Below, one piece after another: positions 1 to 64,000 of a stretch of 64,000 nucleotides of DNA. A program made the position numbers and the translations under genes. Location of the stretch: positions 62,001 to 126,000 of the forward strand of contig CAILNX010000017.1 of assembly GCA_903835685.1 (NCBI GenBank), given 5' to 3'. Position 1 is the first letter of the stretch, and every line of letters begins with the position of its first letter. The notes under the pieces were generated by a model, which saw only the letters and a list, made by a program, of their open reading frames with translations, was not told the origin of the DNA and ran no database searches. The stretch comes from an uncultured delta proteobacterium (GTDB lineage: Bacteria > Desulfobacterota > Desulfovibrionia > Desulfovibrionales > Desulfovibrionaceae).

Positions 1-2
1 CG

Positions 3-524
3 CCCTACAGCCAGATCGGGGCCCAGCGCGAACTCCTTCAGATGGTGGCCTACGAGCCGCTGATCATCCTGACCATCGTGGGTATCCGGCTGATGACCGG
101 CAGCTTCCGCGTGGACGCTGTCTTTGCCCTGGACCAGCCCCTTTTGTTCAAACTGCCGCTCCTGTTCCTGGTGCTGGGCTATGCGCTGACGATCAAGCTG
201 CGCAAGTCCCCCTTTGACATCTCGGCCTGCCATCACGCGCACCAGGAAATCGTGCGCGGGGTGTACACCGAGTTTTCCGGACCCTACCTGGCCCTGATCG
301 AGATCGCCCACTGGTACGAGGTGATCCTGGTCCTGGGTCTGGTGTCCCTGTTCTGGGCCACCAGCATCGCGGGCATGATCCTCCTGGTGGCTGCGACCTA
401 CGCGGCGGAAATCCTGGTGGACAACGTGTCCTCGCGCATGACCTGGCGCTGGATGCTCGGCTCGGTGTGGCTCTCGGGGCTGGTCCTGTCCGGCATCAAT
501 CTGGTCTGGCTGTACGCGAGGTAA
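3..524 (+). CDS. echB: Ech hydrogenase membrane subunit EchB, C-terminal part
   Basis: The frame is open from the window edge, so the start lies upstream; about 173 C-terminal residues are present. EchB is the NuoH-like integral membrane subunit of Ech hydrogenase, which holds the soluble arm and helps move ions. The fragment opens with a YSQIGAQRELLQMVAYEP stretch typical of NuoH/HyfC-type proteins. It has about five hydrophobic segments separated by an acidic loop containing SPFDIS and EIVRGVYTEFSGP, the region that faces the hydrogenase small subunit in this family. It ends in TAATG, overlapping the echC start by one base. Confident from both sequence and operon. Confidence 0.93.
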   Translation, partial: PYSQIGAQRELLQMVAYEPLIILTIVGIRLMTGSFRVDAVFALDQPLLFKLPLLFLVLGYALTIKLRKSPFDISACHHAHQEIVRGVYTEFSGPYLALIEIAHWYEVILVLGLVSLFWATSIAGMILLVAATYAAEILVDNVSSRMTWRWMLGSVWLSGLVLSGINLVWLYAR

Positions 525-994
525 TGCCTGTGTCCGTGATCAAGGATTTCATCGAAAAGTCGCGGCTGAAATCACCCTGGCTGGTGCACTTCGACTGCGG
601 AAGCTGCAACGGGTGTGATATCGAGGTGTTGGCCTGCCTCACCCCGCTCTACGACGTGGAGCGGTTCGGCATCTTAAACATCGGCAATCCCAAGCACGCG
701 GACATGCTGCTGGTGACCGGCACGGTCAACCATCGCAATAAGAAGGTGCTGAAAAACCTCTATGACCAGATGCCCCATCCCAAGGTCGTTCTGGCCCTGG
801 GCGCTTGCGGCACCTCCGGCGGGGTGTTCCGGGAGGCCTACAACGTGGTCGGGGGCGTGGACAAGGTCATTCCGGTGGACGTGTACGTCCCGGGATGCGC
901 GGTCAAGCCCGAGGCCATCATCGACGGTGTGGTCACGGCCCTGGGCCGCCTGGCTGAAAAGCGCGCCGAGGCCTCGGCCTCTGCCAAGGAATAA
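524..994 (+). CDS. echC: Ech hydrogenase small subunit EchC (NuoB-like)
   Basis: A 156-residue electron-transfer subunit carrying the proximal [4Fe-4S] cluster next to the NiFe site. The ligands are visible: C28 and C31 in CGSCNGCDIE (C25 also present), C95 in GACGTSGG and C125 in VPGCAVKPEAI. The ATG at 524 overlaps the echB stop by one base; a frame reaching back to 467 exists but would overlap echB by 58 bases, so 524 is preferred. No signal peptide is seen, as expected for a cytoplasm-facing subunit. Translational coupling with echB is likely. Confidence 0.95.
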   Translation: MPVSVIKDFIEKSRLKSPWLVHFDCGSCNGCDIEVLACLTPLYDVERFGILNIGNPKHADMLLVTGTVNHRNKKVLKNLYDQMPHPKVVLALGACGTSGGVFREAYNVVGGVDKVIPVDVYVPGCAVKPEAIIDGVVTALGRLAEKRAEASASAKE

Positions 995-996
995 GG

Positions 997-1380
997 GTGG
1001 CAAGCACCATGAGCATAGAAACCATACCGGCCGCCCTGGACACCATCGTGGGCGAGGTCGTGAAGATGAAGGCCCAGGAGGCGCGTTTTCTGACCATGAC
1101 CGCCGTGTCCCTGGATGAGAAGACCACGGAGCTCCTGTACACCTTCGATCAGGACCTGGTCATGACTCATTACCGTCTGACCGTGCCCAAGGACACCCAC
1201 GTCCCCAGCATCAGCCCGGTGTACTTCGCCGCCTTCCTGGTCGAGAACGAGATTTGCGACCAGTTCGGCGTGGTTTTCGACGGCCTGGTGCTCGACTTCG
1301 GCGGCAAGCTCTATCTTGACGAGGAAGCGCAACGGACGCCCTTCTGCAAATTCGCGGTGACCCGCAAGGAAAAGGCCTAG
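997..1380 (+). CDS. echD: Ech hydrogenase subunit EchD (NuoC-like)
   Basis: A soluble subunit of about 127 residues related to the 30-kDa NuoC subunit of complex I. It carries no metal site and packs the catalytic arm. The C-terminal half (PSISPVYFAAFLVENEICDQFGVVFDGL, read in parts) resembles the NuoC core, where the E-I-C/YDxFG segment is conserved. Two starts are possible: GTG at 997 with AAGGA at 986-990, or ATG at 1009 preceded by AAGGGTGG. I keep the longer form. It lies between echC and echE with short gaps. Confidence 0.88.
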   Translation: MASTMSIETIPAALDTIVGEVVKMKAQEARFLTMTAVSLDEKTTELLYTFDQDLVMTHYRLTVPKDTHVPSISPVYFAAFLVENEICDQFGVVFDGLVLDFGGKLYLDEEAQRTPFCKFAVTRKEKA

Positions 1381-1410
1381 CGCCTCCCGGCGTCCGGGCA
1401 AGGAAAGAAT

Positions 1411-2487
1411 ATGGCCAAGATGACCCTTCCCTTTGGGCCTCAGCACCCCGTGCTGCCGGAACCCATCCATCTGTCATTGACCGTTGAGGACGAAATCGTC
1501 ACCCAGGCCATCCCGGCGCTCGGCTACGTGCACCGGGGCCTGGAAAAACTCGTGGACATCCGCGACTTCAACCAGATGGTCCAGATCGTGGAACGCGTCT
1601 GCGGCATCTGCTCCAAGATCCACGCCATGTGCTACGTGCAGGGCCTGGAGGAGCTGATGAAGGTGGACGTGCCGCCCCGGGCCAAATACCTCCGGGTCAT
1701 GTGGAGCGAGCTGCACCGCATCCACTCCCACCTGCTCTGGCTCGGCCTTTTCGCGGACGCCTTCGGGATGGAGAGCCTGTTCATGCAGTGCTGGCGAATC
1801 CGCGAGAAGATCATGGACATCAACGAAGCCACCACCGGAGCGCGGGTCATCGTATCCGTGAACGTGGTCGGCGGCCTGCGCTGCGACGTGGACGACACCC
1901 AGACCCGCTGGATTCTCTCGGAGCTGGACGAGGTGGAGCGCGAGGTGCGCCGCCTGGAGTCCACCTTCGTGAACGACTACACCATCAAGAAGCGCACCTG
2001 CGGCATCGGCGTGCTCTCGGCGGAAAAGGCCCTGGAGCTGGGCGCGGCTGGCCCGACCCTGCGCGGCAGCGGCGTGGCCCAGGACATGCGCCAGCTCAAA
2101 TACGCGGCCTTTGACTCCATCGATTTCGAGCCGGTGACCGCCCTGGACGGCGACTCCTACAGCCGGATGAAAGTGCGCTATTACGAGACCCTCCAGTCCA
2201 TCGACCTGGTGCGTCAGGCCATCGCCAAGATGCCCGACGGCGACATCGCCGTGAAGGTCAAGGGACGGCCCGAGGGTGAAATCCTCTCCCGCGTGGAGCA
2301 ACCGCGCGGCGAACTGTTCTATTACATCAAGGGCAACGGCACCAAATACCTGGACCGGGTGCGCATCCGCACACCCACCTTCGCCAACATCCCGCCGCTG
2401 GCGGCCATGTTGCCGGGGATCGAGCTGGCCGACGTGCCCATCGTGGTCTTGTCCATTGATCCGTGCATCAGTTGCACGGAACGTTAA
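1411..2487 (+). CDS. echE: Ech hydrogenase large (NiFe) subunit EchE (NuoD-like)
   Basis: The 358-residue catalytic subunit holding the NiFe centre. The N-terminal CxxC is C64/C67 in RVCGICSKIHAMC and the C-terminal CxxC is C352/C355 in DPCISCTER. The protein ends at the residue where other [NiFe] large subunits are cleaved, so there is no C-terminal propeptide to remove. AAGGAAAG lies just upstream of the ATG. It sits fourth of the visible ech genes and is followed after 13 bases by echF. Confidence 0.96.
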   Translation: MAKMTLPFGPQHPVLPEPIHLSLTVEDEIVTQAIPALGYVHRGLEKLVDIRDFNQMVQIVERVCGICSKIHAMCYVQGLEELMKVDVPPRAKYLRVMWSELHRIHSHLLWLGLFADAFGMESLFMQCWRIREKIMDINEATTGARVIVSVNVVGGLRCDVDDTQTRWILSELDEVEREVRRLESTFVNDYTIKKRTCGIGVLSAEKALELGAAGPTLRGSGVAQDMRQLKYAAFDSIDFEPVTALDGDSYSRMKVRYYETLQSIDLVRQAIAKMPDGDIAVKVKGRPEGEILSRVEQPRGELFYYIKGNGTKYLDRVRIRTPTFANIPPLAAMLPGIELADVPIVVLSIDPCISCTER

Positions 2488-2500
2488 GGAGGGGTGAGCC

Positions 2501-2878
2501 GTGGCCAAAATGACCGCCAACATCCTGCGCAACTTCTTCGCCAAGCGCGCCACCCGCCTCTATCCCATAGAGGTGCGGCCGCCGTTCGAGAATTCGCGCG
2601 GTGAGCTGTACAATGACATCGACCAGTGCATCTTCTGCGGCGCCTGCGCCCTGAAATGCCCCTCCCAGTGCATCACCGTGGACAAGGACCAGGCCACCTG
2701 GTTCTGCGATCCCCTGGCTTGCGTGTACTGCGGGGTGTGCGTGGAGGCCTGCCCGGTCCACTGCCTGCACCAGAAGACCACCTATCGCCCGGTCTGCGTG
2801 ACCCGGGAGACCATCTTCCAGAAAGGCGTGCTCAAGGAAAAACCCAAAAAGAAGGCCAAGGTTGTTGCGGAAGGGTAG
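2501..2878 (+). CDS. echF: Ech hydrogenase polyferredoxin subunit EchF (NuoI-like)
   Basis: A 125-residue 2x[4Fe-4S] protein passing electrons between ferredoxin and EchC. Two clusters are plain: C43-C46-C49-C53 (CIFCGACALKC) and C74-C77-C80-C84 (CVYCGVCVEAC), each followed by a P and further cysteines. The C-terminus is lysine-rich. The start is GTG at 2501, preceded by AAGGAGGGG at 2486-2494, an excellent ribosome site; an in-frame ATG three codons later is less well placed. It is the last ech gene, followed by a strong terminator. Confidence 0.95.
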   Translation: MAKMTANILRNFFAKRATRLYPIEVRPPFENSRGELYNDIDQCIFCGACALKCPSQCITVDKDQATWFCDPLACVYCGVCVEACPVHCLHQKTTYRPVCVTRETIFQKGVLKEKPKKKAKVVAEG

Positions 2879-2926
2879 CATGCGACCTCGTCCGCCCCAA
2901 GACTTCCCTGCAATGCCTGGGACATG

Positions 2927-2972
2927 AAAAGCTTGCGGGAGCCCCTGAACGGGGTTTCCGCAAGCTTTTTTC
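2927..2972 (+). terminator. Rho-independent terminator of the ech operon
   Basis: Left arm 2927-2945 and right arm 2951-2969 pair along 19 positions (two G-U pairs) around a TGAAC loop. The A-run on the left and T-run on the right make it potentially bidirectional. It lies 48 bases after echF. Confidence 0.93.
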
Positions 2973-3001
2973 ATGGCCTTTACGGAAGGGAGAAAGACAC
3001 G

Positions 3002-4030
3002 GTGCGCATCTTAAACATCGACGGCCTCTATCTGGTCCCGGCCTTCCGCAGGCTGGGGGCCGAGGTCCTGACCCTGGGCAGCGCGCCGGGGTGTGAGGTC
3101 TTTCTGGAGCGGCCCCTGTCCCTCAAGGGGCTTACGGATCTGCTCACCTCCCGGGGATTCACCCCGGACCTGGTCTTCTGGGCCGATGTCTGCCGCCCGC
3201 CGTCCGTGGTGGGGTTCGAGAATTTCCCGGCCGTGACCCTGGGCTACTCCATCGACTCCTACTGCAACCCCTGGCACATCCCCTACGGCGCGGCCTTTGA
3301 CGCCATGTTCGCGGCCCAGAAGGACTACGTCCGCTTCTTTGACGACGCCCCTATCACGCGGCCCACGGCCTGGCTCCCCCTGTTCGCCGACCCGGATACG
3401 GACCAGGACCTGGGCCTTGACCGGGACATCCCGGTCAGCTTCGTGGGCACGGTCACGGGCAGCATCAACACGGCCCGCAAGGCCTTCCTGGCCCGGTTCA
3501 AGCGCCGCTGCCCGCTCTTTGTGCTCACCGGGGACTACGGGTCGGTGTTTGGCCGCTCCCGCCTGGTCTTAAACCAGAGCGCGGCCGGGGAGCTCAATTT
3601 CCGGGTCTTCCAGGCCATGGCCTGCGGCGCGGCCCTCTTGACCGAGGACACAGGCAACGGCCTGAATGATCTGTTTACGCCCGGTCAGGACCTCCTGGTC
3701 TATCCCCGGGACGACGACCGGGCGGCGGCAGCCCTGGCCCACCAGGCCCTGGAGCCGGAAAACGCCGCTGCCCTGGCGGAAATGGCCGTGCGCGGCCGGG
3801 ACCAGGTCCGGGCCAAGCACGGCGCGGACCAGCGGGCCGCCCAGGTCCTGGCCATGGCCAGGAGGCTGGCGGCCGAGGGCGCGCCTCGCCGCCGCCTGGC
3901 CGCCCTGGACCTGATCCGCCCCATGCTGGCCAACGCCTCCTTCATCCTGGCCAGCGACGAGGCCCTGCCCCTGCCCCCGGACCACCGGGCCTTTTACGCC
4001 GAACTGGGACGGCTGTACTTGTTGGCATGA
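3002..4030 (+). CDS. CgeB-like glycosyltransferase
   Basis: 342 residues when started at GTG 3002, which has GAAGGGAGAAAG just upstream; an in-frame ATG at 2924 would start inside the ech terminator and is rejected. The C-terminal half carries the signature of the CgeB/Glyco_trans_1_2 group (LNFRVFQAMACGAALLTED, then a short acidic segment and PGQDLLVYP), which is the nucleotide-sugar-binding half of a GT-B fold. The acceptor is unknown. It is the first of four surface-sugar genes and is probably cytoplasmic. The last 60 or so residues have no clear match. Confidence 0.75.
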   Translation: MRILNIDGLYLVPAFRRLGAEVLTLGSAPGCEVFLERPLSLKGLTDLLTSRGFTPDLVFWADVCRPPSVVGFENFPAVTLGYSIDSYCNPWHIPYGAAFDAMFAAQKDYVRFFDDAPITRPTAWLPLFADPDTDQDLGLDRDIPVSFVGTVTGSINTARKAFLARFKRRCPLFVLTGDYGSVFGRSRLVLNQSAAGELNFRVFQAMACGAALLTEDTGNGLNDLFTPGQDLLVYPRDDDRAAAALAHQALEPENAAALAEMAVRGRDQVRAKHGADQRAAQVLAMARRLAAEGAPRRRLAALDLIRPMLANASFILASDEALPLPPDHRAFYAELGRLYLLA

Positions 4031-4066
4031 AACTTGTTTGAACCGTTGAAGCCCTGACAATTCCTT

Positions 4067-4110
4067 GACCCAGAACCGACCCAGAACTGGCCCAGAATCG
4101 ACCCAGAACG
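4067..4110 (+). repeat. Four tandem 11-bp repeats
   Basis: Units at 4067-4077, 4078-4088, 4089-4099 and 4100-4110 read GACCCAGAACC, GACCCAGAACT, GGCCCAGAATC and GACCCAGAACG. They fill most of the 96-base gap between two glycosyltransferase genes, ending 17 bases before the next ATG. The unit is not a multiple of three, and the block lies outside coding sequence. Confidence 0.9.
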
Positions 4111-4126
4111 AGGCAGGTTTCCCGGC

Positions 4127-5176
4127 ATGACCGAGCGGCCCTTGAAAATCTCCATCTTCAGCTTTGACCTGCCCTCCCAGGCCTGCGCCCAGTTGCGCCT
4201 GCTCCTGCCCCTGTTCCAGTTCCGGGACCAGGTGGAGTTCGCCTGGGAGGTCAAGAACAACGGGACGAAGTACATGCTCTCCCCGGACGCGGGCCGGGAC
4301 GCGGACCTGCTCATCCTCCAGCGCGGGTTCCCCAGCCCGGAGACCGTGGAGATCATGGAGGACCTCCTGAACCTGGGCAAGCCCCTGATCTACGAGGTGG
4401 ACGACGACCTTCTGCACCTGCCGGACAGCCATCCCCTGCTGGAAAAGGCCGAGGCCAGCCTGGAGGCGGTCACCACCCTGGCCCGCCAGGCCCGGGGGAT
4501 CACGGTGTCCACCTCGGTCCTGGCCCAGACCTTCGCGGACTTGAACCCAAAGGCCTGGGTCCTGCCCAATCTGATCCTGGAGCAGGCCTTTCCTGACAGC
4601 GCCAGGCCGGTCAGGCCGACCCGTGGTCCGGTGGTGGTGGTCTACGCCGGAACCGTGACCCACGCCGAGGACCTGGACCTCCTGGAGGAGCCCATGCGCC
4701 GGATCGCCGAGCGTCACGGCCAGGGCGTGCTCTTCAAGTTCTACGGCTGCGAGCCAAAATTTCTGCCTGGCCCGATCAAGGCCCAGTGCCTGCCCTTTGA
4801 CCAGGACTATCTGTCCTATGTCCGCCGCCTGCCCCGGCTGGGCGGGCACATCGCCCTGGCCCCGCTGAAAGACAACCCCTTCAACCGGGCCAAGAGCAAC
4901 ATCAAATGGCTGGAGTATTCGGCCTGCGGCCTGGCCGGGGTCTATGCCGACCTGCCGCCCTACGCCGACTGCGTGGTCCCGGGTGAGACCGGGCTTCTGG
5001 CCGGGCCGGACCCCGAGGCCTGGTTCGAGGCCCTGGATGAACTGGTGAGCGACCCCGTTCGCCGCCTGAACATGGCTGCCCAGGCCAGGGAGGCCGCGCT
5101 CTCGGGCTATTCCCTGGCCGCCCGGGCCGGGGAGTTCCTGGCCTGCTGGCGAGAGGCTGCCGGGAGGAGTTGCTGA
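4127..5176 (+). CDS. GT-B family glycosyltransferase
   Basis: 349 residues. A conserved YEVDDDLLHLPDSHP segment near residue 90 and a C-terminal donor-binding half (NRAKSNIKWLEYSACGLAGVYAD, read in parts, then GETGLLAGPD and a long helix) place it with family-1/4-like glycosyltransferases of polysaccharide clusters. No signal peptide or membrane segment is seen. It lies after the 11-bp repeats and overlaps the next gene's ATG by one base, so the two are probably co-translated. Donor and acceptor cannot be told from sequence. Confidence 0.78.
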   Translation: MTERPLKISIFSFDLPSQACAQLRLLLPLFQFRDQVEFAWEVKNNGTKYMLSPDAGRDADLLILQRGFPSPETVEIMEDLLNLGKPLIYEVDDDLLHLPDSHPLLEKAEASLEAVTTLARQARGITVSTSVLAQTFADLNPKAWVLPNLILEQAFPDSARPVRPTRGPVVVVYAGTVTHAEDLDLLEEPMRRIAERHGQGVLFKFYGCEPKFLPGPIKAQCLPFDQDYLSYVRRLPRLGGHIALAPLKDNPFNRAKSNIKWLEYSACGLAGVYADLPPYADCVVPGETGLLAGPDPEAWFEALDELVSDPVRRLNMAAQAREAALSGYSLAARAGEFLACWREAAGRSC

Positions 5177-5835
5177 TGGCTGTGCGCATCACCCGGGTGC
5201 CCGGGGCCGTGCTGGACAACGGCCAGCCCATGGTCTTCCCGGACTCGGCCCTGGCCCATGAACTCTGCCTGGGCCGGGGGGTGGAGTTGGGGGCCGCGGC
5301 CCACAATCCCTTCAACCTCCCGGGGTGCATCAACGTGGCCCCCCTGGACCCGAACATCGATTTCTACCGCAAGTCCCAGGTGCGCCTGTGCGGGGCCTAT
5401 GCCGAGGTGGACCTCTGGGGCCTGGCCGAGGCCATTCCCCTGCCGGACAGAAGCCAGGACTACGTCATCAGCTCCCATGTCATCGAGCATTGCGCCGATC
5501 CCATCGGGGTCTTTCTGGAGTGGAAGCGGGTGCTGAAACCCGGCGGCGTGGCTTTCATGATCTTTCCCAAGCGCGACGCCCTGCCTGCGGACCAGGACCG
5601 GCCGGTGAGCGAGGTGTCCGCCATCGTGGCCGCGCATTTGGGCCAGGCCGCGTCCAGACTGGACGAGGCCCACGGGGGAGACCAGGGCCATGTTTTCGTG
5701 TACACCCTGTCCACCATGCTGGACGTGATCCTCTACGCCAACCGGCGCTTTGACCTGGGCTGGACGGTCATGGCCACCCAGGAGACCGACGACAAGGTGG
5801 GCAACGGCCACACTGTGGCGGCCCGGTCCAGATGA
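5176..5835 (+). CDS. SAM-dependent methyltransferase (class I, type-11-like)
   Basis: 219 residues. The glycine-rich motif I appears as VELGAAAHNPF. The later ISSHVIEHCADPIGVF and LKPGGVAFMI motifs are typical of class I methyltransferases acting on small or sugar substrates. GGGAGGAG precedes ATG 5176, which overlaps the upstream stop. The gene ends in ATGA, sharing four bases with the next glycosyltransferase. From context it probably methylates a sugar or glycan made by the neighbouring enzymes (inference). Confidence 0.8.
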   Translation: MAVRITRVPGAVLDNGQPMVFPDSALAHELCLGRGVELGAAAHNPFNLPGCINVAPLDPNIDFYRKSQVRLCGAYAEVDLWGLAEAIPLPDRSQDYVISSHVIEHCADPIGVFLEWKRVLKPGGVAFMIFPKRDALPADQDRPVSEVSAIVAAHLGQAASRLDEAHGGDQGHVFVYTLSTMLDVILYANRRFDLGWTVMATQETDDKVGNGHTVAARSR

Positions 5836-7571
5836 AACCCGTGATCCCGCTGAAGCCGCTCATCCCTTTCGACGACCCCGGCTACCGGGTGGAGCCCGTG
5901 GCCGAGAACGGGGTCCTGACCGACCTGCGCTTTGCCCTCAAGGACAAGACCTGGAGCCTGTGGGGCCGCGAGGGCCTGCGCCGGGAGGAGGACCTGGCCC
6001 GGACCTTCACCCAGGCCCCGGCACCGGGCGGCCTGCCCGTGCTGGTGGGCTCGGGCCTGGGGGTCTGTCTGGGGCTCCTTCTGGAAACCCAGGACGGGCC
6101 GGTGGCCGTGCTGGACAAGGAGGGGGCGGTCCTGGCCGTGACCGGGCTCAAAGAGAAGTACGCCGGAAATCCCCGGGTCTTTTTCGTGTCCGAAGCCGAG
6201 CCCGAGGCGGCCCTGGCCGCCCTGACCCGCTGGCAGGCCGAGCAGGGGGGGGGCGTGCTCCGGCCCCTGGCCATCCCCCTGTATTTTCGCCTGGACCCGG
6301 CCTATTACCGCAGCCTGGCCCTGCGCCTGGCCGAGGCCCAGAACCTGGATTTCTGGGGCCGGGCCAGATATCCCAAATTCAAGACCCATCCGGCCCGGGT
6401 GCTCCTGCTCTCCCGGCCCTATTTTCTGTACCGGGAGATAGAGGCCGCCCTGGCCCGCCTGGGGGCCGAGATCCGGGTCCTGGACATCGGCCAGGGTCCC
6501 ACGGGCCGCGAGGGGTTCGTGGAGGAACTGCTGGCCCTGGTCGTTGAGTTCAAGCCGGATTTCGTGCTCACCGTGAACCACCTGGGCCTGGACCGGGAAG
6601 GCCGCCTGAGCACCCTCCTGGCCCGGCTTGAGCTCCCCCTGGCCTCCTGGTTCGTGGACGCTCCCCGGCTCATCCTGCACCAGTACCAGGATTTGGCCGG
6701 ACCCTGGACCGCCATCTTCACCTGGGACCGGGACACGGTGCAGCCCGTGCGCGAGATGGGCTTTGACCAGGTATTCCACCTGCCCCTGGCCACGGACCAC
6801 ACCCGGTTCAAACCCGGGGTCCCGCTGCCCGCAAATCTCTCGGCCCGGGAGTTGACCGCGCCCGTGGCCTTTGTGGGCAACTCCATGCAGGCTCAGGTGG
6901 CCGAACGGCTCAAAGCCGGGGGCTTCACCGGGATCTTGGCCGGGAGCCTGGGGGCCGTGGGCCGGGCCTTTGCCGGATCGGGCCTGGCCGGGGTGCCCGG
7001 GTTCCTGGCCCGGGATTTTCCCGAGGAGCACGCGGCCTTCCTGGCCCTGCCCGGCAACGAGCAGCGTCTGCACTACGAGGCCCTGATCACCTGGGAGGCC
7101 ACCCGGGTGTACCGGGCGGACTGCGTGGCCCGCATCCTGCCCTTCGGCGCGCTGGTGGCTGGGGACCAGGGCTGGAAGAACGTGCTCCCCCCGGGGGGCT
7201 GGCGGCTGCACAAGGGGCTGGACTACTACGCCGAACTCCCGGCCTTCTACGGGATGGGCGCCATCCAGCTCAACACCACCAGCCGCCAGATGCGCGGCGC
7301 GGTGAACCAACGGGTGTTCGACGTCCCGGCCGCCGGGGGATTCCTCATCACGGATCGGCGGGAGGCCATGGCCGAGCTGTTCGAGCCTGGCCGCGAGGTG
7401 GTCTGCTACGACAACCCGGCGGAGATTCCCGGGCTGGTGGAGCGCTATCTGGCCGACGCGCCTGGCCGGGCCAAAATCAGCCAGGCCGCCCGCAAGCGCA
7501 TTCTGGCCGAGCACACCTACGAGCAGCGCTTGACCGCCCTGATCGGGGTCATGCGCGGCCTGTACGGCTAG
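5832..7571 (+). CDS. Large CgeB/DUF3880-like glycosyltransferase
   Basis: 579 residues in two parts: an N-terminal DUF3880-like region of about 350 residues, and a C-terminal Glyco_trans_1_2 half with MRGAVNQRVFDVPAAGGFLI, TDRREAMAELFEPGREVV and the closing HTYEQR helix. This layout is common in flagellin- and exopolysaccharide-glycosylation clusters of Desulfovibrio-type bacteria. The ATGA overlap with the methyltransferase suggests translational coupling. It ends 6 bases before a convergent gene, with no obvious terminator. Cytoplasmic by sequence. Confidence 0.78.
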   Translation: MKPVIPLKPLIPFDDPGYRVEPVAENGVLTDLRFALKDKTWSLWGREGLRREEDLARTFTQAPAPGGLPVLVGSGLGVCLGLLLETQDGPVAVLDKEGAVLAVTGLKEKYAGNPRVFFVSEAEPEAALAALTRWQAEQGGGVLRPLAIPLYFRLDPAYYRSLALRLAEAQNLDFWGRARYPKFKTHPARVLLLSRPYFLYREIEAALARLGAEIRVLDIGQGPTGREGFVEELLALVVEFKPDFVLTVNHLGLDREGRLSTLLARLELPLASWFVDAPRLILHQYQDLAGPWTAIFTWDRDTVQPVREMGFDQVFHLPLATDHTRFKPGVPLPANLSARELTAPVAFVGNSMQAQVAERLKAGGFTGILAGSLGAVGRAFAGSGLAGVPGFLARDFPEEHAAFLALPGNEQRLHYEALITWEATRVYRADCVARILPFGALVAGDQGWKNVLPPGGWRLHKGLDYYAELPAFYGMGAIQLNTTSRQMRGAVNQRVFDVPAAGGFLITDRREAMAELFEPGREVVCYDNPAEIPGLVERYLADAPGRAKISQAARKRILAEHTYEQRLTALIGVMRGLYG

Positions 7572-7577
7572 CCGCCC

Positions 7578-8246
7578 TCAGTATTGGCCCACGTCCATGG
7601 GCTCCTCCTTTTCGATGGACCCCAGGCGGGCGGCGTAGGCCGCCAGGGCCGCGGCCCGCTCCTCGGCCGTGATGTGGGCCGGGGCGTAGACGATGTTGGG
7701 GGCCAGGACCGAAAGGCCCACGAATTCGCAGATGCCCCGCAGGATGGGCCGCAGGATGGCCTGGATGTCGCCGTTGAACCCGCCCTTCTCATAGGCCTCG
7801 GGCGGCCCGCCGGTGGTCAGGGAGAGCAGAGCCCGCCTTCCGCGCAAGACGCCCTGTTCGTAGAACCGGCCGTCGCCGTAAAACCGGCCCATGGCCAGCA
7901 CCCGGTCGGCCCAGCCCTTGAGCATGGCGGGCAGGCCGAACCACCAGAGCGGGGTCTGCATGATGAAGAGGTCGCACCACTCCAGCTTGGCCATCTCCTC
8001 CTCCAGGTCCGGGGCGAACCCCCCGGCCCCGGTGGCGTGGAGCTCCTCGACCTGCTGCTTGTAGGTGTCCGGGTCCTTGACCGTGGTGAAGTTGCGCCGG
8101 TCCGAGACCGGGTTGAAGCCCATGGCGTGGAGGTCCGAGACGCGGACCTCCCACCCGGCCCCGGCCAGGGCCTCGCGGGCGGTTCGGAACAGCGCGGCGT
8201 TGAAGCTCTTCGGCTCCGGATGGGCAAAGACGATGAAGGCCTTCAT
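7578..8246 (-). CDS. NAD(P)H:quinone oxidoreductase / flavodoxin-fold family (MdaB/KefF-like)
   Basis: 222 residues. It opens with MKAFIVFAHPEPKSFNAAL, the phosphate-binding loop of NQO1/KefF-type flavoproteins, and has QTPLWWFGLPAMLKGWADRV, the family's substrate-side motif. It likely reduces quinones or related electrophiles with FAD or FMN. ATG at 8246 is chosen because GGAAAGGAG lies 6-14 bases upstream; the frame stays open for about 400 more codons antisense to hldD but without a ribosome site. It is monocistronic and divergent from hldD. Confidence 0.87.
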   Translation of the reverse strand: MKAFIVFAHPEPKSFNAALFRTAREALAGAGWEVRVSDLHAMGFNPVSDRRNFTTVKDPDTYKQQVEELHATGAGGFAPDLEEEMAKLEWCDLFIMQTPLWWFGLPAMLKGWADRVLAMGRFYGDGRFYEQGVLRGRRALLSLTTGGPPEAYEKGGFNGDIQAILRPILRGICEFVGLSVLAPNIVYAPAHITAEERAAALAAYAARLGSIEKEEPMDVGQY

Positions 8247-8335
8247 GATGGGCTCCTTTCCATTCATGAATAGGCGCGGCCGGGTGGTTCCGCAAGACCC
8301 CGGCCGCCCCCCCGGCCCAGACAGGCCGTAAGCGG

Positions 8336-8364
8336 TTGCGCCCCGGGCTTTTCCTGCGTACAGT
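8336..8364 (+). promoter_or_regulatory. Sigma-70-type promoter for hldD
   Basis: TTGCGC at 8336-8341, a 17-base spacer and TACAGT at 8359-8364, in the divergent gap and about 48 bases before the hldD ATG. Assigned by match to consensus only. Confidence 0.6.
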
Positions 8365-8411
8365 ACTCCGCCCGAAGCGGGGTGGGGATATCTTTTCACA
8401 GGGGGTTTCGC

Positions 8412-9419
8412 ATGTACATCGTCACTGGCGGGGCCGGGTTCATCGGCAGCGCGTTCGTCTGGAAGCTCAACCAGATGGGGATCACGGACATCCTCATCGT
8501 GGACAATCTGGGCGAGAGCGAGAAATGGAGGAATCTGACCAACCTGCGCTACGAGGACTACCTGCACAAGACCCAGTTCCTCAAGTACATCACCGAGCGC
8601 GGGGACGAAGACCCCTTCGAGGCCCAGGCCATCGTGCACATGGGGGCCTCCTCCTCCACCACGGAGAAGGACGCGGACTACCTCATGGAGAACAACTACC
8701 GCTACACCCAGATGCTCTGCCGGTTCGCGCTGAACCACTCCGTGCGCTTTGTCACGGCCAGCAGCGCGGCCACCTACGGGGACGGGTCCCTGGGCTTTGA
8801 CGACGACATCGCGGCCCTTGGGTCCTTGCGGCCCCTGAACATGTACGGCTATTCCAAACACCTCTTCGACCTCTGGGCGGACAAGGCCGGGATCTTCGAC
8901 CGCATCGCCAGCCTCAAATTCTTCAATGTCTACGGCCCCAACGAGCAGCACAAGGGGGACATGAAGAGCGTCATCTGCAAGGCCCACGCCCAGATCGGGG
9001 AGACCGGGCGGATGAAGCTTTTCAAGTCCTACCGGCCCGAGTTTCCGGACGGGGGCCAGATGCGCGATTTCGTGTCCGTCAAGGACTGCGTGGAGGTCCT
9101 GTGGTGGCTGCTGGAACACCCGGAGGCCAGCGGCCTCTTCAACGTGGGCACGGGCCAAGCCCGGTCCTGGAACGACCTGGCCCGGGCGGTGTTTACGGCC
9201 ATGGGCCGGGACCTGGCCCTGGACTACATCGACATGCCCGAGTTCATCCGGGACAAGTATCAGTATTTCACCGAGGCCCGCATGGACCGGCTGGCCGCGG
9301 CCGGATACGCGGCCCCCTTCACCTCCCTGGAGGCCGGGGTGGCCGATTACGTGACCAATTATCTGGCCCGGGGCAATCCCTTCCTGGGCAATGGCGCTGA
9401 GCCGGGGACACCGGCCTAG
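8412..9419 (+). CDS. hldD: ADP-L-glycero-D-manno-heptose 6-epimerase
   Basis: 335 residues. The last step of ADP-heptose synthesis: it epimerises C6 of ADP-D-glycero-heptose for LPS inner core or protein glycosylation. The NADP-binding motif VTGGAGFIGSAF, the SDR catalytic residues (S/T in TASSAATYG and Y/K in MYGYSKHLFDLW), and RPEFPDGGQMRDFV with YQYFTEA match HldD. The start at ATG 8412 gives a standard N-terminus; an in-frame start 30 bases upstream would add non-conserved residues. hldC, another enzyme of the pathway, is at 31933. Confidence 0.93.
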   Translation: MYIVTGGAGFIGSAFVWKLNQMGITDILIVDNLGESEKWRNLTNLRYEDYLHKTQFLKYITERGDEDPFEAQAIVHMGASSSTTEKDADYLMENNYRYTQMLCRFALNHSVRFVTASSAATYGDGSLGFDDDIAALGSLRPLNMYGYSKHLFDLWADKAGIFDRIASLKFFNVYGPNEQHKGDMKSVICKAHAQIGETGRMKLFKSYRPEFPDGGQMRDFVSVKDCVEVLWWLLEHPEASGLFNVGTGQARSWNDLARAVFTAMGRDLALDYIDMPEFIRDKYQYFTEARMDRLAAAGYAAPFTSLEAGVADYVTNYLARGNPFLGNGAEPGTPA

Positions 9420-9518
9420 CGCCACCTCTCCACGACTCCGCACGCAGGGATGGCCAGCCCGGTCCCGGCCCGGATTCCCGGACCAGGATCAGACGGTCAA
9501 AGGATCGACACCGGTTTG

Positions 9519-11786
9519 ATGGCGGCACGCGTTTTTCTGCTTCTTTTCGGGCTCCTGCTCCTGGGGTCCTCCTGCCCGGCGCAGGAGGGCGCTTCCGAAC
9601 GGGAGTGGACCTTGAACGCGGATCGCGTCGTGTCCCAGCACGACAGCGAATACGTGCAGGCCTGGGGCAATGTGACGCTCAAATCCGGCAAGAACTACCT
9701 GAAGGCCGATTTCGCCCGCTACTACCAGGCCACCCGCTGGGTCTACCTGAAGGGCAATGTCCAGGCCCTCTGGGAAGGGGACTTCTTCCAGGCCAGCGAG
9801 GCCGAGTTCGACCTGACCCAGATGACCGGGTGGATGATGAATGGCAAGGTCTTCGTGGCCCAGCCCCACATCTATTTCGAGAGCGCCCTGGTGAAGAAGT
9901 TCAAGGGCGCGTCCTACTCCTTCAAGGACGCCAAGCTCACGGCCTGCTCCGGGGACAACCCGGCCTGGTCGTTTACGGCCAAGGAGGGGCACCTCACCCT
10001 GGATGGCAACGCCCGGCTCTGGCACACGGATTTCCGCATCAAGGACGTGCCCGTGGCCTTTGCCCCGTACATGACCCTGCCGGGCAAGGACAACCGCCAG
10101 AGCGGCCTGCTCATCCCGGACCTGTCCTCCAGCAAGCGCTTCGGAGCCCACGCCAACCTGCCCTACTACCAGGTCCTGGACGAAGAGCGGGACCTGACCC
10201 TGTACGAGCATTACATGGAGAAGCGCGGGTTCATGCACGGCCTGGAGTACCGCGAGACCCCGGACGTGGAGACCAAGGCCCAGCTCCGGGCCGACTACTT
10301 GACCGACTCCCTGACCTCGGCCCAGATGCCGGAAAACCAGCAGTTCACGGACACCGGGCTTTCCCGCCTGAACAGGCAGCGCTACTGGCTGCGCGGCAAA
10401 TACAACGGGTTTGTCAGCGACCCCTCGGTCAAGGTCAAGCTGGACATGGATTTCGTCTCGGATCAGGATTATCTGCGCGAGTTCAAGGACGGGAAATCCG
10501 GCTACCTCCAGAGCAAGGACGGATTTTTGCGCGATTTCGGCCGAGGCATCCAGGAGAGCGATTCCCTCCAGCGCACCAGCACGGCCCTGGTCAGCCGCAG
10601 CTTCCAGAACGTGGGGCTTTCGGCCCGCATGGACTATACCGAGGACACCACCTACCGCAACGGCAACCATCCCGCTTCCGACGACCCCACGGTCCAGCGC
10701 CTGCCCCAGGTGGACTTCTCCTTCTGGAAGAATCCCCTGCTGAAAACCCCGGTGGAATGGCAGGCCGACACCCAGGTGGTGCGTTTCCAGCGGGAGCGCG
10801 GGAGCATGAGTTCGCGCCTGGACGCCCGGCCCATCTTTTCCCTGCCTTTGAGCGCGGCCGGGGTGTCCTTCATCCCCAGCCTGGGCTTCCGCCAGACCGC
10901 CTGGTGGGTGGACAAGATCCAGGACGAAAACCCCCAGGTGCTCAACGACCGCACCCCCAGCCGCTTCCTGCCCGAGGCCGGGGCCACCACCTTTCTGGAA
11001 GGGTTCAATGTCTTCAACTTGAAATCCGTGAGCCCGGACCCCTCCCTGGTGGGGGAGAGCTTCTGGACCAAGCTCAAGCACACCATCCAGCCCCGGGTGA
11101 ACTACGAGTACCGGGGCAGTTCCGTGGACGACAGCCGCCACCCGGTCTTCGACGCTCTGGACAGCCTGGAGGGCCGCAACCGGGTGACCTACTCCCTGAC
11201 CAACGTGCTGGACCGCCGCCGGGACTCCGTGGTCCAGGGACCAGGCGGCAACGCCTCGGCCCCGGTCCTGGCCACGGACTACCGGGACTTCGCCCGGGTG
11301 CGCCTGGAGCAGAGCTACGACATAAACGAGGCCAACCGCATGGATCTCCTGGACCAGTATCCCCGCAGGCCTTACGGGGACGCCATGTTCGAGGTGGGGA
11401 TCCAGCCCGAGAAATGGGTCGATCTGCGCAGCCGGGCCTGGTACTCCCCCTATCGCGGGGCCTTGACCGAGCACGAGCACTCGGTTCGCCTGACCAAGGA
11501 CGACCTGGGCAGTTTCACCGTCGGGTACGACTTCCAGCGCAGCATCAACGAATATTCCCGCCGTTATCCCCAGAACCTGGAGGCCCTGTCCCTGGGTGCG
11601 CGGCTCTTTTTGCCGGGCAAGTTCATCCTGGGCGGCGAGTTCCGCAAGGACCTGGCCAACAGCCGAGAACTGGAAAAAACCGCGCTTTTAACCTGGGAAC
11701 ACGAGTGCTTCTCCTTCACCTTCGTGTTCACGGATTCCTCCACGGACAAGCGTTATGCGGTCATGTTCAACATCCTCAATTTCTAG
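9519..11786 (+). CDS. lptD: LPS-assembly outer-membrane protein LptD
   Basis: 755 residues starting at ATG 9519, which gives a clean signal peptide (MAARVFLLLFGLLLLGSSCPAQ). Next comes the periplasmic OstA/LptA-like domain (WTLNADRVVSQHDSEYVQAWGNV, read in parts, and GNVQALWEGDFFQA), then the long beta-barrel domain from about residue 210 with alternating aromatic strands and a C-terminal phenylalanine. It inserts LPS into the outer leaflet with LptE, which is not in this window. The gene ends 6 bases before an upstream mutL start candidate. Only two cysteines are seen near residue 145 and in the barrel, so the usual disulfide pattern is reduced. Confidence 0.9.
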   Translation: MAARVFLLLFGLLLLGSSCPAQEGASEREWTLNADRVVSQHDSEYVQAWGNVTLKSGKNYLKADFARYYQATRWVYLKGNVQALWEGDFFQASEAEFDLTQMTGWMMNGKVFVAQPHIYFESALVKKFKGASYSFKDAKLTACSGDNPAWSFTAKEGHLTLDGNARLWHTDFRIKDVPVAFAPYMTLPGKDNRQSGLLIPDLSSSKRFGAHANLPYYQVLDEERDLTLYEHYMEKRGFMHGLEYRETPDVETKAQLRADYLTDSLTSAQMPENQQFTDTGLSRLNRQRYWLRGKYNGFVSDPSVKVKLDMDFVSDQDYLREFKDGKSGYLQSKDGFLRDFGRGIQESDSLQRTSTALVSRSFQNVGLSARMDYTEDTTYRNGNHPASDDPTVQRLPQVDFSFWKNPLLKTPVEWQADTQVVRFQRERGSMSSRLDARPIFSLPLSAAGVSFIPSLGFRQTAWWVDKIQDENPQVLNDRTPSRFLPEAGATTFLEGFNVFNLKSVSPDPSLVGESFWTKLKHTIQPRVNYEYRGSSVDDSRHPVFDALDSLEGRNRVTYSLTNVLDRRRDSVVQGPGGNASAPVLATDYRDFARVRLEQSYDINEANRMDLLDQYPRRPYGDAMFEVGIQPEKWVDLRSRAWYSPYRGALTEHEHSVRLTKDDLGSFTVGYDFQRSINEYSRRYPQNLEALSLGARLFLPGKFILGGEFRKDLANSRELEKTALLTWEHECFSFTFVFTDSSTDKRYAVMFNILNF

Positions 11787-11804
11787 GACCGGATGGAGGG
11801 CCGC

Positions 11805-13688
11805 ATGACCGCCATGTCCGGGGAGGCCCGCCGCGTGATCGCCCTGCTGCCCGAGACCCTTCAGAACCAGATCGCGGCTGGCGAGGTGGTGGAGCGCCCG
11901 GCCAGCGTGGTCAAGGAACTGGTGGAGAACAGCCTGGACGCCCGAGCATCAAGGGTGAGCGTGGTCATCGAGCGGGGCGGGCAGGGGCTCATCCGGGTGG
12001 AGGACGACGGGGTCGGCATCCCGGCCGAAGAGTTGGCCCTGGCCGTGACCCGGCACGCCACGAGCAAGATCAGCGCGCCCGCGGACCTCTTCGCCATCCA
12101 CAGCTTCGGGTTCAGGGGCGAGGCCCTGGCCTCGGTGGGTTCGGTGTCCCGCCTGGCCCTGGCCTCCCGGGCCGTGGGCCAGGAGGAGGCCATGGCCCTG
12201 GCCGTGGAAGGCGGCCGCCTGGGCGAGCTTGGGCCCGTGGCCCTGGCCGCCGGGACCCGCATCGAGGTCCGGGACCTGTTCTTCAATCTCCCGGCCCGGC
12301 TCAAGTTCCTCAAGAACCCGGGCACCGAATCCCGGCGCTGCCGGGATATCCTGCTGCGCCTCTGTCTGGCCCATCTGGACGCGGCCTTCGGCCTGACCCT
12401 GGACGGGGTCCAGGCCTTCCTGGTTCCGGCCCGGCAGACCTTGCCCGAGCGGCTGACCCATTTCTGGCCCCCGGCCGTGTGCCAGGGGCTCATCCCCTTT
12501 GATTTGCGCGCCCCGGCCGGACGGGTCCACGGTCTGGCCGGAAGCCCGTCCATGGCCCAGCCCCGGGCCGAGCGCCTGCTGTTCTGGGTCAACGGCCGCC
12601 CGGTGCAGGACCGCATGCTGCAAAGCGCGGTGCGCGAGGCCTATTCCGGCCGCCTCCTGGCCCGGGAATACCCCCAGATGGTCCTGTTCCTTGCGCTCGA
12701 CCCGGCCGAGGTGGATGTGAACGTGCATCCGGCCAAGTCCGAGGTCCGCTTCCGGGACGAGGGCGCGGTGTTCTCCCTGGTGCGCCGGGCCGTGCGCGAG
12801 GCCCTGGACCGGGCCGGTCCCCTGGAGTCGGCCAGCGCCCGGGAGACGGCCCAGGCCTTCGGCCCCGGGGCCGAGGTGGCGGAGCGGCCGAGCCTGTTTT
12901 CCCTGGCCGCGTCGGATCAGGAGCCCGGGGAAGGGGGCCTGTTTCCTGGCCCTGTTTCGTCCCCAGGCCCTGGAGCCGGGTCTGGGCCGACCTCCCCGAA
13001 ATTCTCCACCTACAGGGCCTTTTTGGCCAGCCAGGACCAGCCCGGCGATGACCAGTCCGGTATCGGCCCTGCGGCCCAGGTCCCGGACCTGGCCCCCCGG
13101 ACCCTGGGACGGTCCCTGGGAGTGGCCCTGGCCCAGGCCCCGGGACTGTCTTATCTGGGCCAGGTGGCCGGGACCTATCTGGTGCTGGCTGCCGAGGGCC
13201 AGGGCGTTGTTCTGGTGGACCAGCACGCGGCCCACGAGCGGGTCATGTTCGAGACCATCCGGCAGGGCCGTCTGGCCGGGCAGTCCCGGCCCCTGGCCCT
13301 GCCCCAGGACCTGGCCCTGCACCCGGCCGAGGAGCGGGTGGTCCGCCAGTTCTGGGCCGACTGGCCCCGGCTGGGCTTTGAGCTGGGCCTTGAGGCCGAC
13401 GGCCGTCTCCAGGTCCGGGCCACCCCGGCGGCCCTGGCCCCGGGCCAGGCCCTCTCGGTCCTGCGCGAGGTCCTGGCGGGCAAGACCCAGAGCTTGGAGG
13501 AGATCTGGATTTCCCTGGCCTGCTCCCAGGCGGTCAAGGCCCACACCCCCCTGGCCCCGGACGAGGCCCTGGCCCTTCTGGAGGCCTGGCTGCCCTGTGC
13601 GGATCGGGACTACTGTCCCCACGGCCGCCCCACGGTGGTCCGGCTGGACCAGGGCGATCTGGAAAAAATGTTCAAGAGGAAGCGGTAG
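11805..13688 (+). CDS. mutL: DNA mismatch repair protein MutL (endonuclease type)
   Basis: 627 residues from ATG 11805, chosen because GGAGGG sits at 11795-11800; ATG 11793 is the alternative. The GHKL ATPase motifs are all present: VVKELVENSLDA, EDDGVGI, RHATSKI and GFRGEAL. The C-terminal domain carries DQHAAHERVMFE, the DQHA(X)2E(X)4E metal-binding nuclease motif, and CPHGRPT near the end, so this MutL should nick DNA itself, as in bacteria that lack MutH. The middle is a low-complexity proline/glycine-rich linker. alr follows after 3 bases. Confidence 0.94.
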   Translation: MTAMSGEARRVIALLPETLQNQIAAGEVVERPASVVKELVENSLDARASRVSVVIERGGQGLIRVEDDGVGIPAEELALAVTRHATSKISAPADLFAIHSFGFRGEALASVGSVSRLALASRAVGQEEAMALAVEGGRLGELGPVALAAGTRIEVRDLFFNLPARLKFLKNPGTESRRCRDILLRLCLAHLDAAFGLTLDGVQAFLVPARQTLPERLTHFWPPAVCQGLIPFDLRAPAGRVHGLAGSPSMAQPRAERLLFWVNGRPVQDRMLQSAVREAYSGRLLAREYPQMVLFLALDPAEVDVNVHPAKSEVRFRDEGAVFSLVRRAVREALDRAGPLESASARETAQAFGPGAEVAERPSLFSLAASDQEPGEGGLFPGPVSSPGPGAGSGPTSPKFSTYRAFLASQDQPGDDQSGIGPAAQVPDLAPRTLGRSLGVALAQAPGLSYLGQVAGTYLVLAAEGQGVVLVDQHAAHERVMFETIRQGRLAGQSRPLALPQDLALHPAEERVVRQFWADWPRLGFELGLEADGRLQVRATPAALAPGQALSVLREVLAGKTQSLEEIWISLACSQAVKAHTPLAPDEALALLEAWLPCADRDYCPHGRPTVVRLDQGDLEKMFKRKR

Positions 13689-13691
13689 GAC

Positions 13692-14834
13692 ATGAGTATT
13701 TTCTACAATAAAATCAGAGTCCAGGTGGACCTGGCGGTTTTGCGCCGCAATTACCGGCTCCTGGCTGGCCGGGCCAGCCGGGTCATGGCCGTGATCAAGT
13801 CCGACGCCTACGGACACGGATTGGTCGAGACCGCCCAGGCCCTGGCGGCCGAAGGGGCCAGGGATTTCGCCGTGGGCACGGTGGAGGAGGGGCTCATCCT
13901 GCGCCGCTCGGGCTGTGGGGGCCGCATCGTGTCCCTGCTGGGACCCGTGGACCCCGAGGAGTTCGAGGTCCTCTTTGCAGACCCCATGGTCCCCTTCATC
14001 GGGGATTTCGAGCAACTGGGTCGTCTGGCCGATACGGCTCTGGTCCAGAGCGGAACGGCCACGATCTGCCTCAAGTTGGACACGGGCATGTCCCGCCTGG
14101 GCTTCACCACGGACCAGGTTCCCCGGGTCCTGGACATCCTGGCGGGCCTGCCCAATGTCCAGGTGGTCCTGGCCGCTTCGCATCTGGCCACGGGCGACGA
14201 ACCTGGACAGGCGGACTACGTGAACGAGCAGCTCGCGGCCTTTCACCGGTCCCTGGCCCTGATCCGGGCCGCCTATCCGGCGGTGGAGGCCTCCCTGGCC
14301 AATTCCGGGGGCATCCTGGCCCATCCGGCCACGCATTTCGACCTCCAGCGGGCCGGGATCTCCCTGTACGGGACCAACCCTTTTGCAGGCACGGCCTGGA
14401 CGGACAAGGGCCTGGGCCTGGCCCCGGCCATGCAGGTCAGCGCGCCGGTGCTGGCCGTGCATCCGGTGGCCGCAGGCCGCACCGTGAGCTACGGCCGGAC
14501 GTTCACGGCCGAGCGGGACATGCGCGTGGCCGTGGTGGCCGCCGGATACGCCGACGGCTATTCCCGTAGCCTCTCTGGCAAGGGATACATGCTCCTGGGC
14601 GGCCGCAGGCGGCCTGTTCTGGGCCGGGTGTGCATGCAGCTCACGGCCGTGGACGTGAGCCAGGGACCCGAGACGAGGGTGGGCGACCGGGCCTATCTCC
14701 TGGGCGGGGAAGGCCCTGAGGCCATCAGCCCCGAGGACCTGGCCGCCTGGTGGGGGACCATCACCTATGAGGTGTTCTGCCTCCTGGGCCTGAACCGGCG
14801 GGAGTTTGTGAGCGAGGGTCGCGCTCGGGAATGA
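13692..14834 (+). CDS. alr: Alanine racemase
   Basis: 380 residues. It interconverts L- and D-alanine for peptidoglycan. The PLP lysine is K36 in VIKSDAYGHG. The second-base tyrosine region is TVSYGRTFTAE and the C-terminal domain includes VCMQLTAVDV. The length is normal for Alr. The start is ATG 13692 with TAGGAC upstream, directly after mutL. An AT-rich repeat element follows. Confidence 0.94.
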   Translation: MSIFYNKIRVQVDLAVLRRNYRLLAGRASRVMAVIKSDAYGHGLVETAQALAAEGARDFAVGTVEEGLILRRSGCGGRIVSLLGPVDPEEFEVLFADPMVPFIGDFEQLGRLADTALVQSGTATICLKLDTGMSRLGFTTDQVPRVLDILAGLPNVQVVLAASHLATGDEPGQADYVNEQLAAFHRSLALIRAAYPAVEASLANSGGILAHPATHFDLQRAGISLYGTNPFAGTAWTDKGLGLAPAMQVSAPVLAVHPVAAGRTVSYGRTFTAERDMRVAVVAAGYADGYSRSLSGKGYMLLGGRRRPVLGRVCMQLTAVDVSQGPETRVGDRAYLLGGEGPEAISPEDLAAWWGTITYEVFCLLGLNRREFVSEGRARE

Positions 14835-14861
14835 GCCGCGCTTTCTCTGGCAGTTAAGAGC

Positions 14862-14921
14862 AAGAAATTATTATAGTTATCTTCAGTTCCTGGGTGGAAG
14901 ACCCAGGGAGCGCGACACGAG
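14862..14921 (+). repeat. AT-rich intergenic element, copy 1 (degenerate core)
   Basis: A 29-base AT-rich core starts with AAGAAATTATTATAG, then GTGGAAGAC and GCGCGACACGAG at 14910-14921. The last 12 bases are identical to those ending copy 2 (15262-15273). The spacing from core start to GAGCGCGAC (46 bases) matches copy 9 (47 bases). Confidence 0.65.
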
Positions 14922-14982
14922 AAGCCCCCGAGGGCCAACTTCAACCCGGCCGGGCGTTCCCAGCCGCAGTCAGGAGAGCGAC

Positions 14983-15168
14983 ATGGAATGGGTGGTCATG
15001 GCCAGCCTGCCCAAGGGCAGCGAGGACATCGAATTCGAGAAGGCGAAATGGGAGAACGTGGCCGAGGACATGGCCCTGTACCCGGAAGTCAATGTCCGGG
15101 TCCGGGAGGACGGGGACCTGGTGCACGTGGAGGTCAGCGACAGCCTGGCCGACTGCTTACACGGCTAG
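14983..15168 (+). CDS. Small acidic hypothetical protein
   Basis: 61 residues (MEWVVMASLPKGSEDIEF...), rich in Glu/Asp and Val, with no cysteine pair, signal peptide or membrane segment. AGGAG lies 8-12 bases before the ATG, a good ribosome site, and codon use looks like real coding sequence. I recognise no family. It stands alone between two AT-rich elements, after alr and convergent with a sensor kinase. Being short, it could still be spurious. Confidence 0.6.
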   Translation: MEWVVMASLPKGSEDIEFEKAKWENVAEDMALYPEVNVRVREDGDLVHVEVSDSLADCLHG

Positions 15169-15202
15169 GGTCGTGTTCACGAAATACGATGCCGCAAGAA
15201 TG

Positions 15203-15273
15203 AAGAATAAGAATAATTATTTCTTATTCTTGAACGACTCGGAAGGCGCGGCCCATTCCAGGCGCGACACGAG
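15203..15273 (+). repeat. AT-rich intergenic element, copy 2 (perfect hairpin core)
   Basis: Core 15203-15231: left arm AAGAATAAGAA, 7-base loop TAATTAT, right arm TTCTTATTCTT, a perfect 11-bp palindrome. It is followed by GCCCATTCCAGG at 15251-15262 and GCGCGACACGAG to 15273. It lies between convergent genes and stops 6 bases short of the kinase stop codon. There is no T-run after the hairpin. Confidence 0.85.
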
Positions 15274-15279
15274 TCAGGG

Positions 15280-16758
15280 TCAGGGCAGGCGGGGCGTTTC
15301 CTGATCCGGGACTGGGTCGCAGGTCGGCGGGCCGTCCTCGGCCAGCAGGGGCAGGATGAAGTAGAAATTGTTGCCCTCGGGCGAGGGTTCGCAGCCCACC
15401 TTTCCACCATGCAGCTCCACCACCTGGCGCACGAAGAACAGGCCGCGCCCGGTGCCGTATTCGTCGGCCACGTTGCCACCCCGAAATCCCGACTCGTAGA
15501 GCCCGGGAATGTCCTCCGGGGGCAGGGGCGGGCCGGAGGAAAACACGTTCAGCTTGATCCCGTCCGTGCCCGGCCCGAAATGGTCCGGCAGGATGGTCGC
15601 GCCAAAGGCGATGAAGGGCGGCCGTTCCCCTCCCTGGACCGCCCGGGCGTACTTGGCCGCGTTGGAAAAGAGGTTGGCGTAGACCTGGGCCAGGAGCCCG
15701 ATGTCCGCCACCATGCACAGGCTCTCGTCCGGCACCCCGCCCAGGCTCATGTCCACCTCCACCCCCCGCTCGGCGAACCGGGGCCGGAAGCGCTCCAGTT
15801 GCGGGTCGATGACCTGGCGGCGCAGGTTGCAGGAGCGTTTCTGGAGCACGTAGCGGCCCTGCTCGAAATGGCTGCGGCGCAGCAGGGTCTCCAGAAACAG
15901 GCTGGTCTGCTCGTAGTGGCGGCTGATCTCCCCGTACTGGGACATGAGCCCGTCATGCAGGTAGGCCACGGTCTCGGCCAGCCCGGCCAGGGGTCCTGAG
16001 CGGTCCCGGGTCTGGGCCGAGCGGCGGTCCAGTTCGTTCTGGAACTGGAGTAGCTCCTGGATCTTGCCCTTGAGCCGGTTCAGGAACAGCTTGAAATACA
16101 TGTTGGGCACGATGACGTTGTGCCCGATGTCCCGCACCAGGCTCTGGATGAAGGCGATGTGCTCCTGGTTCTTGATGCTGATGATCCGGTTGTGGATCTG
16201 AAAGCCCACCCGGTTGGCGTATTTCTGGAAGAAGAAGAGCTCCGAGGGGCCTAAATCCTCGGCCCCGGAGACCTCCAGGCAGCCGATGACGTCGCCCACG
16301 GGCTCGAAAGGGAGCTGGTCCAGGAGTTCGCGGTTGCCCTTGATGGGAATGAGGCTGTGGCCCTGGTGCAGCACCGGCTCCGTGGGCAGGACCTCGGCCA
16401 GGAAACGCTCGGTGGCCGGGCAGGCCTCGCCCGAGCGGCGGGCCACCCGGAAGCGGTGGTCGGCGTCCAGCAGGTGCAGGGTGCAGTCCAGGTCGAAGAG
16501 GAGCTTGGGCACGGCCACGGTGACCGTGTACAGGTCCACGGCCTCGGGGAATTCCTGGGCCAGGTCGAAGAAGATGTGCAGGGCCTTTTTCTGCCGCCCG
16601 GTGAAGTTGTAGTCGTCGTAGGTTTCGACCTTTTCGTGGATGCGGCGGGAGATGAGCCGGGTGCGCTGGGGATCGTCGGCCAGGCCCACGCCCTGGTCCT
16701 CGCCCCGGGAGGCCAAGGTGTGGAAGGGGGAGAAGATCGCGTCCTTGGCGTGGCCCAT
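15280..16758 (-). CDS. Sensor histidine kinase with GAF-like input
   Basis: 492 residues, apparently soluble. The N-terminal 190 residues look like a GAF sensor region (LLFDLDCTLHLLDADHRFRV, DVIGCLEVSGAEDLGPSE). A helical dimerisation region follows with the likely phospho-histidine in LVRDIGHNVIVPN. The C-terminal HATPase has the N-box NLFSNAAKYA and the G-box YGTGRGLFFVRQVVELHGG. No response regulator is adjacent, so it is an orphan kinase here. AAGAAGGA precedes the ATG. The M23 peptidase gene lies 169 bases upstream on the same strand. Confidence 0.87.
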   Translation of the reverse strand: MGHAKDAIFSPFHTLASRGEDQGVGLADDPQRTRLISRRIHEKVETYDDYNFTGRQKKALHIFFDLAQEFPEAVDLYTVTVAVPKLLFDLDCTLHLLDADHRFRVARRSGEACPATERFLAEVLPTEPVLHQGHSLIPIKGNRELLDQLPFEPVGDVIGCLEVSGAEDLGPSELFFFQKYANRVGFQIHNRIISIKNQEHIAFIQSLVRDIGHNVIVPNMYFKLFLNRLKGKIQELLQFQNELDRRSAQTRDRSGPLAGLAETVAYLHDGLMSQYGEISRHYEQTSLFLETLLRRSHFEQGRYVLQKRSCNLRRQVIDPQLERFRPRFAERGVEVDMSLGGVPDESLCMVADIGLLAQVYANLFSNAAKYARAVQGGERPPFIAFGATILPDHFGPGTDGIKLNVFSSGPPLPPEDIPGLYESGFRGGNVADEYGTGRGLFFVRQVVELHGGKVGCEPSPEGNNFYFILPLLAEDGPPTCDPVPDQETPRLP

Positions 16759-16927
16759 GCCGGTCCTTCTTCTGTCCTTGGTGGGGAAAACAGGGGAGCA
16801 AAGACTTCTGGGCGGACCTTACCCGGCCCTTGGGACGGAAACAAGGTCAAAAGCAGGGGTCCCGGCCCTCTTTCAGGTCCGAAAAACGTGTTGGTGTTGG
16901 GCCCGCGAAAGAAGGCCCGATGGACAG

Positions 16928-18289
16928 CTAGTTGGCGGCCGGGGTTCCCGGGGTCTCGGCCTGGCCCAGGCGCGCACTGTCCCGGCCCGGGGCCGAGTCC
17001 AGCAGGGCCTGGAGGGATTCGGCCGTCTTTTTGAACTGGGCCATCTTGGCCGGGGACACCGGCTCGGTGGTGGCCGAGCCGCGCAAATTGCGGGGGTTCA
17101 GCGGGGTGTTGCCCTGGTACAGCCTAAAATCCAGGTGCGGGCCGGTGGCCATGCCGGTCATGCCCACCCGGCCGATGGTCTGGCCCTGGCTCACGCGTTG
17201 CCCGGTTTTCAGTCCCGAGGCGTAGGCGCTCAAATGGCTGTACTGGGTGCGCAGGCCGCCTGAGTGGCTGACCACCACGTATTTCCCGGCCTCGCCGTTG
17301 TAGCCCACGGCCGTGACCGTGCCCTCGCCCACGGACCAGACCGGGGTGCCCACGGGCGCGGCGTAGTCCACGCCGGTGTGCGGCCGGTAGTAGTGCAGGA
17401 TGGGGTGCAGGCGCTTGTGGGTGAAGCCCGAGGTGATGCGGGTGAAGGACAAGGGGGCCATGAGAAAGGCCTTGCGCAGGCAACGGCCCGTGGGGTCAAA
17501 GTAGGCCAGGCCGCCCTTGCCGTTCTCAAAGCAGTAGCCGCGATAGGCCTGGCCCTGGTTCACGAACTCGGCCACGGGCATCTTGCCGTAGCACACGAAT
17601 TTGCCCTCCCGGTAGCGCTTCTCCACCACCACCCGAAAGGAGTCCCCGGGCTGGATGTCCCGGCAGAAGTCGATGTCCCAGGCGAACACGTCGGCGATGC
17701 GCACGGCCAATTCCGGGGTCTCGCCCAGGGCGGTGACGGTGTCGAAGAGGCTCAAGTTCACCGTGGCGGTCACGGTCTCCAGATGCACCTCGTAGTCGAT
17801 GGGCACCACGGCCGGGACCAGCCGGTCCTGAAAGCGCCGGACCACCAGGACCCGGTCGCGGTCGATCTCGTACTCGAAACCGGCAAAGGCCCCGTTCTCG
17901 GTCAGGATGCGGTAGGGCTGCCCGGCTTTGATCCGGGACAGGGGGAAGACGTCCTTGCAGGCCACGGCCAGGGCGTGGATTTCGCCCGGGCTCACATGTC
18001 CGGCCAGGAGGTCGTCGGCCGTGTCCCCGCTCTTGACCTGATCCTGGATCAGGCCCGGGGCCGGGACAGCGGCCGCATCCGGGAGGTCCGAGGCCGGGGG
18101 CAGGGTGGGGGCCGCAAAGGTCTCCGGGCTCGGGGCGATGCTGGCCTCGATGCGATCCGAGGGAAAGCTGTGCAGGAGGATGACAGCGGCGACAAAGAGA
18201 ACGAAAGGCAGCAGGATCAGAAAAACATGCCCGTTGGTCAGGGGCCTGGTGGTGTTTTTGCGGATGTGTTTCTGTCGGTCTGACTTCAA
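16928..18289 (-). CDS. Membrane-anchored M23 family metallopeptidase
   Basis: 453 residues. The start is TTG 18289 with AGGAG 8 bases upstream. A single N-terminal membrane segment (about residues 22-42) anchors a periplasmic protein with a LysM/OapA-like middle (VKSGDTADDLLAG, IKAGQPYRIL) and a C-terminal peptidase M23 domain (HTGVDYAAPVGTPV, VVVSHSGGLRTQYSHL, GPHLDFRLY). It probably cuts peptidoglycan cross-links in growth or division. The usual HxH is HLD here; the aspartate could still bind zinc. It is divergent from livK1. Confidence 0.87.
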   Translation of the reverse strand: MKSDRQKHIRKNTTRPLTNGHVFLILLPFVLFVAAVILLHSFPSDRIEASIAPSPETFAAPTLPPASDLPDAAAVPAPGLIQDQVKSGDTADDLLAGHVSPGEIHALAVACKDVFPLSRIKAGQPYRILTENGAFAGFEYEIDRDRVLVVRRFQDRLVPAVVPIDYEVHLETVTATVNLSLFDTVTALGETPELAVRIADVFAWDIDFCRDIQPGDSFRVVVEKRYREGKFVCYGKMPVAEFVNQGQAYRGYCFENGKGGLAYFDPTGRCLRKAFLMAPLSFTRITSGFTHKRLHPILHYYRPHTGVDYAAPVGTPVWSVGEGTVTAVGYNGEAGKYVVVSHSGGLRTQYSHLSAYASGLKTGQRVSQGQTIGRVGMTGMATGPHLDFRLYQGNTPLNPRNLRGSATTEPVSPAKMAQFKKTAESLQALLDSAPGRDSARLGQAETPGTPAAN

Positions 18290-18452
18290 AACCCGTTCTC
18301 CTGGTCAGGGTGCGGGAAGAATAAAGGGCCGCAGATTTGCCCCGAGGTACACGTTTTCCCATGGCCTGTCCACCTTGTAAGCCTGCCAGAACGATGACGC
18401 CCAGGATTGACCTGAAAGGCTCTTTATGTTCTGAATAAAGGGTCTCGGGCCA

Positions 18453-18481
18453 GTGAGCGAGTACACGCTCACCGCTTTTTT
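18453..18481 (+). terminator. Terminator-like hairpin in the livK1 leader
   Basis: GTGAGCG (18453-18459) and CGCTCAC (18466-18472) pair around AGTACA and are followed by CGC and six T. It sits 28 bases before the livK1 ATG, so it would act as an attenuator if the promoter is upstream, or belong to the promoter region if not. Another small palindrome (CTTTAT/ATAAAG) is at 18422-18440. Confidence 0.5.
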
Positions 18482-18508
18482 CCTCTCCAACGAAAAAAGG
18501 GATGGATC

Positions 18509-19657
18509 ATGAAACGCATTGTCTTGTGCTGCGCAGTTGTCCTTGGCCTTGTGTTCGGCTTGGCCCTTGGCCAGTCCCAGGCCGCCGAACCCCTGAAAAT
18601 CGGGGCCGTGCTCTCGGTCACCGGCCCGGCCTCGTTTTTGGGCGAACCGGAAAAGAACACCCTGCTCATGCTCGAAGAGCAGATCAACGCCAAGGGCGGG
18701 GTGGCGGGCCGGAAGCTCGAAGTCATCGTCTATGACGACGAGTCGGACGTGAACAAGGCCGTGCTTTCGGCCCAGAAGCTGACCAAGAAGGACCGGGTGG
18801 CCGCAGTCCTCGGACCCAGCATCTCGGGCAGCACCCTGGGCATCATGAAGTTTTTCGAGGAGTCCCAGATTCCGCTTATCTCCTGCGCGGCCTCGGAAAA
18901 GATCGTGAACCCGGTGAACAAATGGGTGTTCAACACCCCCCAGCTCGACCGCCACGCGGTGATCAAGATTTTGCAGGCGGCCAAGAAGAAGGGCGTGAAA
19001 AGCTTGGCCATCCTGACCGTGTCCGACGGCTACGGCCAGTCCGGCCGTGCCGTGCTCCAGGAGCTCATCCCGGCCCAGGGCTTCACCCTGGCGGCCGACG
19101 AGGTCTACGGCCCCAAGGACACGGATATGACCGCCCAGCTGACCAAGATCAAGGAGCTTGGGCCTGACGCCATCATCTGCTGGGGCACCAATCCTGGCCC
19201 GGCCGTGGTGGCCCGGAACATGAAACAGCTCGGCCTGACCACGCCTTTGTACATGAGCCACGGGGTGGCCTCGGACAAATTCATCGAACTGGCCGGACCG
19301 GCTGCTGACGGGATCATGCTCCCGGCCGGGCGGCTCATCGTGGCCGGACAGCTCCCGGACGCCCATCCCCAGAAAAAGCTGCTCCTGGACTACGCCGCCC
19401 AGTACCAGGCCAAGTACAAGGCCCCGGTGTCCAGCTTTGGCGGCTACGCCTGGGACGCCCTCATGCTGGTGGTCAAGGCCGTGGAGATGGGCAAGTCCGC
19501 AAGGCCCGAGGACATCCGGGACAACCTGGAGAAGATTCAGGGATTCGTGGCCACCACCGGCACCTACACCTACACCCCGGCCAATCACAACGGCCTGGAC
19601 GAGAGCGCCTTTGTCCTGGTGGTCATTGACAAGGGCGGCTGGAAGATCATTGACTAG
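18509..19657 (+). CDS. livK: Branched-chain amino acid-type ABC substrate-binding protein, paralog 1
   Basis: 382 residues with a signal peptide (MKRIVLCCAVVLGLVFGL...SQAA), so periplasmic. It is a periplasmic binding protein type I of the LivJ/LivK family: KIGAVLSVTGPASFLGEPEK, VIVYDDESDVNKAV, FEESQIPLISCAASEKIV, YGPKDTDMTAQLTKIK and the closing NHNGLDES. It delivers ligand to LivHMGF. A closely similar copy follows at 19761. The ligand may be a branched-chain amino acid or an aromatic acid, given the CoA ligase at the end of the cluster (inference). Confidence 0.9.
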   Translation: MKRIVLCCAVVLGLVFGLALGQSQAAEPLKIGAVLSVTGPASFLGEPEKNTLLMLEEQINAKGGVAGRKLEVIVYDDESDVNKAVLSAQKLTKKDRVAAVLGPSISGSTLGIMKFFEESQIPLISCAASEKIVNPVNKWVFNTPQLDRHAVIKILQAAKKKGVKSLAILTVSDGYGQSGRAVLQELIPAQGFTLAADEVYGPKDTDMTAQLTKIKELGPDAIICWGTNPGPAVVARNMKQLGLTTPLYMSHGVASDKFIELAGPAADGIMLPAGRLIVAGQLPDAHPQKKLLLDYAAQYQAKYKAPVSSFGGYAWDALMLVVKAVEMGKSARPEDIRDNLEKIQGFVATTGTYTYTPANHNGLDESAFVLVVIDKGGWKIID

Positions 19658-19760
19658 GGCGGCCCGGTCTCCCCAGGCAGAAGGTCAAAGACCCGGGTCC
19701 CGGCGCGGGACCTCCCGGAAAAGCTGCGCAGAGCCCGCATGCGGGCGAAGGAGTCAGGAG

Positions 19761-20912
19761 ATGAAGGTTCGATTTACCGTCGTCTTGGCGGCCGTTCTCA
19801 TGGCCGTGCTGCTGTGTGCGGGCCGCCCGGCCCAGGCCGAGGACACCATCAAGATCGGGGCCGTGCTTTCGGTCACTGGCCCGGCCGCCTTTCTCGGCGA
19901 GCCCGAAAAAAACACCATGCTCATGGTCCAGGACGCGGTGAACGCGGCCGGCGGGGTCCTGGGCAAGAAGCTCGAGGTCATTGTCTATGACGACGAGTCC
20001 GATGTGAACAAGGCCGTGCTCTCGGCCCAGAAGCTCATCAAGAAGGACAAGGTCGTGGCCGTGGCCGGGCCGAGCACCTCGGGCAACAGCCTGGGCATCA
20101 TGAAATTCTTCGAGGAGTCCCAGGTGCCCCTGGTGTCCTGCGCGGCTTCGGAGAAGATCGTCAACCCGGTGGGCAAATGGGTCTTCAGCGTGGCCCCCCT
20201 GGACCGCCACGCGGCCGGGAAGATTCTGGCTGACGCGGCCAAGAAGGGCCTGAAGAAGCTGGCCATCCTCTCGGTGTCCGACGGGTTCGGCCAGTCCGGC
20301 CGGGCCGTGCTTCAGGAGCTCATCCCGGCCAAGGGTTTCGTCCTGGCGGCGGACGAGGTCTACGGTCCCAAGGACACGGATATGACCGCCCAGTTGACCA
20401 AGATCAAGGAAGCGGCCCCGGACGCCATTATTGTCTGGGGCACCAACCCCGGACCAGCGGTCATCGCCCGCAACCGGGAGCAGCTCGGGATCACCACCCC
20501 GCTCTATGTCTGCCACGGAGTGGCCTCCAAGAAGTTCATCGAACTGGCCGGAAGCGCGGCCGAGGGCCTCATGCTCCCGGCCGGCCGCCTCATCGTGGCC
20601 GACCAGCTCCCTGAGGCCAACCCCTTAAAGAAGCTGCTCCTGGATTACACGGCCAAGTACCAGGCCAGGTACAACGCCCCGGTGTCCACCTTCGGCGGCC
20701 ACGGCTGGGACTCGGTGTCCCTCATCGTCAAGGCCATGGAAACCGCCAAGTCGGCCAAGCCCGAGGCCATCCGCAACGCCCTGGAAAAGATCACCGGCTA
20801 TGCGGGCACGGCCGGGGTCTTCACCTACACCCCGGAGAACCACAACGGCCTGTCCGAGGACGCCTTTGTCATGGTCAAGGTGGAGAAGGGGGATTGGAGG
20901 CTGATGGAATAG
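19761..20912 (+). CDS. livK: Branched-chain amino acid-type ABC substrate-binding protein, paralog 2
   Basis: 383 residues. The start is ATG 19761 with CAGGAG directly before it, giving the signal peptide MKVRFTVVLAAVLMAVLLCA...AQAED. It aligns with paralog 1 over the full length and shares long identical blocks (VIVYDDESDVNKAVLSAQKL, YGPKDTDMTAQLTKIKE). The differences include the substrate-side segments SVAPLDRHAAGKI versus NTPQLDRHAVIKI. This is a recent tandem duplication. A UUCG-loop terminator follows before livH. Confidence 0.9.
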   Translation: MKVRFTVVLAAVLMAVLLCAGRPAQAEDTIKIGAVLSVTGPAAFLGEPEKNTMLMVQDAVNAAGGVLGKKLEVIVYDDESDVNKAVLSAQKLIKKDKVVAVAGPSTSGNSLGIMKFFEESQVPLVSCAASEKIVNPVGKWVFSVAPLDRHAAGKILADAAKKGLKKLAILSVSDGFGQSGRAVLQELIPAKGFVLAADEVYGPKDTDMTAQLTKIKEAAPDAIIVWGTNPGPAVIARNREQLGITTPLYVCHGVASKKFIELAGSAAEGLMLPAGRLIVADQLPEANPLKKLLLDYTAKYQARYNAPVSTFGGHGWDSVSLIVKAMETAKSAKPEAIRNALEKITGYAGTAGVFTYTPENHNGLSEDAFVMVKVEKGDWRLME

Positions 20913-20942
20913 GGGCGCAAGTCCTGATTTTGTCATGCACGA

Positions 20943-20969
20943 CGCCCGGCTTCGGCCGGGCGTTTTTTT
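20943..20969 (+). terminator. Rho-independent terminator after livK2
   Basis: CGCCCGGC (20943-20950), loop TTCG, GCCGGGCG (20955-20962), then seven T. A stable UUCG tetraloop hairpin. It probably lets the binding proteins be made in excess over the membrane and ATPase subunits by partial read-through. Confidence 0.95.
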
Positions 20970-21083
20970 GTTCAGGGTCCCGGCTGTATCCCTTCTGTCC
21001 AGGCCCCGTTGACCTCCCCCGTCTTTTATGTTCAAGGAACGAACGCGGGGCGCGCGCCCGCTTTTCGGAGACCCCTTCAATCC

Positions 21084-21965
21084 ATGAACATTTCCAGCCT
21101 CCTCCAATACCTGATCTCCGGGCTCACCACGGGCAGCACCTATGGGCTGGCCGCGCTCGGGTTCACCATCATTTTCAACAGCACCGGAATCATCAATTTC
21201 GCCCAGGGCGAGTTCGTCATGCTGGGTGGCATGTTCAGCGTGTTCTTCATGAAATGGTTCGGCCTGCCCATCGCCTGGGCCGTGCTCCTGGCCGCCCTGG
21301 CCACCATGATCGCCGGGGCGCTCATCGAGCGGCTGGCCATCCGGCCGGTCAAGGGCGCCTCCCCCATCAACCTGGTCATCGTGACCATCGGCGTGTCCAT
21401 CTTCATCCGGGGCCTGGCCATGCTGGTCTGGGGCAAGGACACCTACGCCCTGCCCGCCTTTTCCGGGGACAAGCCCATCGCCGTACTCGGCGCGGCCATG
21501 ATGCCCCAGAGCCTCTGGGTCCTGGGGGTCAGCCTGGCCATGCTGGCCGCGCTCAAGGCCTTCTTCTCCCACACCATCCAGGGCAAGGCCATGCTGGCCT
21601 GCTCCTTTGACCGCAAGGCCGCCTCGCTCATGGGCATCGGCGTGGAGCGCATGGTGCTCCTGTCCTTCATGATCTCGGCCCTGATCGGGGCCGTGGGCGG
21701 GGCCATCCTGGCCCCCATCACCCTGACCTCCTTTGACGTGGGCGTGCTGCTCGGCCTCAAGGGGTTCGCGGCCTGCATCCTGGGCGGCCTGGGCAACCCG
21801 TTCGGCGCGGCCCTGGGCGGCCTGGTCCTGGGCGTGCTGGAATCCCTGGGCGCGGGGTATCTGTCCTCGGCCTACAAGGACGCCTTTGCCTTCATCCTCC
21901 TCCTGGCCCTGCTCTTTGTCCGGCCGCAGGGGCTCTTTGGCCGCAAGTCGGTGAAAAGGGTCTAG
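21084..21965 (+). CDS. livH: Branched-chain amino acid ABC transporter permease LivH
   Basis: 293 residues starting at ATG 21084 (MNISSLLQYLISGLTTGSTY); an in-frame ATG at 21009 would overlap the post-terminator region and add non-conserved residues. It is hydrophobic with about eight membrane segments and has the LivH hallmarks GFTIIFNSTGIINFAQGEF, DRKAASLMGI and KGFAACILGGLGNPFGA. It forms the inner-membrane channel with LivM. Normally livM follows within a few bases; here 108 bases with an AT-rich element intervene. Confidence 0.93.
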   Translation: MNISSLLQYLISGLTTGSTYGLAALGFTIIFNSTGIINFAQGEFVMLGGMFSVFFMKWFGLPIAWAVLLAALATMIAGALIERLAIRPVKGASPINLVIVTIGVSIFIRGLAMLVWGKDTYALPAFSGDKPIAVLGAAMMPQSLWVLGVSLAMLAALKAFFSHTIQGKAMLACSFDRKAASLMGIGVERMVLLSFMISALIGAVGGAILAPITLTSFDVGVLLGLKGFAACILGGLGNPFGAALGGLVLGVLESLGAGYLSSAYKDAFAFILLLALLFVRPQGLFGRKSVKRV

Positions 21966-21992
21966 CCGTGAATCCTGCCAGCGCACCAAACC

Positions 21993-22028
21993 AAGAAATA
22001 AATATTTATATTACTATTTCATACTGTT
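21993..22028 (+). repeat. AT-rich intergenic element, copy 3 (degenerate)
   Basis: A 36-base AT-rich block beginning AAGAAATAAATATTTATA and ending TTTCATACTGTT, then GCGC. Its end resembles copy 6 (TTTCTTACTGTT then CCGCG). It lies between livH and livM. Confidence 0.6.
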
Positions 22029-22073
22029 GCGCATCGGCAAGAGACGGGGTTTGTTGCTGGAGGGTCGGCTAGC

Positions 22074-23042
22074 GTGGACTCCTTCCGCAAGAACCTCCTG
22101 GGCCTTGCAGCGCTCATGGCCCTTCTGGCCGTGGCCCCCCTGCTCCTGGGCAACGACTACTACCTGACCGTGCTCACCCTTTCGGCCATCAACGCCATCA
22201 TCGTGGTGGGCCTGAACCTGCTCCTGGGCCATGCCGGGCAGATATCCCTGGGCCACGGCGCGTTCTATGGCCTGGCCGCCTACACCTCGGCCATCCTGAC
22301 CGCCACCCTGGGCCTGCCCGTGTTCCTGGGCGGCCTGGCGGGCGTGCTGTGCGCCGGGGTGGTGGCCCTGGCCATCGGCATCCCCACGCTCAAACTGCAC
22401 GGCCACTACCTGGCCATGGCCACCCTGGGATTCGGGCTCATCGTGTACATCGTGTTCAACGAGGCCGTAGGACTCACCGGCGGACCCTCGGGATTCACGG
22501 GCATCCCCCGGCTGTCCCTGGCCGGGATGGAGCTGACCTCGGACCTGGGCTACTATTATCTCTGCGCGGGCTGCCTGGGTCTGGTTATCCTGGTGGCCTT
22601 AAATCTCATCGACTCCCGCACGGGCCGCGCCCTGCGCGCCTTGCACACCTCGGAAAAGGCCGCTCAGGCCGTGGGCGTGGACATCGCCCGGTACAAACTG
22701 GCCGTGTTCGTGCTCTCGGCTCTCTACGCGGGCCTGGCCGGGGTGCTCTACGCCCACTACCTGACCTTCATCGCCCCGGCCTCCTTCGGGTTCCTCTATT
22801 CCGTGGAGCTCATCGTCATGGTGGTTTTGGGCGGGATGTCCAGCATCTTCGGGTCCGTGGCCGGGGCCTTTTTCCTGACCGCCCTGCCCGAGTTCCTGCG
22901 GGCCTTTGAGAACATCGAGATCCTGCTTTTCGGGGCCATCCTCATCGTGTGCATGATCTTCCTGCCCGAGGGCCTGGCCGGAGGGGTGCGGGCGGTGCGC
23001 GCCAGGTTGTTCAGGCGGGCCAAGGGGGCGGGCGATGCCTGA
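22074..23042 (+). CDS. livM: Branched-chain amino acid ABC transporter permease LivM
   Basis: 322 residues from GTG 22074, with GGAGGG nine bases upstream. Hydrophobic with about nine membrane segments. LivM motifs are LNLLLGHAGQISLGHGAFYG, TLKLHGHYLAMATLGFGLI and VDIARYKLAVFVLSALYAGL. It pairs with LivH. The 3' end overlaps livG by eight bases, so the two are coupled. Confidence 0.93.
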   Translation: MDSFRKNLLGLAALMALLAVAPLLLGNDYYLTVLTLSAINAIIVVGLNLLLGHAGQISLGHGAFYGLAAYTSAILTATLGLPVFLGGLAGVLCAGVVALAIGIPTLKLHGHYLAMATLGFGLIVYIVFNEAVGLTGGPSGFTGIPRLSLAGMELTSDLGYYYLCAGCLGLVILVALNLIDSRTGRALRALHTSEKAAQAVGVDIARYKLAVFVLSALYAGLAGVLYAHYLTFIAPASFGFLYSVELIVMVVLGGMSSIFGSVAGAFFLTALPEFLRAFENIEILLFGAILIVCMIFLPEGLAGGVRAVRARLFRRAKGAGDA

Positions 23043-23811
23043 GAGCACGCTGTTGCGCTGCACCGGCCTGGGGGTCCGCTTCGGGGGGGTGCAGGCCTTG
23101 AGCCAGGTGGACTTCACGGCCGAGAAGGGCCGCATCACCTCCATCATCGGCCCCAACGGAGCGGGCAAGACCACGCTCTTGAACGCCATCAGCGGCATGG
23201 GACCCTGCGACACCGGGACCATCCTCTGCCTGGGCCAGGACATCACCTCCGCCCCGGCCCATCTGCGGGCCAAGAACGGCATGGTGCGCACCTTCCAGAA
23301 CCTGGAGGTGTTCTCCAACATGAGCGTGCTGGAAAACGTCATGACCGGGTGCCACACCTTTGTGCGCTATTCCTTTCTGGACGCGGTGTTCAAGACCCCG
23401 CGCTATTTCTCGGGCGAGCGCCGGGTGCGGGAGATCGCCGAAGCCCAGTTGGCCTTCGTGGGCCTCTCGGACTCAGCCGCCATTCCGGCGGCAGAGCTGT
23501 CCTTCGGCAGCCAGCGCATGCTGGAACTGGCCCGAGCCCTGGCCGCCGACCCCTGGCTGCTCATCCTGGACGAGCCGGCGGCCGGGCTGAACATGCGCGA
23601 GACCAAGGCCCTGGGGGACCTCATCGTGCGCATGAACCGGGAGCTGGGCCTGACCATCGTGCTGGTGGAGCATGACATGGACCTGATCATGCGCATCAGC
23701 CACCGCATCAGCGTGCTCTGTTTCGGGGAGATCATCGCCGTGGGCAGCCCAGGCGAAATCCAGAAAAACCCCAAGGTCATCACCGCCTATCTGGGCGAGG
23801 ACGAGGACTAG
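23035..23811 (+). CDS. livG: Branched-chain amino acid ABC transporter ATP-binding protein LivG
   Basis: 258 residues. Walker A GPNGAGKTT, Q-loop region RTFQNLEVFSNMSV, signature LSFGSQRMLELARAL (a divergent LSGGQ, as is usual in LivG), Walker B LLILDEPAAGLN and switch H in VEHDMDLIM. It energises the LivHM pore. livF follows after two bases. Confidence 0.94.
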   Translation: MPESTLLRCTGLGVRFGGVQALSQVDFTAEKGRITSIIGPNGAGKTTLLNAISGMGPCDTGTILCLGQDITSAPAHLRAKNGMVRTFQNLEVFSNMSVLENVMTGCHTFVRYSFLDAVFKTPRYFSGERRVREIAEAQLAFVGLSDSAAIPAAELSFGSQRMLELARALAADPWLLILDEPAAGLNMRETKALGDLIVRMNRELGLTIVLVEHDMDLIMRISHRISVLCFGEIIAVGSPGEIQKNPKVITAYLGEDED

Positions 23812-23813
23812 CC

Positions 23814-24542
23814 GTGCTCACGCTCAAAAACGTGGACGTGCACTACGGCCGCATCCAGGCCGCCAAGCGGGTGAGCCTGCACGTGGACCCGGGCGAGATC
23901 GTGGCCCTGATCGGGGGCAACGGCGCGGGCAAGACCACGCTTCTGTGCACCATTTCCGGGCTCATCCGGCCCTCCACCGGGTCCGTGACCTTTGCCGGGG
24001 CGGACATCACCCGGCACAGCCCCGAGCGCATCGTGGCCCAGGGCCTGTCCCATGTGCCCGAAGGCCGCCTGGTGTTCGCACCCCTGTCCGTGGCCGACAA
24101 CCTGCTGCTGGGGTCCTACTCCCGCCACAAATTCGGCCAAGGCCAGGCCATCGAGGCCGATATTTCCGCCATATACGACATGTTCCCGGTGCTCGGCGAG
24201 CGCCGCAACCAGCCTGCCGGGACCCTGTCCGGGGGCGAGCAGCAGATGCTCTCCATCGGCCGGGCGCTCATGGCCAAGCCCCGGCTCCTGCTCCTGGACG
24301 AGCCCTCCATGGGCCTGGCCCCGAACATCACCCGGGACATCTTCCGGCACGTGGTTTCCCTGCGCGAATCCCTGGGGCTCACGGTGCTCCTGGTGGAGCA
24401 GAACGCCCGCAGCGCGTTGAAAATCGCGGATCGGGGCTATGTGCTGGAGACCGGGCGGGTCATTCTTCAGGGCCAGGCCGCCGAGCTTTTGGCCAATCGG
24501 GACGTGCAACGGGCCTATCTGGGCCGGGATTTGGACGCGTAA
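23814..24542 (+). CDS. livF: Branched-chain amino acid ABC transporter ATP-binding protein LivF
   Basis: 242 residues from GTG 23814, two bases after livG. Walker A GGNGAGKTT, Q-loop region LSHVPEGRLVFAPLSV, signature LSGGEQQMLSIGRALM, Walker B LLLLDEPSMGLAP and switch H replaced by the usual LivF glutamine (LVEQNA). It forms a heterodimeric ATPase with LivG. Confidence 0.94.
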   Translation: MLTLKNVDVHYGRIQAAKRVSLHVDPGEIVALIGGNGAGKTTLLCTISGLIRPSTGSVTFAGADITRHSPERIVAQGLSHVPEGRLVFAPLSVADNLLLGSYSRHKFGQGQAIEADISAIYDMFPVLGERRNQPAGTLSGGEQQMLSIGRALMAKPRLLLLDEPSMGLAPNITRDIFRHVVSLRESLGLTVLLVEQNARSALKIADRGYVLETGRVILQGQAAELLANRDVQRAYLGRDLDA

Positions 24543-24552
24543 GGAGAGGCAT

Positions 24553-25857
24553 ATGATCTGGCAGCCCAAGTACGAGACCATGGACCGCGCGGCCCTGGAG
24601 CAGCTTCAGTTGGAGCGCCTCCAGGCCACGCTCACCCGCGTGTCCCGCAATGTCCCGTTCTACCGGATGAAATTCGAGGAGATGGGCATCGATCCGGACG
24701 AGTTCCGCTCCCTGGAGGATGTGCGCCGCCTGCCCTTCACCGGCAAGGCCGATTTGCGGGACAACTACCCCTACGGCATGTTCGCCGTGCCCCTGCGCGA
24801 GGTGGTCCGGCTGCACGCCTCGTCCGGGACCACGGGCAAGCCCGTGGTGGGGGGCTACACCAAGAACGACATCGCCCGCTGGACCGAGCTTACGGCCCGG
24901 GTGCTTTCGGCCGCCGGGGTGACCAAGGACGACGTGATCCAGATCACCCTGGCCTACGGGCTTTTTACCGGCGGGTTCGGGTTCCATTACGGGGCCGAGC
25001 TCATCGGGGCCTCGGTCATCCCCAGCTCCAGCGGCAACACCCGCCGCCAGGTGGCCATCATGCAGGATTATAAGACCACCACCCTGGTGAGCACGCCCAG
25101 CTACGCCCTGTATCTGGCCGACACCATGGACGAGATGGGGGTCAACGCCAACGCCCTGGGGCTCAAATACGCCCTGTGCGGGGCCGAGGTCTGGTCCGAG
25201 GGCATGCGCCGGGAGATCCAGGACCGGCTCAAGGTGGTGGCCACGGACAACTACGGGATCAGCGAGGTCATGGGGCCGGGCATTGCCGGGGAATGCCAGG
25301 AGCGCGCGGGCCTGCACCTGAACGAGGACCATTTTCTGGTGGAGATCATCAATCCCGAGACCTGCGCCCCGGCCGAGCCCGGCCAGGTGGGCGAACTGGT
25401 GCTGACCACCCTGACCAAGGAGGCCTTCCCGCTCATCCGCTACCGCACCGGGGACCTGACCCGGCTCCTGCCCGGGATCTGCGCCTGCGGCCGGACTTTC
25501 ATGCGCATGGAGCGGGTCCTGGGCCGGGCCGACGACATGTTCACGGTCAAGGGGGTGAACGTGTTTCCCTCCCAGGTGGAGGCCGTGCTCTGCTCCATCA
25601 AGGGCCTCACCCCGCACTACCAGATCGAGCTGGACCGGGAAGGCCCCCTGGACAAGGCCACGGTGTTCGTGGAGGCCGACGCCGAGCTGCTGGTGGACCG
25701 CATCCGCGAGGCCCAGGCCGTGCAGGAGACCACCCGCAAGCGCCTGTTCAGCGAACTGGGCGTGCATTTCGAGGTCAAGCTCATGGAGGGCAAGACGCTC
25801 ACGCGCTTCGAGGGCAAGGCCCGGCGGGTCAAGGATAAGCGGACGTTTTCGGCCTGA
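24553..25857 (+). CDS. paaK: Phenylacetate--CoA ligase family protein
   Basis: 434 residues from ATG 24553 (TAAGGAGAGG just upstream). An ANL-superfamily adenylating enzyme: P-loop HASSGTTGKPVVGGYT, DNYGISEVMGPGIAGEC, YRTGDLTRLLPGICACGR, MERVLGRADDMFTVKGVNVFP (read in parts) and the C-terminal lysine region FEGKARRVKDKR. It would convert phenylacetate or another aryl acid to its CoA ester, e.g. after breakdown of an imported aromatic amino acid. It is separated from livF by ten bases and so likely part of the transport operon. Its TGA abuts the stop of the convergent pilin gene with no gap. Confidence 0.88.
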   Translation: MIWQPKYETMDRAALEQLQLERLQATLTRVSRNVPFYRMKFEEMGIDPDEFRSLEDVRRLPFTGKADLRDNYPYGMFAVPLREVVRLHASSGTTGKPVVGGYTKNDIARWTELTARVLSAAGVTKDDVIQITLAYGLFTGGFGFHYGAELIGASVIPSSSGNTRRQVAIMQDYKTTTLVSTPSYALYLADTMDEMGVNANALGLKYALCGAEVWSEGMRREIQDRLKVVATDNYGISEVMGPGIAGECQERAGLHLNEDHFLVEIINPETCAPAEPGQVGELVLTTLTKEAFPLIRYRTGDLTRLLPGICACGRTFMRMERVLGRADDMFTVKGVNVFPSQVEAVLCSIKGLTPHYQIELDREGPLDKATVFVEADAELLVDRIREAQAVQETTRKRLFSELGVHFEVKLMEGKTLTRFEGKARRVKDKRTFSA

Positions 25858-27441
25858 TCAGTAAAATTTCACGGCCAGGTCCCGGACGGTCACCTGTTGG
25901 TGGCTGGCGCCCGTGCCCTCGGTGAAGCCGAACTGGACGTGGCGCAAATTGGCGGTGGTGGCCGCGTCGAGCTGGGTGGAGTTGGTCAGCTTGGCCGTGG
26001 CCGTGTAACTTCCCGTGGACGTGGTCACATCGTTGCAGTTCTGGCAGTTGAACCAGACCGTGGTGGTGAAGTTGCCCTTGGAGGCCGCCAGACTGCTGGT
26101 CCGGTTGATCTCCACCCGTACCGGGATGCGCGTGACGCCCGCGTTCGTGTCGAACCAGGTGGCGCTGCCCGAATTCCAGAAACCGTGGTTATTGGCCTGG
26201 GTCACGGTGTTGCAGGTGGGGTTCATGGGTTCGCTGGTCACGCCCGTGCTCCCGGCCCCGTGGGTGTTGTCGTCGCCCGCGTTGCTGCCCACGGAGTTGC
26301 CGCCCACGAAGTTTGGATTGTTGAACCCCCAGTAGACGATAGCCACGTGCTGGTTGTTCGTCCCGCAGCCCCCTCCGCAGCCGTTGTTCAAGCCGTTGTC
26401 CCCGTAGCAGATGTAGGGGTCGAACTCCACGCCGATCTTGGGGGAGACGAGAAAGGGCGCGTTGCCCGCGTCAGACCCCTGGTTCAAGTAGCCGCTGGCA
26501 TAGCCCATGGCCGAGCCCCGGCCCCCGCAGGACTTGTTGCTGTTGGTCTCGGCGCTGGCCACGGCGAAGGTGAACCCGTCGGCGAGCTGTCCGGCGTAGC
26601 CCGCGGGCTTGGCCATGGTGAAGGTGAAGTAGGCCCGCAGCCCGTGAGAGAAGGTGCAGTTGCCCAGGATGCAGGGATAGGTGCTGCCCTGGTACCAGGT
26701 GCAGCCGTAGGTGTAGGTGCCCGAGGTGGACGCGTTGGCCTGCTGGGCGTCGGAGAAGCCGAGCAGGAGAGACCCGTCGGAGTTGCGGCTCACGCCCAGA
26801 GGCGCGGCGGCGCCCGCTGTCGGAACCGCGTTGAAACCGCTGGGGCCGGGGCCGCCGGGGCCGGAACCGCCGGGGCCGGGACCCAGGGTGATGATCCCCG
26901 AGGTGCTGTTGCTGTCGAAGGACAGGGGCTGGCAGACGATGCGGTAGAGTTGGCTGAAGGTCATGTAGTCGGCCAGGTCGTCGCCCACCTTGCTCAGATT
27001 GCTGGCCGGTTGGGTGTAGTTCCCATCGGACTTGCCGTTAGGCCCGAGGCTGGCCAGGACAAAGGCCACGTCGCTCACCGTGCCCGTGGTCGTGGTCACG
27101 GACAGGGGGCTCGGGCAGGAACTGAACATGCACAGATTGACCGTGGCCCCGGTCAGACCTGACGAGGGGACATACTTGTACAGATTGCCCCAGGCGTCCT
27201 TGACCTGGAACATGCTGTCCGTGGCCAGGGGCAGGCGGCGGTTGGCGATGGCGTAGCCGATGATCTTCTGCTTGAGCGCGGCCAGGTTCTCCCGGCCCGT
27301 GGAGATTTTGTCCTGCCGGATGGTGGTCATGACCGTGGGCACGAGCACGGCGGCGAGGATGCCCATGATGATGAGCACCATGGCCATTTCCAGCAGGGTG
27401 AACCCTGGGCTGGGCCTGAAACGGCGGTCTGCGGTGGTCAT
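25858..27441 (-). CDS. Giant pilin-like protein with L-type-lectin-like domain (pilin A)
   Basis: 527 residues. Class III prepilin leader ending at G13, then FTLLEMAMVLIIMGILAAVL with the conserved glutamate at mature position 5. Residues 40-170 form a pseudopilin-like core with AFVLASLGPNGKSDG and DDLADYMTFSQLYRIVC, reminiscent of the GspG calcium loop. A Gly/Pro linker (187-202) leads to a C-terminal beta-sandwich (about 245-527). There DGFTFAVAS, VEFD (338-341), NNQHVAI (H365), VRVEINRTS and HVQFGFTEGTGASHQQ follow the order of legume/bacterial L-type lectins, including the E-x-D...H metal ligands. GGGAGGGGG precedes the ATG. Probably exported to a pilus tip or pseudopilus; the sugar-binding role is inference. 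Confidence 0.8.
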   Translation of the reverse strand: MTTADRRFRPSPGFTLLEMAMVLIIMGILAAVLVPTVMTTIRQDKISTGRENLAALKQKIIGYAIANRRLPLATDSMFQVKDAWGNLYKYVPSSGLTGATVNLCMFSSCPSPLSVTTTTGTVSDVAFVLASLGPNGKSDGNYTQPASNLSKVGDDLADYMTFSQLYRIVCQPLSFDSNSTSGIITLGPGPGGSGPGGPGPSGFNAVPTAGAAAPLGVSRNSDGSLLLGFSDAQQANASTSGTYTYGCTWYQGSTYPCILGNCTFSHGLRAYFTFTMAKPAGYAGQLADGFTFAVASAETNSNKSCGGRGSAMGYASGYLNQGSDAGNAPFLVSPKIGVEFDPYICYGDNGLNNGCGGGCGTNNQHVAIVYWGFNNPNFVGGNSVGSNAGDDNTHGAGSTGVTSEPMNPTCNTVTQANNHGFWNSGSATWFDTNAGVTRIPVRVEINRTSSLAASKGNFTTTVWFNCQNCNDVTTSTGSYTATAKLTNSTQLDAATTANLRHVQFGFTEGTGASHQQVTVRDLAVKFY

Positions 27442-27467
27442 GATCCCCCTCCCGGGTATGGATGCCG

Positions 27468-27794
27468 TCACCATCCCTTGCCCCAGTCTTGGCCCGGCGA
27501 GTTGCACGGGCCGCAGAGGTCGCACGGGATGGCCGGGCGAGGGGCCGAGCGGTGCTTGCCCGCCAGGCAGGAGGCCTGGCCCGCCGGACAGGTCCAGACC
27601 GTGCTGGCCCCGCCGGGGTTGATGCAGGTGACCTTGTCCTGCTGGGCGGATTCCTGGAGCTGGCAGGAGCGGGTGGGGACCTTGCATATCCGTGCCCCGG
27701 TGGACAGGGCCATCATGGCCCGGCCCTCGGCCTGGAGCAGAAACGAAAGGGCCATGAGGAGGAGGCAGATGCGGATGGTCCGTTTCAAGCGCAT
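27468..27794 (-). CDS. Small secreted cysteine-rich protein in the pilin operon
   Basis: 108 residues from ATG 27794 (AAAAGGA upstream); an open frame continues further upstream inside pilin B and is rejected. Signal peptide MRLKRTIRICLLLMALSFLLQAEG, then a mature part with eight cysteines (CKVPTRSC, VTC, WTC, ASC, and PCDLCGPC close to the end). I recognise no family. It is 31 bases after pilin B and 26 before pilin A in transcription order, so it is probably a partner of the pilins, perhaps disulfide-stabilised at the tip. Confidence 0.7.
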   Translation of the reverse strand: MRLKRTIRICLLLMALSFLLQAEGRAMMALSTGARICKVPTRSCQLQESAQQDKVTCINPGGASTVWTCPAGQASCLAGKHRSAPRPAIPCDLCGPCNSPGQDWGKGW

Positions 27795-27825
27795 GGAAGG
27801 TCCTTTTCCTTGAGTTTCCTCGCGT

Positions 27826-29574
27826 TCATTGCGGCCAGGCCCGGAAGCGCATGGCTGCGTCGCTGAACCAGATCCCGTGGTTCGCGTCCGTGAAGGAGCC
27901 CATGCTGTAGAAGCCAAGCTCGTACCGGGTCGCCAGCCAGGAGCCACTGGACGGGGTGGTGAAGGAGGAGTCCCGAACCGTGGCCGTGTCCGTGAGCAGG
28001 GTGGGCGCGGTTCCCTGTGACACGGCGGGATTCACGGTCCAGCCCGAGATGAGCGTGAAATAGTCGTATTTCGTGGCGTTCCAGCTTCCGCTGTAGAGGT
28101 TGTAATAGCTGCTGGTTCCCACGGTCTCGTTGGGCGGATACGACGGGACGGGGGAGGTGGCGTGGAGCGTTACCATGCAGGAGTCGCTCGTGTAGGTCCC
28201 GTTGGGGTAGTAGACCTGCCGGGAGGCGTTGTTGGTGGCCACGGCGTCGGGAGTCCGGGTGAAGTGGGGGCAGGGCGTGTAGTTCGGGTACCCGGCGGCT
28301 GGCCCGTACTTGGAGGAGGCGTCGCCGTACAGGGCCTGGATGTCGTTGACTTTCACCCCGCTCACGGTTCGCTCCCGGACCCGGACCATGATCACGGAAT
28401 TGTCCGTGACGCACTGTCCGTCGTAGGTCCACTGGTTCCCGCGCAGGTAGTTGTCCGGATCCACGTTTTTGTACGCCAGCCAGTCCCAGTAGAGGATGCC
28501 GTTCACCGGCGTCTGCTTCCAGAGCACCAGGAGGCGGATTCCCTGGAGGTTCGGGAAGTTCGGCTTCAGCGTGCTGGGGATGAAGTCGTTGGACACGGTG
28601 TGGTCCCCGTACATCATGTAGGACAGGCCATAGGTCTGGTTGCCCCCGGTCACCGGGTTCAGGCGGAAGGCCAGCCCCGAGAGTCCGGTGGGCTGCAGGT
28701 AGCCCCAGGCGTATTTCGCCTGGAAGTCGTAATGCAGGTAATAGTTCAACTGGGACCAGGCCGAGCCCATCTGCGCGGGCTTGTTGAAATAGGCCGTGTA
28801 GAGCTGGACCGCGTTGACGGCGTTGGACTTGGTGGTGGGGACGCTGGTGGAGGGGCTGCCGCTCATGACCGTCCAGGTCCCGGCCCCGGATCCGCTCTGG
28901 CCCGAGACGTTGGGGGCCCAGCTCACGCTGGAGAAATTGGGGCTGGCCGAGGACAAGGAGTCGAACCCGCTTCCGCTGAAGACCGGGGGGGGGGCCTTCT
29001 GACTCTGCTTGTTACAACTGACCATGGACTGGAGATAGGGCAGGGTCACGTAGTCCAGGATGTCGTCGAACCCGCCCGCGCCCAGGGGGGGCAGGGCCAG
29101 GGGGTTGGCCGTGGTGGCGTTGTTGGTATTGGTATAGTCGGCCCCGCTGTGGGCCTCGAATTGCCGGTTCTGCCCGGCCGAGACCGTGAAGAAGGCGATG
29201 GGCTGGTTCACCCCCCGGATGCGCGTGTTGGAGGTGGCGCTGTTCAAGGTCAGCCCGCTCGTGCTGAGTCCGGACTGGGTCAGTTCCTGGGCCGGGCGGT
29301 AGATGAGCTGCTCCCCGAAGCGGCCCTGCTTGTGGCCCAGGGCCGAGAAATCGTTCTGATCCGGCAGGTAGCAGTGGGCGATGGCAAACCCGATGACCTC
29401 GTCCCGCAGGGTGCGGGTGGAGGTCTTGGCCTCCTTGTTCACCTCCCGGTTGACCCGGGAGAGCACCTTGGGGATCACGGCGGCCGCTATGAGCCCGACC
29501 ACCACCATGAGCATGGCCATCTCGATGAGGGAGAACCCGTGATCGTGGCGGGATCGGTCTGAAATCTTGGTCAT
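27826..29574 (-). CDS. Giant pilin-like protein with unique C-terminal domain (pilin B)
   Basis: 582 residues. Leader MTKISDRSRHDHG, then FSLIEMAMLMVVVGLIAAAVI with Glu at mature position 5. A core region contains DDILDYVTLPYLQSMVSC (170-187), matching the DDL-DYVT block of pilins A and C. A Ser/Gly/Pro-rich linker (about 195-250) leads to a C-terminal domain of some 330 residues, rich in Tyr, Asn, Thr and Ser, that I do not recognise. It has GIWFSDAAMRFRAW at the very end, which could be the last strand of a beta-sandwich. Middle gene of the pilin operon. Confidence 0.75.
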   Translation of the reverse strand: MTKISDRSRHDHGFSLIEMAMLMVVVGLIAAAVIPKVLSRVNREVNKEAKTSTRTLRDEVIGFAIAHCYLPDQNDFSALGHKQGRFGEQLIYRPAQELTQSGLSTSGLTLNSATSNTRIRGVNQPIAFFTVSAGQNRQFEAHSGADYTNTNNATTANPLALPPLGAGGFDDILDYVTLPYLQSMVSCNKQSQKAPPPVFSGSGFDSLSSASPNFSSVSWAPNVSGQSGSGAGTWTVMSGSPSTSVPTTKSNAVNAVQLYTAYFNKPAQMGSAWSQLNYYLHYDFQAKYAWGYLQPTGLSGLAFRLNPVTGGNQTYGLSYMMYGDHTVSNDFIPSTLKPNFPNLQGIRLLVLWKQTPVNGILYWDWLAYKNVDPDNYLRGNQWTYDGQCVTDNSVIMVRVRERTVSGVKVNDIQALYGDASSKYGPAAGYPNYTPCPHFTRTPDAVATNNASRQVYYPNGTYTSDSCMVTLHATSPVPSYPPNETVGTSSYYNLYSGSWNATKYDYFTLISGWTVNPAVSQGTAPTLLTDTATVRDSSFTTPSSGSWLATRYELGFYSMGSFTDANHGIWFSDAAMRFRAWPQ

Positions 29575-29593
29575 GGCGCGGCTCGATTCCCGG

Positions 29594-31141
29594 CTACCGG
29601 ATGCGGAAGCCGGAGGATGAGATTTGCACGTTGAGCACCTTGTCCTTGTCCGCGCCCATGGTCCAGCCGATCCGGACCCGCTTGAGGTTGGTGATGTTGG
29701 TGGCCGATGCGGACCAGTCCCGGTTGTCGTACACCTTCACGTCGCTGGCGTTCTGGAAGTGACGGTAGTCCACGGTCAGGTCCGCGAACAGCGGGCTGGT
29801 GGAGTTCCTGATCCAGGCCGTGGTGTTGAAGGTGTTGGAGCCTGTGTTGCGGTCCATGCGGACGCGCACCTCGTATTCCTGCCCTTTGAGCCAGTTGGGA
29901 TTGGTGAACAGGTACACGGGCCGACCCGGAAGGCCGTCCGTGGCGTTGCGGTCGTACCCGGGATTGCTGCTGACCGGGGCGAGCGTGCTGTTGTGGCGGT
30001 TGTCGTCGTTGACCGGTGTGTTCGCGCCCCAGAACAGGGCGGCCATGTGGTTGTTGGTGGTGCGCGAACCGCTGGGGTCGTGGCGCGGCCCGCAGCCCAC
30101 CTGCTCGTCCTGGGCCCCCGCGCATTCCCCGTCGAACTCGACGCCCGCCTTGGGCGACTGGATGGTGCGGTAGGTGAGCGAGGCGTTGGAGTTCGTTCCG
30201 GCATAGGCCATGGGGCCGCTGCCTTCCTGGCCGCAGGGAAAGTAACTGGGCTCGGACGCGCCCAGGGTGTTCGAGGCCACCACGTAGGAGAACCCGCCCA
30301 TGCTGTCCGCGCTGTAGGTGAACTTGAAGTAGGCGTCGATGGTCTTGTTGAAAGTGCAGGTTCCCAGGGAGCAGTTGCCCGTGGTCAGGGGCTGCGAGTC
30401 GTAGATCCAGATGCAGGCCCCGAAGTCCGAGGTGGAGCCGCCCGAGCCGAAGGGATCGGCCTGATGCTGCACGCTGACCTGGTTGTTGTCGACGCTGATG
30501 GTGGCCCCGTTGGCAGCCCTGGCGTTGGAGGCGACTGCGGTGTTGGCCGCCGTGCGTCCGGCCAGGTCCGAGCCGATGGGCGGGGTGTTCTGGCTGGCCG
30601 CGCAGACCTGGTACTTGAGCTGGTTCAGGGTGACGTAATCCACCAGGTCGTCCTTGGGCGCGCTGATGTCCGTGGGCACCAGGGTTCCCCCGGTGGGCAG
30701 GATGTCCCGCACCCGGTTGGGGCCGTCGCTGGACAGGACAAAGGCCGTGGCGTTGGTCTTGCCGCCCTTGACGACGAGGTTCGGGATGGTGGTCAGGGAG
30801 GAGTCCGAGGCCTGGCAGATGTCGTGGCCGGTGAGAAAGGCGTCCGGCCAGTAGCGGTAGGCGTTTTTCCAGGCGTCGGTGGTGCGGCCGGTCACGCTCA
30901 AGCTTGTGGGTAGGCTGCGCCGGAGCATGGCGTAGCCGATGATCTCGTCCTTGACCGAACGCAGGGAGCCTTTGGCCTGGGTGATCTTCTCCCGCTGGAC
31001 CACGGTCGTGATGGGCGGGACGATCAGGGTGGCCAGAATGCCCAGGACCACGAGGACCATGGCCATTTCTATCAGGGAAAATCCGTGCTTCATTCCCGTG
31101 TTCGCCCTGGGGCCAGAGGGTTGTTGATGGGCCGACGCCAT
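29594..31141 (-). CDS. Giant pilin-like protein with L-type-lectin-like domain (pilin C)
   Basis: 515 residues. Leader ends at G20, then FSLIEMAMVLVVLGILATLI with Glu at mature position 5. The core has AFVLSSDGPNRVRD and DDLVDYVTLNQLKYQVC (164-180). The C-terminal domain (about 240-515) parallels pilin A: GACIWIYDS, GNCSLGTCTF, DAYFKFTY, GGFSYVVAS, VEFD (334-337), NNHMAALFWG (H365), EVRVRMDRNT and RVRIGWTMG. Translation from 31141 places its start four bases after the pilin D stop; ATG 31093 is possible but lacks a ribosome site. Likely exported and assembled with the other pilins. Confidence 0.8.
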   Translation of the reverse strand: MASAHQQPSGPRANTGMKHGFSLIEMAMVLVVLGILATLIVPPITTVVQREKITQAKGSLRSVKDEIIGYAMLRRSLPTSLSVTGRTTDAWKNAYRYWPDAFLTGHDICQASDSSLTTIPNLVVKGGKTNATAFVLSSDGPNRVRDILPTGGTLVPTDISAPKDDLVDYVTLNQLKYQVCAASQNTPPIGSDLAGRTAANTAVASNARAANGATISVDNNQVSVQHQADPFGSGGSTSDFGACIWIYDSQPLTTGNCSLGTCTFNKTIDAYFKFTYSADSMGGFSYVVASNTLGASEPSYFPCGQEGSGPMAYAGTNSNASLTYRTIQSPKAGVEFDGECAGAQDEQVGCGPRHDPSGSRTTNNHMAALFWGANTPVNDDNRHNSTLAPVSSNPGYDRNATDGLPGRPVYLFTNPNWLKGQEYEVRVRMDRNTGSNTFNTTAWIRNSTSPLFADLTVDYRHFQNASDVKVYDNRDWSASATNITNLKRVRIGWTMGADKDKVLNVQISSSGFRIR

Positions 31142-31145
31142 GAGC

Positions 31146-31829
31146 TCATTCCTGCCGGATGGCGTCCATCAACTCGCGCGAGGTGACGATCAGATAGATA
31201 TCATCCCGGTGGCCGGTTTGGAAGTCCGGGCGGTTGACCGAGTCCAGGAAATTGGCCTGCCGTCCGACCGGAAAGCGGTTGCCGTAGGTGGTGCTGTCCG
31301 CCTTGCCGTCCGGGCCGTAGCTTAAGAGGATGAAGGCCACGTCGGGATGGGGCGCGCCCAGGTGGTCCGTGGCGTTGGAGGCTGCGGCCGGAGCCGTGCG
31401 GGTCTGGTTCCGAGCCTGATCGGTGATGATGGAGTTCTGGCGCGCGGCATTGCCCAGGCCCCCGATGGCGTCGACCCCGGCCAGATAGTAGACGGGCCTT
31501 TTCCATGTATCTGTTCCAAGGCCGGGCTGGCACAGGCAGGCGTCCACGTCCAGGGTCATATCCGCGCACAGGGCGGTGGTGCTGTTGAAGGAGGGGTAGC
31601 GTTCGTCGAAAACCGCCCGGCGCACCAGGCAGTCCTTGACCTGCTGGAGAATGGAGGCGGTCTTGGCGATCTCCCGGCTGCTCTTGAGGGATATCCAGGC
31701 CGTGTACCCCGTGCCCACGAGAATCCCGGCCACGATGAGCACGATGGCCAGCTCCACCAGGGAGAACCCCGGGCTGGCCTGGAATTTCAGGGCTCGGGGG
31801 CGGCGGGGGACAGGGGGCGTGGATGGCAT
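31146..31829 (-). CDS. Pilin/pseudopilin-like protein (pilin D), first gene of the operon
   Basis: 227 residues from ATG 31829, which has GGAGAG just upstream; ATG 31871 would add 14 residues but has no ribosome site. The leader ends SPG, then FSLVELAIVLIVAGILVGTG with Glu at mature position 5. The core contains VAFILLSYGPDGKADS and DDIYLIVTSRELMDAI, homologous to the blocks of pilins A-C, but no large C-terminal domain. It may be the assembly-initiating minor pilin, onto which the larger ones are built (inference). Four cysteines could form disulfides. Confidence 0.8.
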   Translation of the reverse strand: MPSTPPVPRRPRALKFQASPGFSLVELAIVLIVAGILVGTGYTAWISLKSSREIAKTASILQQVKDCLVRRAVFDERYPSFNSTTALCADMTLDVDACLCQPGLGTDTWKRPVYYLAGVDAIGGLGNAARQNSIITDQARNQTRTAPAAASNATDHLGAPHPDVAFILLSYGPDGKADSTTYGNRFPVGRQANFLDSVNRPDFQTGHRDDIYLIVTSRELMDAIRQE

Positions 31830-31907
31830 GCTCTCTCCAGCGCGGGCTGGCGGATCGGGTTGTGCGGTCATGCGGCCCGGTTATGAAAGATACCGCACAC
31901 TTTCCTG

Positions 31908-31936
31908 ATAATGGTCCTGGATGGCGGGCTTGTCAA
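31908..31936 (-). promoter_or_regulatory. Sigma-70-type promoter of the pilin operon
   Basis: On the minus strand TTGACA (31936-31931), a 17-base spacer and CATTAT (31913-31908). The -35 is a perfect match and overlaps the last codons of hldC. Transcription would start near 31900, about 70 bases before pilin D, making the pilin genes a separate unit. Confidence 0.75.
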
Positions 31937-32523
31937 CCGTTGGAGCGGCCGCCTGCTTGGCCCTCCTGGCGGATGCGCGCGATAAGGCTCGTGGTGGAGA
32001 ACCCGGGCACCAGCGGCAGGCTGCGCACCACCCCGCCTCGGGCCTCGACCGCCTCCCGGCCCACGATGCGGGACACGTCCCAGTCCCCGCCCTTGACCAG
32101 GACCTCGGGCTCTATGGCGGTGATGAGTTCGAGCGGCGTGGACTGGGCAAAGGGGACCACGTAGTCCAGGCAGGACAGCCCGGCCAGGACAAAGGCTCGC
32201 TGGGCCATGGGGTTCACGGGCCGATCCGGGGACTTGTTCAGGGAGCGCACCGAGGCGTCGCTGTTCAGGCCCAGGATGAGGGCGTCGCCCAGGTCCCTGG
32301 CCCGGCACAGGAGGTCCAGATGGCCCGGGTGCAGGATGTCGAAGCAGCCGTTGGTGAACACCAGCCGGAAATTCGCCGGAAAGGTCCGGCGCAGGCCCAG
32401 GAAGGCCTCCTGGTCCATGATTTTGGCCAGGACCCGGTCCCGGGCTGGGCAGGGAGTTCCGGCGAAGTCGGCCTTGAAGGCTTCCAGGAGGCCGCGCAGG
32501 TCTTCGGTCGGTTGGGAGGGCAT
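31933..32523 (-). CDS. hldC: D-glycero-beta-D-manno-heptose 1-phosphate adenylyltransferase
   Basis: 196 residues from ATG 32523, with AGGAG seven bases upstream. A cytidylyltransferase-fold enzyme: FTNGCFDILHPGHLDLL holds the HxGH nucleotide-binding motif, followed by LGLNSDASVRSLNK and LVKGGDW. It makes ADP-heptose from heptose-1-phosphate, corresponding to the C-terminal half of HldE. A 60-residue N-terminal helical extension precedes it. hldD at 8412 performs the next step. Here it follows a glycosyltransferase cluster, suggesting heptose use by that cluster. Confidence 0.9.
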   Translation of the reverse strand: MPSQPTEDLRGLLEAFKADFAGTPCPARDRVLAKIMDQEAFLGLRRTFPANFRLVFTNGCFDILHPGHLDLLCRARDLGDALILGLNSDASVRSLNKSPDRPVNPMAQRAFVLAGLSCLDYVVPFAQSTPLELITAIEPEVLVKGGDWDVSRIVGREAVEARGGVVRSLPLVPGFSTTSLIARIRQEGQAGGRSNG

Positions 32524-32567
32524 GAATTTCTCCTGGCTCACGGTCGGCGTCAGGGTTCCCTGAAACC

Positions 32568-32646
32568 AAGAAATAATTTAAAATAAAATAAAGGTGTTGC
32601 GTGCGTTCTCATGGGCAAGGCGCAATTCCAATCGCGGCGCGCGCCC
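32568..32646 (+). repeat. AT-rich intergenic element, copy 4 (degenerate core)
   Basis: Starts AAGAAATAATTTAAAATAAA, then TTGCGTGCG, and GCAATTCC at 32622-32629 followed by GCGGCGCG. Core and right module have the same order as in copies 2, 6 and 8, about five bases more widely spaced. It lies between two minus-strand genes. Confidence 0.6.
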
Positions 32647-32671
32647 CTCTTTCGCGGCGTCCCTGCAATCC

Positions 32672-33442
32672 CTATCCCTTTTTGGGCGAAAGCCTGTCCC
32701 CGGGTCCGAAAAGAAGCATTTCCACCCAGTCCAGGCCGAAGTCCAGGCGCTCGGCCTCCTCGTCCATGATCCGGGCCTTGCGCTCCTCGGAAAGCTCCAG
32801 CCGGTCCATGGCCTTGGACGTGGTCAGGAACTCCCGGAAGCGGTCGGTCTGATAGAGGCTTAAGAAGGCCATGTTGGTCCGGCCCGGGTCCAGGGTCAGG
32901 CCGGACTCGGTCAGGCGGGACATGAAGGCCGCGAACCGGTCGTTGAAGGCGTTGTACTCGGCCAGGCCCTGGTCCGTCGACCAGGCCGCGATGTCCCACT
33001 CGGCCTCCTGCTCGAAACCCCGGCAATGGGGCTCGCGCACCAGGAAGAAGCGCTCCGCATGCCCGCCTTCGGGCAGGGCGCGGGTGGCCCGGCCCACCGG
33101 ATAGGTCCGGCAGGAGGCCGGACGGTGGGCGTACACCGAGCAGCCTTCGGCTCGCACAAAGGGGCAACTGGCCTTGGCGTCCGAGAGCATGCGCAGCCGC
33201 AGCAAGGGAAATCCGCTGCCCGGCGCGCGCACCAGCAGCCCGTGCCGCTTGGCGAACGCCTCTCCCCCCAGGCCCAGGGCCTGGCGCAGGCGCAAGGCGT
33301 CGTAGGGGGTGAGGGTCAGCTTCAGGCCCGAGCAGCAGGCGTTGAAGCAGGGCACGTCCGGGTGGCAGGCGAACTGGAAGGACTGCCCGGGCCTGATCTC
33401 GGGCATGTCCTCCAGGAATCGTTCCGTGGGGTCTTGGGTCAT
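32672..33442 (-). CDS. YkgJ-family cysteine-cluster protein
   Basis: 256 residues from ATG 33442 (TGAGGA upstream). The UPF0153/YkgJ-type metal-binding cysteine cluster is CHPDVPCFNACCSG near residue 26, with later cysteines in SCPFVRAEGCSVYAHRPASC typical of the family. It probably binds an Fe-S cluster or zinc; the function is unknown. It follows the GT2 gene after seven bases and is likely cotranscribed with it. Confidence 0.85.
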   Translation of the reverse strand: MTQDPTERFLEDMPEIRPGQSFQFACHPDVPCFNACCSGLKLTLTPYDALRLRQALGLGGEAFAKRHGLLVRAPGSGFPLLRLRMLSDAKASCPFVRAEGCSVYAHRPASCRTYPVGRATRALPEGGHAERFFLVREPHCRGFEQEAEWDIAAWSTDQGLAEYNAFNDRFAAFMSRLTESGLTLDPGRTNMAFLSLYQTDRFREFLTTSKAMDRLELSEERKARIMDEEAERLDFGLDWVEMLLFGPGDRLSPKKG

Positions 33443-33449
33443 GGCGTCC

Positions 33450-35147
33450 TCATGAGGTCCGGTCCAACCCCCGGGCCTTTTCGCTGACATCGTCCAGGAG
33501 CAGGGCCTGCTCCCACTTGGCCAGGGCCAGGATTTCGCTGCGCGGATGCATGGTCTGCATCTTGTACTTGTTGGCCAGGGCATTGGCCAGGGCCACGGGG
33601 TCCGTGCGGCTGGCCGCGCCCGTGCTCTTGCGGTGGCCCACGGCCAGATGGCCCTGGTACACGCCCGCCCGCCCGGCCTTGGCCGAGCGCAGGTCCCGCT
33701 CCACGTCGTCGTACTGGGTGGGCGAGAGAAAGAGGGAGAAATCCCCGACCGCAGGCAGATCGGCCGTGCGGAACAGATGGCAGCAGCCCGTGACCGAGAG
33801 GCAGGGCCTTAAGTAGTCGAAGCGGCCCAGGTCCGGCTCCTGGATGTGCAGGTCCGAGAGGCTGAAGGGGTTGGGCTCGTCAGCGGTCAGGTCGATCTCG
33901 GGCTGTTCCGGGCTGGCCTGGGGAGGCAGGACCAGATGCAGGTCCGCGCTCTGGAGCCGGGTGGGCGCGGCGAAATCCCTCACCTTGCAGCCCCAGACCC
34001 CGGCCTCGGGATAGGCCCGGACTGCTGCGCCCAGGCGAGCACGCAGGTCCACGGGCAGGTCCGTGTCGTCGTCCAGGAAGAGCGCCCAGTCCATGGCTTG
34101 CACCGCTGGCAGGTGCATGAGCCAGTTGCGCGCGGCCGGGGCTCCGATGTTCACCGGCAGGTTCACCGGGACCAGGAGCTGCCCCAGGCGGTCGGCGAAC
34201 CGGGCCAGGACCTCGGCCGTGTGGTCCGTGCACCCGTTGTTCAGCACGAAGATGCGGGCCTGGCCCAGATCGGCCCGGGCCAGATCGGTTTTGGCCAGGC
34301 TGTCCAGGGTGGCGGCCAGGTCCTCGGCCTTGTTGTACGTGTACAGGAGCAGGGCCAGGGACCCGGGCAGCTCGGCCCGTTTAGTGTCCCGGCCCGTGGC
34401 CAGATCAAAGGCGGCCAGCAGGCTGTTGGTCTGCCAGGGGGCCAGGGCCAGGGCCTCGCGGAAATCGTCCAGGGCCTGGTCCCGCTGACCCAAGGACAGG
34501 CGGGCGAAGGCGCTGCGTCCCAGGACCCAGCCCTGGCCAAAGCTGGGGCCAAGGCCCTCCCACAGACCCAGGGCCGCCTCGGCCTGGCCGGAAAGATACA
34601 GGGCGTCGGCCGCCAGTTTCACCCGCACGGCCTCCAGGCCCGAGGGCAGGGGCAGGGCGGCCAAGTCCCGGGTCCAGGCGAAATCCGCCTCGAACACGGA
34701 CAGGGCCATGGCCTGCCGCCGCCAGAACAGGCTCTCGGCCTCGCGCTCCAGGCGGTCGGAGAGATAGGCGCGCATTCGGCCGAGGTCCCGCTTGGCCGCC
34801 AGGCGCTGGTAGTAGGTCAGGTTTTCCGGGGCCTGCCAGTGCTGGTCCAGGAGGCGGCAGATGCGCCGGGCGGGCTCGGGCAGCCAGGGGGACTGTTCGT
34901 CCCCGGCCAAAAAGGAGCGGGCCAGGACCCCGTCCAGGGGGTCGTCGGCCAGGGCGGACAGAAGCATGTCCCGGCACCAGGTAAGGACCCGGGTGCGGTC
35001 CGGCTCGGGTAGGCTGGCGACCTCGGCCGCGCCCATCCGGGCCGCCTCGGTCAGATGGGCCTTGCCCACCGCGCCCAGGGCCAGCCGCGCTTTGAGGCCC
35101 CCAGACATGGCCGCCCAGGCCGCTTCCAGATTCAAGGCTTGGCCCAT
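33450..35147 (-). CDS. Family 2 glycosyltransferase with N-terminal TPR-like helices
   Basis: 565 residues from ATG 35147; GTG 35159 is an alternative. The first 260 residues are helical with TPR-like pairs (GQAEAALGLWEGLG, GQRDQALDDFREALALAP). The GT-A domain follows: LALLLYTYNKAEDLAATLDS, VLNNGCTDHTAEVL and the metal-binding DDDTD in WALFLDDDTDLP. It likely transfers a sugar to a protein or glycan, since TPR-GT fusions often glycosylate flagellin or surface proteins. It sits in the minus-strand cluster that begins with flagellin. Confidence 0.83.
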   Translation of the reverse strand: MGQALNLEAAWAAMSGGLKARLALGAVGKAHLTEAARMGAAEVASLPEPDRTRVLTWCRDMLLSALADDPLDGVLARSFLAGDEQSPWLPEPARRICRLLDQHWQAPENLTYYQRLAAKRDLGRMRAYLSDRLEREAESLFWRRQAMALSVFEADFAWTRDLAALPLPSGLEAVRVKLAADALYLSGQAEAALGLWEGLGPSFGQGWVLGRSAFARLSLGQRDQALDDFREALALAPWQTNSLLAAFDLATGRDTKRAELPGSLALLLYTYNKAEDLAATLDSLAKTDLARADLGQARIFVLNNGCTDHTAEVLARFADRLGQLLVPVNLPVNIGAPAARNWLMHLPAVQAMDWALFLDDDTDLPVDLRARLGAAVRAYPEAGVWGCKVRDFAAPTRLQSADLHLVLPPQASPEQPEIDLTADEPNPFSLSDLHIQEPDLGRFDYLRPCLSVTGCCHLFRTADLPAVGDFSLFLSPTQYDDVERDLRSAKAGRAGVYQGHLAVGHRKSTGAASRTDPVALANALANKYKMQTMHPRSEILALAKWEQALLLDDVSEKARGLDRTS

Positions 35148-35210
35148 GTTATTTCCCACCTTCCACCTTCGGCGAAATTCTTACCTTTCCCGATGCCTCT
35201 TGCCAAACCC

Positions 35211-35262
35211 AAGAAAAACCAAGAATAAATAAAAATTAAATGAATATAAGTAGTTAAAGTTG
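35211..35262 (+). repeat. AT-rich intergenic block, copy 5 (weak)
   Basis: Contains AAGAAAAACC and AAGAATAAATAAAAATTAAA in the 158-base gap between two glycosyltransferase genes. It has only the AT-rich part and no clear palindrome, so membership of the family is tentative. Confidence 0.4.
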
Positions 35263-35305
35263 TATGTCTGGGTTTTCAACGGGTTGCCCTGCGAAAACCT
35301 GGTGC

Positions 35306-37399
35306 TCAATCCTCTTCCCTGGCCGCCAGGCCCTTGATGTCCAGGGGCTCGTCCTGTTTGCGGCCGAAATACACCGAGAGCAGGCGTTCGCCCTTGGCCC
35401 GGTTGTCCAGGAGCCGGGCCACCAGGCGGCGGTTCAGGCGGCCCATGCGCTCGCGCCCGGCCGGGTCAAAGGCCATGCGGTGCATGGCCCGGGCCAGGGC
35501 CTCGGGCTCCTGGCTGGGGCACAGATACCCGTTTAAGCCGTCCCGGATGAGCTCCGGAATTCCGCCCACGGTCGTGGCCACCACGGGCAGGCCCGCGTGA
35601 AAGCCCTCGGCCAGCACATTGGGCATGCTCTCCAGGCGGGAGGTGAGCACCAGGACCTGGGCCTGGGACAGATGCTCCATGACCTGGGCATGGGGCAGGC
35701 GGCCGGGGCTGTCCACTTCGGCCAGAATTTCAGCGGGCACGGTTCCCGAGAACCGTTCCTTGTCCTCCACGCCCACGGCCCGGAACCGGGTCCCGTCCGC
35801 GCCGAACAGCTCCCGGTAGCGGGCCACGGCGGCCAGGAACACGTCGAAGCCCTTCACCTCGGCCATGTTGCCCACGTAAAGAAAAACCGGGGCTTGGCCG
35901 TTTTCGCCGGGCCTGGCCAACCTGGACGAATGGGCCGGGCCTTGGGGCACGAAGGAGTTGTAGACCACGTTCAGCTTGTCCGGGCTGACCCGGAAGCGGC
36001 GCAGGACATCGGCGCAGACCCGGGAATTGCACACCACGCCCTGGCTGATGGCCGCCCAGAGAAAGAACAGGGGGTTGGGGTTGTAGATCACGCCCCGGTT
36101 GATGAACAGGCGAAAAGGCGGGCCGAAGACCTTGGCCAGGAGCGCGGCCTTCATGGCCCTCGAATGAAAGGCGTGCACCACGTCGATGTGCTTTTCGGCC
36201 ACGGTGCGGGCCAGGAAGCGGGCCGTGGCCACATAGCTGTCGAAGCGATCGTGGGGCAGGACCGTGACCGTGGAGCCCGCCAGGCCGTCCACGATCTCGG
36301 AATGGGGGGGCACGGCCACGTGCACGGACAGGCCCAGGTCGGCCATGGCCAGGGCGTTGTTGACCATCTGGCGGCTGCCGCCCGAAAGCAGGCGGGAATT
36401 GGTCAGGTACAGGACGCTCTGGATTTCCGGCTTTTTGGTAAAGGTCCGGGTCAGGAAGCGTCCGCCCGGGGGCCAGGAGTAGAGCCGGAGCCGGGTGGAC
36501 AGCCAGCCCGGTCCCTTGCCCGGGCCCACGCCGATGCGGTGCAAACGGAAGAGGTCGGTGCCGGGCTCGTTCAGGCCCCGGTCCAGGGTGAAGGCCCCGG
36601 CGTACCCGGCCTGCTTCAAGGCCCGCTCGGCCAGGGGATCGAAATGGCCCCAGGGCCAGCAGAAGAACTGTTCCGAGGCCCCGTTGATGGCTCGGATGCG
36701 GGCCAGGCTGCGGGTGAAGTCGTCCAGGCAGAAGTCCAGGCGCTCCCGGGTGGAGCGCAGGCGGAAAAAGGGGCGGCGCTGCCCGGTGTCCTTCTCCTCG
36801 AACCAGGGCCAGAACCCGTTGTAGGCGTAGGCGCTGGCGTATTCGAATTCCGGGTAGGCCGGGTCCAGGCGGGGATAGATTCCGGCGCAGCCCCAGTGGC
36901 TCTGGGCCCAGAGTCGGCCCTTGCGCTCCAGGCTGCGGAAGCAGAGCTGGTGCCGGGCCGAGTGGGAATAGACCTCCATGCCAAAGTCTCGGACCAGGGA
37001 CAAGAGTTCGGCTTCGTTCATGAAATGCGAGGGGTCCCCGGCCAGGGCGGCCAGGAATCCCTGGCGCTCGGGCAGGTCCGGCGGGGCCTGGTCCAGGCTG
37101 CGGGTCGGGCCCTGAGCGATGAAGTCCGTGACCGGAAAGAACACCCCGGTCATGCCCCGGCGGGCCAGGGCCGGGGCCGCGTACAGCCAGTTGGACACGT
37201 GCCCGTCGTCAAAGGTCAGGACCACCTGCCTGCCCTTGGGCTGTTTCTCGCCCCGGCACACCCGGACCAGGTCCCGGGCGCTCATGGTGGTGTAGCCCAT
37301 GGCCTGGATGGCGTCCAAATGGGTCTCGAAATTCTTGGGCGTGTGCCCGCAGGCCGGGCCGATCCCGTGGTAGCAGAGCACCGGGACGTTTACGCGCAT
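35306..37399 (-). CDS. Polysaccharide deacetylase-glycosyltransferase (GT4) fusion
   Basis: 697 residues. Residues 1-300 are a NodB-type deacetylase domain: VPVLCYHGIG, LTFDDGHVSNW (metal-binding DD), YSHSARHQ (the H-x-x-x-H pair). Residues 330-697 are a GT-B family-4 glycosyltransferase: LTNSRLLSGGSRQMVNNALAM, HAFHSRAMKAALLAK, FLYVGNMAEVKGFDVFLAA, LTSRLESMPNVLAEGFHAGLPVV (read in parts). The two may act on the same glycan, deacetylating and extending it. No signal peptide, so it is probably cytoplasmic. It overlaps the GT9 stop by ten bases. Confidence 0.85.
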   Translation of the reverse strand: MRVNVPVLCYHGIGPACGHTPKNFETHLDAIQAMGYTTMSARDLVRVCRGEKQPKGRQVVLTFDDGHVSNWLYAAPALARRGMTGVFFPVTDFIAQGPTRSLDQAPPDLPERQGFLAALAGDPSHFMNEAELLSLVRDFGMEVYSHSARHQLCFRSLERKGRLWAQSHWGCAGIYPRLDPAYPEFEYASAYAYNGFWPWFEEKDTGQRRPFFRLRSTRERLDFCLDDFTRSLARIRAINGASEQFFCWPWGHFDPLAERALKQAGYAGAFTLDRGLNEPGTDLFRLHRIGVGPGKGPGWLSTRLRLYSWPPGGRFLTRTFTKKPEIQSVLYLTNSRLLSGGSRQMVNNALAMADLGLSVHVAVPPHSEIVDGLAGSTVTVLPHDRFDSYVATARFLARTVAEKHIDVVHAFHSRAMKAALLAKVFGPPFRLFINRGVIYNPNPLFFLWAAISQGVVCNSRVCADVLRRFRVSPDKLNVVYNSFVPQGPAHSSRLARPGENGQAPVFLYVGNMAEVKGFDVFLAAVARYRELFGADGTRFRAVGVEDKERFSGTVPAEILAEVDSPGRLPHAQVMEHLSQAQVLVLTSRLESMPNVLAEGFHAGLPVVATTVGGIPELIRDGLNGYLCPSQEPEALARAMHRMAFDPAGRERMGRLNRRLVARLLDNRAKGERLLSVYFGRKQDEPLDIKGLAAREED

Positions 37400-38526
37400 G
37401 GGGAGGCCTCCGGGGCGGCGAACAGGGTGTGGAAGGCCCGGACCACCTCGGCCTCGGGGATGTCCGGGATGCGCTCGCCAAAGAGCAGCTGGTTTGCGGT
37501 GGCCAAGGGGGACCAGCCTATTATTTGGTACGGGCGGGCCTCATAGAGGCCCAGCACAGGGCGGCCCCAGGCCGCGGCCAAGTGGGAGGTGGCCGTGTCC
37601 GGGGTGACCACCAGGCGGGCGCGGCGGATGAATTCCGACCAGTGCCCCAAGGGGCCGGTGAACACCAGGCAGCGCGGGGAGTCCACGGCCCGGGCAAAGG
37701 CCTCGGGCTTGGCCCGCTCGGACGGGGCCGAGGTCCCCACGATATTCAGGGCGGGATAGGCGCAGAGAAGCTCCCGGGCCACTCGGGCGAACTTGTCCAC
37801 CGGGTACTCCCGGTCCTGGCGGCCAGCGGAGAAATTGAACACGCAGTAGGTGGTCAGTCTCTCCCGGCGCATCCACTCGGCCACGAAGGCCTCGGATTCG
37901 GGCGGGGACCAGGGCCGGGGCAGGGGGAAGTCGAATCCCGGCGGCATCTGAAAGGTCTCGACCACCAGACGCTGCATTTCCCGGGCCGCGTGCAGGTACT
38001 GACCCTCGTTGCGGGGCACGAAGCGGTCCAGGCCGCTGCCGGGATAGAGCCCCTTGCCGAATCCGGTTTTCAGAGCCCCCCGGGCCAGAAGGCGCACCAG
38101 CAGGGGATTGCTCTCCTTGCGGTTGTCGTGGAGCCAGTCCATGACCACGTCGTAGCGGGTGCGCCGGATGCGCCACAGGGTGAGGAGATTCTTCAAGGCC
38201 CGGCCCGGGACCTTGGCCTTCTTGGTGTACAGGGTGTGGGCCACGTCGAAGAGCGGGTCCAGGTCCAGGTAGGCCCGGTTCCACTGGGAGCCGACCAGGT
38301 GCAGGCGGATGTCCGGGTTCAGGGCCTTGATGGCCCGCAAAGCGCCCAGGGAGATGATCAGGTCGCCCAGGCGGTCGTTGCGCAGGATGAGCACGTCGCG
38401 CACCTGGGTCGGATCGGCCTTGTCCCTGGGGCCGCTCGAAAACAGGCCCAGCAGGGCGGCCAGAAGGAAGCGGCTGGCCTGACTCAAGGCCCGGCTGAAG
38501 CGTCTGGAAAAGGCGGCGTCATCCAT
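37390..38526 (-). CDS. Family 9 glycosyltransferase (heptosyltransferase-like)
   Basis: 378 residues from ATG 38526. GT9 features: VLILRNDRLGDLIISLGALRA near the N-terminus, FNFSAGRQDREYPVDKFARV, and VVTPDTATSHLAAAWGRPVLGLY in the donor-binding half. Members transfer ADP-heptose to LPS or to proteins such as autotransporters. It starts 43 bases after flagellin on the same strand, so flagellin or LPS core are both plausible acceptors (inference). Confidence 0.85.
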   Translation of the reverse strand: MDDAAFSRRFSRALSQASRFLLAALLGLFSSGPRDKADPTQVRDVLILRNDRLGDLIISLGALRAIKALNPDIRLHLVGSQWNRAYLDLDPLFDVAHTLYTKKAKVPGRALKNLLTLWRIRRTRYDVVMDWLHDNRKESNPLLVRLLARGALKTGFGKGLYPGSGLDRFVPRNEGQYLHAAREMQRLVVETFQMPPGFDFPLPRPWSPPESEAFVAEWMRRERLTTYCVFNFSAGRQDREYPVDKFARVARELLCAYPALNIVGTSAPSERAKPEAFARAVDSPRCLVFTGPLGHWSEFIRRARLVVTPDTATSHLAAAWGRPVLGLYEARPYQIIGWSPLATANQLLFGERIPDIPEAEVVRAFHTLFAAPEASPCA

Positions 38527-38569
38527 GCCCGTGCTGGTATCACCCAACCGGGCGCACGGCAAACCCTTC

Positions 38570-39469
38570 CTACGCGCCCATGAGCTGCAAGGCCATGCGC
38601 GGCAGGGAGTTGGCCTGGGCCAGCATGGCCGTTCCGGCCTGGGACAATATCTGCGAGCGCACGTACTGGGTCATTTCCTGGGCGATGTCCAGGTCCGAAA
38701 TGCGCGATTCCGAGGCCTGGAGGTTCTCGGCCATGATCTCCAGGTTGGTCACGGCGTAGAGCCGGTTCTGGAGCGCGCCCAGGTTGGCCCGGATCTTGTC
38801 CTTGGACACGATGGCCTGGCCCAGGGCGTCCAGGGCCAGCTGGGCCAGCTGCTGGGTGGAGACCGAGGCCCCGTTCACCGTGGCCGCGCCCAGGCCCACG
38901 CCCAGGGCCGAGGCCGTGGCGTTGCCGATGTAATAATAGTCCTCGGCGCAGTTGTTGCCCTGGCCGAAATGCACCTTGAGCGGCCCGCTGGACACCAGGG
39001 GGGAGCCCACGTGGTAGGCGGCCACGTCCCCCGGCCCAGCGGACAGGTTGCCGTTGAGCAGGTGGATGCCGTTGAAGGACGTGGCCTTGGCGATGCGGGT
39101 GATTTCCGAGGCCATGGCCTGGTACTCGGAATCGATGATCAGCCGCTGGTCCGAGGTGTAGGTGCCGGTGGAGGCCTGGGTGGCCAGCTCCTTCATGCGA
39201 ATGAGCTTTTCGTCGATGACCGAGGCCGCGCCGTCAGCGGTCTGGATCAGGGAAATGGCGTCGTTGATGTTGCGGATGCCCTGGTGCATGCTGGCGATGT
39301 CCGCGCGCATGAGTTCGCGGATGGCCAGTCCGGCCGCGTCGTCGGCTGCCGTGGTGATGCGCAGGCCCGAGGACAGACGGCTGGTGGATTTGGACAGGGC
39401 CATGAAGGCCTGGCCCATGCTCCGGGCCGCGCTGGCCGCCATGGTGTTGGTCAGAATGGAAAGGGTCAT
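38570..39469 (-). CDS. fliC: Flagellin
   Basis: 299 residues from ATG 39469, with AAGGAGG just upstream. The conserved D0/D1 ends are present: SILTNTMAASAARSMGQAF, RLSSGLRITTAADDAAGLAI, and the C-terminal NRLYAVTNLEIMAENLQASE and QAGTAMLAQANSLPRMALQLM. The middle is short (about residues 155-200) and contains a cysteine (GNNCAEDYYYIGN), unusual for flagellin. Exported by the flagellar type III apparatus. Driven by a sigma-28 promoter, and its leader could be controlled by CsrA (see findings). Confidence 0.93.
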   Translation of the reverse strand: MTLSILTNTMAASAARSMGQAFMALSKSTSRLSSGLRITTAADDAAGLAIRELMRADIASMHQGIRNINDAISLIQTADGAASVIDEKLIRMKELATQASTGTYTSDQRLIIDSEYQAMASEITRIAKATSFNGIHLLNGNLSAGPGDVAAYHVGSPLVSSGPLKVHFGQGNNCAEDYYYIGNATASALGVGLGAATVNGASVSTQQLAQLALDALGQAIVSKDKIRANLGALQNRLYAVTNLEIMAENLQASESRISDLDIAQEMTQYVRSQILSQAGTAMLAQANSLPRMALQLMGA

Positions 39470-39524
39470 GGCGCCTCCTTGCGCCACTCCGGAATACTCG
39501 CCCGTCCTGGGCGAACCGGGAGTG
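39470..39524 (-). promoter_or_regulatory. Flagellin mRNA leader: two hairpins with GGA loops
   Basis: Minus strand. Hairpin 1 (39524-39485): CACTCCCGG...CCGGAGTG outer pairs enclose CGCCC-AGGAC-GGGCG, with GGA in the loop. Hairpin 2 (39485-39470): GGCGC-AAGGAG-GCGCC, with the ribosome site itself in the loop, directly before the ATG. Loop-borne GGA plus one at the ribosome site is the usual arrangement of CsrA targets. Confidence 0.6.
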
Positions 39525-39538
39525 AGCTTGCACAGGCG

Positions 39539-39565
39539 TTATCGGATGCCTGGAGAGGAGGTTTA
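39539..39565 (-). promoter_or_regulatory. Sigma-28 promoter of flagellin
   Basis: Minus strand: TAAA (39565-39562), 15 bases, then TCCGATAA (39546-39539), against the consensus TAAA-N15-GCCGATAA. Transcription would begin about 60 bases before the fliC ATG, including the two leader hairpins. Confidence 0.88.
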
Positions 39566-39702
39566 GGGGTGGGCGGGGAAAAGTCGCGGGGACAAGGGGC
39601 GGGAGTTCGGGAAAACGGCCTGCCAAGACAGAAGAAAGCGCATATTTTCTGTTTCGGCGTCAGCCTCGCGTGGCGCACCGGCAGCCTGACGGCCCACGAA
39701 CG

Positions 39703-39762
39703 AAGAATAAGAATAATTATTTCTTACTGTTCCGCGTCAGGTAAAGAGAGAGCCAATTCTGG
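39703..39762 (+). repeat. AT-rich intergenic element, copy 6
   Basis: Core 39703-39731: AAGAATAAGAA, loop TAATTAT, right arm TTCTTACTGTT (two mismatches to the palindrome). Right module GCCAATTCTGG at 39752-39762, 49 bases from the core start, the same distance as in copy 8. Confidence 0.85.
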
Positions 39763-39790
39763 AAGGGAACCAGGGTGCTGGCTCGAGACC

Positions 39791-40450
39791 CTAGGCGGCC
39801 TGGGGCTCCGGGGTCGGGGGATTGCCCGTCTCCAGGCTCTGCACCCCGTTGTCCAGCAGGAAGGTGCGTAGCTTGGAGGCCTCGTGCGCATTCTTGGGCG
39901 TGTTCTCCGGCCGACCCAGGATGTAGGCGGACAGCTCGGACAGGGGCAGGACCGGGATGCGCTGGGCGTCGGCGATCTCGATGCGGGCGGATTCGTCGGT
40001 CAGGCAGACCACCACCTCGATCAAGGGGCGGATGGGAAAGGACTGGCCCTCCAGGCGCTCCTTCAAGGTGCGGATGTTGCGCATGACCCGGGCGATGGGG
40101 TTGCGCATCGTGCGCCGCGAGAGGCCTCCCGGCCCCAGCACGCTCCAGGCCGGGGCATTGGACACCCGCACCACCCCGCGCAGGCTCTCGGCCTCGATGG
40201 CGAAGATTCCGTTCCCCCGGATCATGAGGATGTTCAGCTCACCCAGGCGGCCGTTGAAATCAATGCCCACGTTCTGAAAGACCACGGAGTCCGGGACTGT
40301 CTCCAGCACGGCCAGGACCTTAGCCCGGCCCTTGGCCCGGGCGGCCTCCATGGACAGGCGGCGGTGGCGGCGCATCCACAGGATGAGGCCCAGGGCCAGC
40401 AGAAGGAGGCCCCCGGCCAGACCGGCCAGGGTTTCAGGGGTCAGGTCCAT
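39791..40450 (-). CDS. NERD domain protein, membrane anchored
   Basis: 219 residues. One N-terminal membrane segment (about 8-26), then a NERD (nuclease-related) domain: VGIDFNGRLGELNILMIRGN, GIFAIEAESLRGVVRVSN, NPIARVMRNIRTLKERL. NERD domains resemble restriction-type nucleases but mostly have unknown roles. It is last in a minus-strand run, four bases after the preceding gene, and an AT-rich element follows. Confidence 0.75.
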   Translation of the reverse strand: MDLTPETLAGLAGGLLLLALGLILWMRRHRRLSMEAARAKGRAKVLAVLETVPDSVVFQNVGIDFNGRLGELNILMIRGNGIFAIEAESLRGVVRVSNAPAWSVLGPGGLSRRTMRNPIARVMRNIRTLKERLEGQSFPIRPLIEVVVCLTDESARIEIADAQRIPVLPLSELSAYILGRPENTPKNAHEASKLRTFLLDNGVQSLETGNPPTPEPQAA

Positions 40451-40454
40451 GGGC

Positions 40455-41024
40455 CTACTTCTTTTTCTTGGGTTGCAGGTCCGTGGCGTTCTGGCCCTTT
40501 TTCACATTGGCGAACATGCGCTCGTACTTGGCCTCGCGTTCATTGGCGATGGTGGTGTCGATGACCTCGAAATCCGCCTCCAGCTTCTGGGAGTCCTTGG
40601 CCCGGTCAAAGACCCCGTACCAACTGGACTTGATCTTCCAGGTCCCGCCCATGTTGACCACCTCGAAGACCCGCAGGATCTCCTTCTGGAGCAGTCCGTG
40701 CTTGGTGGCCACGGCCACGGTGCCGTTGGACTGGACCATGGCCCGGGTGTCCGAGGACAGGGGCACGGTGTACTTGATGCGCCCAAAGTCAAAGGAGGTG
40801 GCCTCCATTTCCGAGAGCTTGGCCCGGCGGGACTCCATCTCGCTCTTGTACATGGCCGAGTCCGCGGAGACCAGGTAGGCCACGGAATCGTCCCGCCCAG
40901 CGAAAAAGGCCTCGAAATATTGCCGGGACACGGTGGTCGCTTTTTCGGTCTCGGCCGGGCCAAAGCCCAGGACGCCGAGAAAGAGCAGGGGGATGAGGGC
41001 AAGGCCCAGGTGGTGCGCTTTCAT
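40455..41024 (-). CDS. Secreted NTF2-like hypothetical protein
   Basis: 189 residues from ATG 41024; a frame reaching back to 41108 inside the upstream gene is rejected. The signal peptide MKAHHLGLALIPLLFLGVLGF precedes a region (AETEKATTVSRQYFEAFFAGRDDS..., MGGTWKIKSSWYGV) with the helix and curved-sheet pattern of NTF2-like folds. The C-terminus is lysine-rich. Probably periplasmic, function unknown. It lies 13 bases after the HD-domain gene. Confidence 0.75.
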   Translation of the reverse strand: MKAHHLGLALIPLLFLGVLGFGPAETEKATTVSRQYFEAFFAGRDDSVAYLVSADSAMYKSEMESRRAKLSEMEATSFDFGRIKYTVPLSSDTRAMVQSNGTVAVATKHGLLQKEILRVFEVVNMGGTWKIKSSWYGVFDRAKDSQKLEADFEVIDTTIANEREAKYERMFANVKKGQNATDLQPKKKK

Positions 41025-41037
41025 GTCTGCCCCGGCC

Positions 41038-42369
41038 TTAAGAGATCTTTTCGCGTTCGACGTATTCGCGCACGTAAGCCATGGCCTCTTCCAGATTGGT
41101 GACTTCACCGGTGATCTGGGCTTTCAGCAGGGATTCCCGGATCAGGCCCACGGTGGGGCCGGGTTTTAAGCCCGTGCACTGCATGATCTGGTTGCCGTTT
41201 AAAAACGGCTCCAGGCTCTCCATGGGCAGGTCCGTGCGCTCCAGCATCTTCATGTTGTGGTTGAATTCCCGGTAGCTGCCGCCCCGGGCCTTCAAGTCCG
41301 CCCGGACCATCTCGATGAGCCGGGGGTATTCGTCCAGGGCCTTGAATTTGCGGATGCCCTTGTCCGTGAGCATGAAGTGCAGGCGCATGTGGTTGCGCAC
41401 CAGCAGGCAGATGAGGTCGATGTCCTCCTGGGGGAAGCTTAAGCGGGTGAGGATCTTGCGGGTGATCTTGGCCCCGACGTGGTGGTGCTGGTAGAAGCTC
41501 CACACGCCCTGGAAGAACTCGGCGGTGTACAGCTTGCCCACGTCGTGGAACATGCAGGCCAGGGTCCCGTACCAGTCGTAGGGCAGCTCCTCGGGGTAGC
41601 GGCGCATGACCTCGATGGTGTGGGTGAACACGTTCTCCTCGCCCGCCTCCGGGCTCTTCAAATGCTTGATCCGGGACAGGGCCGCGATCTCGGGCATGAG
41701 CCCGTGCAGGAGCTGGCAGTCGAAGAGCAGGCTCACGAAGTGGCCCATGTTCTCGGACTCCACCTTGCGCCATTCGTCCATGATGTCCGTGGGGGCCACG
41801 TAGTCCAGCACCCGTCTGGCCCCGCGCACGATGGCCACCCAGGTGTTGGGCTCCACGGGCAAATGATAGTTGGAGGCAAACCGCAGGGCGCGCACGGCCA
41901 GCAGGTAGTCCTTTTTCAAGGTCTGGTCCGGGATGCCCTTGAAGCGGATGCGGCCCTCGCCCAGGTCGGCCAGGCCCTCGTAAATGTCGCGGGCCTTGGG
42001 AATGTACGGGCTGGCCGTGGCGTAGGTCAGCTCCCCGCTGTCGGTCAGCTTTTCGATGAGCCGGGGAGTGGCCCGGGCCACGGTCTCCTCGGGATGGGAG
42101 GCCTCGTCCACATTGGCCGGATAGAAGAAGTAGGTGGAGCTTCCCAGCTTGAGAAAGGCGGTGACGTTCTCTTCGTGGGTCTGCTGAGCGCTGGGGAAAT
42201 AGCGCAGGAGCCGGTGGAAATCCAGGTCCGTGCAGATGTCGATGGTGTGCTCTTCCTTGCTTCCATCCAGGGTCAGGTGTTGGAGGCGGGCATTGATGAT
42301 GTATGCGTCGTAGCCGTTGCGCATGATGGTCTTGCAGATGGAAATCGCGTCCTTGAAAGGCTGGGACAT
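41038..42369 (-). CDS. HD-domain protein resembling a degenerate CCA-adding enzyme
   Basis: 443 residues. Residues 1-110 occupy the place of the poly(A)/CCA nucleotidyltransferase domain (MRNGYDAYIINARLQHLTL, HTIDICTDLDFHRLL), but the G-G/R-D catalytic pattern is not intact. Residues 130-240 have the RNA-binding-helix pattern of that family (IPDQTLKKDYLLAVRALRFA). An HD phosphohydrolase domain follows: HTIEVMRRYPEELPYD, LACMFHDVGKLYTAEFF, and H-x-x-x-x-D ligands. The HD domain is likely active, the polymerase half perhaps not. It lies 21 bases after pyrC on the same strand. Confidence 0.75.
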   Translation of the reverse strand: MSQPFKDAISICKTIMRNGYDAYIINARLQHLTLDGSKEEHTIDICTDLDFHRLLRYFPSAQQTHEENVTAFLKLGSSTYFFYPANVDEASHPEETVARATPRLIEKLTDSGELTYATASPYIPKARDIYEGLADLGEGRIRFKGIPDQTLKKDYLLAVRALRFASNYHLPVEPNTWVAIVRGARRVLDYVAPTDIMDEWRKVESENMGHFVSLLFDCQLLHGLMPEIAALSRIKHLKSPEAGEENVFTHTIEVMRRYPEELPYDWYGTLACMFHDVGKLYTAEFFQGVWSFYQHHHVGAKITRKILTRLSFPQEDIDLICLLVRNHMRLHFMLTDKGIRKFKALDEYPRLIEMVRADLKARGGSYREFNHNMKMLERTDLPMESLEPFLNGNQIMQCTGLKPGPTVGLIRESLLKAQITGEVTNLEEAMAYVREYVEREKIS

Positions 42370-42390
42370 CGAGGAACCTCCGAACCGGGG

Positions 42391-43659
42391 TTAGAGAACG
42401 TTTATTCCGCCGAGGAAATGGGCCGTGACCCGGCCGGTCATCTCAGCGCCGAGAAGGGGCGTATTCTTGCTCTTGGAGCGCAAGGTCTCAGGTCCCACGA
42501 CCCATCTGGCCTTGGGATCGAAGAGGAAAAAGTCGGCCGGATCGCCCGGGTCAAAGGCGCAGACCGGGAGATCAAATATCGAGGCCGGGGCCGAGGTCCA
42601 GGCCCGCAGAAAATCGTCGGCCGAAAGTTCGCCTTGGCCCACCAGGGCCCAGGTGGAGCACAGGGCCGTATCCAACCCGGTGATGCCGCAGGGCGCGTCC
42701 TCGAACTCGGTCTCCTTTTCGTGGGCCGCGTGCGGGGCGTGGTCCGTGGCCAGGGCGTCCACCACCCCGGTGCGCAGGGCCTGGCGCATGGCCAGGACGT
42801 CGTCCCGGGTGCGCAAGGGCGGGTTGACCTTGGCCAGGGTGTTGTAGCCTTCCACCAGGTCCTCGGTGAACAGGAGATAGTGCGGGCAGGTCTCGGCCGT
42901 GATGGGCACCCCGCGTTTCTTGGCCCAGGCCAGGAGCTCCACGGACTTGCGGCAGCTCACGTGGGCCACGTGGATGGGGATGTCCAGGTACTGGGCGAGT
43001 AAGATGTCCCGGGCCACGTGCAGGGCCTCGGCCACGTCCGGCTGGGCGGGCAGGCCCAGGCGGCTGGACACCGCGCCCTCGTTCACCCCGGCCCCGGGGG
43101 CCATGTACGGGTCCTCGCAGTGATCGATGACTTTCAGCCCTAAGTCCCAGGCGTATTCCACGGCCCGGCGGAACAGTTCGGTGTTCTCCACGGGCTTGCC
43201 GTCGTTGGAGAAGGCCACGCAACCGGCCTCGGCCAGTTCGGCCATGACCGAAAGCTCCTGGCCCGCAAGGCCCTTGGTGAGCGCCCCGATGGGCCGGGCC
43301 ATTGGGCCGTGGGGCCAGGCCGCCCGGGCCTGGTCCAGGATGAACCGGGTGGTGGCCGCCGAGTCGTTGACCGGGGAGGTGTTGGCCATGGGCATAACCT
43401 GTCCAAAGCCCCCGGAAGCGGCTGCGGCCAGGCCCGAGGCCAGGTCTTCCTTGTACTCGAAGCCGGGCTCGCGCAGGTGCACATGGCAGTCCACCAGGCT
43501 GGGGAAAAGCAGCAGCCCCTGGGCGTCCACCACCCAGGCCGCCTCAAAGGACTGGTCCTTGCGCCAGGGCAGGACCTCCACGATGCGGCCGTCGGCCACC
43601 AGCACGTCCACGCTTTTGCCCTTCCACACGGCCCTGCGCACCACCAACTGGGGGGTCAT
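42391..43659 (-). CDS. pyrC: Dihydroorotase
   Basis: 422 residues. Cyclises carbamoyl-aspartate in pyrimidine synthesis. Zinc ligands: H-x-H in DCHVHLREPG, H in IDHCEDP, H in HVAHVSC, and D in ATDHAPH. The length is that of type I dihydroorotases. The upstream gap of 118 bases to pyrB holds an AT-rich element, yet the genes are consecutive in pathway order (pyrB then pyrC). Confidence 0.94.
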   Translation of the reverse strand: MTPQLVVRRAVWKGKSVDVLVADGRIVEVLPWRKDQSFEAAWVVDAQGLLLFPSLVDCHVHLREPGFEYKEDLASGLAAAASGGFGQVMPMANTSPVNDSAATTRFILDQARAAWPHGPMARPIGALTKGLAGQELSVMAELAEAGCVAFSNDGKPVENTELFRRAVEYAWDLGLKVIDHCEDPYMAPGAGVNEGAVSSRLGLPAQPDVAEALHVARDILLAQYLDIPIHVAHVSCRKSVELLAWAKKRGVPITAETCPHYLLFTEDLVEGYNTLAKVNPPLRTRDDVLAMRQALRTGVVDALATDHAPHAAHEKETEFEDAPCGITGLDTALCSTWALVGQGELSADDFLRAWTSAPASIFDLPVCAFDPGDPADFFLFDPKARWVVGPETLRSKSKNTPLLGAEMTGRVTAHFLGGINVL

Positions 43660-43699
43660 ATCGGTCTCCGAGTGCCGCGTTCCTCCAGCAAGATCAGAA

Positions 43700-43737
43700 A
43701 AGAAAAAGAATACGAAGAATTATTTTTTTTCTTTCTT
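43700..43737 (+). repeat. AT-rich intergenic element, copy 7 (degenerate)
   Basis: AAGAATTATTTT followed by TTTTCTTTCTTGCG resembles the core plus its right-hand GCG. It lies in the pyrB-pyrC gap and lacks an exact palindrome. Confidence 0.5.
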
Positions 43738-43777
43738 GCGTGGACGCGAAAGCTTAAGTTCATTTTCCCACGCCCTT

Positions 43778-44713
43778 TTAGACCGGGCTTTGCCGGGTCA
43801 TGTACATGAACAGCAGGGCCATGCGCACGGCCACGCCGTTGGCCACCTGGTCCAGGATCACGCTCTGGGGCGCGTCGGCCAGGCTGGAGGAAATCTCCGC
43901 GCCCCGGTTCATGGGGCCAGGGTGCATGACCCGGGCGTTTTTCGCCGCCAGCTCCAGGTGGCGCTCGCTCAAGCAGAAGCGCCGGGAATATTCGCGCAGG
44001 TCCGGGAGCAGCCCGGCCTGCTGGCGCTCCAGTTGCAGGCGCAGGCACATGATGGCGTTCACCCCGCGCACGGCCTCGCTTAAATCGGAAAAGACCCGCA
44101 CGGGCCAGTCCTCCACCCGGGGCGGCAGCAGGGTGCGCGGGCCGCACAGCCGGACCCTGGCCCCGAGCATGGTCAAAAGCTTCACGTTGGAGCGGGCCAC
44201 CCGGCTGTGGGCGATGTCGCCCAGGATGAGCACCCGCTTGCCCTTGAAATCCATCCCGGCCCATTCCTGGTACAGGGTGAAGGCGTCCAAAAGCGCCTGG
44301 GTGGGGTGGGCGTGGCGGCCGTCGCCCGCGTTGATGATGGAGCAGTCCAGGCGCTCGGCCAGGAACTGGGCCGCGCCCCCGGCCCAGTGCCGGATGACGA
44401 TGGCGTCCGGGCTCATGGCCTGGAGGGTCAGGGCCGTGTCCTTCAAGGTCTCGCCCTTGACCAGGGAGCTCCCGCTCTTGGCCAGGGAGAAGGTGTCCGC
44501 GGACAGGCGTTTTCCGGCCATGTCAAAGGAGGTCTTGGTCCGGGTGGAGGCCTCGGCAAAGAAGAGCACCACGCTTTTGCCCTTCAAGGTGGGGACCTTC
44601 TTCACCGGCCGGGAATTGATTTCCTGGAAATGGGTGGCCGCGTCGAAAATATGGGCCACCTGCTCGGTGCTCAGTTGGTCCACGTCCAGGAGGTCTTTAT
44701 GAGGCCACTGCAT
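43778..44713 (-). CDS. pyrB: Aspartate carbamoyltransferase catalytic subunit
   Basis: 311 residues. Carbamoyl-phosphate-binding motif [15 protein letters not shown] (STRTR in most homologues), [49 protein letters not shown] and HPGPMNRG. It makes carbamoyl-aspartate, the substrate of PyrC. The start overlaps the upstream amidohydrolase by 17 bases, so it may be translationally coupled to it. No pyrI is adjacent. Confidence 0.94.
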
Positions 44714-45932
44714 GGTCGGCTCGCTCGAAAAGGTTGAAGAGATCCTCTGGCATGACGCTGAAAGCTGCGATCTTCCCCGGCTCCAGGGTCCCGAAATCCG
44801 TGCCGACGCCCAGGGCGCGGGCAGCCTCCCGGGTGACCAGGGCCACGGCCCGGGTCAGGCCTAAAGGACCCTGGAAGCGCTCCTTCACGAAGCGCACCTC
44901 GGCCCAGAGGTCCAGGTCCTGGTTGGAGGCCAGGCTGTCCGTGCCCAGGCACAGGGTGATCCCGGCCTCCATCAATTTTTCCCAGGGCGCGCGGCCCACC
45001 CCGATGTGCTCGTTGCTGCGCGGGCAGAGGCAGACAGGGGCCTTGCACCGCGCGAGGATGTTTATATCCTCATCCCCCACCTTCACGCAATGGACGCAGA
45101 GCGTTTTTCCGTCCAAGAGGCCCAGGGAATCGGCATGGGCCACCGGAGATTTTCCTGGCGCGTCGAAATGTTTCATGATTCCACGAGCGGCCAACATCTC
45201 GGCAAAGGGGCCGCCCCCGTGGTCCAGGATGGACACCTCGTCGTCGTGCTCGGCCAGGTGCAGGGAGAAGGGCAGCCCGGCCGCATTGCTCACGGCCTTG
45301 GCCCTGGCCAGGACCTGGCCCGAGGTGGAGTACAGGGCGTGCCCGGCCCAGGCCGCGCGGCCGCGCCCGCCGGGTTGCGGGGGCAGGGCCGCCGGGGGCT
45401 TCCCCTGGCCGATGGCCTCGTGAAAGGAGAGAAACCACAGGCCCGAGGCCGCCAGCCGCTCGGCGGCCAGGCCCGCGTTGCGGGTGGCGATGTCCGCCAC
45501 CAGGACCGTGCCCGAGGCCTGCATCTGGGCGATGGCCGCGTCCATGGCCGCAGGCTCGGCCTGGTACAGGGGCTGGGCCACCAGGCTCTTGATCCAGGCC
45601 AGGAACCCCTGGCCGCTCGCGGTGCGGCCCTTCAGATGGGACATCTCCAGATGTGCGTGGGCGTTGATCAGCCCCGGGGCCAGGGTGACCTCGCCCAGGT
45701 CCCGGGGCTCGACCTGGCCCAAGCCGACCGGGGCGCACATCGGGATCCGGGCCAGGACCTCGGCGTGGGGTCCGGCGGCAAGGATGCGCTGGCCCAGGAT
45801 CAGGAGGCCGAAATCATGCACGATCCCCTGGCCCGGGACCAGGGTCAGGCCCCTGGCGGCGCGAAAGAGAATGGGGCAGGGCCTTATGGCCTCCGGGCCA
45901 GGGCCGGTCATAAGGGTCGGAAAGAGGCTCAT
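44697..45932 (-). CDS. Amidohydrolase (ATZ/TRZ/SAH-deaminase-like)
   Basis: 411 residues from ATG 45932, overlapping the preceding gene's stop in ATGA. Metal ligands: H-x-H in [12 protein letters not shown] in [11 protein letters not shown] in [11 protein letters not shown], and D in [17 protein letters not shown]; this order fits the MtaD/TrzN/aminofutalosine-deaminase group. Possible substrates are S-adenosylhomocysteine, methylthioadenosine or 6-amino-6-deoxyfutalosine of the futalosine menaquinone pathway; sequence alone does not decide. Confidence 0.82.
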
Positions 45933-48559
45933 GCCCCGCACGCCTCTTCGGGCAGCCCGGCCAGGAGTTCGCTTCGGCCGAGCATGATCGCGATCTCGGC
46001 GTGGATTTTTTCCTTGTGTTTGCGCACCTCGGCCGGGAGCTTCATGATCATGTCCAACTGGCGGGTGTGGATGATGATATAGCCCAGGATCATGAGTCGC
46101 TCCACCATGGCCCGGCAATCCCGGCCCTCGATGCGGGCGAACAGGGAGTCGCCCTTCATCTCCAGGCCGAATCCGTAGCGCTCCACGAGTTCGGTCACGA
46201 AATGGATGCGCAGGGTGCGGCGCTCGGCCTCGGCCGCCCCGCCCCGGAACTGGAAGCAGATGTAGTTCTCGGAAGGCCTGTCGCCCACCAGGCCTTCGAT
46301 GGTGGTGAAATGGTAGCCGAAGCGGGAGCTCAAACTCACGTACTGGCGGGAGACCAGGAAATAGTTGCGGGCCGAGAAATTGCCCTGGCTGGTGGTGAGC
46401 AGGTCCGGGTTGGTGGTGGACTCGTACATGATGGACATGAGCCCGCGCGCGTTGATGGGCGGCGGCCCGGCCCAGGCAAAGGCGTTGATGCCCTCCCACA
46501 CGGCCAGAAGTGGCAGGCTGTTGATCTCCTCAATGCGCACGAACTTGCCGGGCACCTCGTGCTTGAACCCGTCGTCCAAGTTGATGACCCACCACTGGGT
46601 GGCCGCGTCGGTGTAGATCTGCTTGGCCGCGAGCTCGGAGAATTCGTGCTCCTGGCCGAAGCTGAACATCTCCTGCACGGCCTTTTCGTGGCAGAAGCGG
46701 GCGATGTCGTGCAGGGTCTGGCAGTGGCGCGGCCGGAAGGTGGGGGTGTCCGGATCGGTCAGGGTCAGGGGAGTGATGTGGGCCGCGGCCTTGTCCAGGA
46801 TGTCGCCCACCGGGGTGCCCAGCATGCCCCGGGCCGGCTCCCGGGGGGCGGAAAGCAGGGATTCCAGACGGCCCTGGTAGACCGTGAGCCCGTCGGCGTC
46901 CACGGTGACGATCTGGCCCTCGGCGAGGACCCGGCTGGCCTCGTCCGCGCCAAAGATGGCCGGAACGCCCAGTTCCCGGGCGCTGTCCGCCAGGTTTCCG
47001 GCCGTGCTGCCGTGCTCGGTGATGACCGCTACGGCCTTGTCCATGAGCGCGGCCCATTTGGGCAGGGCGTTGACCGCCACCAGGACCGCGCCCTCGGGAA
47101 ACCGGGAGATGTCCGAACTCTGGCGGACGATGAACACCGGCCCGCTGCCCTTCCCGGGCGAGGCCGCGGCCTTGGCCGAAAGCAGCACGGGGCCGGGCGG
47201 TTCGGTTCGGGGGGCCACGGCCTGGCCGCGCACATGAGCCCGGGTCAGGGGGCGGCAGCGCAGCACGCTGAAGATTCCGTCCTCGGCCAAGGCCCATTCC
47301 AGGTCCACGGGCGCGGCCTGGCCCTGCTCCAGGGTCTGGACCAGCCGGGCCAGATCCACGGCCTGCTGGTCCGTGAGCGAGGGCAGGTCGGCCCGCTCCT
47401 CGGTGGGTTCGTACCGGCTGGTCCCGGCGCGCGGGTCGCAGACATACAGGAAAGGTTTGTGGGCGATGCTCCGGGTGACCACTTCGCCCGCCTCCCCCCG
47501 GCGGACCACGAACTGGTCCGAGTCGCCGGTCCCTTCGGCCACGGTCTTGGGCAGGCCCCAGGCCGATTCGATGTGCACGGAGTCGTCGGCCAGGTCCAGG
47601 GGATTGCGGGAGCAGGCCACGCCCCCGGCCACGGCCGCCACCAGGGTGGTGATCCCCACGGCAATGGCCACGTCCTCGTCCGGAATGCCCCGGCGCAGGC
47701 GGTAGTTCAAGGCCGCCGTGCCGTATTTTCCGGCCAGCACCCGCTTGTAGGCCTCCAGGAGGTCCTCGGGACCCACGTTCATCTCGCCCCGAAACTGCCC
47801 GGCAAAGGAGCGCCCGGCCAGGCCCTCGCCCAGGGGGCTGCCCCGCAGGGACACCCGCACCTCCTGGCCCTGACGGGCCTCTAAGTCCCGGTAGGCCTGC
47901 TCGATGGCCCGGGCCAGGTCCTCGGGCATGGGCGCGGCCAGGATGCGCTCCTTGATGGCCTCGCCGGTGAGCACGATCCCGCGCAGATCCGAGGTGTCCG
48001 AGTCGGCCAGGATCTGCTCGATGGCCGAGCCCAGGCCCTGGTGCTCCATGAAGCGGTGAAAGGCGCAGGCCGTGACCGCGAACCCGTCGGGCACGGGCAG
48101 GCCCAGGTTGCGGATGTCTCCCAGCCCGGCCATCTTGGAGCCCACCTGGTCGGCCAGGGTGGAGTCGATGACCGAGAAAGGCAGGGTGAATTCAGCGCAG
48201 ACCGAGGCCCCGGGCCGCTTGAGCGCGGCCTCGATGTTGGCCTGGAGGTCCTTGAAGCGCAGGTGCAGGTTCTGGTACCTGCCCGGGGCGATGGCCTCCA
48301 GGCACTTGATCATGCGGAACACGCCCACGGCCAGGGCCGTGGTGGTGGCCCGCACAAAGGGCAGGCCGTAGATGCGGCTCCCGTGCAGGGCCTCCTCCAG
48401 GTCGGCCATGAGGCCCATGGTCCGGGTATTGGCCGTGAGCAGCAGCTTGAAATTGTAGTACTTGGCCCGAAATTCCGCGCGCAGGGCCTCGGGGCTCATG
48501 GCCGGGGCCGCTTCGTCCGGCCCGAAGATGGATTTCAAGAACCGCCAAAACCCGCCCAT
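45929..48559 (-). CDS. PEP-synthase-like protein with altered phosphohistidine site and unknown C-terminal domain
   Basis: 876 residues. About 1-130 is an unrecognised helical region. Residues 135-445 are PPDK_N/ATP-grasp-like (QVGSKMAGLGDIRNLGLPVP, RSFAGQFRGEMNVG, AGGVACSRNP). Residues 470-565 are the swivelling PEP-utiliser-like domain (ITEHGSTAGNLADSARELG, VPAIFGADEASR). Where PEP synthases have the phospho-histidine (five residues before ARELG) there is N522; H516 lies six earlier. The last 310 residues are not the TIM-barrel PEP domain but something I do not recognise. First gene of the pyrB/pyrC cluster. Confidence 0.8.
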   Translation of the reverse strand: MGGFWRFLKSIFGPDEAAPAMSPEALRAEFRAKYYNFKLLLTANTRTMGLMADLEEALHGSRIYGLPFVRATTTALAVGVFRMIKCLEAIAPGRYQNLHLRFKDLQANIEAALKRPGASVCAEFTLPFSVIDSTLADQVGSKMAGLGDIRNLGLPVPDGFAVTACAFHRFMEHQGLGSAIEQILADSDTSDLRGIVLTGEAIKERILAAPMPEDLARAIEQAYRDLEARQGQEVRVSLRGSPLGEGLAGRSFAGQFRGEMNVGPEDLLEAYKRVLAGKYGTAALNYRLRRGIPDEDVAIAVGITTLVAAVAGGVACSRNPLDLADDSVHIESAWGLPKTVAEGTGDSDQFVVRRGEAGEVVTRSIAHKPFLYVCDPRAGTSRYEPTEERADLPSLTDQQAVDLARLVQTLEQGQAAPVDLEWALAEDGIFSVLRCRPLTRAHVRGQAVAPRTEPPGPVLLSAKAAASPGKGSGPVFIVRQSSDISRFPEGAVLVAVNALPKWAALMDKAVAVITEHGSTAGNLADSARELGVPAIFGADEASRVLAEGQIVTVDADGLTVYQGRLESLLSAPREPARGMLGTPVGDILDKAAAHITPLTLTDPDTPTFRPRHCQTLHDIARFCHEKAVQEMFSFGQEHEFSELAAKQIYTDAATQWWVINLDDGFKHEVPGKFVRIEEINSLPLLAVWEGINAFAWAGPPPINARGLMSIMYESTTNPDLLTTSQGNFSARNYFLVSRQYVSLSSRFGYHFTTIEGLVGDRPSENYICFQFRGGAAEAERRTLRIHFVTELVERYGFGLEMKGDSLFARIEGRDCRAMVERLMILGYIIIHTRQLDMIMKLPAEVRKHKEKIHAEIAIMLGRSELLAGLPEEACGA

Positions 48560-48640
48560 GATCCGGTCCCCCTCTCGCGCAAGGTCCTGATATCACGCCG
48601 GGCCTCGGGAGGGAACCCCCGGCCTTTGGAAGTCCGGGCC

Positions 48641-48670
48641 AAAAAAAAGCGCGGGGGATGCCCCCCGCGC
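48641..48670 (-). terminator. Rho-independent terminator after lon
   Basis: On the minus strand GCGCGGGGG pairs with CCCCCGCGC around a short loop, followed by eight T. It lies 23 bases past the lon stop and 82 bases before the PEP-synthase-like gene. Confidence 0.93.
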
Positions 48671-48693
48671 CGTGATAGTCCCTGTGATCCGGC

Positions 48694-51330
<2,637 letters not shown>

Positions 51331-51351
51331 CGTCTATCCTTGTTTCTCGGG

Positions 51352-51624
51352 TCAGCCTCGAATCTCGAAGCTGGAGTAGGTCTTTTCATAGTCGATCCAG
51401 TCGGCCTGGACGTCTTCCACCCGGCTCAGCGAGGGTCCCTGGCGCAGGCGCTTCTTGAACTCCTCGGCCTGGGCCTCGTCACCCTGGGCCAGGATTTCGA
51501 TCTTGCCGTCATCTAAGTTGCGCGCCCAGCCTGAAAGCCCCAGGCTCTGCGCCTGATCAAAGGCCCAGGAACGATAATACACGCCCTGCACCTTTCCGGT
51601 GACGATGCAATGCAGACTCTTCAT
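51352..51624 (-). CDS. acyP: Acylphosphatase
   Basis: 90 residues. The fold signature GKVQGVYYRSWA supplies the catalytic arginine (in YYRS) and GWARNLDDG supplies the asparagine; GDEAQAEEFKKRL follows. It hydrolyses acyl phosphates such as acetyl phosphate. It lies 21 bases before lon and 12 after radC, so it is likely cotranscribed with them. Confidence 0.93.
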   Translation of the reverse strand: MKSLHCIVTGKVQGVYYRSWAFDQAQSLGLSGWARNLDDGKIEILAQGDEAQAEEFKKRLRQGPSLSRVEDVQADWIDYEKTYSSFEIRG

Positions 51625-51636
51625 GGGCCCCTCCTT

Positions 51637-52323
51637 TCAGATCAGTTGCATGTGCTGAAAACTGTAATACTCCCTGTCCGTCACCACCAGATGATCCAGC
51701 ACCCGGATGTTCAACTCCAGGCCTGACCGAGCCAGGCGGCGGGTCAGATCCACGTCCTGGGCCGAGGGCTTGGGGTCACCCCCCGGATGGTTGTGCACCA
51801 GAATCATGCCCGAGGCCTGGTGCTTGAGCGCGCAGGCCAGGACCTCCCGGATGTACACCGTGGTCTGGTCCACCGTGCCCGCGCTGATTTTTTCCCAGGC
51901 CAGGAGGCGGTTCTTGTTGTCCACCAGGGCCACCCAGAACTCCTCGGTGCGCAGGTGCCCGAAGCGGGCCATGGCCAGTTCGGCCACGGCCTCGGGACTG
52001 GAGAACACGTCTTTGCGCACCAGCGGGGCCTCGCTGAAGCGGGCGCGCACCTCCCGGAGCAGGGTCCAGAAGCTCCCGGCCCCCTCGCCCAGCCCGGGAA
52101 ACTCCCGCAACTCCTCGCCCGAGGCCTGGAACACCCCGGCCACGGAAGCATACCGGGCCAGAAGTTCCTTGGCCAGGGGCTTGGTGTCCCGCCGGGGCAA
52201 CACATAGGCCAGGACCAGTTCAATGATCTCGTAGTCCGCCAGCCCCCTGGGGTCTTTCATGAGCCTTTCGCGCAGACGCTTGCGGTGCCCATGATAGTGC
52301 GGACGCTTTGGTATAGTAGGCAT
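51637..52323 (-). CDS. radC: RadC-family JAMM protein
   Basis: 228 residues from ATG 52323. Helix-hairpin-helix segment FQASGEELREFPGLGEG and the JAB/MPN metalloprotease-like motif HNHPGGDPKPSAQD. Despite the name, its role in repair is doubtful; the JAMM site suggests a metal-dependent hydrolase. A TTG start six codons upstream is less likely. First of the radC-acyP-lon unit. Confidence 0.9.
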   Translation of the reverse strand: MPTIPKRPHYHGHRKRLRERLMKDPRGLADYEIIELVLAYVLPRRDTKPLAKELLARYASVAGVFQASGEELREFPGLGEGAGSFWTLLREVRARFSEAPLVRKDVFSSPEAVAELAMARFGHLRTEEFWVALVDNKNRLLAWEKISAGTVDQTTVYIREVLACALKHQASGMILVHNHPGGDPKPSAQDVDLTRRLARSGLELNIRVLDHLVVTDREYYSFQHMQLI

Positions 52324-52468
52324 ATTTGTTTCCCTGGGCAAGAGAGGAGGCGCGAATTTTTTGGGCGCGGCCCACTCCTTGGCCTCGGCTCCGGCCCGGG
52401 GCGGCCTTTTGAATCCCTTAAAAGGTCAGGGCGTTGGATGCAAGAAGAGATTCCCGGCAAAGAGGTCA

Positions 52469-53815
52469 TCAGTGCCGGAAATGGCCCCGCCGCTTGAAGG
52501 AGATGAGCGCGCCGATGAAGGCCAGGCACGCGCCCAGGCGCAGGGCGGCCTGAAATCCGTGGAAAAAGACTTCCGGGTCAGCGGCCGCATCCGCCCCGCC
52601 CTTGAAGAATTCAAAGGCGGCCACGGCCAGGGTGATCCCGCAGACCACCCCCAGGTTGCGCACCAGGGCCAAAATGCCCCCGGCCTGCCCGCTCTTGTCC
52701 CTGGGCGCGCTGGAAAGCACGCTGTTGCTGTTGGGGGACTGGAAGACCCCGATGCCCAGGCCGATGACCGCCTGGCCCAGGGCCACCCGCCAGAGGGGCG
52801 AGGACAGGGTCAGCCCGGACTGGAGCAGGAGCCCGGTGCAGGACAGGGTCAGGCCGCCCGAGGCCAGCAGGGCCGCGTTCACCCGCTCGGAGAACCAGCC
52901 GCTCAAAGGGGCCACGAAGCACACGGCCAGGGGCAGGACGGCCATGAGCAGGCCCACCCGGGCCGTGGTCAGGCCCATCTCGGTCTGAAGATAGAAGGGC
53001 AGGAGGATGGCGTTGGAAAACAGGGCCATGAAGGAGAGCATGGAGGCCAGGTTGCCGCTTAAGAAAGGCCAATAGCCCAGCAGGCTCAAGTCCAGCATGG
53101 GTTCGGGCGTGGAGCGCTCGCGCAGGACGAACAGGCACCAGGCCAGAAGGCTTATGCCCAGGCACAGGCCCTCCCGGGTGGAGGAGAAGCCCCATTCCCG
53201 GCCGTGGGTCAGGCCCAGGAGCAGGCTGGTCACGCCCAGGGCGAACAGGGCCGCGCCCGGCAGGTCGAACCGGGGCCTGGGCCTGCCCGGGGCCGAGGCA
53301 GGCAGCAGGCGGGCCAGATAACATCCGATCAGGCCGACGGGCACGGTGATGTAGAACAGCGCCCGCCACCCGGTCCAGTGCATGATGAGCCCGCCCAAGG
53401 AAGGGCCGCACAGGGTGCCCAGGGCCACCACCGTGCCCATGAAGCCGAGAGCCCGGCCGCGCTGGGAACCGGGAAAGGCGTCCATGATGACCGCCGGGGA
53501 GTTGGCCATGAGCATGGCCGCGCCCACGCCCTGGAGCACCCGGGAGGCCACCAGGGACCACAGGGTCGGGGCCAGCCCGCACAGGGCCGAGGCCAGGGCG
53601 AAGAGCAGAAAGCCCAGGCGATAGGTGAAGCGCCGTCCCATGATGTCGCCCATGCGGCCGAACAGCGGCAGCAGGCAGGAGATGGTCAGCATGTAGCCGG
53701 AAATGATCCACTGGGCCGAGGGCAGGTTCGCACCAAAGCCTTCGGAGATGGTGGGCAGGGCCACGTTCACGATGCCGCTGTCCAGGGTGGCCATGAAGGT
53801 CCCGGTGGCGGCCAC
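52469..53815 (-). CDS. MFS multidrug exporter (DHA2-like, 14 TM)
   Basis: 448 residues from GTG 53815. Inner-membrane drug/proton antiporter: GTFMATLDSGIVNVALPTI (motif D1-like), GRMGDIMGRRFTYRLG (motif A), LQGVGAAMLMANSPAVIMD and a long series of hydrophobic segments; QSPNSNSVLSSAPRD in the C-half. The reading frame continues upstream without ATG, GTG or TTG for about 60 codons through a direct repeat, so a non-standard start cannot be excluded. ATG 53794 is the next internal start. Confidence 0.85.
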   Translation of the reverse strand: MAATGTFMATLDSGIVNVALPTISEGFGANLPSAQWIISGYMLTISCLLPLFGRMGDIMGRRFTYRLGFLLFALASALCGLAPTLWSLVASRVLQGVGAAMLMANSPAVIMDAFPGSQRGRALGFMGTVVALGTLCGPSLGGLIMHWTGWRALFYITVPVGLIGCYLARLLPASAPGRPRPRFDLPGAALFALGVTSLLLGLTHGREWGFSSTREGLCLGISLLAWCLFVLRERSTPEPMLDLSLLGYWPFLSGNLASMLSFMALFSNAILLPFYLQTEMGLTTARVGLLMAVLPLAVCFVAPLSGWFSERVNAALLASGGLTLSCTGLLLQSGLTLSSPLWRVALGQAVIGLGIGVFQSPNSNSVLSSAPRDKSGQAGGILALVRNLGVVCGITLAVAAFEFFKGGADAAADPEVFFHGFQAALRLGACLAFIGALISFKRRGHFRH

Positions 53816-53881
53816 GGCGAAACTGGCCCAGGGGCTTCTCGGGCCTGGGGGATTGGCCGTGGCTGGTCCGGGGGCCGGGGT

Positions 53882-53954
53882 GGCGGTTTTGTCCAGAAGG
53901 GGGTCCTTGCTTGCTGATTGGGGGGGCGGTTTTGTCCTGAAAAGGGGTCCTTGC
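53882..53954. repeat. Imperfect 29/30-bp direct repeat
   Basis: Copies at 53882-53910 and 53925-53954 share GGCGGTTTTGTCC and GGGGTCCTTGC with a few changes between. Fourteen bases separate them. They lie between the divergent MFS and methyltransferase-like genes and could bind a regulator. Confidence 0.8.
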
Positions 53955-54016
53955 GTCCACCCCGCGCGCCGGAGTACTACCGCCCTTGCCGGACAAGATC
54001 AATGCGAGGAAAGCCC

Positions 54017-54814
54017 ATGATCGTGGAATGGTTTCGCCACCTGTTCATCCCCTGTCGGCCCGAGGTCCGCGACCTGGGCTATCTGCGCGAACTCCTGGCC
54101 ATCGAGGGCCGGGCCGCGCGCTGCCGTCCCCACTGGCGCTCCCACCTGGAGAACTGCCGGTCCCTGATCCTGGAGGCGGCTTCAGCCTGCCCGAACAAGG
54201 GCAAGGTCCTGGTCCTGGGCTCGGGCCTGCTCCTGGACATTCCCCTGGCCGAGCTGTCCGCCTCCTTCGGCCAGGTGGTCCTGACGGACATCTTCCATCT
54301 GCCCCCGGTGCGCCGGGCCTTGAAAATCCATCCCAATGTCCGGGCCGTGGACGCGGACGTGACCGGGACCGTGGCCGAGGTCCACCGCCTGACCAGGACC
54401 CGGGACCGCTGTCCGCTGCCCCGGGTGGCCCCGGACCTGTTCCTGGATGAGGGCTTCGACCTGGTGGTCTCGGCCAACATCCTCTCCCAGCTCCCGGTCC
54501 TGCTTTTGCAACGCCTGGACCAGCGCCTGGCCCTGGAAGAGGAGGAGATGGAGGCCTTTGCCCGGGGCCTGCTGGAAGAGCACCTGGCCTGGCTGGGCCG
54601 CTTTCCGGGCCAGGTCTGCCTGATCACCGACCTGAAATGGCAGAGCGTGACCCTGGGCCAGACCCTGGAGGACGAGGACGCGCTTTTTGGCGTGACGGTC
54701 CCGGCAACGGGACGCACCTGGTACTGGAACATCGCGCCCTCACCCGAATACTCGGCGGACTACGACCGCCGGAATCTGGTCCTGGGGGTCAAGGACTTGC
54801 GGGCCGGGGAGTGA
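54017..54814 (+). CDS. Methyltransferase-like protein of unknown function
   Basis: 265 residues from ATG 54017 (GAGGAAAG upstream). A Rossmann-type glycine-rich segment KVLVLGSGLLLDIPLAELS, then VVLTDIFHLPPVRRA and a later FDLVVSANILSQLPVL, follow the class I SAM-methyltransferase order, though the glycine motif is altered. No known substrate. Divergent from the MFS gene. Confidence 0.65.
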   Translation: MIVEWFRHLFIPCRPEVRDLGYLRELLAIEGRAARCRPHWRSHLENCRSLILEAASACPNKGKVLVLGSGLLLDIPLAELSASFGQVVLTDIFHLPPVRRALKIHPNVRAVDADVTGTVAEVHRLTRTRDRCPLPRVAPDLFLDEGFDLVVSANILSQLPVLLLQRLDQRLALEEEEMEAFARGLLEEHLAWLGRFPGQVCLITDLKWQSVTLGQTLEDEDALFGVTVPATGRTWYWNIAPSPEYSADYDRRNLVLGVKDLRAGE

Positions 54815-54870
54815 GGGGGGACGGCCGGAGGAAAAAGAAACGGCTTTACCGGCCCAAGTCAAGGAAAAAT

Positions 54871-54897
54871 TAAAGTTTTTGAAAAAACGTCCGGTAT
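54871..54897 (+). promoter_or_regulatory. Sigma-28-like promoter of motAB
   Basis: TAAAGTTT at 54871-54878, 11 bases, then TCCGGTAT at 54890-54897, against TAAAGTTT-N11-GCCGATAA. The -35 half is perfect, the -10 has three changes. The leader would be about 115 bases. Confidence 0.65.
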
Positions 54898-55018
54898 GAT
54901 AGAAGCCGGATTCATGGAAGGGGCATTTTTCCCTTGCGGAAGGATTTTTGCAAAGGCTATGGAAAGGATGACGGAAAAACGGCGCGAGGCCAGGATATAA
55001 AAGGGAGAAGACGGACGT

Positions 55019-55876
55019 ATGTTCGCCATCATCGGAGTCTTAGTCGTTTTGGGAGGGGTCATCGGTGGCTACCTCATGGAGCACGGGAACCTCTCCGTGC
55101 TCTGGCAGCCCGCCGAGTTCGTCATCATCGGCGGCGCGGGCCTGGGCTCCTTTCTCATCGCGGCCACGCCCCGCATGGTCGGCGGGACCTTCAAGTCCTG
55201 CATGGGCGTGCTGGCGCCCAAACAGGCCACCAAACAGGTCTTTCTGGACATCCTCTCGGTGCTCTCGGAACTGCTGTCCGTGGCCCGGCGCGAGGGCGTC
55301 ATCGCCATTGAAGGTGACGTGAACAACCCCACGGGCAGCGCGCTCTTCTCCCGCTATCCGGCGGTGCTCAAAAACCACCACATCCGGGACTTCATCTGCG
55401 ACAACATGAAGGCCTTCATGGCCGCCAACATGGAGGCCCACGAGTTCGAGACCTTGATGGACACGGACATTGAGACCCACCATACCGAGGAACTGGTCTA
55501 TCCGACCATCATCAACAAGGTCTCCGACTCCCTGCCGGGCATGGGTATCGTGGCTGCGGTCTTGGGCGTGGTCATCACCATGGGCAAGATCAGCGAGCCG
55601 CCCGAGGTGCTGGGCCACAGCATCGGCGCGGCCCTGGTCGGCACCTTTCTGGGCATTCTGACCTGCTACGGGTTCATGGGTCCGGTGGCCACCAACCTGG
55701 AAAACCAGGCCCGGGAGGGCATGACCCAGTTTTTGTGCGTCAAGGCCGCGCTGCTGGCCTTTGCCATGGGCTGGCCGCCCATGATGGCCCTGGAGTCCGC
55801 CCGCCGGGCCATTCCCGGCCCCGAGCGCCCCAGCTTTGAAGAGTTGGAGAACCTGATGCGCGGGACCAAGAAATAG
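55019..55876 (+). CDS. motA: Flagellar motor stator protein MotA
   Basis: 285 residues with four membrane segments: near the N-terminus (FAIIGVLVVLGGVIGGYL), the second (EFVIIGGAGLGSFLIAA) and two in the C-half (LPGMGIVAAVLGVVITMG and IGAALVGTFLGILTCYG). The cytoplasmic loop between the second and third contains the rotor-facing charged residues. Forms the ion channel with MotB. Confidence 0.95.
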   Translation: MFAIIGVLVVLGGVIGGYLMEHGNLSVLWQPAEFVIIGGAGLGSFLIAATPRMVGGTFKSCMGVLAPKQATKQVFLDILSVLSELLSVARREGVIAIEGDVNNPTGSALFSRYPAVLKNHHIRDFICDNMKAFMAANMEAHEFETLMDTDIETHHTEELVYPTIINKVSDSLPGMGIVAAVLGVVITMGKISEPPEVLGHSIGAALVGTFLGILTCYGFMGPVATNLENQAREGMTQFLCVKAALLAFAMGWPPMMALESARRAIPGPERPSFEELENLMRGTKK

Positions 55877-55921
55877 GCCCAGGCGACATGCGCAGGCGAG
55901 AAAGGACCGGAGGAAGCGGCC

Positions 55922-56890
55922 TTGGCTGAAAAAGGCAAGTCCATCATCATCAAGAAGGTCAAGAAGGGCGGACACGCCGCGGCCCATGGCGGAAGCTGGA
56001 AGGTGGCTTACGCCGACTTCGTCACGGCCATGATGGCCTTCTTTCTGCTCATGTGGCTCTTGAGCCAGACCCCCCAGGAGAAAAAGGCCGAGGTGGCCCA
56101 GTATTTCCAGATGTTCTCCCTGTTCGAGGAAGGCAAGAAGATCGTGCTGGACGAAGGCGGCTCCATGGTCCCCATCCCGGTGGAGAAGGGGCCGCCACCC
56201 ACCCCGACCCCGCCCGGGCCGGACGTCTGGGAGGAGGTGGGCATCCAGAAGCTCATCTCCAAAGAGGAGTTGAAGCAGGACCTGGTGCGCACCACCGAGG
56301 AGCTGCTCCCGGAAATGAAGGACCAGATCCAGGTCCAGACCTTTGAGGGCGGGGTGCGGGTGGAGGTCACGGACCAGGGCGGCAGCGCCATCTTCTCCCT
56401 GGGCAAGGCCGGGCTCACCGAGTCGGGCAAGAAGGCCCTGCGGGTCATCACCCAGGAGGTCATTCCGCTCAAGAACAAGGTGGCCATCGAGGGGCATACG
56501 GACGCGCTCAGTTACACCACCAACCGCTACACCAACTGGGAACTGTCCACGGATCGGGCCTCGGCCGCCCGCAAGGAAATGGAGCTTTCCGGCCTGTCCC
56601 CGGACCGGATCAAGGCCGTGACCGGGTATGCGGCCACCATGCCGCTCATCAAGGAAAACCCCAACGATTCGCGCAACCGGCGCATCAGCATCCTCATCTA
56701 CACCGACCAGCCCGCGGCCCAGCCGGCCAAGGGCGGCAACGCCACCTCAAGGACCACGCCCGAGAAGGTGGCCACCGCGCCTACCGTGGCCCGGGCCATG
56801 AACACCACCATCGAGCGGGTGCTCAAAGACCGCACCCCGCGCGTGTTGCCTCCCGAGGCCCAGCCCGAGTCCAAGGCCATTCCGCAATAG
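55922..56890 (+). CDS. motB: Flagellar motor stator protein MotB
   Basis: 322 residues from TTG 55922, with GGAGGAAG six bases upstream; no ATG is available. One membrane segment near residues 30-50 with the ion-binding aspartate in YADFVTAMMAFFLLMWL. The C-terminal OmpA-like peptidoglycan-binding domain includes IEGHTDALSYTTNRYTNWEL, LSTDRASAARKEM and NDSRNRRISILI. A Thr/Ala/Pro-rich tail of about 60 residues ends the protein. It lies 45 bases after motA. Confidence 0.95.
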   Translation: MAEKGKSIIIKKVKKGGHAAAHGGSWKVAYADFVTAMMAFFLLMWLLSQTPQEKKAEVAQYFQMFSLFEEGKKIVLDEGGSMVPIPVEKGPPPTPTPPGPDVWEEVGIQKLISKEELKQDLVRTTEELLPEMKDQIQVQTFEGGVRVEVTDQGGSAIFSLGKAGLTESGKKALRVITQEVIPLKNKVAIEGHTDALSYTTNRYTNWELSTDRASAARKEMELSGLSPDRIKAVTGYAATMPLIKENPNDSRNRRISILIYTDQPAAQPAKGGNATSRTTPEKVATAPTVARAMNTTIERVLKDRTPRVLPPEAQPESKAIPQ

Positions 56891-56933
56891 GGCTCGGGGC
56901 GAGGCCCGGGAATTCCCGCCTCCCTGGTTTTTT

Positions 56934-56970
56934 GGGGCCGAGCTTCGGGCTTCGGCCCCTTCTGCTGTTT
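56934..56970 (+). terminator. Possible terminator after motB
   Basis: GGGGCCGA (56934-56941) and TTCGGCCCC (56951-56959) pair around GCTTCGGGC; the following TTCTGCTGTTTT is only moderately T-rich. Weak candidate. Confidence 0.4.
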
Positions 56971-57040
56971 TGCAAAATCCAGGACTTCGCGCTAGGCTCT
57001 TCCGGTCGCGGTTTTCCCCCTTTCCCCATCGGGAGGTCCC

Positions 57041-57799
57041 ATGGCTTGCTTTCTTTCCCGTTTCGTTCCGGCCCTGGTCCTGGGGGCCCTGGCTTTTCTG
57101 GGCCAGCCCGGGGCCGCGTCCAGCGCTGGCCTTGGTCCCACGGCCGAGGCCGGGCAACTGGTCCTGGTCCTGGCCGACTCCTGGAACGCCACCACGGGCA
57201 GCCTGACCCGCTTCGAGCGGATCGACCCCCAGGGACCCTGGAAACAGGCCGGGGCCACGGTCGCGGTCCAGCTCGGCCGCAAGGGTCTGGCCTGGGGCCG
57301 GGGCCTGCACGTGGCCCCGCACCAGGAGCCTCTCAAGCGCGAGGGTGACGGCCGCGCCCCGGCCGGGGCCTTTGCCCTGTCCCGGGCTTTTGGCTATGCG
57401 CAAACCGGGCAGGCCGCCCCGCACCTGCCCTATCTGGCCCTGACCCCCACCGTGGAGTGTGTGGACGACGAGGCTTCGTCCAGCTACAACAAGATGGTGG
57501 ACAACAGGACCGTGGCCAGGGCCTGGACCAGTTCCGAGGCCATGCGCCGCAATGATGAACTGTACCGCCTGGGCCTCATGGTGGACCACAACGCGAGCCC
57601 GGTGCAGCCCGGGGCCGGGTCCTGCATCTTCCTGCACATCCAGCGGACCCCGCCCGCGCCCACGGCCGGATGCACGGCCATGGCCCCGGCGGATATCGAG
57701 GCCCTGGCCGGGTGGCTCGACCAGTGGAAGAAACCGGTGCTGGTGCAACTGCCGAAGCCGGAGTTCGAGCGGTTGCGAGGGCCGTGGAACCTGCCCTAG
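57041..57799 (+). CDS. L,D-transpeptidase-like (YkuD) secreted protein
   Basis: 252 residues with a signal peptide of about 28 residues (MACFLSRFVPALVLGALAFL...). The YkuD-type active site is in FLHIQRTPPAPTAGCTAM: histidine, then S/T-x-G-C with the catalytic cysteine. KREGDGRAPAGAFALSRAFG fits the substrate-side segment. It would form or trim 3-3 peptidoglycan cross-links or anchor proteins. GGGAGG precedes the ATG. Confidence 0.85.
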   Translation: MACFLSRFVPALVLGALAFLGQPGAASSAGLGPTAEAGQLVLVLADSWNATTGSLTRFERIDPQGPWKQAGATVAVQLGRKGLAWGRGLHVAPHQEPLKREGDGRAPAGAFALSRAFGYAQTGQAAPHLPYLALTPTVECVDDEASSSYNKMVDNRTVARAWTSSEAMRRNDELYRLGLMVDHNASPVQPGAGSCIFLHIQRTPPAPTAGCTAMAPADIEALAGWLDQWKKPVLVQLPKPEFERLRGPWNLP

Positions 57800-57830
57800 A
57801 GTTACGTTCCGCGAAGAGGTTCAAGCAAGA

Positions 57831-57897
57831 AAGAATAAATATAATTATTTCTTATTCTTCCGCGCTTGCGGAGGACACAGCCAATTCCGGGGCGCGG
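57831..57897 (+). repeat. AT-rich intergenic element, copy 8
   Basis: Core 57831-57859: AAGAATAAATA, loop TAATTAT, right arm TTCTTATTCTT (left arm has two changes). Right module GCCAATTCCGG at 57880-57890, then GGCGCGG; 49 bases from the core start, as in copy 6. Confidence 0.85.
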
Positions 57898-57922
57898 CGT
57901 GAGCGCTCCACGCGGAGACTCC

Positions 57923-59197
57923 ATGGACTATTCGCCGAGCGTGGAGGAAATGGGGGAGGCCCTGGCCCAGTCCCTGGCCGCTGGATTATGGCGGCCCCAG
58001 GACACGGCCCTCCTCTTCCACGACCTGGATCGCCTGCGCGCCCGGGGCCGCGAGATTGTCGAGGCCTTTCCCGAAGGCTGCCTGCACACCGTGGCGGTCA
58101 AGGCCAACCCCCTGCCTCCGCTCCTGAACGAGCTGCGGGCCTTGGGCTTCGGGGCCGAGGCCGCCTCCCTGCCCGAACTGCTCCTGGCCCTGGAGGCCGG
58201 GTTTGAGCCCCAAACGATCGCCTTCGACTCCCCGGCCAAGACCGTGCAGGAGCTGGCCCTGGCCCTTCAGGCCGGGGTCATGGTCAATTGCGACAACCTG
58301 GACGAGGCGGCCCGGGTGGCGGCCATCCTGGACGGTCGCAGCCCCAAGGCTTCCGTGGGCCTGCGCATCAATCCCCAGGTGGGCCTGGGCAGCATCGCGG
58401 GCTCCAGCACGGCCGGGGCCTATTCCAAATTCGGCGTCCCCCTGGACCAGGAGCGCGAGGCCGTGCTCACCGCCCTGGCCCGCTGGCCCTTTCTCACTGC
58501 CCTGCACCTGCACGTGGGCTCCCAGGGCTGCGGGCTGGACCTGCTCCGGGCCGGGGTGCGCCGGGTCTACGACCTGGCCCGGGAGGCCGAGGGCCAGACT
58601 GGTCGCCGCATCGAATTTCTGGACATCGGCGGCGGCCTGCCCTTCCCCTATTTGGGAGGGTCAGCTCCGGTGGACCCGGTCCAGTACGCCCAGACCCTGG
58701 CCCGGAACTGCCCCGGGCTGTTCACGGATTTCACCGTGGTCACGGAATTCGGGCGGTTCCTCCAGGCTGGCGCGGGATTTTCCATGAGCCGGGTGGAGTA
58801 CCTGAAGCGCCAGGGTGAGACGCGCACGGCCGTGCTCCATTTCGGCGCGGACCTCCTGCCCCGGGAGTGCCTGCGGCCCGGAGAATGGCCCCACGTGTTC
58901 GCGGCCTTCGACGCCCAGGGTCGGCCCAGGACCGGGCCGGAGTACGTCCATCAATTGGCCGGGCCGCTGTGCTTTTCCGGGGATTTCCCGGGCCGGGACC
59001 AGATGCTCCCCGAGTTGCGGGCCGGGGATTATGTGGCCGTGCGGGACACCGGGGCCTACACCCTGTCCATGTGGTCCCGGTACAACAGCCGCCCCATGCC
59101 CCGGGTGCTGGGATTTGAGCGCCTGGCCGGCCGCCTGGCCTTCCGGGTGCTCAAGGAGCGGGAGACCGAGGCCCAGGTGCTGGATTTCTGGAGGTAA
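57923..59197 (+). CDS. Diaminopimelate-decarboxylase-like PLP enzyme
   Basis: 424 residues from ATG 57923 (GGAG upstream). Alanine-racemase-fold decarboxylase: PLP lysine in VAVKANPLPP, HLHVGSQGCG, FLDIGGGLPFPYLG, and DTGAYTLSMWSRYNSRPMP at the end. LysA normally has CE in GPxCESSD; here GPLCFSGD has Phe in place of the Glu that contacts the substrate's far amino group. The substrate may therefore not be diaminopimelate; carboxynorspermidine or another diamine acid is possible. Confidence 0.8.
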   Translation: MDYSPSVEEMGEALAQSLAAGLWRPQDTALLFHDLDRLRARGREIVEAFPEGCLHTVAVKANPLPPLLNELRALGFGAEAASLPELLLALEAGFEPQTIAFDSPAKTVQELALALQAGVMVNCDNLDEAARVAAILDGRSPKASVGLRINPQVGLGSIAGSSTAGAYSKFGVPLDQEREAVLTALARWPFLTALHLHVGSQGCGLDLLRAGVRRVYDLAREAEGQTGRRIEFLDIGGGLPFPYLGGSAPVDPVQYAQTLARNCPGLFTDFTVVTEFGRFLQAGAGFSMSRVEYLKRQGETRTAVLHFGADLLPRECLRPGEWPHVFAAFDAQGRPRTGPEYVHQLAGPLCFSGDFPGRDQMLPELRAGDYVAVRDTGAYTLSMWSRYNSRPMPRVLGFERLAGRLAFRVLKERETEAQVLDFWR

Positions 59198-59200
59198 GCG

Positions 59201-59980
59201 ATGAAGACCGGTTGGACCCTTGGCCGCATCAGGCCCATGGCCGGAGCCATACTGGGGGCCGTTCTGGGAATGGCGTTGGCCCTGGTCCTTACGGCCGGCC
59301 CGGCCCGGGCCGAACCGGACTACCGGCCGACCGTAAGCCCTCCGTCCGGGCAGGCCCTGGTCCTCAAAGCGGCCGAGACCGTGCGACGCATGCGCGCCGA
59401 GGTCAAGGACGGGGCCCTGGATTTTCTGCTCACCCGGGCCAGGGGTGTGCTGGTGTTTCCCTCCCTGCTCAAGGCCGGGTTCATCGGCGGCCTGCAAATG
59501 GGCGACGGGGTGCTCCTCACCCGGGACGAGACCGGATTCTGGAGCGGCCCGGCCTTTTTCTCCATGGGCTCGGGCAGTTTCGGGTTCCAGGCCGGGGTGC
59601 GGCGGGCCAGCCTGATCATCGTGCTCATGGACGAGAAGAGCCTGACTGCGGCCCTGTCCTCCCGGTTGAGCATCGGGGCCGAGCGGGGCGTGTTGTTCGG
59701 CGGGGCCGGGGGCGAGGACCTGGGCTCTACCGAGACCAAGCGTCAGGGGACCGTGGCCTTTTCCGACTCGGCCGGGCTCTTTCTGGGGCTCTCCTTCGAG
59801 GGCGGGGGGCTTCAGTCCCGGGAGGACCTGAACCGGGAATACTACGGCCAATCCGTCACGGTCCAGGACATCGCCATCCAGCGCACCGTGAACCAGGCCC
59901 TGGCCGAGCCCCTTAAGTCCGCCCTGGCCCAGCCCGTGGGGGACTGGGGGGAGGACCAACTGGCCCTGCCCGAACATTGA
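59201..59980 (+). CDS. SYLF/Ysc84-type lipid-binding secreted protein
   Basis: 259 residues with a signal peptide (about 37 residues, ending GPARA). SYLF-domain features: ARGVLVFPSLLKAGFIGG, GVLLTRDETGFWSGPAFFSM, FGFQAGVRRASLIIVLM and LSIGAERGVLFGG. Members bind phospholipids. It begins three bases after the decarboxylase stop, so the two are probably cotranscribed. Confidence 0.87.
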   Translation: MKTGWTLGRIRPMAGAILGAVLGMALALVLTAGPARAEPDYRPTVSPPSGQALVLKAAETVRRMRAEVKDGALDFLLTRARGVLVFPSLLKAGFIGGLQMGDGVLLTRDETGFWSGPAFFSMGSGSFGFQAGVRRASLIIVLMDEKSLTAALSSRLSIGAERGVLFGGAGGEDLGSTETKRQGTVAFSDSAGLFLGLSFEGGGLQSREDLNREYYGQSVTVQDIAIQRTVNQALAEPLKSALAQPVGDWGEDQLALPEH

Positions 59981-60109
59981 TCTGTCGCACGGATTCATCA
60001 TGTTCATCAGGCTGGCCCCGTGGACAATATCCCCGGCCTGTGGCAAGAAAAAAAGGTCCATGGGGAAAATCCCTGGTGTGCGCATGGCTTCAACCATCGG
60101 CGAGGGTTT

Positions 60110-60403
60110 ATGACCAAGGCATTGGAATACAAGATCGGAACCGTGTCCGTGGAGCGCATCCGCAACCGCAACGAGCGCCGGGTGATCCGGCTCATGCCCG
60201 AGGTGCTGGCGGAGTTTCTGGACTACCGGCCCGAGGGCATGGACGTCGAAGACATCTACGCCCTGACCTTGAACCGCCTGCCGCCCCGCTATGTGCAGCG
60301 GGGGACCATCATCCTGCGGGAGCCCCTCACGGACGAAGAAATCCGGCACGAGATCCGCCGGGCCGTGGAGCAGGTGGAGAAGAATCCCACCTGCTGCAAA
60401 TAG
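60110..60403 (+). CDS. ComFB-family protein
   Basis: 97 residues from ATG 60110 (GAGGG upstream). Late-competence ComFB-like: RLMPEVLAEFLDYRPEGMDV, DIYALTLNRLPPRYVQRGTI. The protein ends in a CC pair. Some ComFB homologues bind cyclic di-nucleotides in phototrophs; whether this one does is unknown. A hairpin with a T-rich tail follows. Confidence 0.78.
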   Translation: MTKALEYKIGTVSVERIRNRNERRVIRLMPEVLAEFLDYRPEGMDVEDIYALTLNRLPPRYVQRGTIILREPLTDEEIRHEIRRAVEQVEKNPTCCK

Positions 60404-60443
60404 GGTCTGACCTGTATTCCGACGCTTCCATACCGCCCAGCGG

Positions 60444-60466
60444 CCCCGGGCAGACCCGGGGTCTTT
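60444..60466 (+). terminator. Possible terminator after the ComFB gene
   Basis: CCCCGGG (60444-60450), loop CAGA, CCCGGGG (60455-60461), then TCTTT. A strong hairpin but a short T tract. Confidence 0.5.
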
Positions 60467-60545
60467 GGGGCCAAAGGCGGCTTCCTGGCCCGCATGGCCC
60501 TCTGTCCCGAAAATATTGCCCTGAATTTCATGATTATTTTTATTG

Positions 60546-60574
60546 TTGACGAGCAGGTGACCAAAGAGTATGGC
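60546..60574 (+). promoter_or_regulatory. Sigma-70-type promoter of tRNA-Met
   Basis: TTGACG (60546-60551), 17 bases, TATGGC (60569-60574). Start expected near 60581, fourteen bases before the tRNA. Confidence 0.65.
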
Positions 60575-60594
60575 TCTCTGTTCACACAAATTGT

Positions 60595-60670
60595 GGGCCA
60601 GTAGCTCAGTTGGCAGAGCCTCCGGCTCATAACCGGATCGTCCCAGGTTCGAATCCTGGTTGGCCCACCA
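60595..60670 (+). tRNA. tRNA-Met (CAU)
   Basis: 76 bases including the encoded CCA. Acceptor GGGCCAG pairs with TTGGCCC (one G-U), D-arm GCTC/GAGC, anticodon stem TCCGG/CCGGA around CTCATAA, T-arm CCAGG/CCTGG around TTCGAAT. The CAU anticodon could be elongator Met or, after lysidine modification, Ile; Met is the more usual reading. A T-run hairpin follows at 60752-60791. Confidence 0.93.
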
Positions 60671-60751
60671 CAAGGACGTCCTTTGCGAGAGACACAAGCG
60701 CGACTCCTTTCGCCCACACTCGGTCAGCCGAACACCACGACACATAGGAAG

Positions 60752-60791
60752 GGTGCTGCTTCAGGACAGATGCTGGAGGAGCACCTTTTTT
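60752..60791 (+). terminator. Terminator downstream of tRNA-Met
   Basis: GGTGCT (60752-60757) and AGCACC (60780-60785), with extra pairing inside, followed by six T at 60786-60791, four bases before the next ATG. It also covers the GGAGGAG that could serve the Nif3-like gene, so the same hairpin may regulate that gene. Confidence 0.7.
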
Positions 60792-60795
60792 CATT

Positions 60796-61617
60796 ATGAA
60801 TATCACCGTGTTGTTGACCATCCTGGACGAAATCGCCCCCCCTGCCCTGGCCGCGGCCTGGGACAATTGCGGGGTGCAGGTGGCGGGCCTGGCCCGGGAC
60901 ATCACCCGGGTGGCCGTGGCCCTGGACCCCCAGCCCGAGACCGTGGCCGCCTGCCTGGATTTCGGGGCCGAGTTCGTGCTCACCCATCATCCCCTGTATC
61001 TGACGCCCAAGGCCCCCAAGGTCGAGGGCGAGTATGTGCGCGTGCTGCGTCTGGTTCTGGGAAAGGGGGCCTGGCTGTTCGCCGCGCACACCACCCTGGA
61101 CGCGGTTCCTGGTGGTCCGGCCTTCTGGCTGGGCCGCGAACTGGGGCTGACCGGGACCCGGGTTCTGGAGCCCTGCCCCGGATTCGAGGCCGGGCCGGGC
61201 GTCCCTGGTTTCGGGGAGGTGGGCGAGCTGCCCGAGCCCCTGACCGTTACGGCCTTGGCCCAGCGCCTGTCCGCGCTCACCGGCCGGGAGGTGATCCAGG
61301 TCATCGGCCCCAGGCCCGAGAGAGTCAGGACCGTGGCCTACTGCGGCGGGTCCGGGGGCGATCTCATCGGCCTGGCCGCCGGTATGAAGGCCGACGCCTA
61401 CGTCACCGGGGACGTGAAGTATCACCAGGCCCTTATGGCCGAGACCCTGGTCTTTGACGTGGGGCATTTCAGTCTGGAAGAGGAGATGGTCCGCCGGTTG
61501 GCCCAGGACCTTTCGGGCCGCCTTGGACCCCAGGGCGTGGAGGTGCGGTTTTTTCCGGGACGCGATCCCTATGTGGCATATGCCGCAGGACCCTGCCCGC
61601 AGGGCCTTCGGACCTAA
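60796..61617 (+). CDS. Nif3/YbgI-like dinuclear-metal protein
   Basis: 273 residues. Nif3 family metal ligands: AAWDNCGVQV, FVLTHHPLYL, AAHTTLDAVPGG and VTGDVKYHQALMA. A hexameric cytosolic protein often called GTP cyclohydrolase 1 type 2, real function uncertain. A zinc-ribbon protein gene follows, the usual neighbour in this and related lineages. Confidence 0.88.
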   Translation: MNITVLLTILDEIAPPALAAAWDNCGVQVAGLARDITRVAVALDPQPETVAACLDFGAEFVLTHHPLYLTPKAPKVEGEYVRVLRLVLGKGAWLFAAHTTLDAVPGGPAFWLGRELGLTGTRVLEPCPGFEAGPGVPGFGEVGELPEPLTVTALAQRLSALTGREVIQVIGPRPERVRTVAYCGGSGGDLIGLAAGMKADAYVTGDVKYHQALMAETLVFDVGHFSLEEEMVRRLAQDLSGRLGPQGVEVRFFPGRDPYVAYAAGPCPQGLRT

Positions 61618-61624
61618 GTATAGA

Positions 61625-61653
61625 CCCCCCGCCTGGCATGGAGCGGGGTTTTT
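61625..61653 (+). terminator. Hairpin with T-run between the Nif3-like and zinc-ribbon genes
   Basis: CCCCGC (61627-61632) and GCGGGG (61643-61648) with a ten-base loop, then TTTTT. It lies 12 bases before the next ATG; GGGAGGAAAG follows directly. Confidence 0.6.
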
Positions 61654-61665
61654 GGGAGGAAAGAC

Positions 61666-62406
61666 ATGCTGACGTATTTGAAACAGATCCAGCAGCTCAC
61701 GGTTTTGCAGAAGGTGGACGACGAGATCCTGACCCTGGAGGCCGAACTGGAGCAGGCCCCCAAGGAACTGGCCCAGGCCGAGGAGCGGGTCGGCGCCCTG
61801 CTCGACCGCCAGGGGCAGGTCCGGGAGAAGATCGATCTGCTCGGCGCCCAGCAGGGTCGTCTGGAGACGGAGATCGAAGACGACACCATGAAGGTGCGCA
61901 AGAGCAAGAACAAGCTCATGATGGTGGGCAACACCCGCGAGTACCACGCCATGATGCGGGAGATGGACAGCCTGGAAAAGCTCAACCGCATGCGCGAGGA
62001 AGAGAAGATCGCCCTGACCGAGGAGCTTGGCGTCCAGCAGCAGGCCCTGACCGCCCTGGGCCTGGACCTGAACACCCAGGAGGCCGAGATCGCCGAGAAG
62101 CGGGCCGGGCTGGACGAGCGCCTGGAGGCCGGACGCAAGCGCCTGGACAAGCTGGTCAAGCAGCGCCAGACCGCGGGCAAGGCCGTGCCCCGTCCCATCC
62201 TGGGCCGCTACGAGCTGATCCGCGCCCGCCTGGCCAACCCGGTCATCGTGAGCGTGACCGCCGGGGTCTGTTCGGGCTGCAACATCACCATCCCGCCGCA
62301 GATTTACAACGACTTGCAGAAGGGCCAGCAGATCATCAGTTGCCCCAACTGCCAGCGGCTCATGTACTGGACCGAGCACGTCAAGGACCAGGAAGAGCAG
62401 GAGTAG
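61666..62406 (+). CDS. Coiled-coil C4 zinc-ribbon protein (DUF164 type)
   Basis: 246 residues. A long coiled coil (about 1-175, heptads rich in Glu/Lys/Leu) is followed by a C-terminal CxxC...CxxC ribbon (VCSGCNITIP and ISCPNCQRLMYW). Widely conserved, possibly RNA- or DNA-associated; function unknown. GGGAGGAAAG precedes the ATG. An AT-rich element follows. Confidence 0.87.
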   Translation: MLTYLKQIQQLTVLQKVDDEILTLEAELEQAPKELAQAEERVGALLDRQGQVREKIDLLGAQQGRLETEIEDDTMKVRKSKNKLMMVGNTREYHAMMREMDSLEKLNRMREEEKIALTEELGVQQQALTALGLDLNTQEAEIAEKRAGLDERLEAGRKRLDKLVKQRQTAGKAVPRPILGRYELIRARLANPVIVSVTAGVCSGCNITIPPQIYNDLQKGQQIISCPNCQRLMYWTEHVKDQEEQE

Positions 62407-62438
62407 CCGCTCCCTGGAGGCGTCCCCCGGTCTGTGCG

Positions 62439-62496
62439 AAGAATAAGAATAATAGATTCTTATTCTTGCGTTGAAGACAGGCCGAGAGCGCGACCC
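62439..62496 (+). repeat. AT-rich intergenic element, copy 9 (perfect hairpin core)
   Basis: Core 62439-62467: AAGAATAAGAAT, loop AATAG, ATTCTTATTCTT, a perfect 12-bp palindrome. Then TTGAAGACAGG and GAGCGCGACCC at 62486-62496, as in copy 1. Between the zinc-ribbon gene and rnpB. Confidence 0.85.
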
Positions 62497-62619
62497 AGGG
62501 CCGCAGGCCTTCGGCCCGTCGGAAAGGGGCCGGGGCGCAAAGGTCCGGGGGGCGACCCCGGCAGCGCTGCTGGGCCAGCGGAAGCCACTGGGACCAGGGG
62601 GGACCGGCCCGGACTGGGG

Positions 62620-62649
62620 CTTTTGTCCGGGACCGGAAAGGCGTATATT
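62620..62649 (+). promoter_or_regulatory. Promoter of rnpB
   Basis: TATATT at 62644-62649 lies seven bases before the RNA's first paired base; CTTTTG at 62620-62625 is a possible -35 with 18-base spacing. The -10 is the stronger evidence. Confidence 0.6.
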
Positions 62650-62655
62650 CATTTT

Positions 62656-63018
<363 letters not shown>

Positions 63019-63044
63019 ATTTTTTTAACCATGCGGAATCATCC

Positions 63045-64000
63045 ATGACCAAAGGGTTCACCCAGGCCTGGGCCGTCATCCTGGCCGCTGGCCAAGGCTC
63101 CCGGCTGGCGGCGGCCGGACGGGGCCGCAAGCAGTACCTGCCCTTCAAGGGACAGCCCCTGTTCTGGCATTCGGCCCAGGCCCTGGCCTCGGCGGGCCGG
63201 ATCAAGGGCCTGGTCCTGGTTTTTCCCCCTGAAGAAGTCGAGGACATGGCCCGCACGGTGGCCGAGCTGGACCAGGCCGCCAGCCTGGGCCTGCCCTGGA
63301 TCGTGACCGCTGGCGGGATTCTCCGGCAGGACTCGGTCAGAAACGGCCTTTTGGCCCTGCCCCGGGACTGCGACGCGGTCCTGGTGCACGACGCGGCCCG
63401 GCCCTTCGCCTCCCCGGGGCTCATCCGGGCCGTGCTCGCGGCCCTGGACAACGGCGCGCCCGGGGCCATCCCGGCCCTGTTGGTCACGGACACCGTGAAG
63501 CGCGTGGCCCCGGACGGGATCACCGTGCTGGACACCCCGGCCCGCAAAGACCTGCGCGCCGTGCAGACCCCCCAGGGGTTCGTGCGGGCCGTGCTGGACG
63601 AGGCCCACGCCCGGGCCGTGGCCGAGAACTGGGCCGTGACCGACGACGCCTCCATGCTGGAACGCATGGGGCTGCCCGTGGTCTGCGTGCCGGGCGAGGA
63701 GGGCAATGTGAAGATCACCACCCCCGAGGACTTGAAGCTGCTGACGCCCGAACGGCCCGAACTGCCCTGCGTGGGTTGGGGCTACGACGTGCACCGCTAC
63801 GGCGGGGACCGGCCCCTGGTCCTGGGCGGGGTGGCCATTCCGGGCGGCCCCATGGTCTCGGCCCATTCCGACGGGGACGTGCTCCTGCACGCGCTCATGG
63901 ACGCCATCCTGGGCTGCGTGGCCAAGGGGGACATCGGCCAGCATTTCCCGGACACCGACCCCCAGTTCGCGGGCATTTCCAGCTCGGTGCTGCTCCGGGA
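63045..64000 (+). CDS. ispDF: Bifunctional IspD-IspF, C-terminal end outside the window
   Basis: About 318 residues are present; the frame runs off the end. Residues 1-230 are IspD (2-C-methyl-D-erythritol 4-phosphate cytidylyltransferase): [33 protein letters not shown] and the Q-T-P-Q segment. From about 240, IspF (MECDP synthase): [25 protein letters not shown] and HFPDTDP. Two non-consecutive steps of the MEP isoprenoid route on one chain, as in several Proteobacteria. Follows rnpB. Confidence 0.95.

Follow-up and report, generated by a model that had tools for sequence, protein, structure and literature searches.

To our knowledge, only a small number of pilus adhesins from environmental bacteria have been characterized. 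The closest described counterparts of the locus reported here are the modular minor pilins PilB (50.5 kDa) and PilC (52.8 kDa) of Streptococcus sanguinis, which are pilus subunits and whose design has been tested by experiment (PMC8179133, PMC9934059). In the available excerpts of these papers, both proteins join a class III signal peptide and a pilin core to a bulky C-terminal module, at about 50 kDa overall, and a plain pilin (PilA) stands beside the modular ones. The excerpted text also states that counts of modular pilins based on database signatures are too low (PMC8179133). Among the open-licence PMC papers listed, none was seen to describe type 4 pilins that bear legume-type lectin modules, or an MSHA pilus equipped with pilins of this kind.

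The window analyzed here, a stretch of 64,000 nucleotides, holds a set of genes closely packed on the minus strand, comprising four prepilin genes (order D, C, B, A) and the gene of a small Cys-rich, putatively secreted protein (S). By analogy with PilB and PilC, the set seems to be an uncommon version of an already described strategy, in which exchangeable modules are carried on minor pilins. We consider it probable that its products are modular minor pilins of the tip type, which display adhesive modules on a type 4 pilus of the MSHA-like kind. The following features were located:

31908..31936, minus strand: sigma-70-type promoter-like site TTGACA-N17-CATTAT
31146..31871, minus strand: pilin D, 241 aa; prepilin leader and core, without an extra module
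29594..31141, minus strand: pilin C, 515 aa (alternative 499 aa, ATG at 31093); GspG-like core and L-type-lectin-like module
29597..30532, minus strand: lectin-like module of pilin C (A3 profile domain E 4e-73, C itself being a profile member)
27826..29574, minus strand: pilin B, 582 aa; last-pilin-lineage core and a different C-terminal module
27844..28965, minus strand: B module; fold tentative, predicted concanavalin-A-like sandwich
27468..27794, minus strand: S, 108 aa; signal-peptide-like start, eight Cys in the mature part
25858..27441, minus strand: pilin A, 527 aa; GspG-like core, Gly/Pro-rich linker and L-type-lectin-like module
25861..26838, minus strand: lectin-like module of pilin A, also an A3 member (E339, D341, H365 and loop-A D288, 527-aa numbering)

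The initial annotation had described this five-gene set, three of its pilins being 515 to 582 residues long, and both points agree with the frames found. It had also called the four prepilin genes consecutive, which holds for their number and strand but not strictly for their order, as S lies between B and A. S has the eight cysteines reported for it, all in the mature part, plus one in the signal region; comparison with Pfam and NCBIfam gave nothing, and a search of 98 other related genomes gave no convincing relative (best non-self match 9e-4, with three internal stops). The promoter proposed ahead of the set is present as a consensus match only (10/12 positions), and sites of the TTGACA-17-CATTAT type number five between 25300 and 32700, where shuffled sequence would lead one to expect 0.7. 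The promoter-like site overlaps, by its first bases, the 3' end of a cytidylyltransferase gene (stop at 31933).

All four pilins (4/4) begin with a G↓F-S/T-L-x-E leader that has the G↓F site, hydrophobic stretch and Glu5 of a class III signal peptide, as previously recognized from the sequence. PF07963 was above its cut-off at all four leader places in one scan, and for A alone in a whole-protein scan. The shared core block noted earlier was likewise recovered by a core profile built from 11 pilins, A and C among them, which matched A (E 1e-53), C (1e-56), B (1e-35) and D (3e-14). Two points of the initial annotation are corrected here: D has no extra module, and the module of B falls outside the A/C family. 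The core is GspG-like in each of the four prepilins. D, which comes first among the pilin genes in relatives and is represented by D-like frames in the loci of 13 of them, is the core alone, whereas in C, B and A the core is followed by a large module at the C-terminus. D parallels PilA, although PilA lacks Glu5 according to the excerpted paper and D has it. Two lectin-like modules and a third module occur here in a secretin-bearing host, compared with one vWA and one lectin module in the Gram-positive (monoderm) S. sanguinis, as far as the excerpts describe them. Taking a modular pilin as a pilin core fused to a domain that is not specific to pili, A qualifies by its predicted fold, and A, C and B by the homologous modules that we found on other carriers.

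The predicted structure supports a legume (L-type) lectin fold, that is, a concanavalin-A-like sandwich, for the module of A, as in the lectin module of PilC described in the excerpts. The best PDB match of the predicted model was peanut lectin (Foldseek, 6.1e-8), and VIA aligned 214 residues with a legume lectin (Z 17.5, rmsd 3.5), at middling model confidence (mean pLDDT 62.8, pTM 0.57, 150/527 residues under 50). The suggestion that A ends in a lectin-type sandwich therefore passed this test, although the module is invisible to Pfam. Of these two pilins, structure prediction covered A, and the module of C belongs to the same family by sequence and profile comparison, in which it aligns with that of A. 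The view of both as L-type lectins stands for A by predicted fold and for C by family membership, with the reservation that C lacks the loop-A Asp. Searched against the PDB, the A3 profile (19 related modules) found legume lectins first (PAL lectin, E 0.0023; 2fmd, E 0.0084), and the ADG loop, LG loop and VEFDT/VEFDxY strand aligned in order; the strands that had been named in A and C are present. None of its three PDB matches was a pilin, and the PilC chain may be missing from the PDB copy searched.

PF18483 (L-type lectin) matched 8/19 profile members at E 0.01 or better (best 2e-7), and the scores printed for matching relatives were weak (15 to 22 bits, cut-off 78.3). For A and C, the Pfam scan gave no PF18483 or PF00139 match with an E value of 1 or lower, nor did the module of A give a lectin match at 0.01; by the Pfam cut-off, neither protein scores as an L-type lectin. 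Assignment of the modules to an ordinary named family was also rejected, because Pfam and NCBIfam gave pilin-type matches only, bar a single weak chance match of C to a potassium ATPase subunit. Relative to legume and L-type lectins (PF00139, PF18483; 1n3o, 2pel, ERGIC-53), A is alike in predicted fold and in the aligned ADG, LG and VEFDxY segments, whereas A and C are unmatched by Pfam, have longer loops with extra Cys and are grafted on a pilin. Signature-based counts would miss all three modules, those of A, B and C, because Pfam does not recognize them.

Oversized pilins with legume-lectin-like predicted ends make it probable that the pili of this cell bear adhesins for sugars. The Glu, Asp and His (Glu-x-Asp ... 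His) that we take, from legume lectins, to be the metal site are kept in 32/32 aligned modules. The loop-A Asp is present in 19/32, including A (LADGFTFA, D288, with Asp before Gly), and is replaced by Gly in C (SMGGFSYV). It occurs in 9/9 modules on a second class of pilin-like carriers and is absent from C and nine others of the 16 lectin modules that sit on GspG-type cores (10 in all), so many such modules may bind something else. At position +6 from the metal Glu, Asn is found in 9/9 modules on the other carriers, Cys in A and Ala in C; both A and C carry long inserts that may shift the position of the loop-C Asn. On the favored reading, both modules should bind glycans, and A is the better candidate because it keeps the metal triad and the loop-A Asp. 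It is rather unlikely, in our view, that the lectin-like modules no longer bind sugar and are instead sandwiches with a structural or protein-binding role, serving in cell-cell or matrix contacts or in tip packing. The concanavalin-A-like class does have protein-binding members, and the missing loop-A Asp on most GspG-type cores would suit such a loss, but the unbroken triad, together with the loop-A Asp that A shares with the modules of the second carrier class, is the pattern expected if a metal-held sugar site were under selection. Loss of sugar binding would be compatible with display on a pilus and so does not exclude the main reading.

Fold prediction, which had been proposed for A, B and C, gave the legume-lectin fold for A but no firm fold match for B. 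Foldseek returned nothing for the B model at E 0.001 or better (best 0.16). VIA matched it best to CBM66 (Z 11.7, 142 residues), followed by thrombospondin C-terminal domains and legume lectins (Z about 10 to 11), which tentatively suggests a concanavalin-A-like beta-sandwich from a model with a mean pLDDT of 59.5.

The pilus that would display these proteins was initially suggested to be encoded elsewhere, which fits both an MSHA-like assembly cluster on another contig of this genome (C32), unlinked to the pilin operon, and the gene neighborhoods of relatives. Scores in the C32 cluster were 354.5 bits for T2SSE, 38.5 for MshEN, 157.5 for T2SSF, 113.3 for Secretin and 231.9 for the MshL model; as the last is under the cut-off of the MshL equivalog (TIGR02519, 250.2), we call the cluster MSHA-like. 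The names MshM, MshG and MshN are presumed, chiefly from gene order. The cluster resembles the MSHA pilus in its MshE-type ATPase, T2SSF, MshL-like secretin and TPR protein, which lie by the pilins in relatives, and differs in the sub-cut-off MshL and in the separation of pilins and machinery here. Its ATPase has an MshE-type c-di-GMP-binding domain (MshEN 38.5, cut-off 23.1; NF053729 56.6, cut-off 38), a type of domain that is not unique to MSHA, occurring also in other extension ATPases and twice in this genome. Prepilin peptidase (PilD), for which a check had been suggested, has matches on contigs C39 and C20.

Since the pilins are unlinked from C32, and T2SSE matches (six) and further prepilin clusters occur in the genome, another filament could take them. 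They might then belong to a T2SS pseudopilus or another filament of this genome, and the large modules would be no adhesins but components of a secretion tip or a dock for cargo. In NCBIfam, A, B and C all match the GspG N-terminus best (1e-7 to 1e-9, far under cut-off), one further prepilin cluster lies near a T2SSE ATPase match (contig C43), and another has four prepilin genes in a row in a fetched stretch without a T2SSE match (C35). We nonetheless regard this as improbable: the C35 and C43 clusters hold their own sets of small prepilins, and MSHA-like machinery genes adjoin the pilins in 11/13 relatives that have D and a core pilin (9/10 where the locus includes a cargo-bearing pilin), with a major-pilin-like gene also neighboring them in 7/13. 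It is very unlikely that prepilin-like anchors hold the modules of ordinary surface proteins in the inner membrane or periplasm with no filament, because, although A, B and C in their mature forms (514, 569 and 495 residues) are large for filament subunits, the equally large PilB and PilC are described as pilus subunits in the excerpts (PMC8179133, PMC9934059) and assembly genes adjoin the pilins in relatives.

Under the favored reading, modular pilins on an MSHA-like pilus, prepilin peptidase would trim the four prepilins and their N-terminal helices would enter the filament, presumably at its tip. D would be the plain partner, and a bulky module of each of the other three, C, B and A, would hang outside the filament. 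The L-type-lectin-like modules of A and C would bind glycans, and B would show another module. As the extension ATPase carries an MshE-type domain, it would sense c-di-GMP, and display would track the sessile state. The operon provides concrete Pfam-invisible lectin-like modules on pilins and a gene set for finding others. It also suggests, in a form open to testing, how pili might alter their adhesion target.

Both lectin and B modules are also found on the second class of pilin-like carriers, and sister pilins of relatives carry LamG or bactofilin-like modules. Among eight B modules examined, the one here sits on a GspG-type core and those of seven other loci on non-GspG pilin-like carriers. 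A scan of genome contigs that relied on the pilin-leader pattern only found the lectin module by profile in 9 frames in 8 of the best 80 loci, an undercount from which we draw no frequency. As to a possible swap of the module of A onto another core, the trees gave no firm answer: the core tree grouped A with C and solenoid pilins (support 97/89), and the module tree grouped the module of A with a different set, the family-f4 lectins (100/98). An origin of the A and C modules in one recent duplication was rejected (modules as sisters, AU p 0.013), as was a grouping of the B core with those of A and C (p 0.004). Sister cores of A and C (p 0.19), the A core constrained with f4 lectin-pilin cores (p 0.26) and a single clade of all lectin modules on GspG-type cores (p 0.27) were not rejected, the last making one transfer between carrier classes possible; these p values are weakened because the tree groups were named after the trees had been seen.

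A possible, if doubtful, explanation is that in this bacterial order the pilus tip offers sockets, with a few conserved cores taking exchangeable adhesive modules (L-type lectin, LamG, bactofilin-like solenoid and B module) from a pool shared with the second carrier class in MSHA-like loci. Of the eight B modules examined, the one in this genome would then be the sole case of a move to a GspG-type core, and the two lectins here would have diverged, with the loop-A Asp kept in just one of them. If so, the adhesion target would change by module swap as the assembly part stayed constant. Among the core-tree labels, the "none" of L182_3_575 is an artefact of a contig end that cuts the frame and may add a change, L039_9521 contains a frameshift and was used unmended, and L049:10016-11494 was labeled LamG by its resemblance to L042 and L051 rather than by Pfam. 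The sister pilins in L042 and L051 themselves match PF13385 (LamG_3), which the excerpt of Raynaud et al. 2021 places among the 15 most frequent grafted domains of modular pilins (PMC8179133).

Four class III prepilin genes and one gene for a small cysteine-rich secreted protein (S) lie together in the window, with a sigma-70-like site (10/12 match) directly upstream and intergenic gaps of 4 to 31 nt, or 52 nt with the start of pilin C at 31093:

25858-31936, minus strand: closely packed five-gene set in the order pilin D, pilin C, pilin B, S, pilin A
27468-27794, between pilins B and A: S, a secreted protein of 108 aa with eight cysteines
Upstream of the operon, minus strand: cytidylyltransferase-like gene, which we take to be rfaE2-like
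32675-35159, upstream of the operon: frame with a CxxCxxCC zinc/iron-chelating domain, overlapping the end of a glycosyltransferase gene
Downstream of the operon, convergent: AMP-binding ligase gene

No convincing relative of S was found in 98 related genomes. Leaders of the class III type are present in D, C, B, and A. In C, B, and A, an NCBIfam match to GspG is limited to the first ~60 residues (1e-7 to 1e-9, far below the cut-off), and the AFVL-S-GPNGK ... DD-DYVT block of their cores presumably resembles the GspG calcium loop. A core profile, with A and C among its rows, detects all four pilins.

Neither A nor C showed a Pfam domain beyond the leader, and the lectin-like C-terminal module suspected in the initial annotation was examined through an AlphaFold2 model of A, built with an alignment of 11 pilins as input. 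The model is of medium quality (pLDDT 62.8, pTM 0.57; 150 of 527 residues under 50), with strand-bearing ten-residue blocks in the C-terminal half mostly at 62 to 83. In a Foldseek search of the PDB, 452 matches had E ≤10 and 109 of them E ≤0.001; the best 50 were legume lectins and ERGIC-53, led by peanut lectin (6.1e-8). A VIA comparison gave a best Z of 17.5 (rmsd 3.5, 214 aligned residues, model residues 175-527). A profile built from 19 lectin-like modules, including A, does not depend on the model and ranked two legume lectins first and second in the PDB (E 0.0023 and 0.0084), followed by one unrelated chain (E 0.072). Of these 19, eight have a PF18483 match (best 2e-7) and one has a PF00139 match (3.6e-5); A belongs to neither group. 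By homology, we infer the same lectin type for the module of C, while a fold is assigned to the different C-terminal module of B only tentatively.

Residue conservation was scored in 32 modules, of which 16 sit on GspG-type cores and 9 on other pilin-like carriers within the order, while 7 come from outside it; the L085 and L094 rows, found by the lectin profile, were excluded. Glu339, Asp341, and His365 (A numbering) are conserved in all 32. The loop-A Asp is conserved in 19, comprising 9/9 on other carriers, 6/16 on GspG-type cores, and 4/7 outside the order; it is present in A and absent in C. We assume that these four residues act as in legume lectins.

Candidate machinery is encoded elsewhere in the same genome, on contig C32:

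AAA/peptidoglycan-binding protein
ATPase with MshEN and a c-di-GMP motif
T2SSF protein
Three proteins without a match
MshL-like secretin
TPR protein
Major-pilin-like gene, truncated at the contig end

Judging by gene order, the names MshM, MshG, and MshN would presumably apply within this cluster. A pilin similar to the major-pilin-like one occurs near the start of contig C62, so that two very similar genes (L054:768-1325 and L055:9065-9385, the latter at the C32 end) occupy two contig ends, which would fit an assembly break within a tandem pair of pilin genes in the MSHA-like cluster. Two further contigs, C39 and C20, have matches to prepilin peptidase. There are six T2SSE matches, two of them short and adjacent on C58, which may be PilT and PilU, judging by size and order.

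Pilin A had matches at E 0.001 or better in 52 of 99 genomes (own included), mostly through the leader, and these extended into the lectin module in 13. Loci of relatives were fetched from the better matches, that is, selected by homology. Among them, a D-like frame and a strong core pilin occur together in 13 relatives, and MSHA-like machinery genes (blastp, own-genome C32 proteins as queries) lie within the same 8.7 to 19.5 kb in 11, a plain count in homology-selected relatives. No such genes were found in L173 (19 kb fetched) or L182 (6.3 kb contig). A cargo-bearing pilin, with an extra C-terminal module, is present in 10 of the 13 loci, 9 of them linked to machinery; L166 and L175 have cargo-free cores, and the L182 locus runs off the end of its contig. 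MshEN-type matches occur somewhere in all 14 genomes (own included), a domain also found in other extension ATPases.

The arrangement resembles the Streptococcus sanguinis tip complex in combining a plain pilin with modular pilins of ~50 kDa, but the host type and machinery are different, as are the number and mix of modules. In S. sanguinis, one modular pilin carries a concanavalin-A-like lectin with demonstrated binding to sialylated glycans and to sulfated glycosaminoglycans (PMC9934059). A survey counted >1,200 modular pilins in 264 architectures (PMC8179133), and a review describes the grafting of adhesive domains onto pilins across many species and an MSHA pilus restricted to a few Proteobacteria (PMC10191384).

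Profiles whose rows include many of the counted proteins were run over 31 fetched loci and the window. They gave 25 lectin modules, of which GspG-type cores carry 16 and other pilin-like proteins 9, and 8 B modules, of which 7 sit on such other carriers and a single one, in the window, on a GspG-type core. B itself matched in 54 of 297 genomes, mostly through the core, with further module matches in G044, G043, G075, and G106 outside this count. In the other carriers, the hydrophobic start lacks Glu5 and to us looks like GspK, PilX, or MshP; the sole profile hint was GspK (0.0058) in one of five. Loci with MshE- and MshG-like genes hold a B-module protein adjoining a lectin protein in G123 and two lectin proteins in G040, a genome from the same genus. 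Among sister pilins, LamG_3 is found in L042 (4e-8, over the cut-off) and L051 (3e-5, under it), and a bactofilin-like solenoid in L173 (8.6e-7, over) and L039 (6.7e-6, under).

On a core tree of 35 rows, at least 10 changes are required to explain the cargo labels, compared with a minimum of 4 and 15.7 in shuffles. Cargo is thus clustered, yet has changed several times, with one change possibly an L182 artefact. The B core groups with the last pilins of one family of relatives, f4 (95/88), which are labelled cargo-free; one of these, L174_6804, has ~100 extra residues.

Several related frames were also observed. The G066 solenoid pilin (L039:9881-11236) is broken by a frameshift, whereas the frame of its L173 relative is uninterrupted. 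In L045, L046, and L048, pilin-like proteins (693-906 aa) carry a lectin module and then LamG_3, i.e., two sandwich modules per subunit. Very large frames (897-1172 aa) with a pilin-like start occur in Rhodocyclales and other betaproteobacteria (L067, L072, L085, L087, and L094), where a long insert splits the match to the lectin profile in two, the second part being weak.
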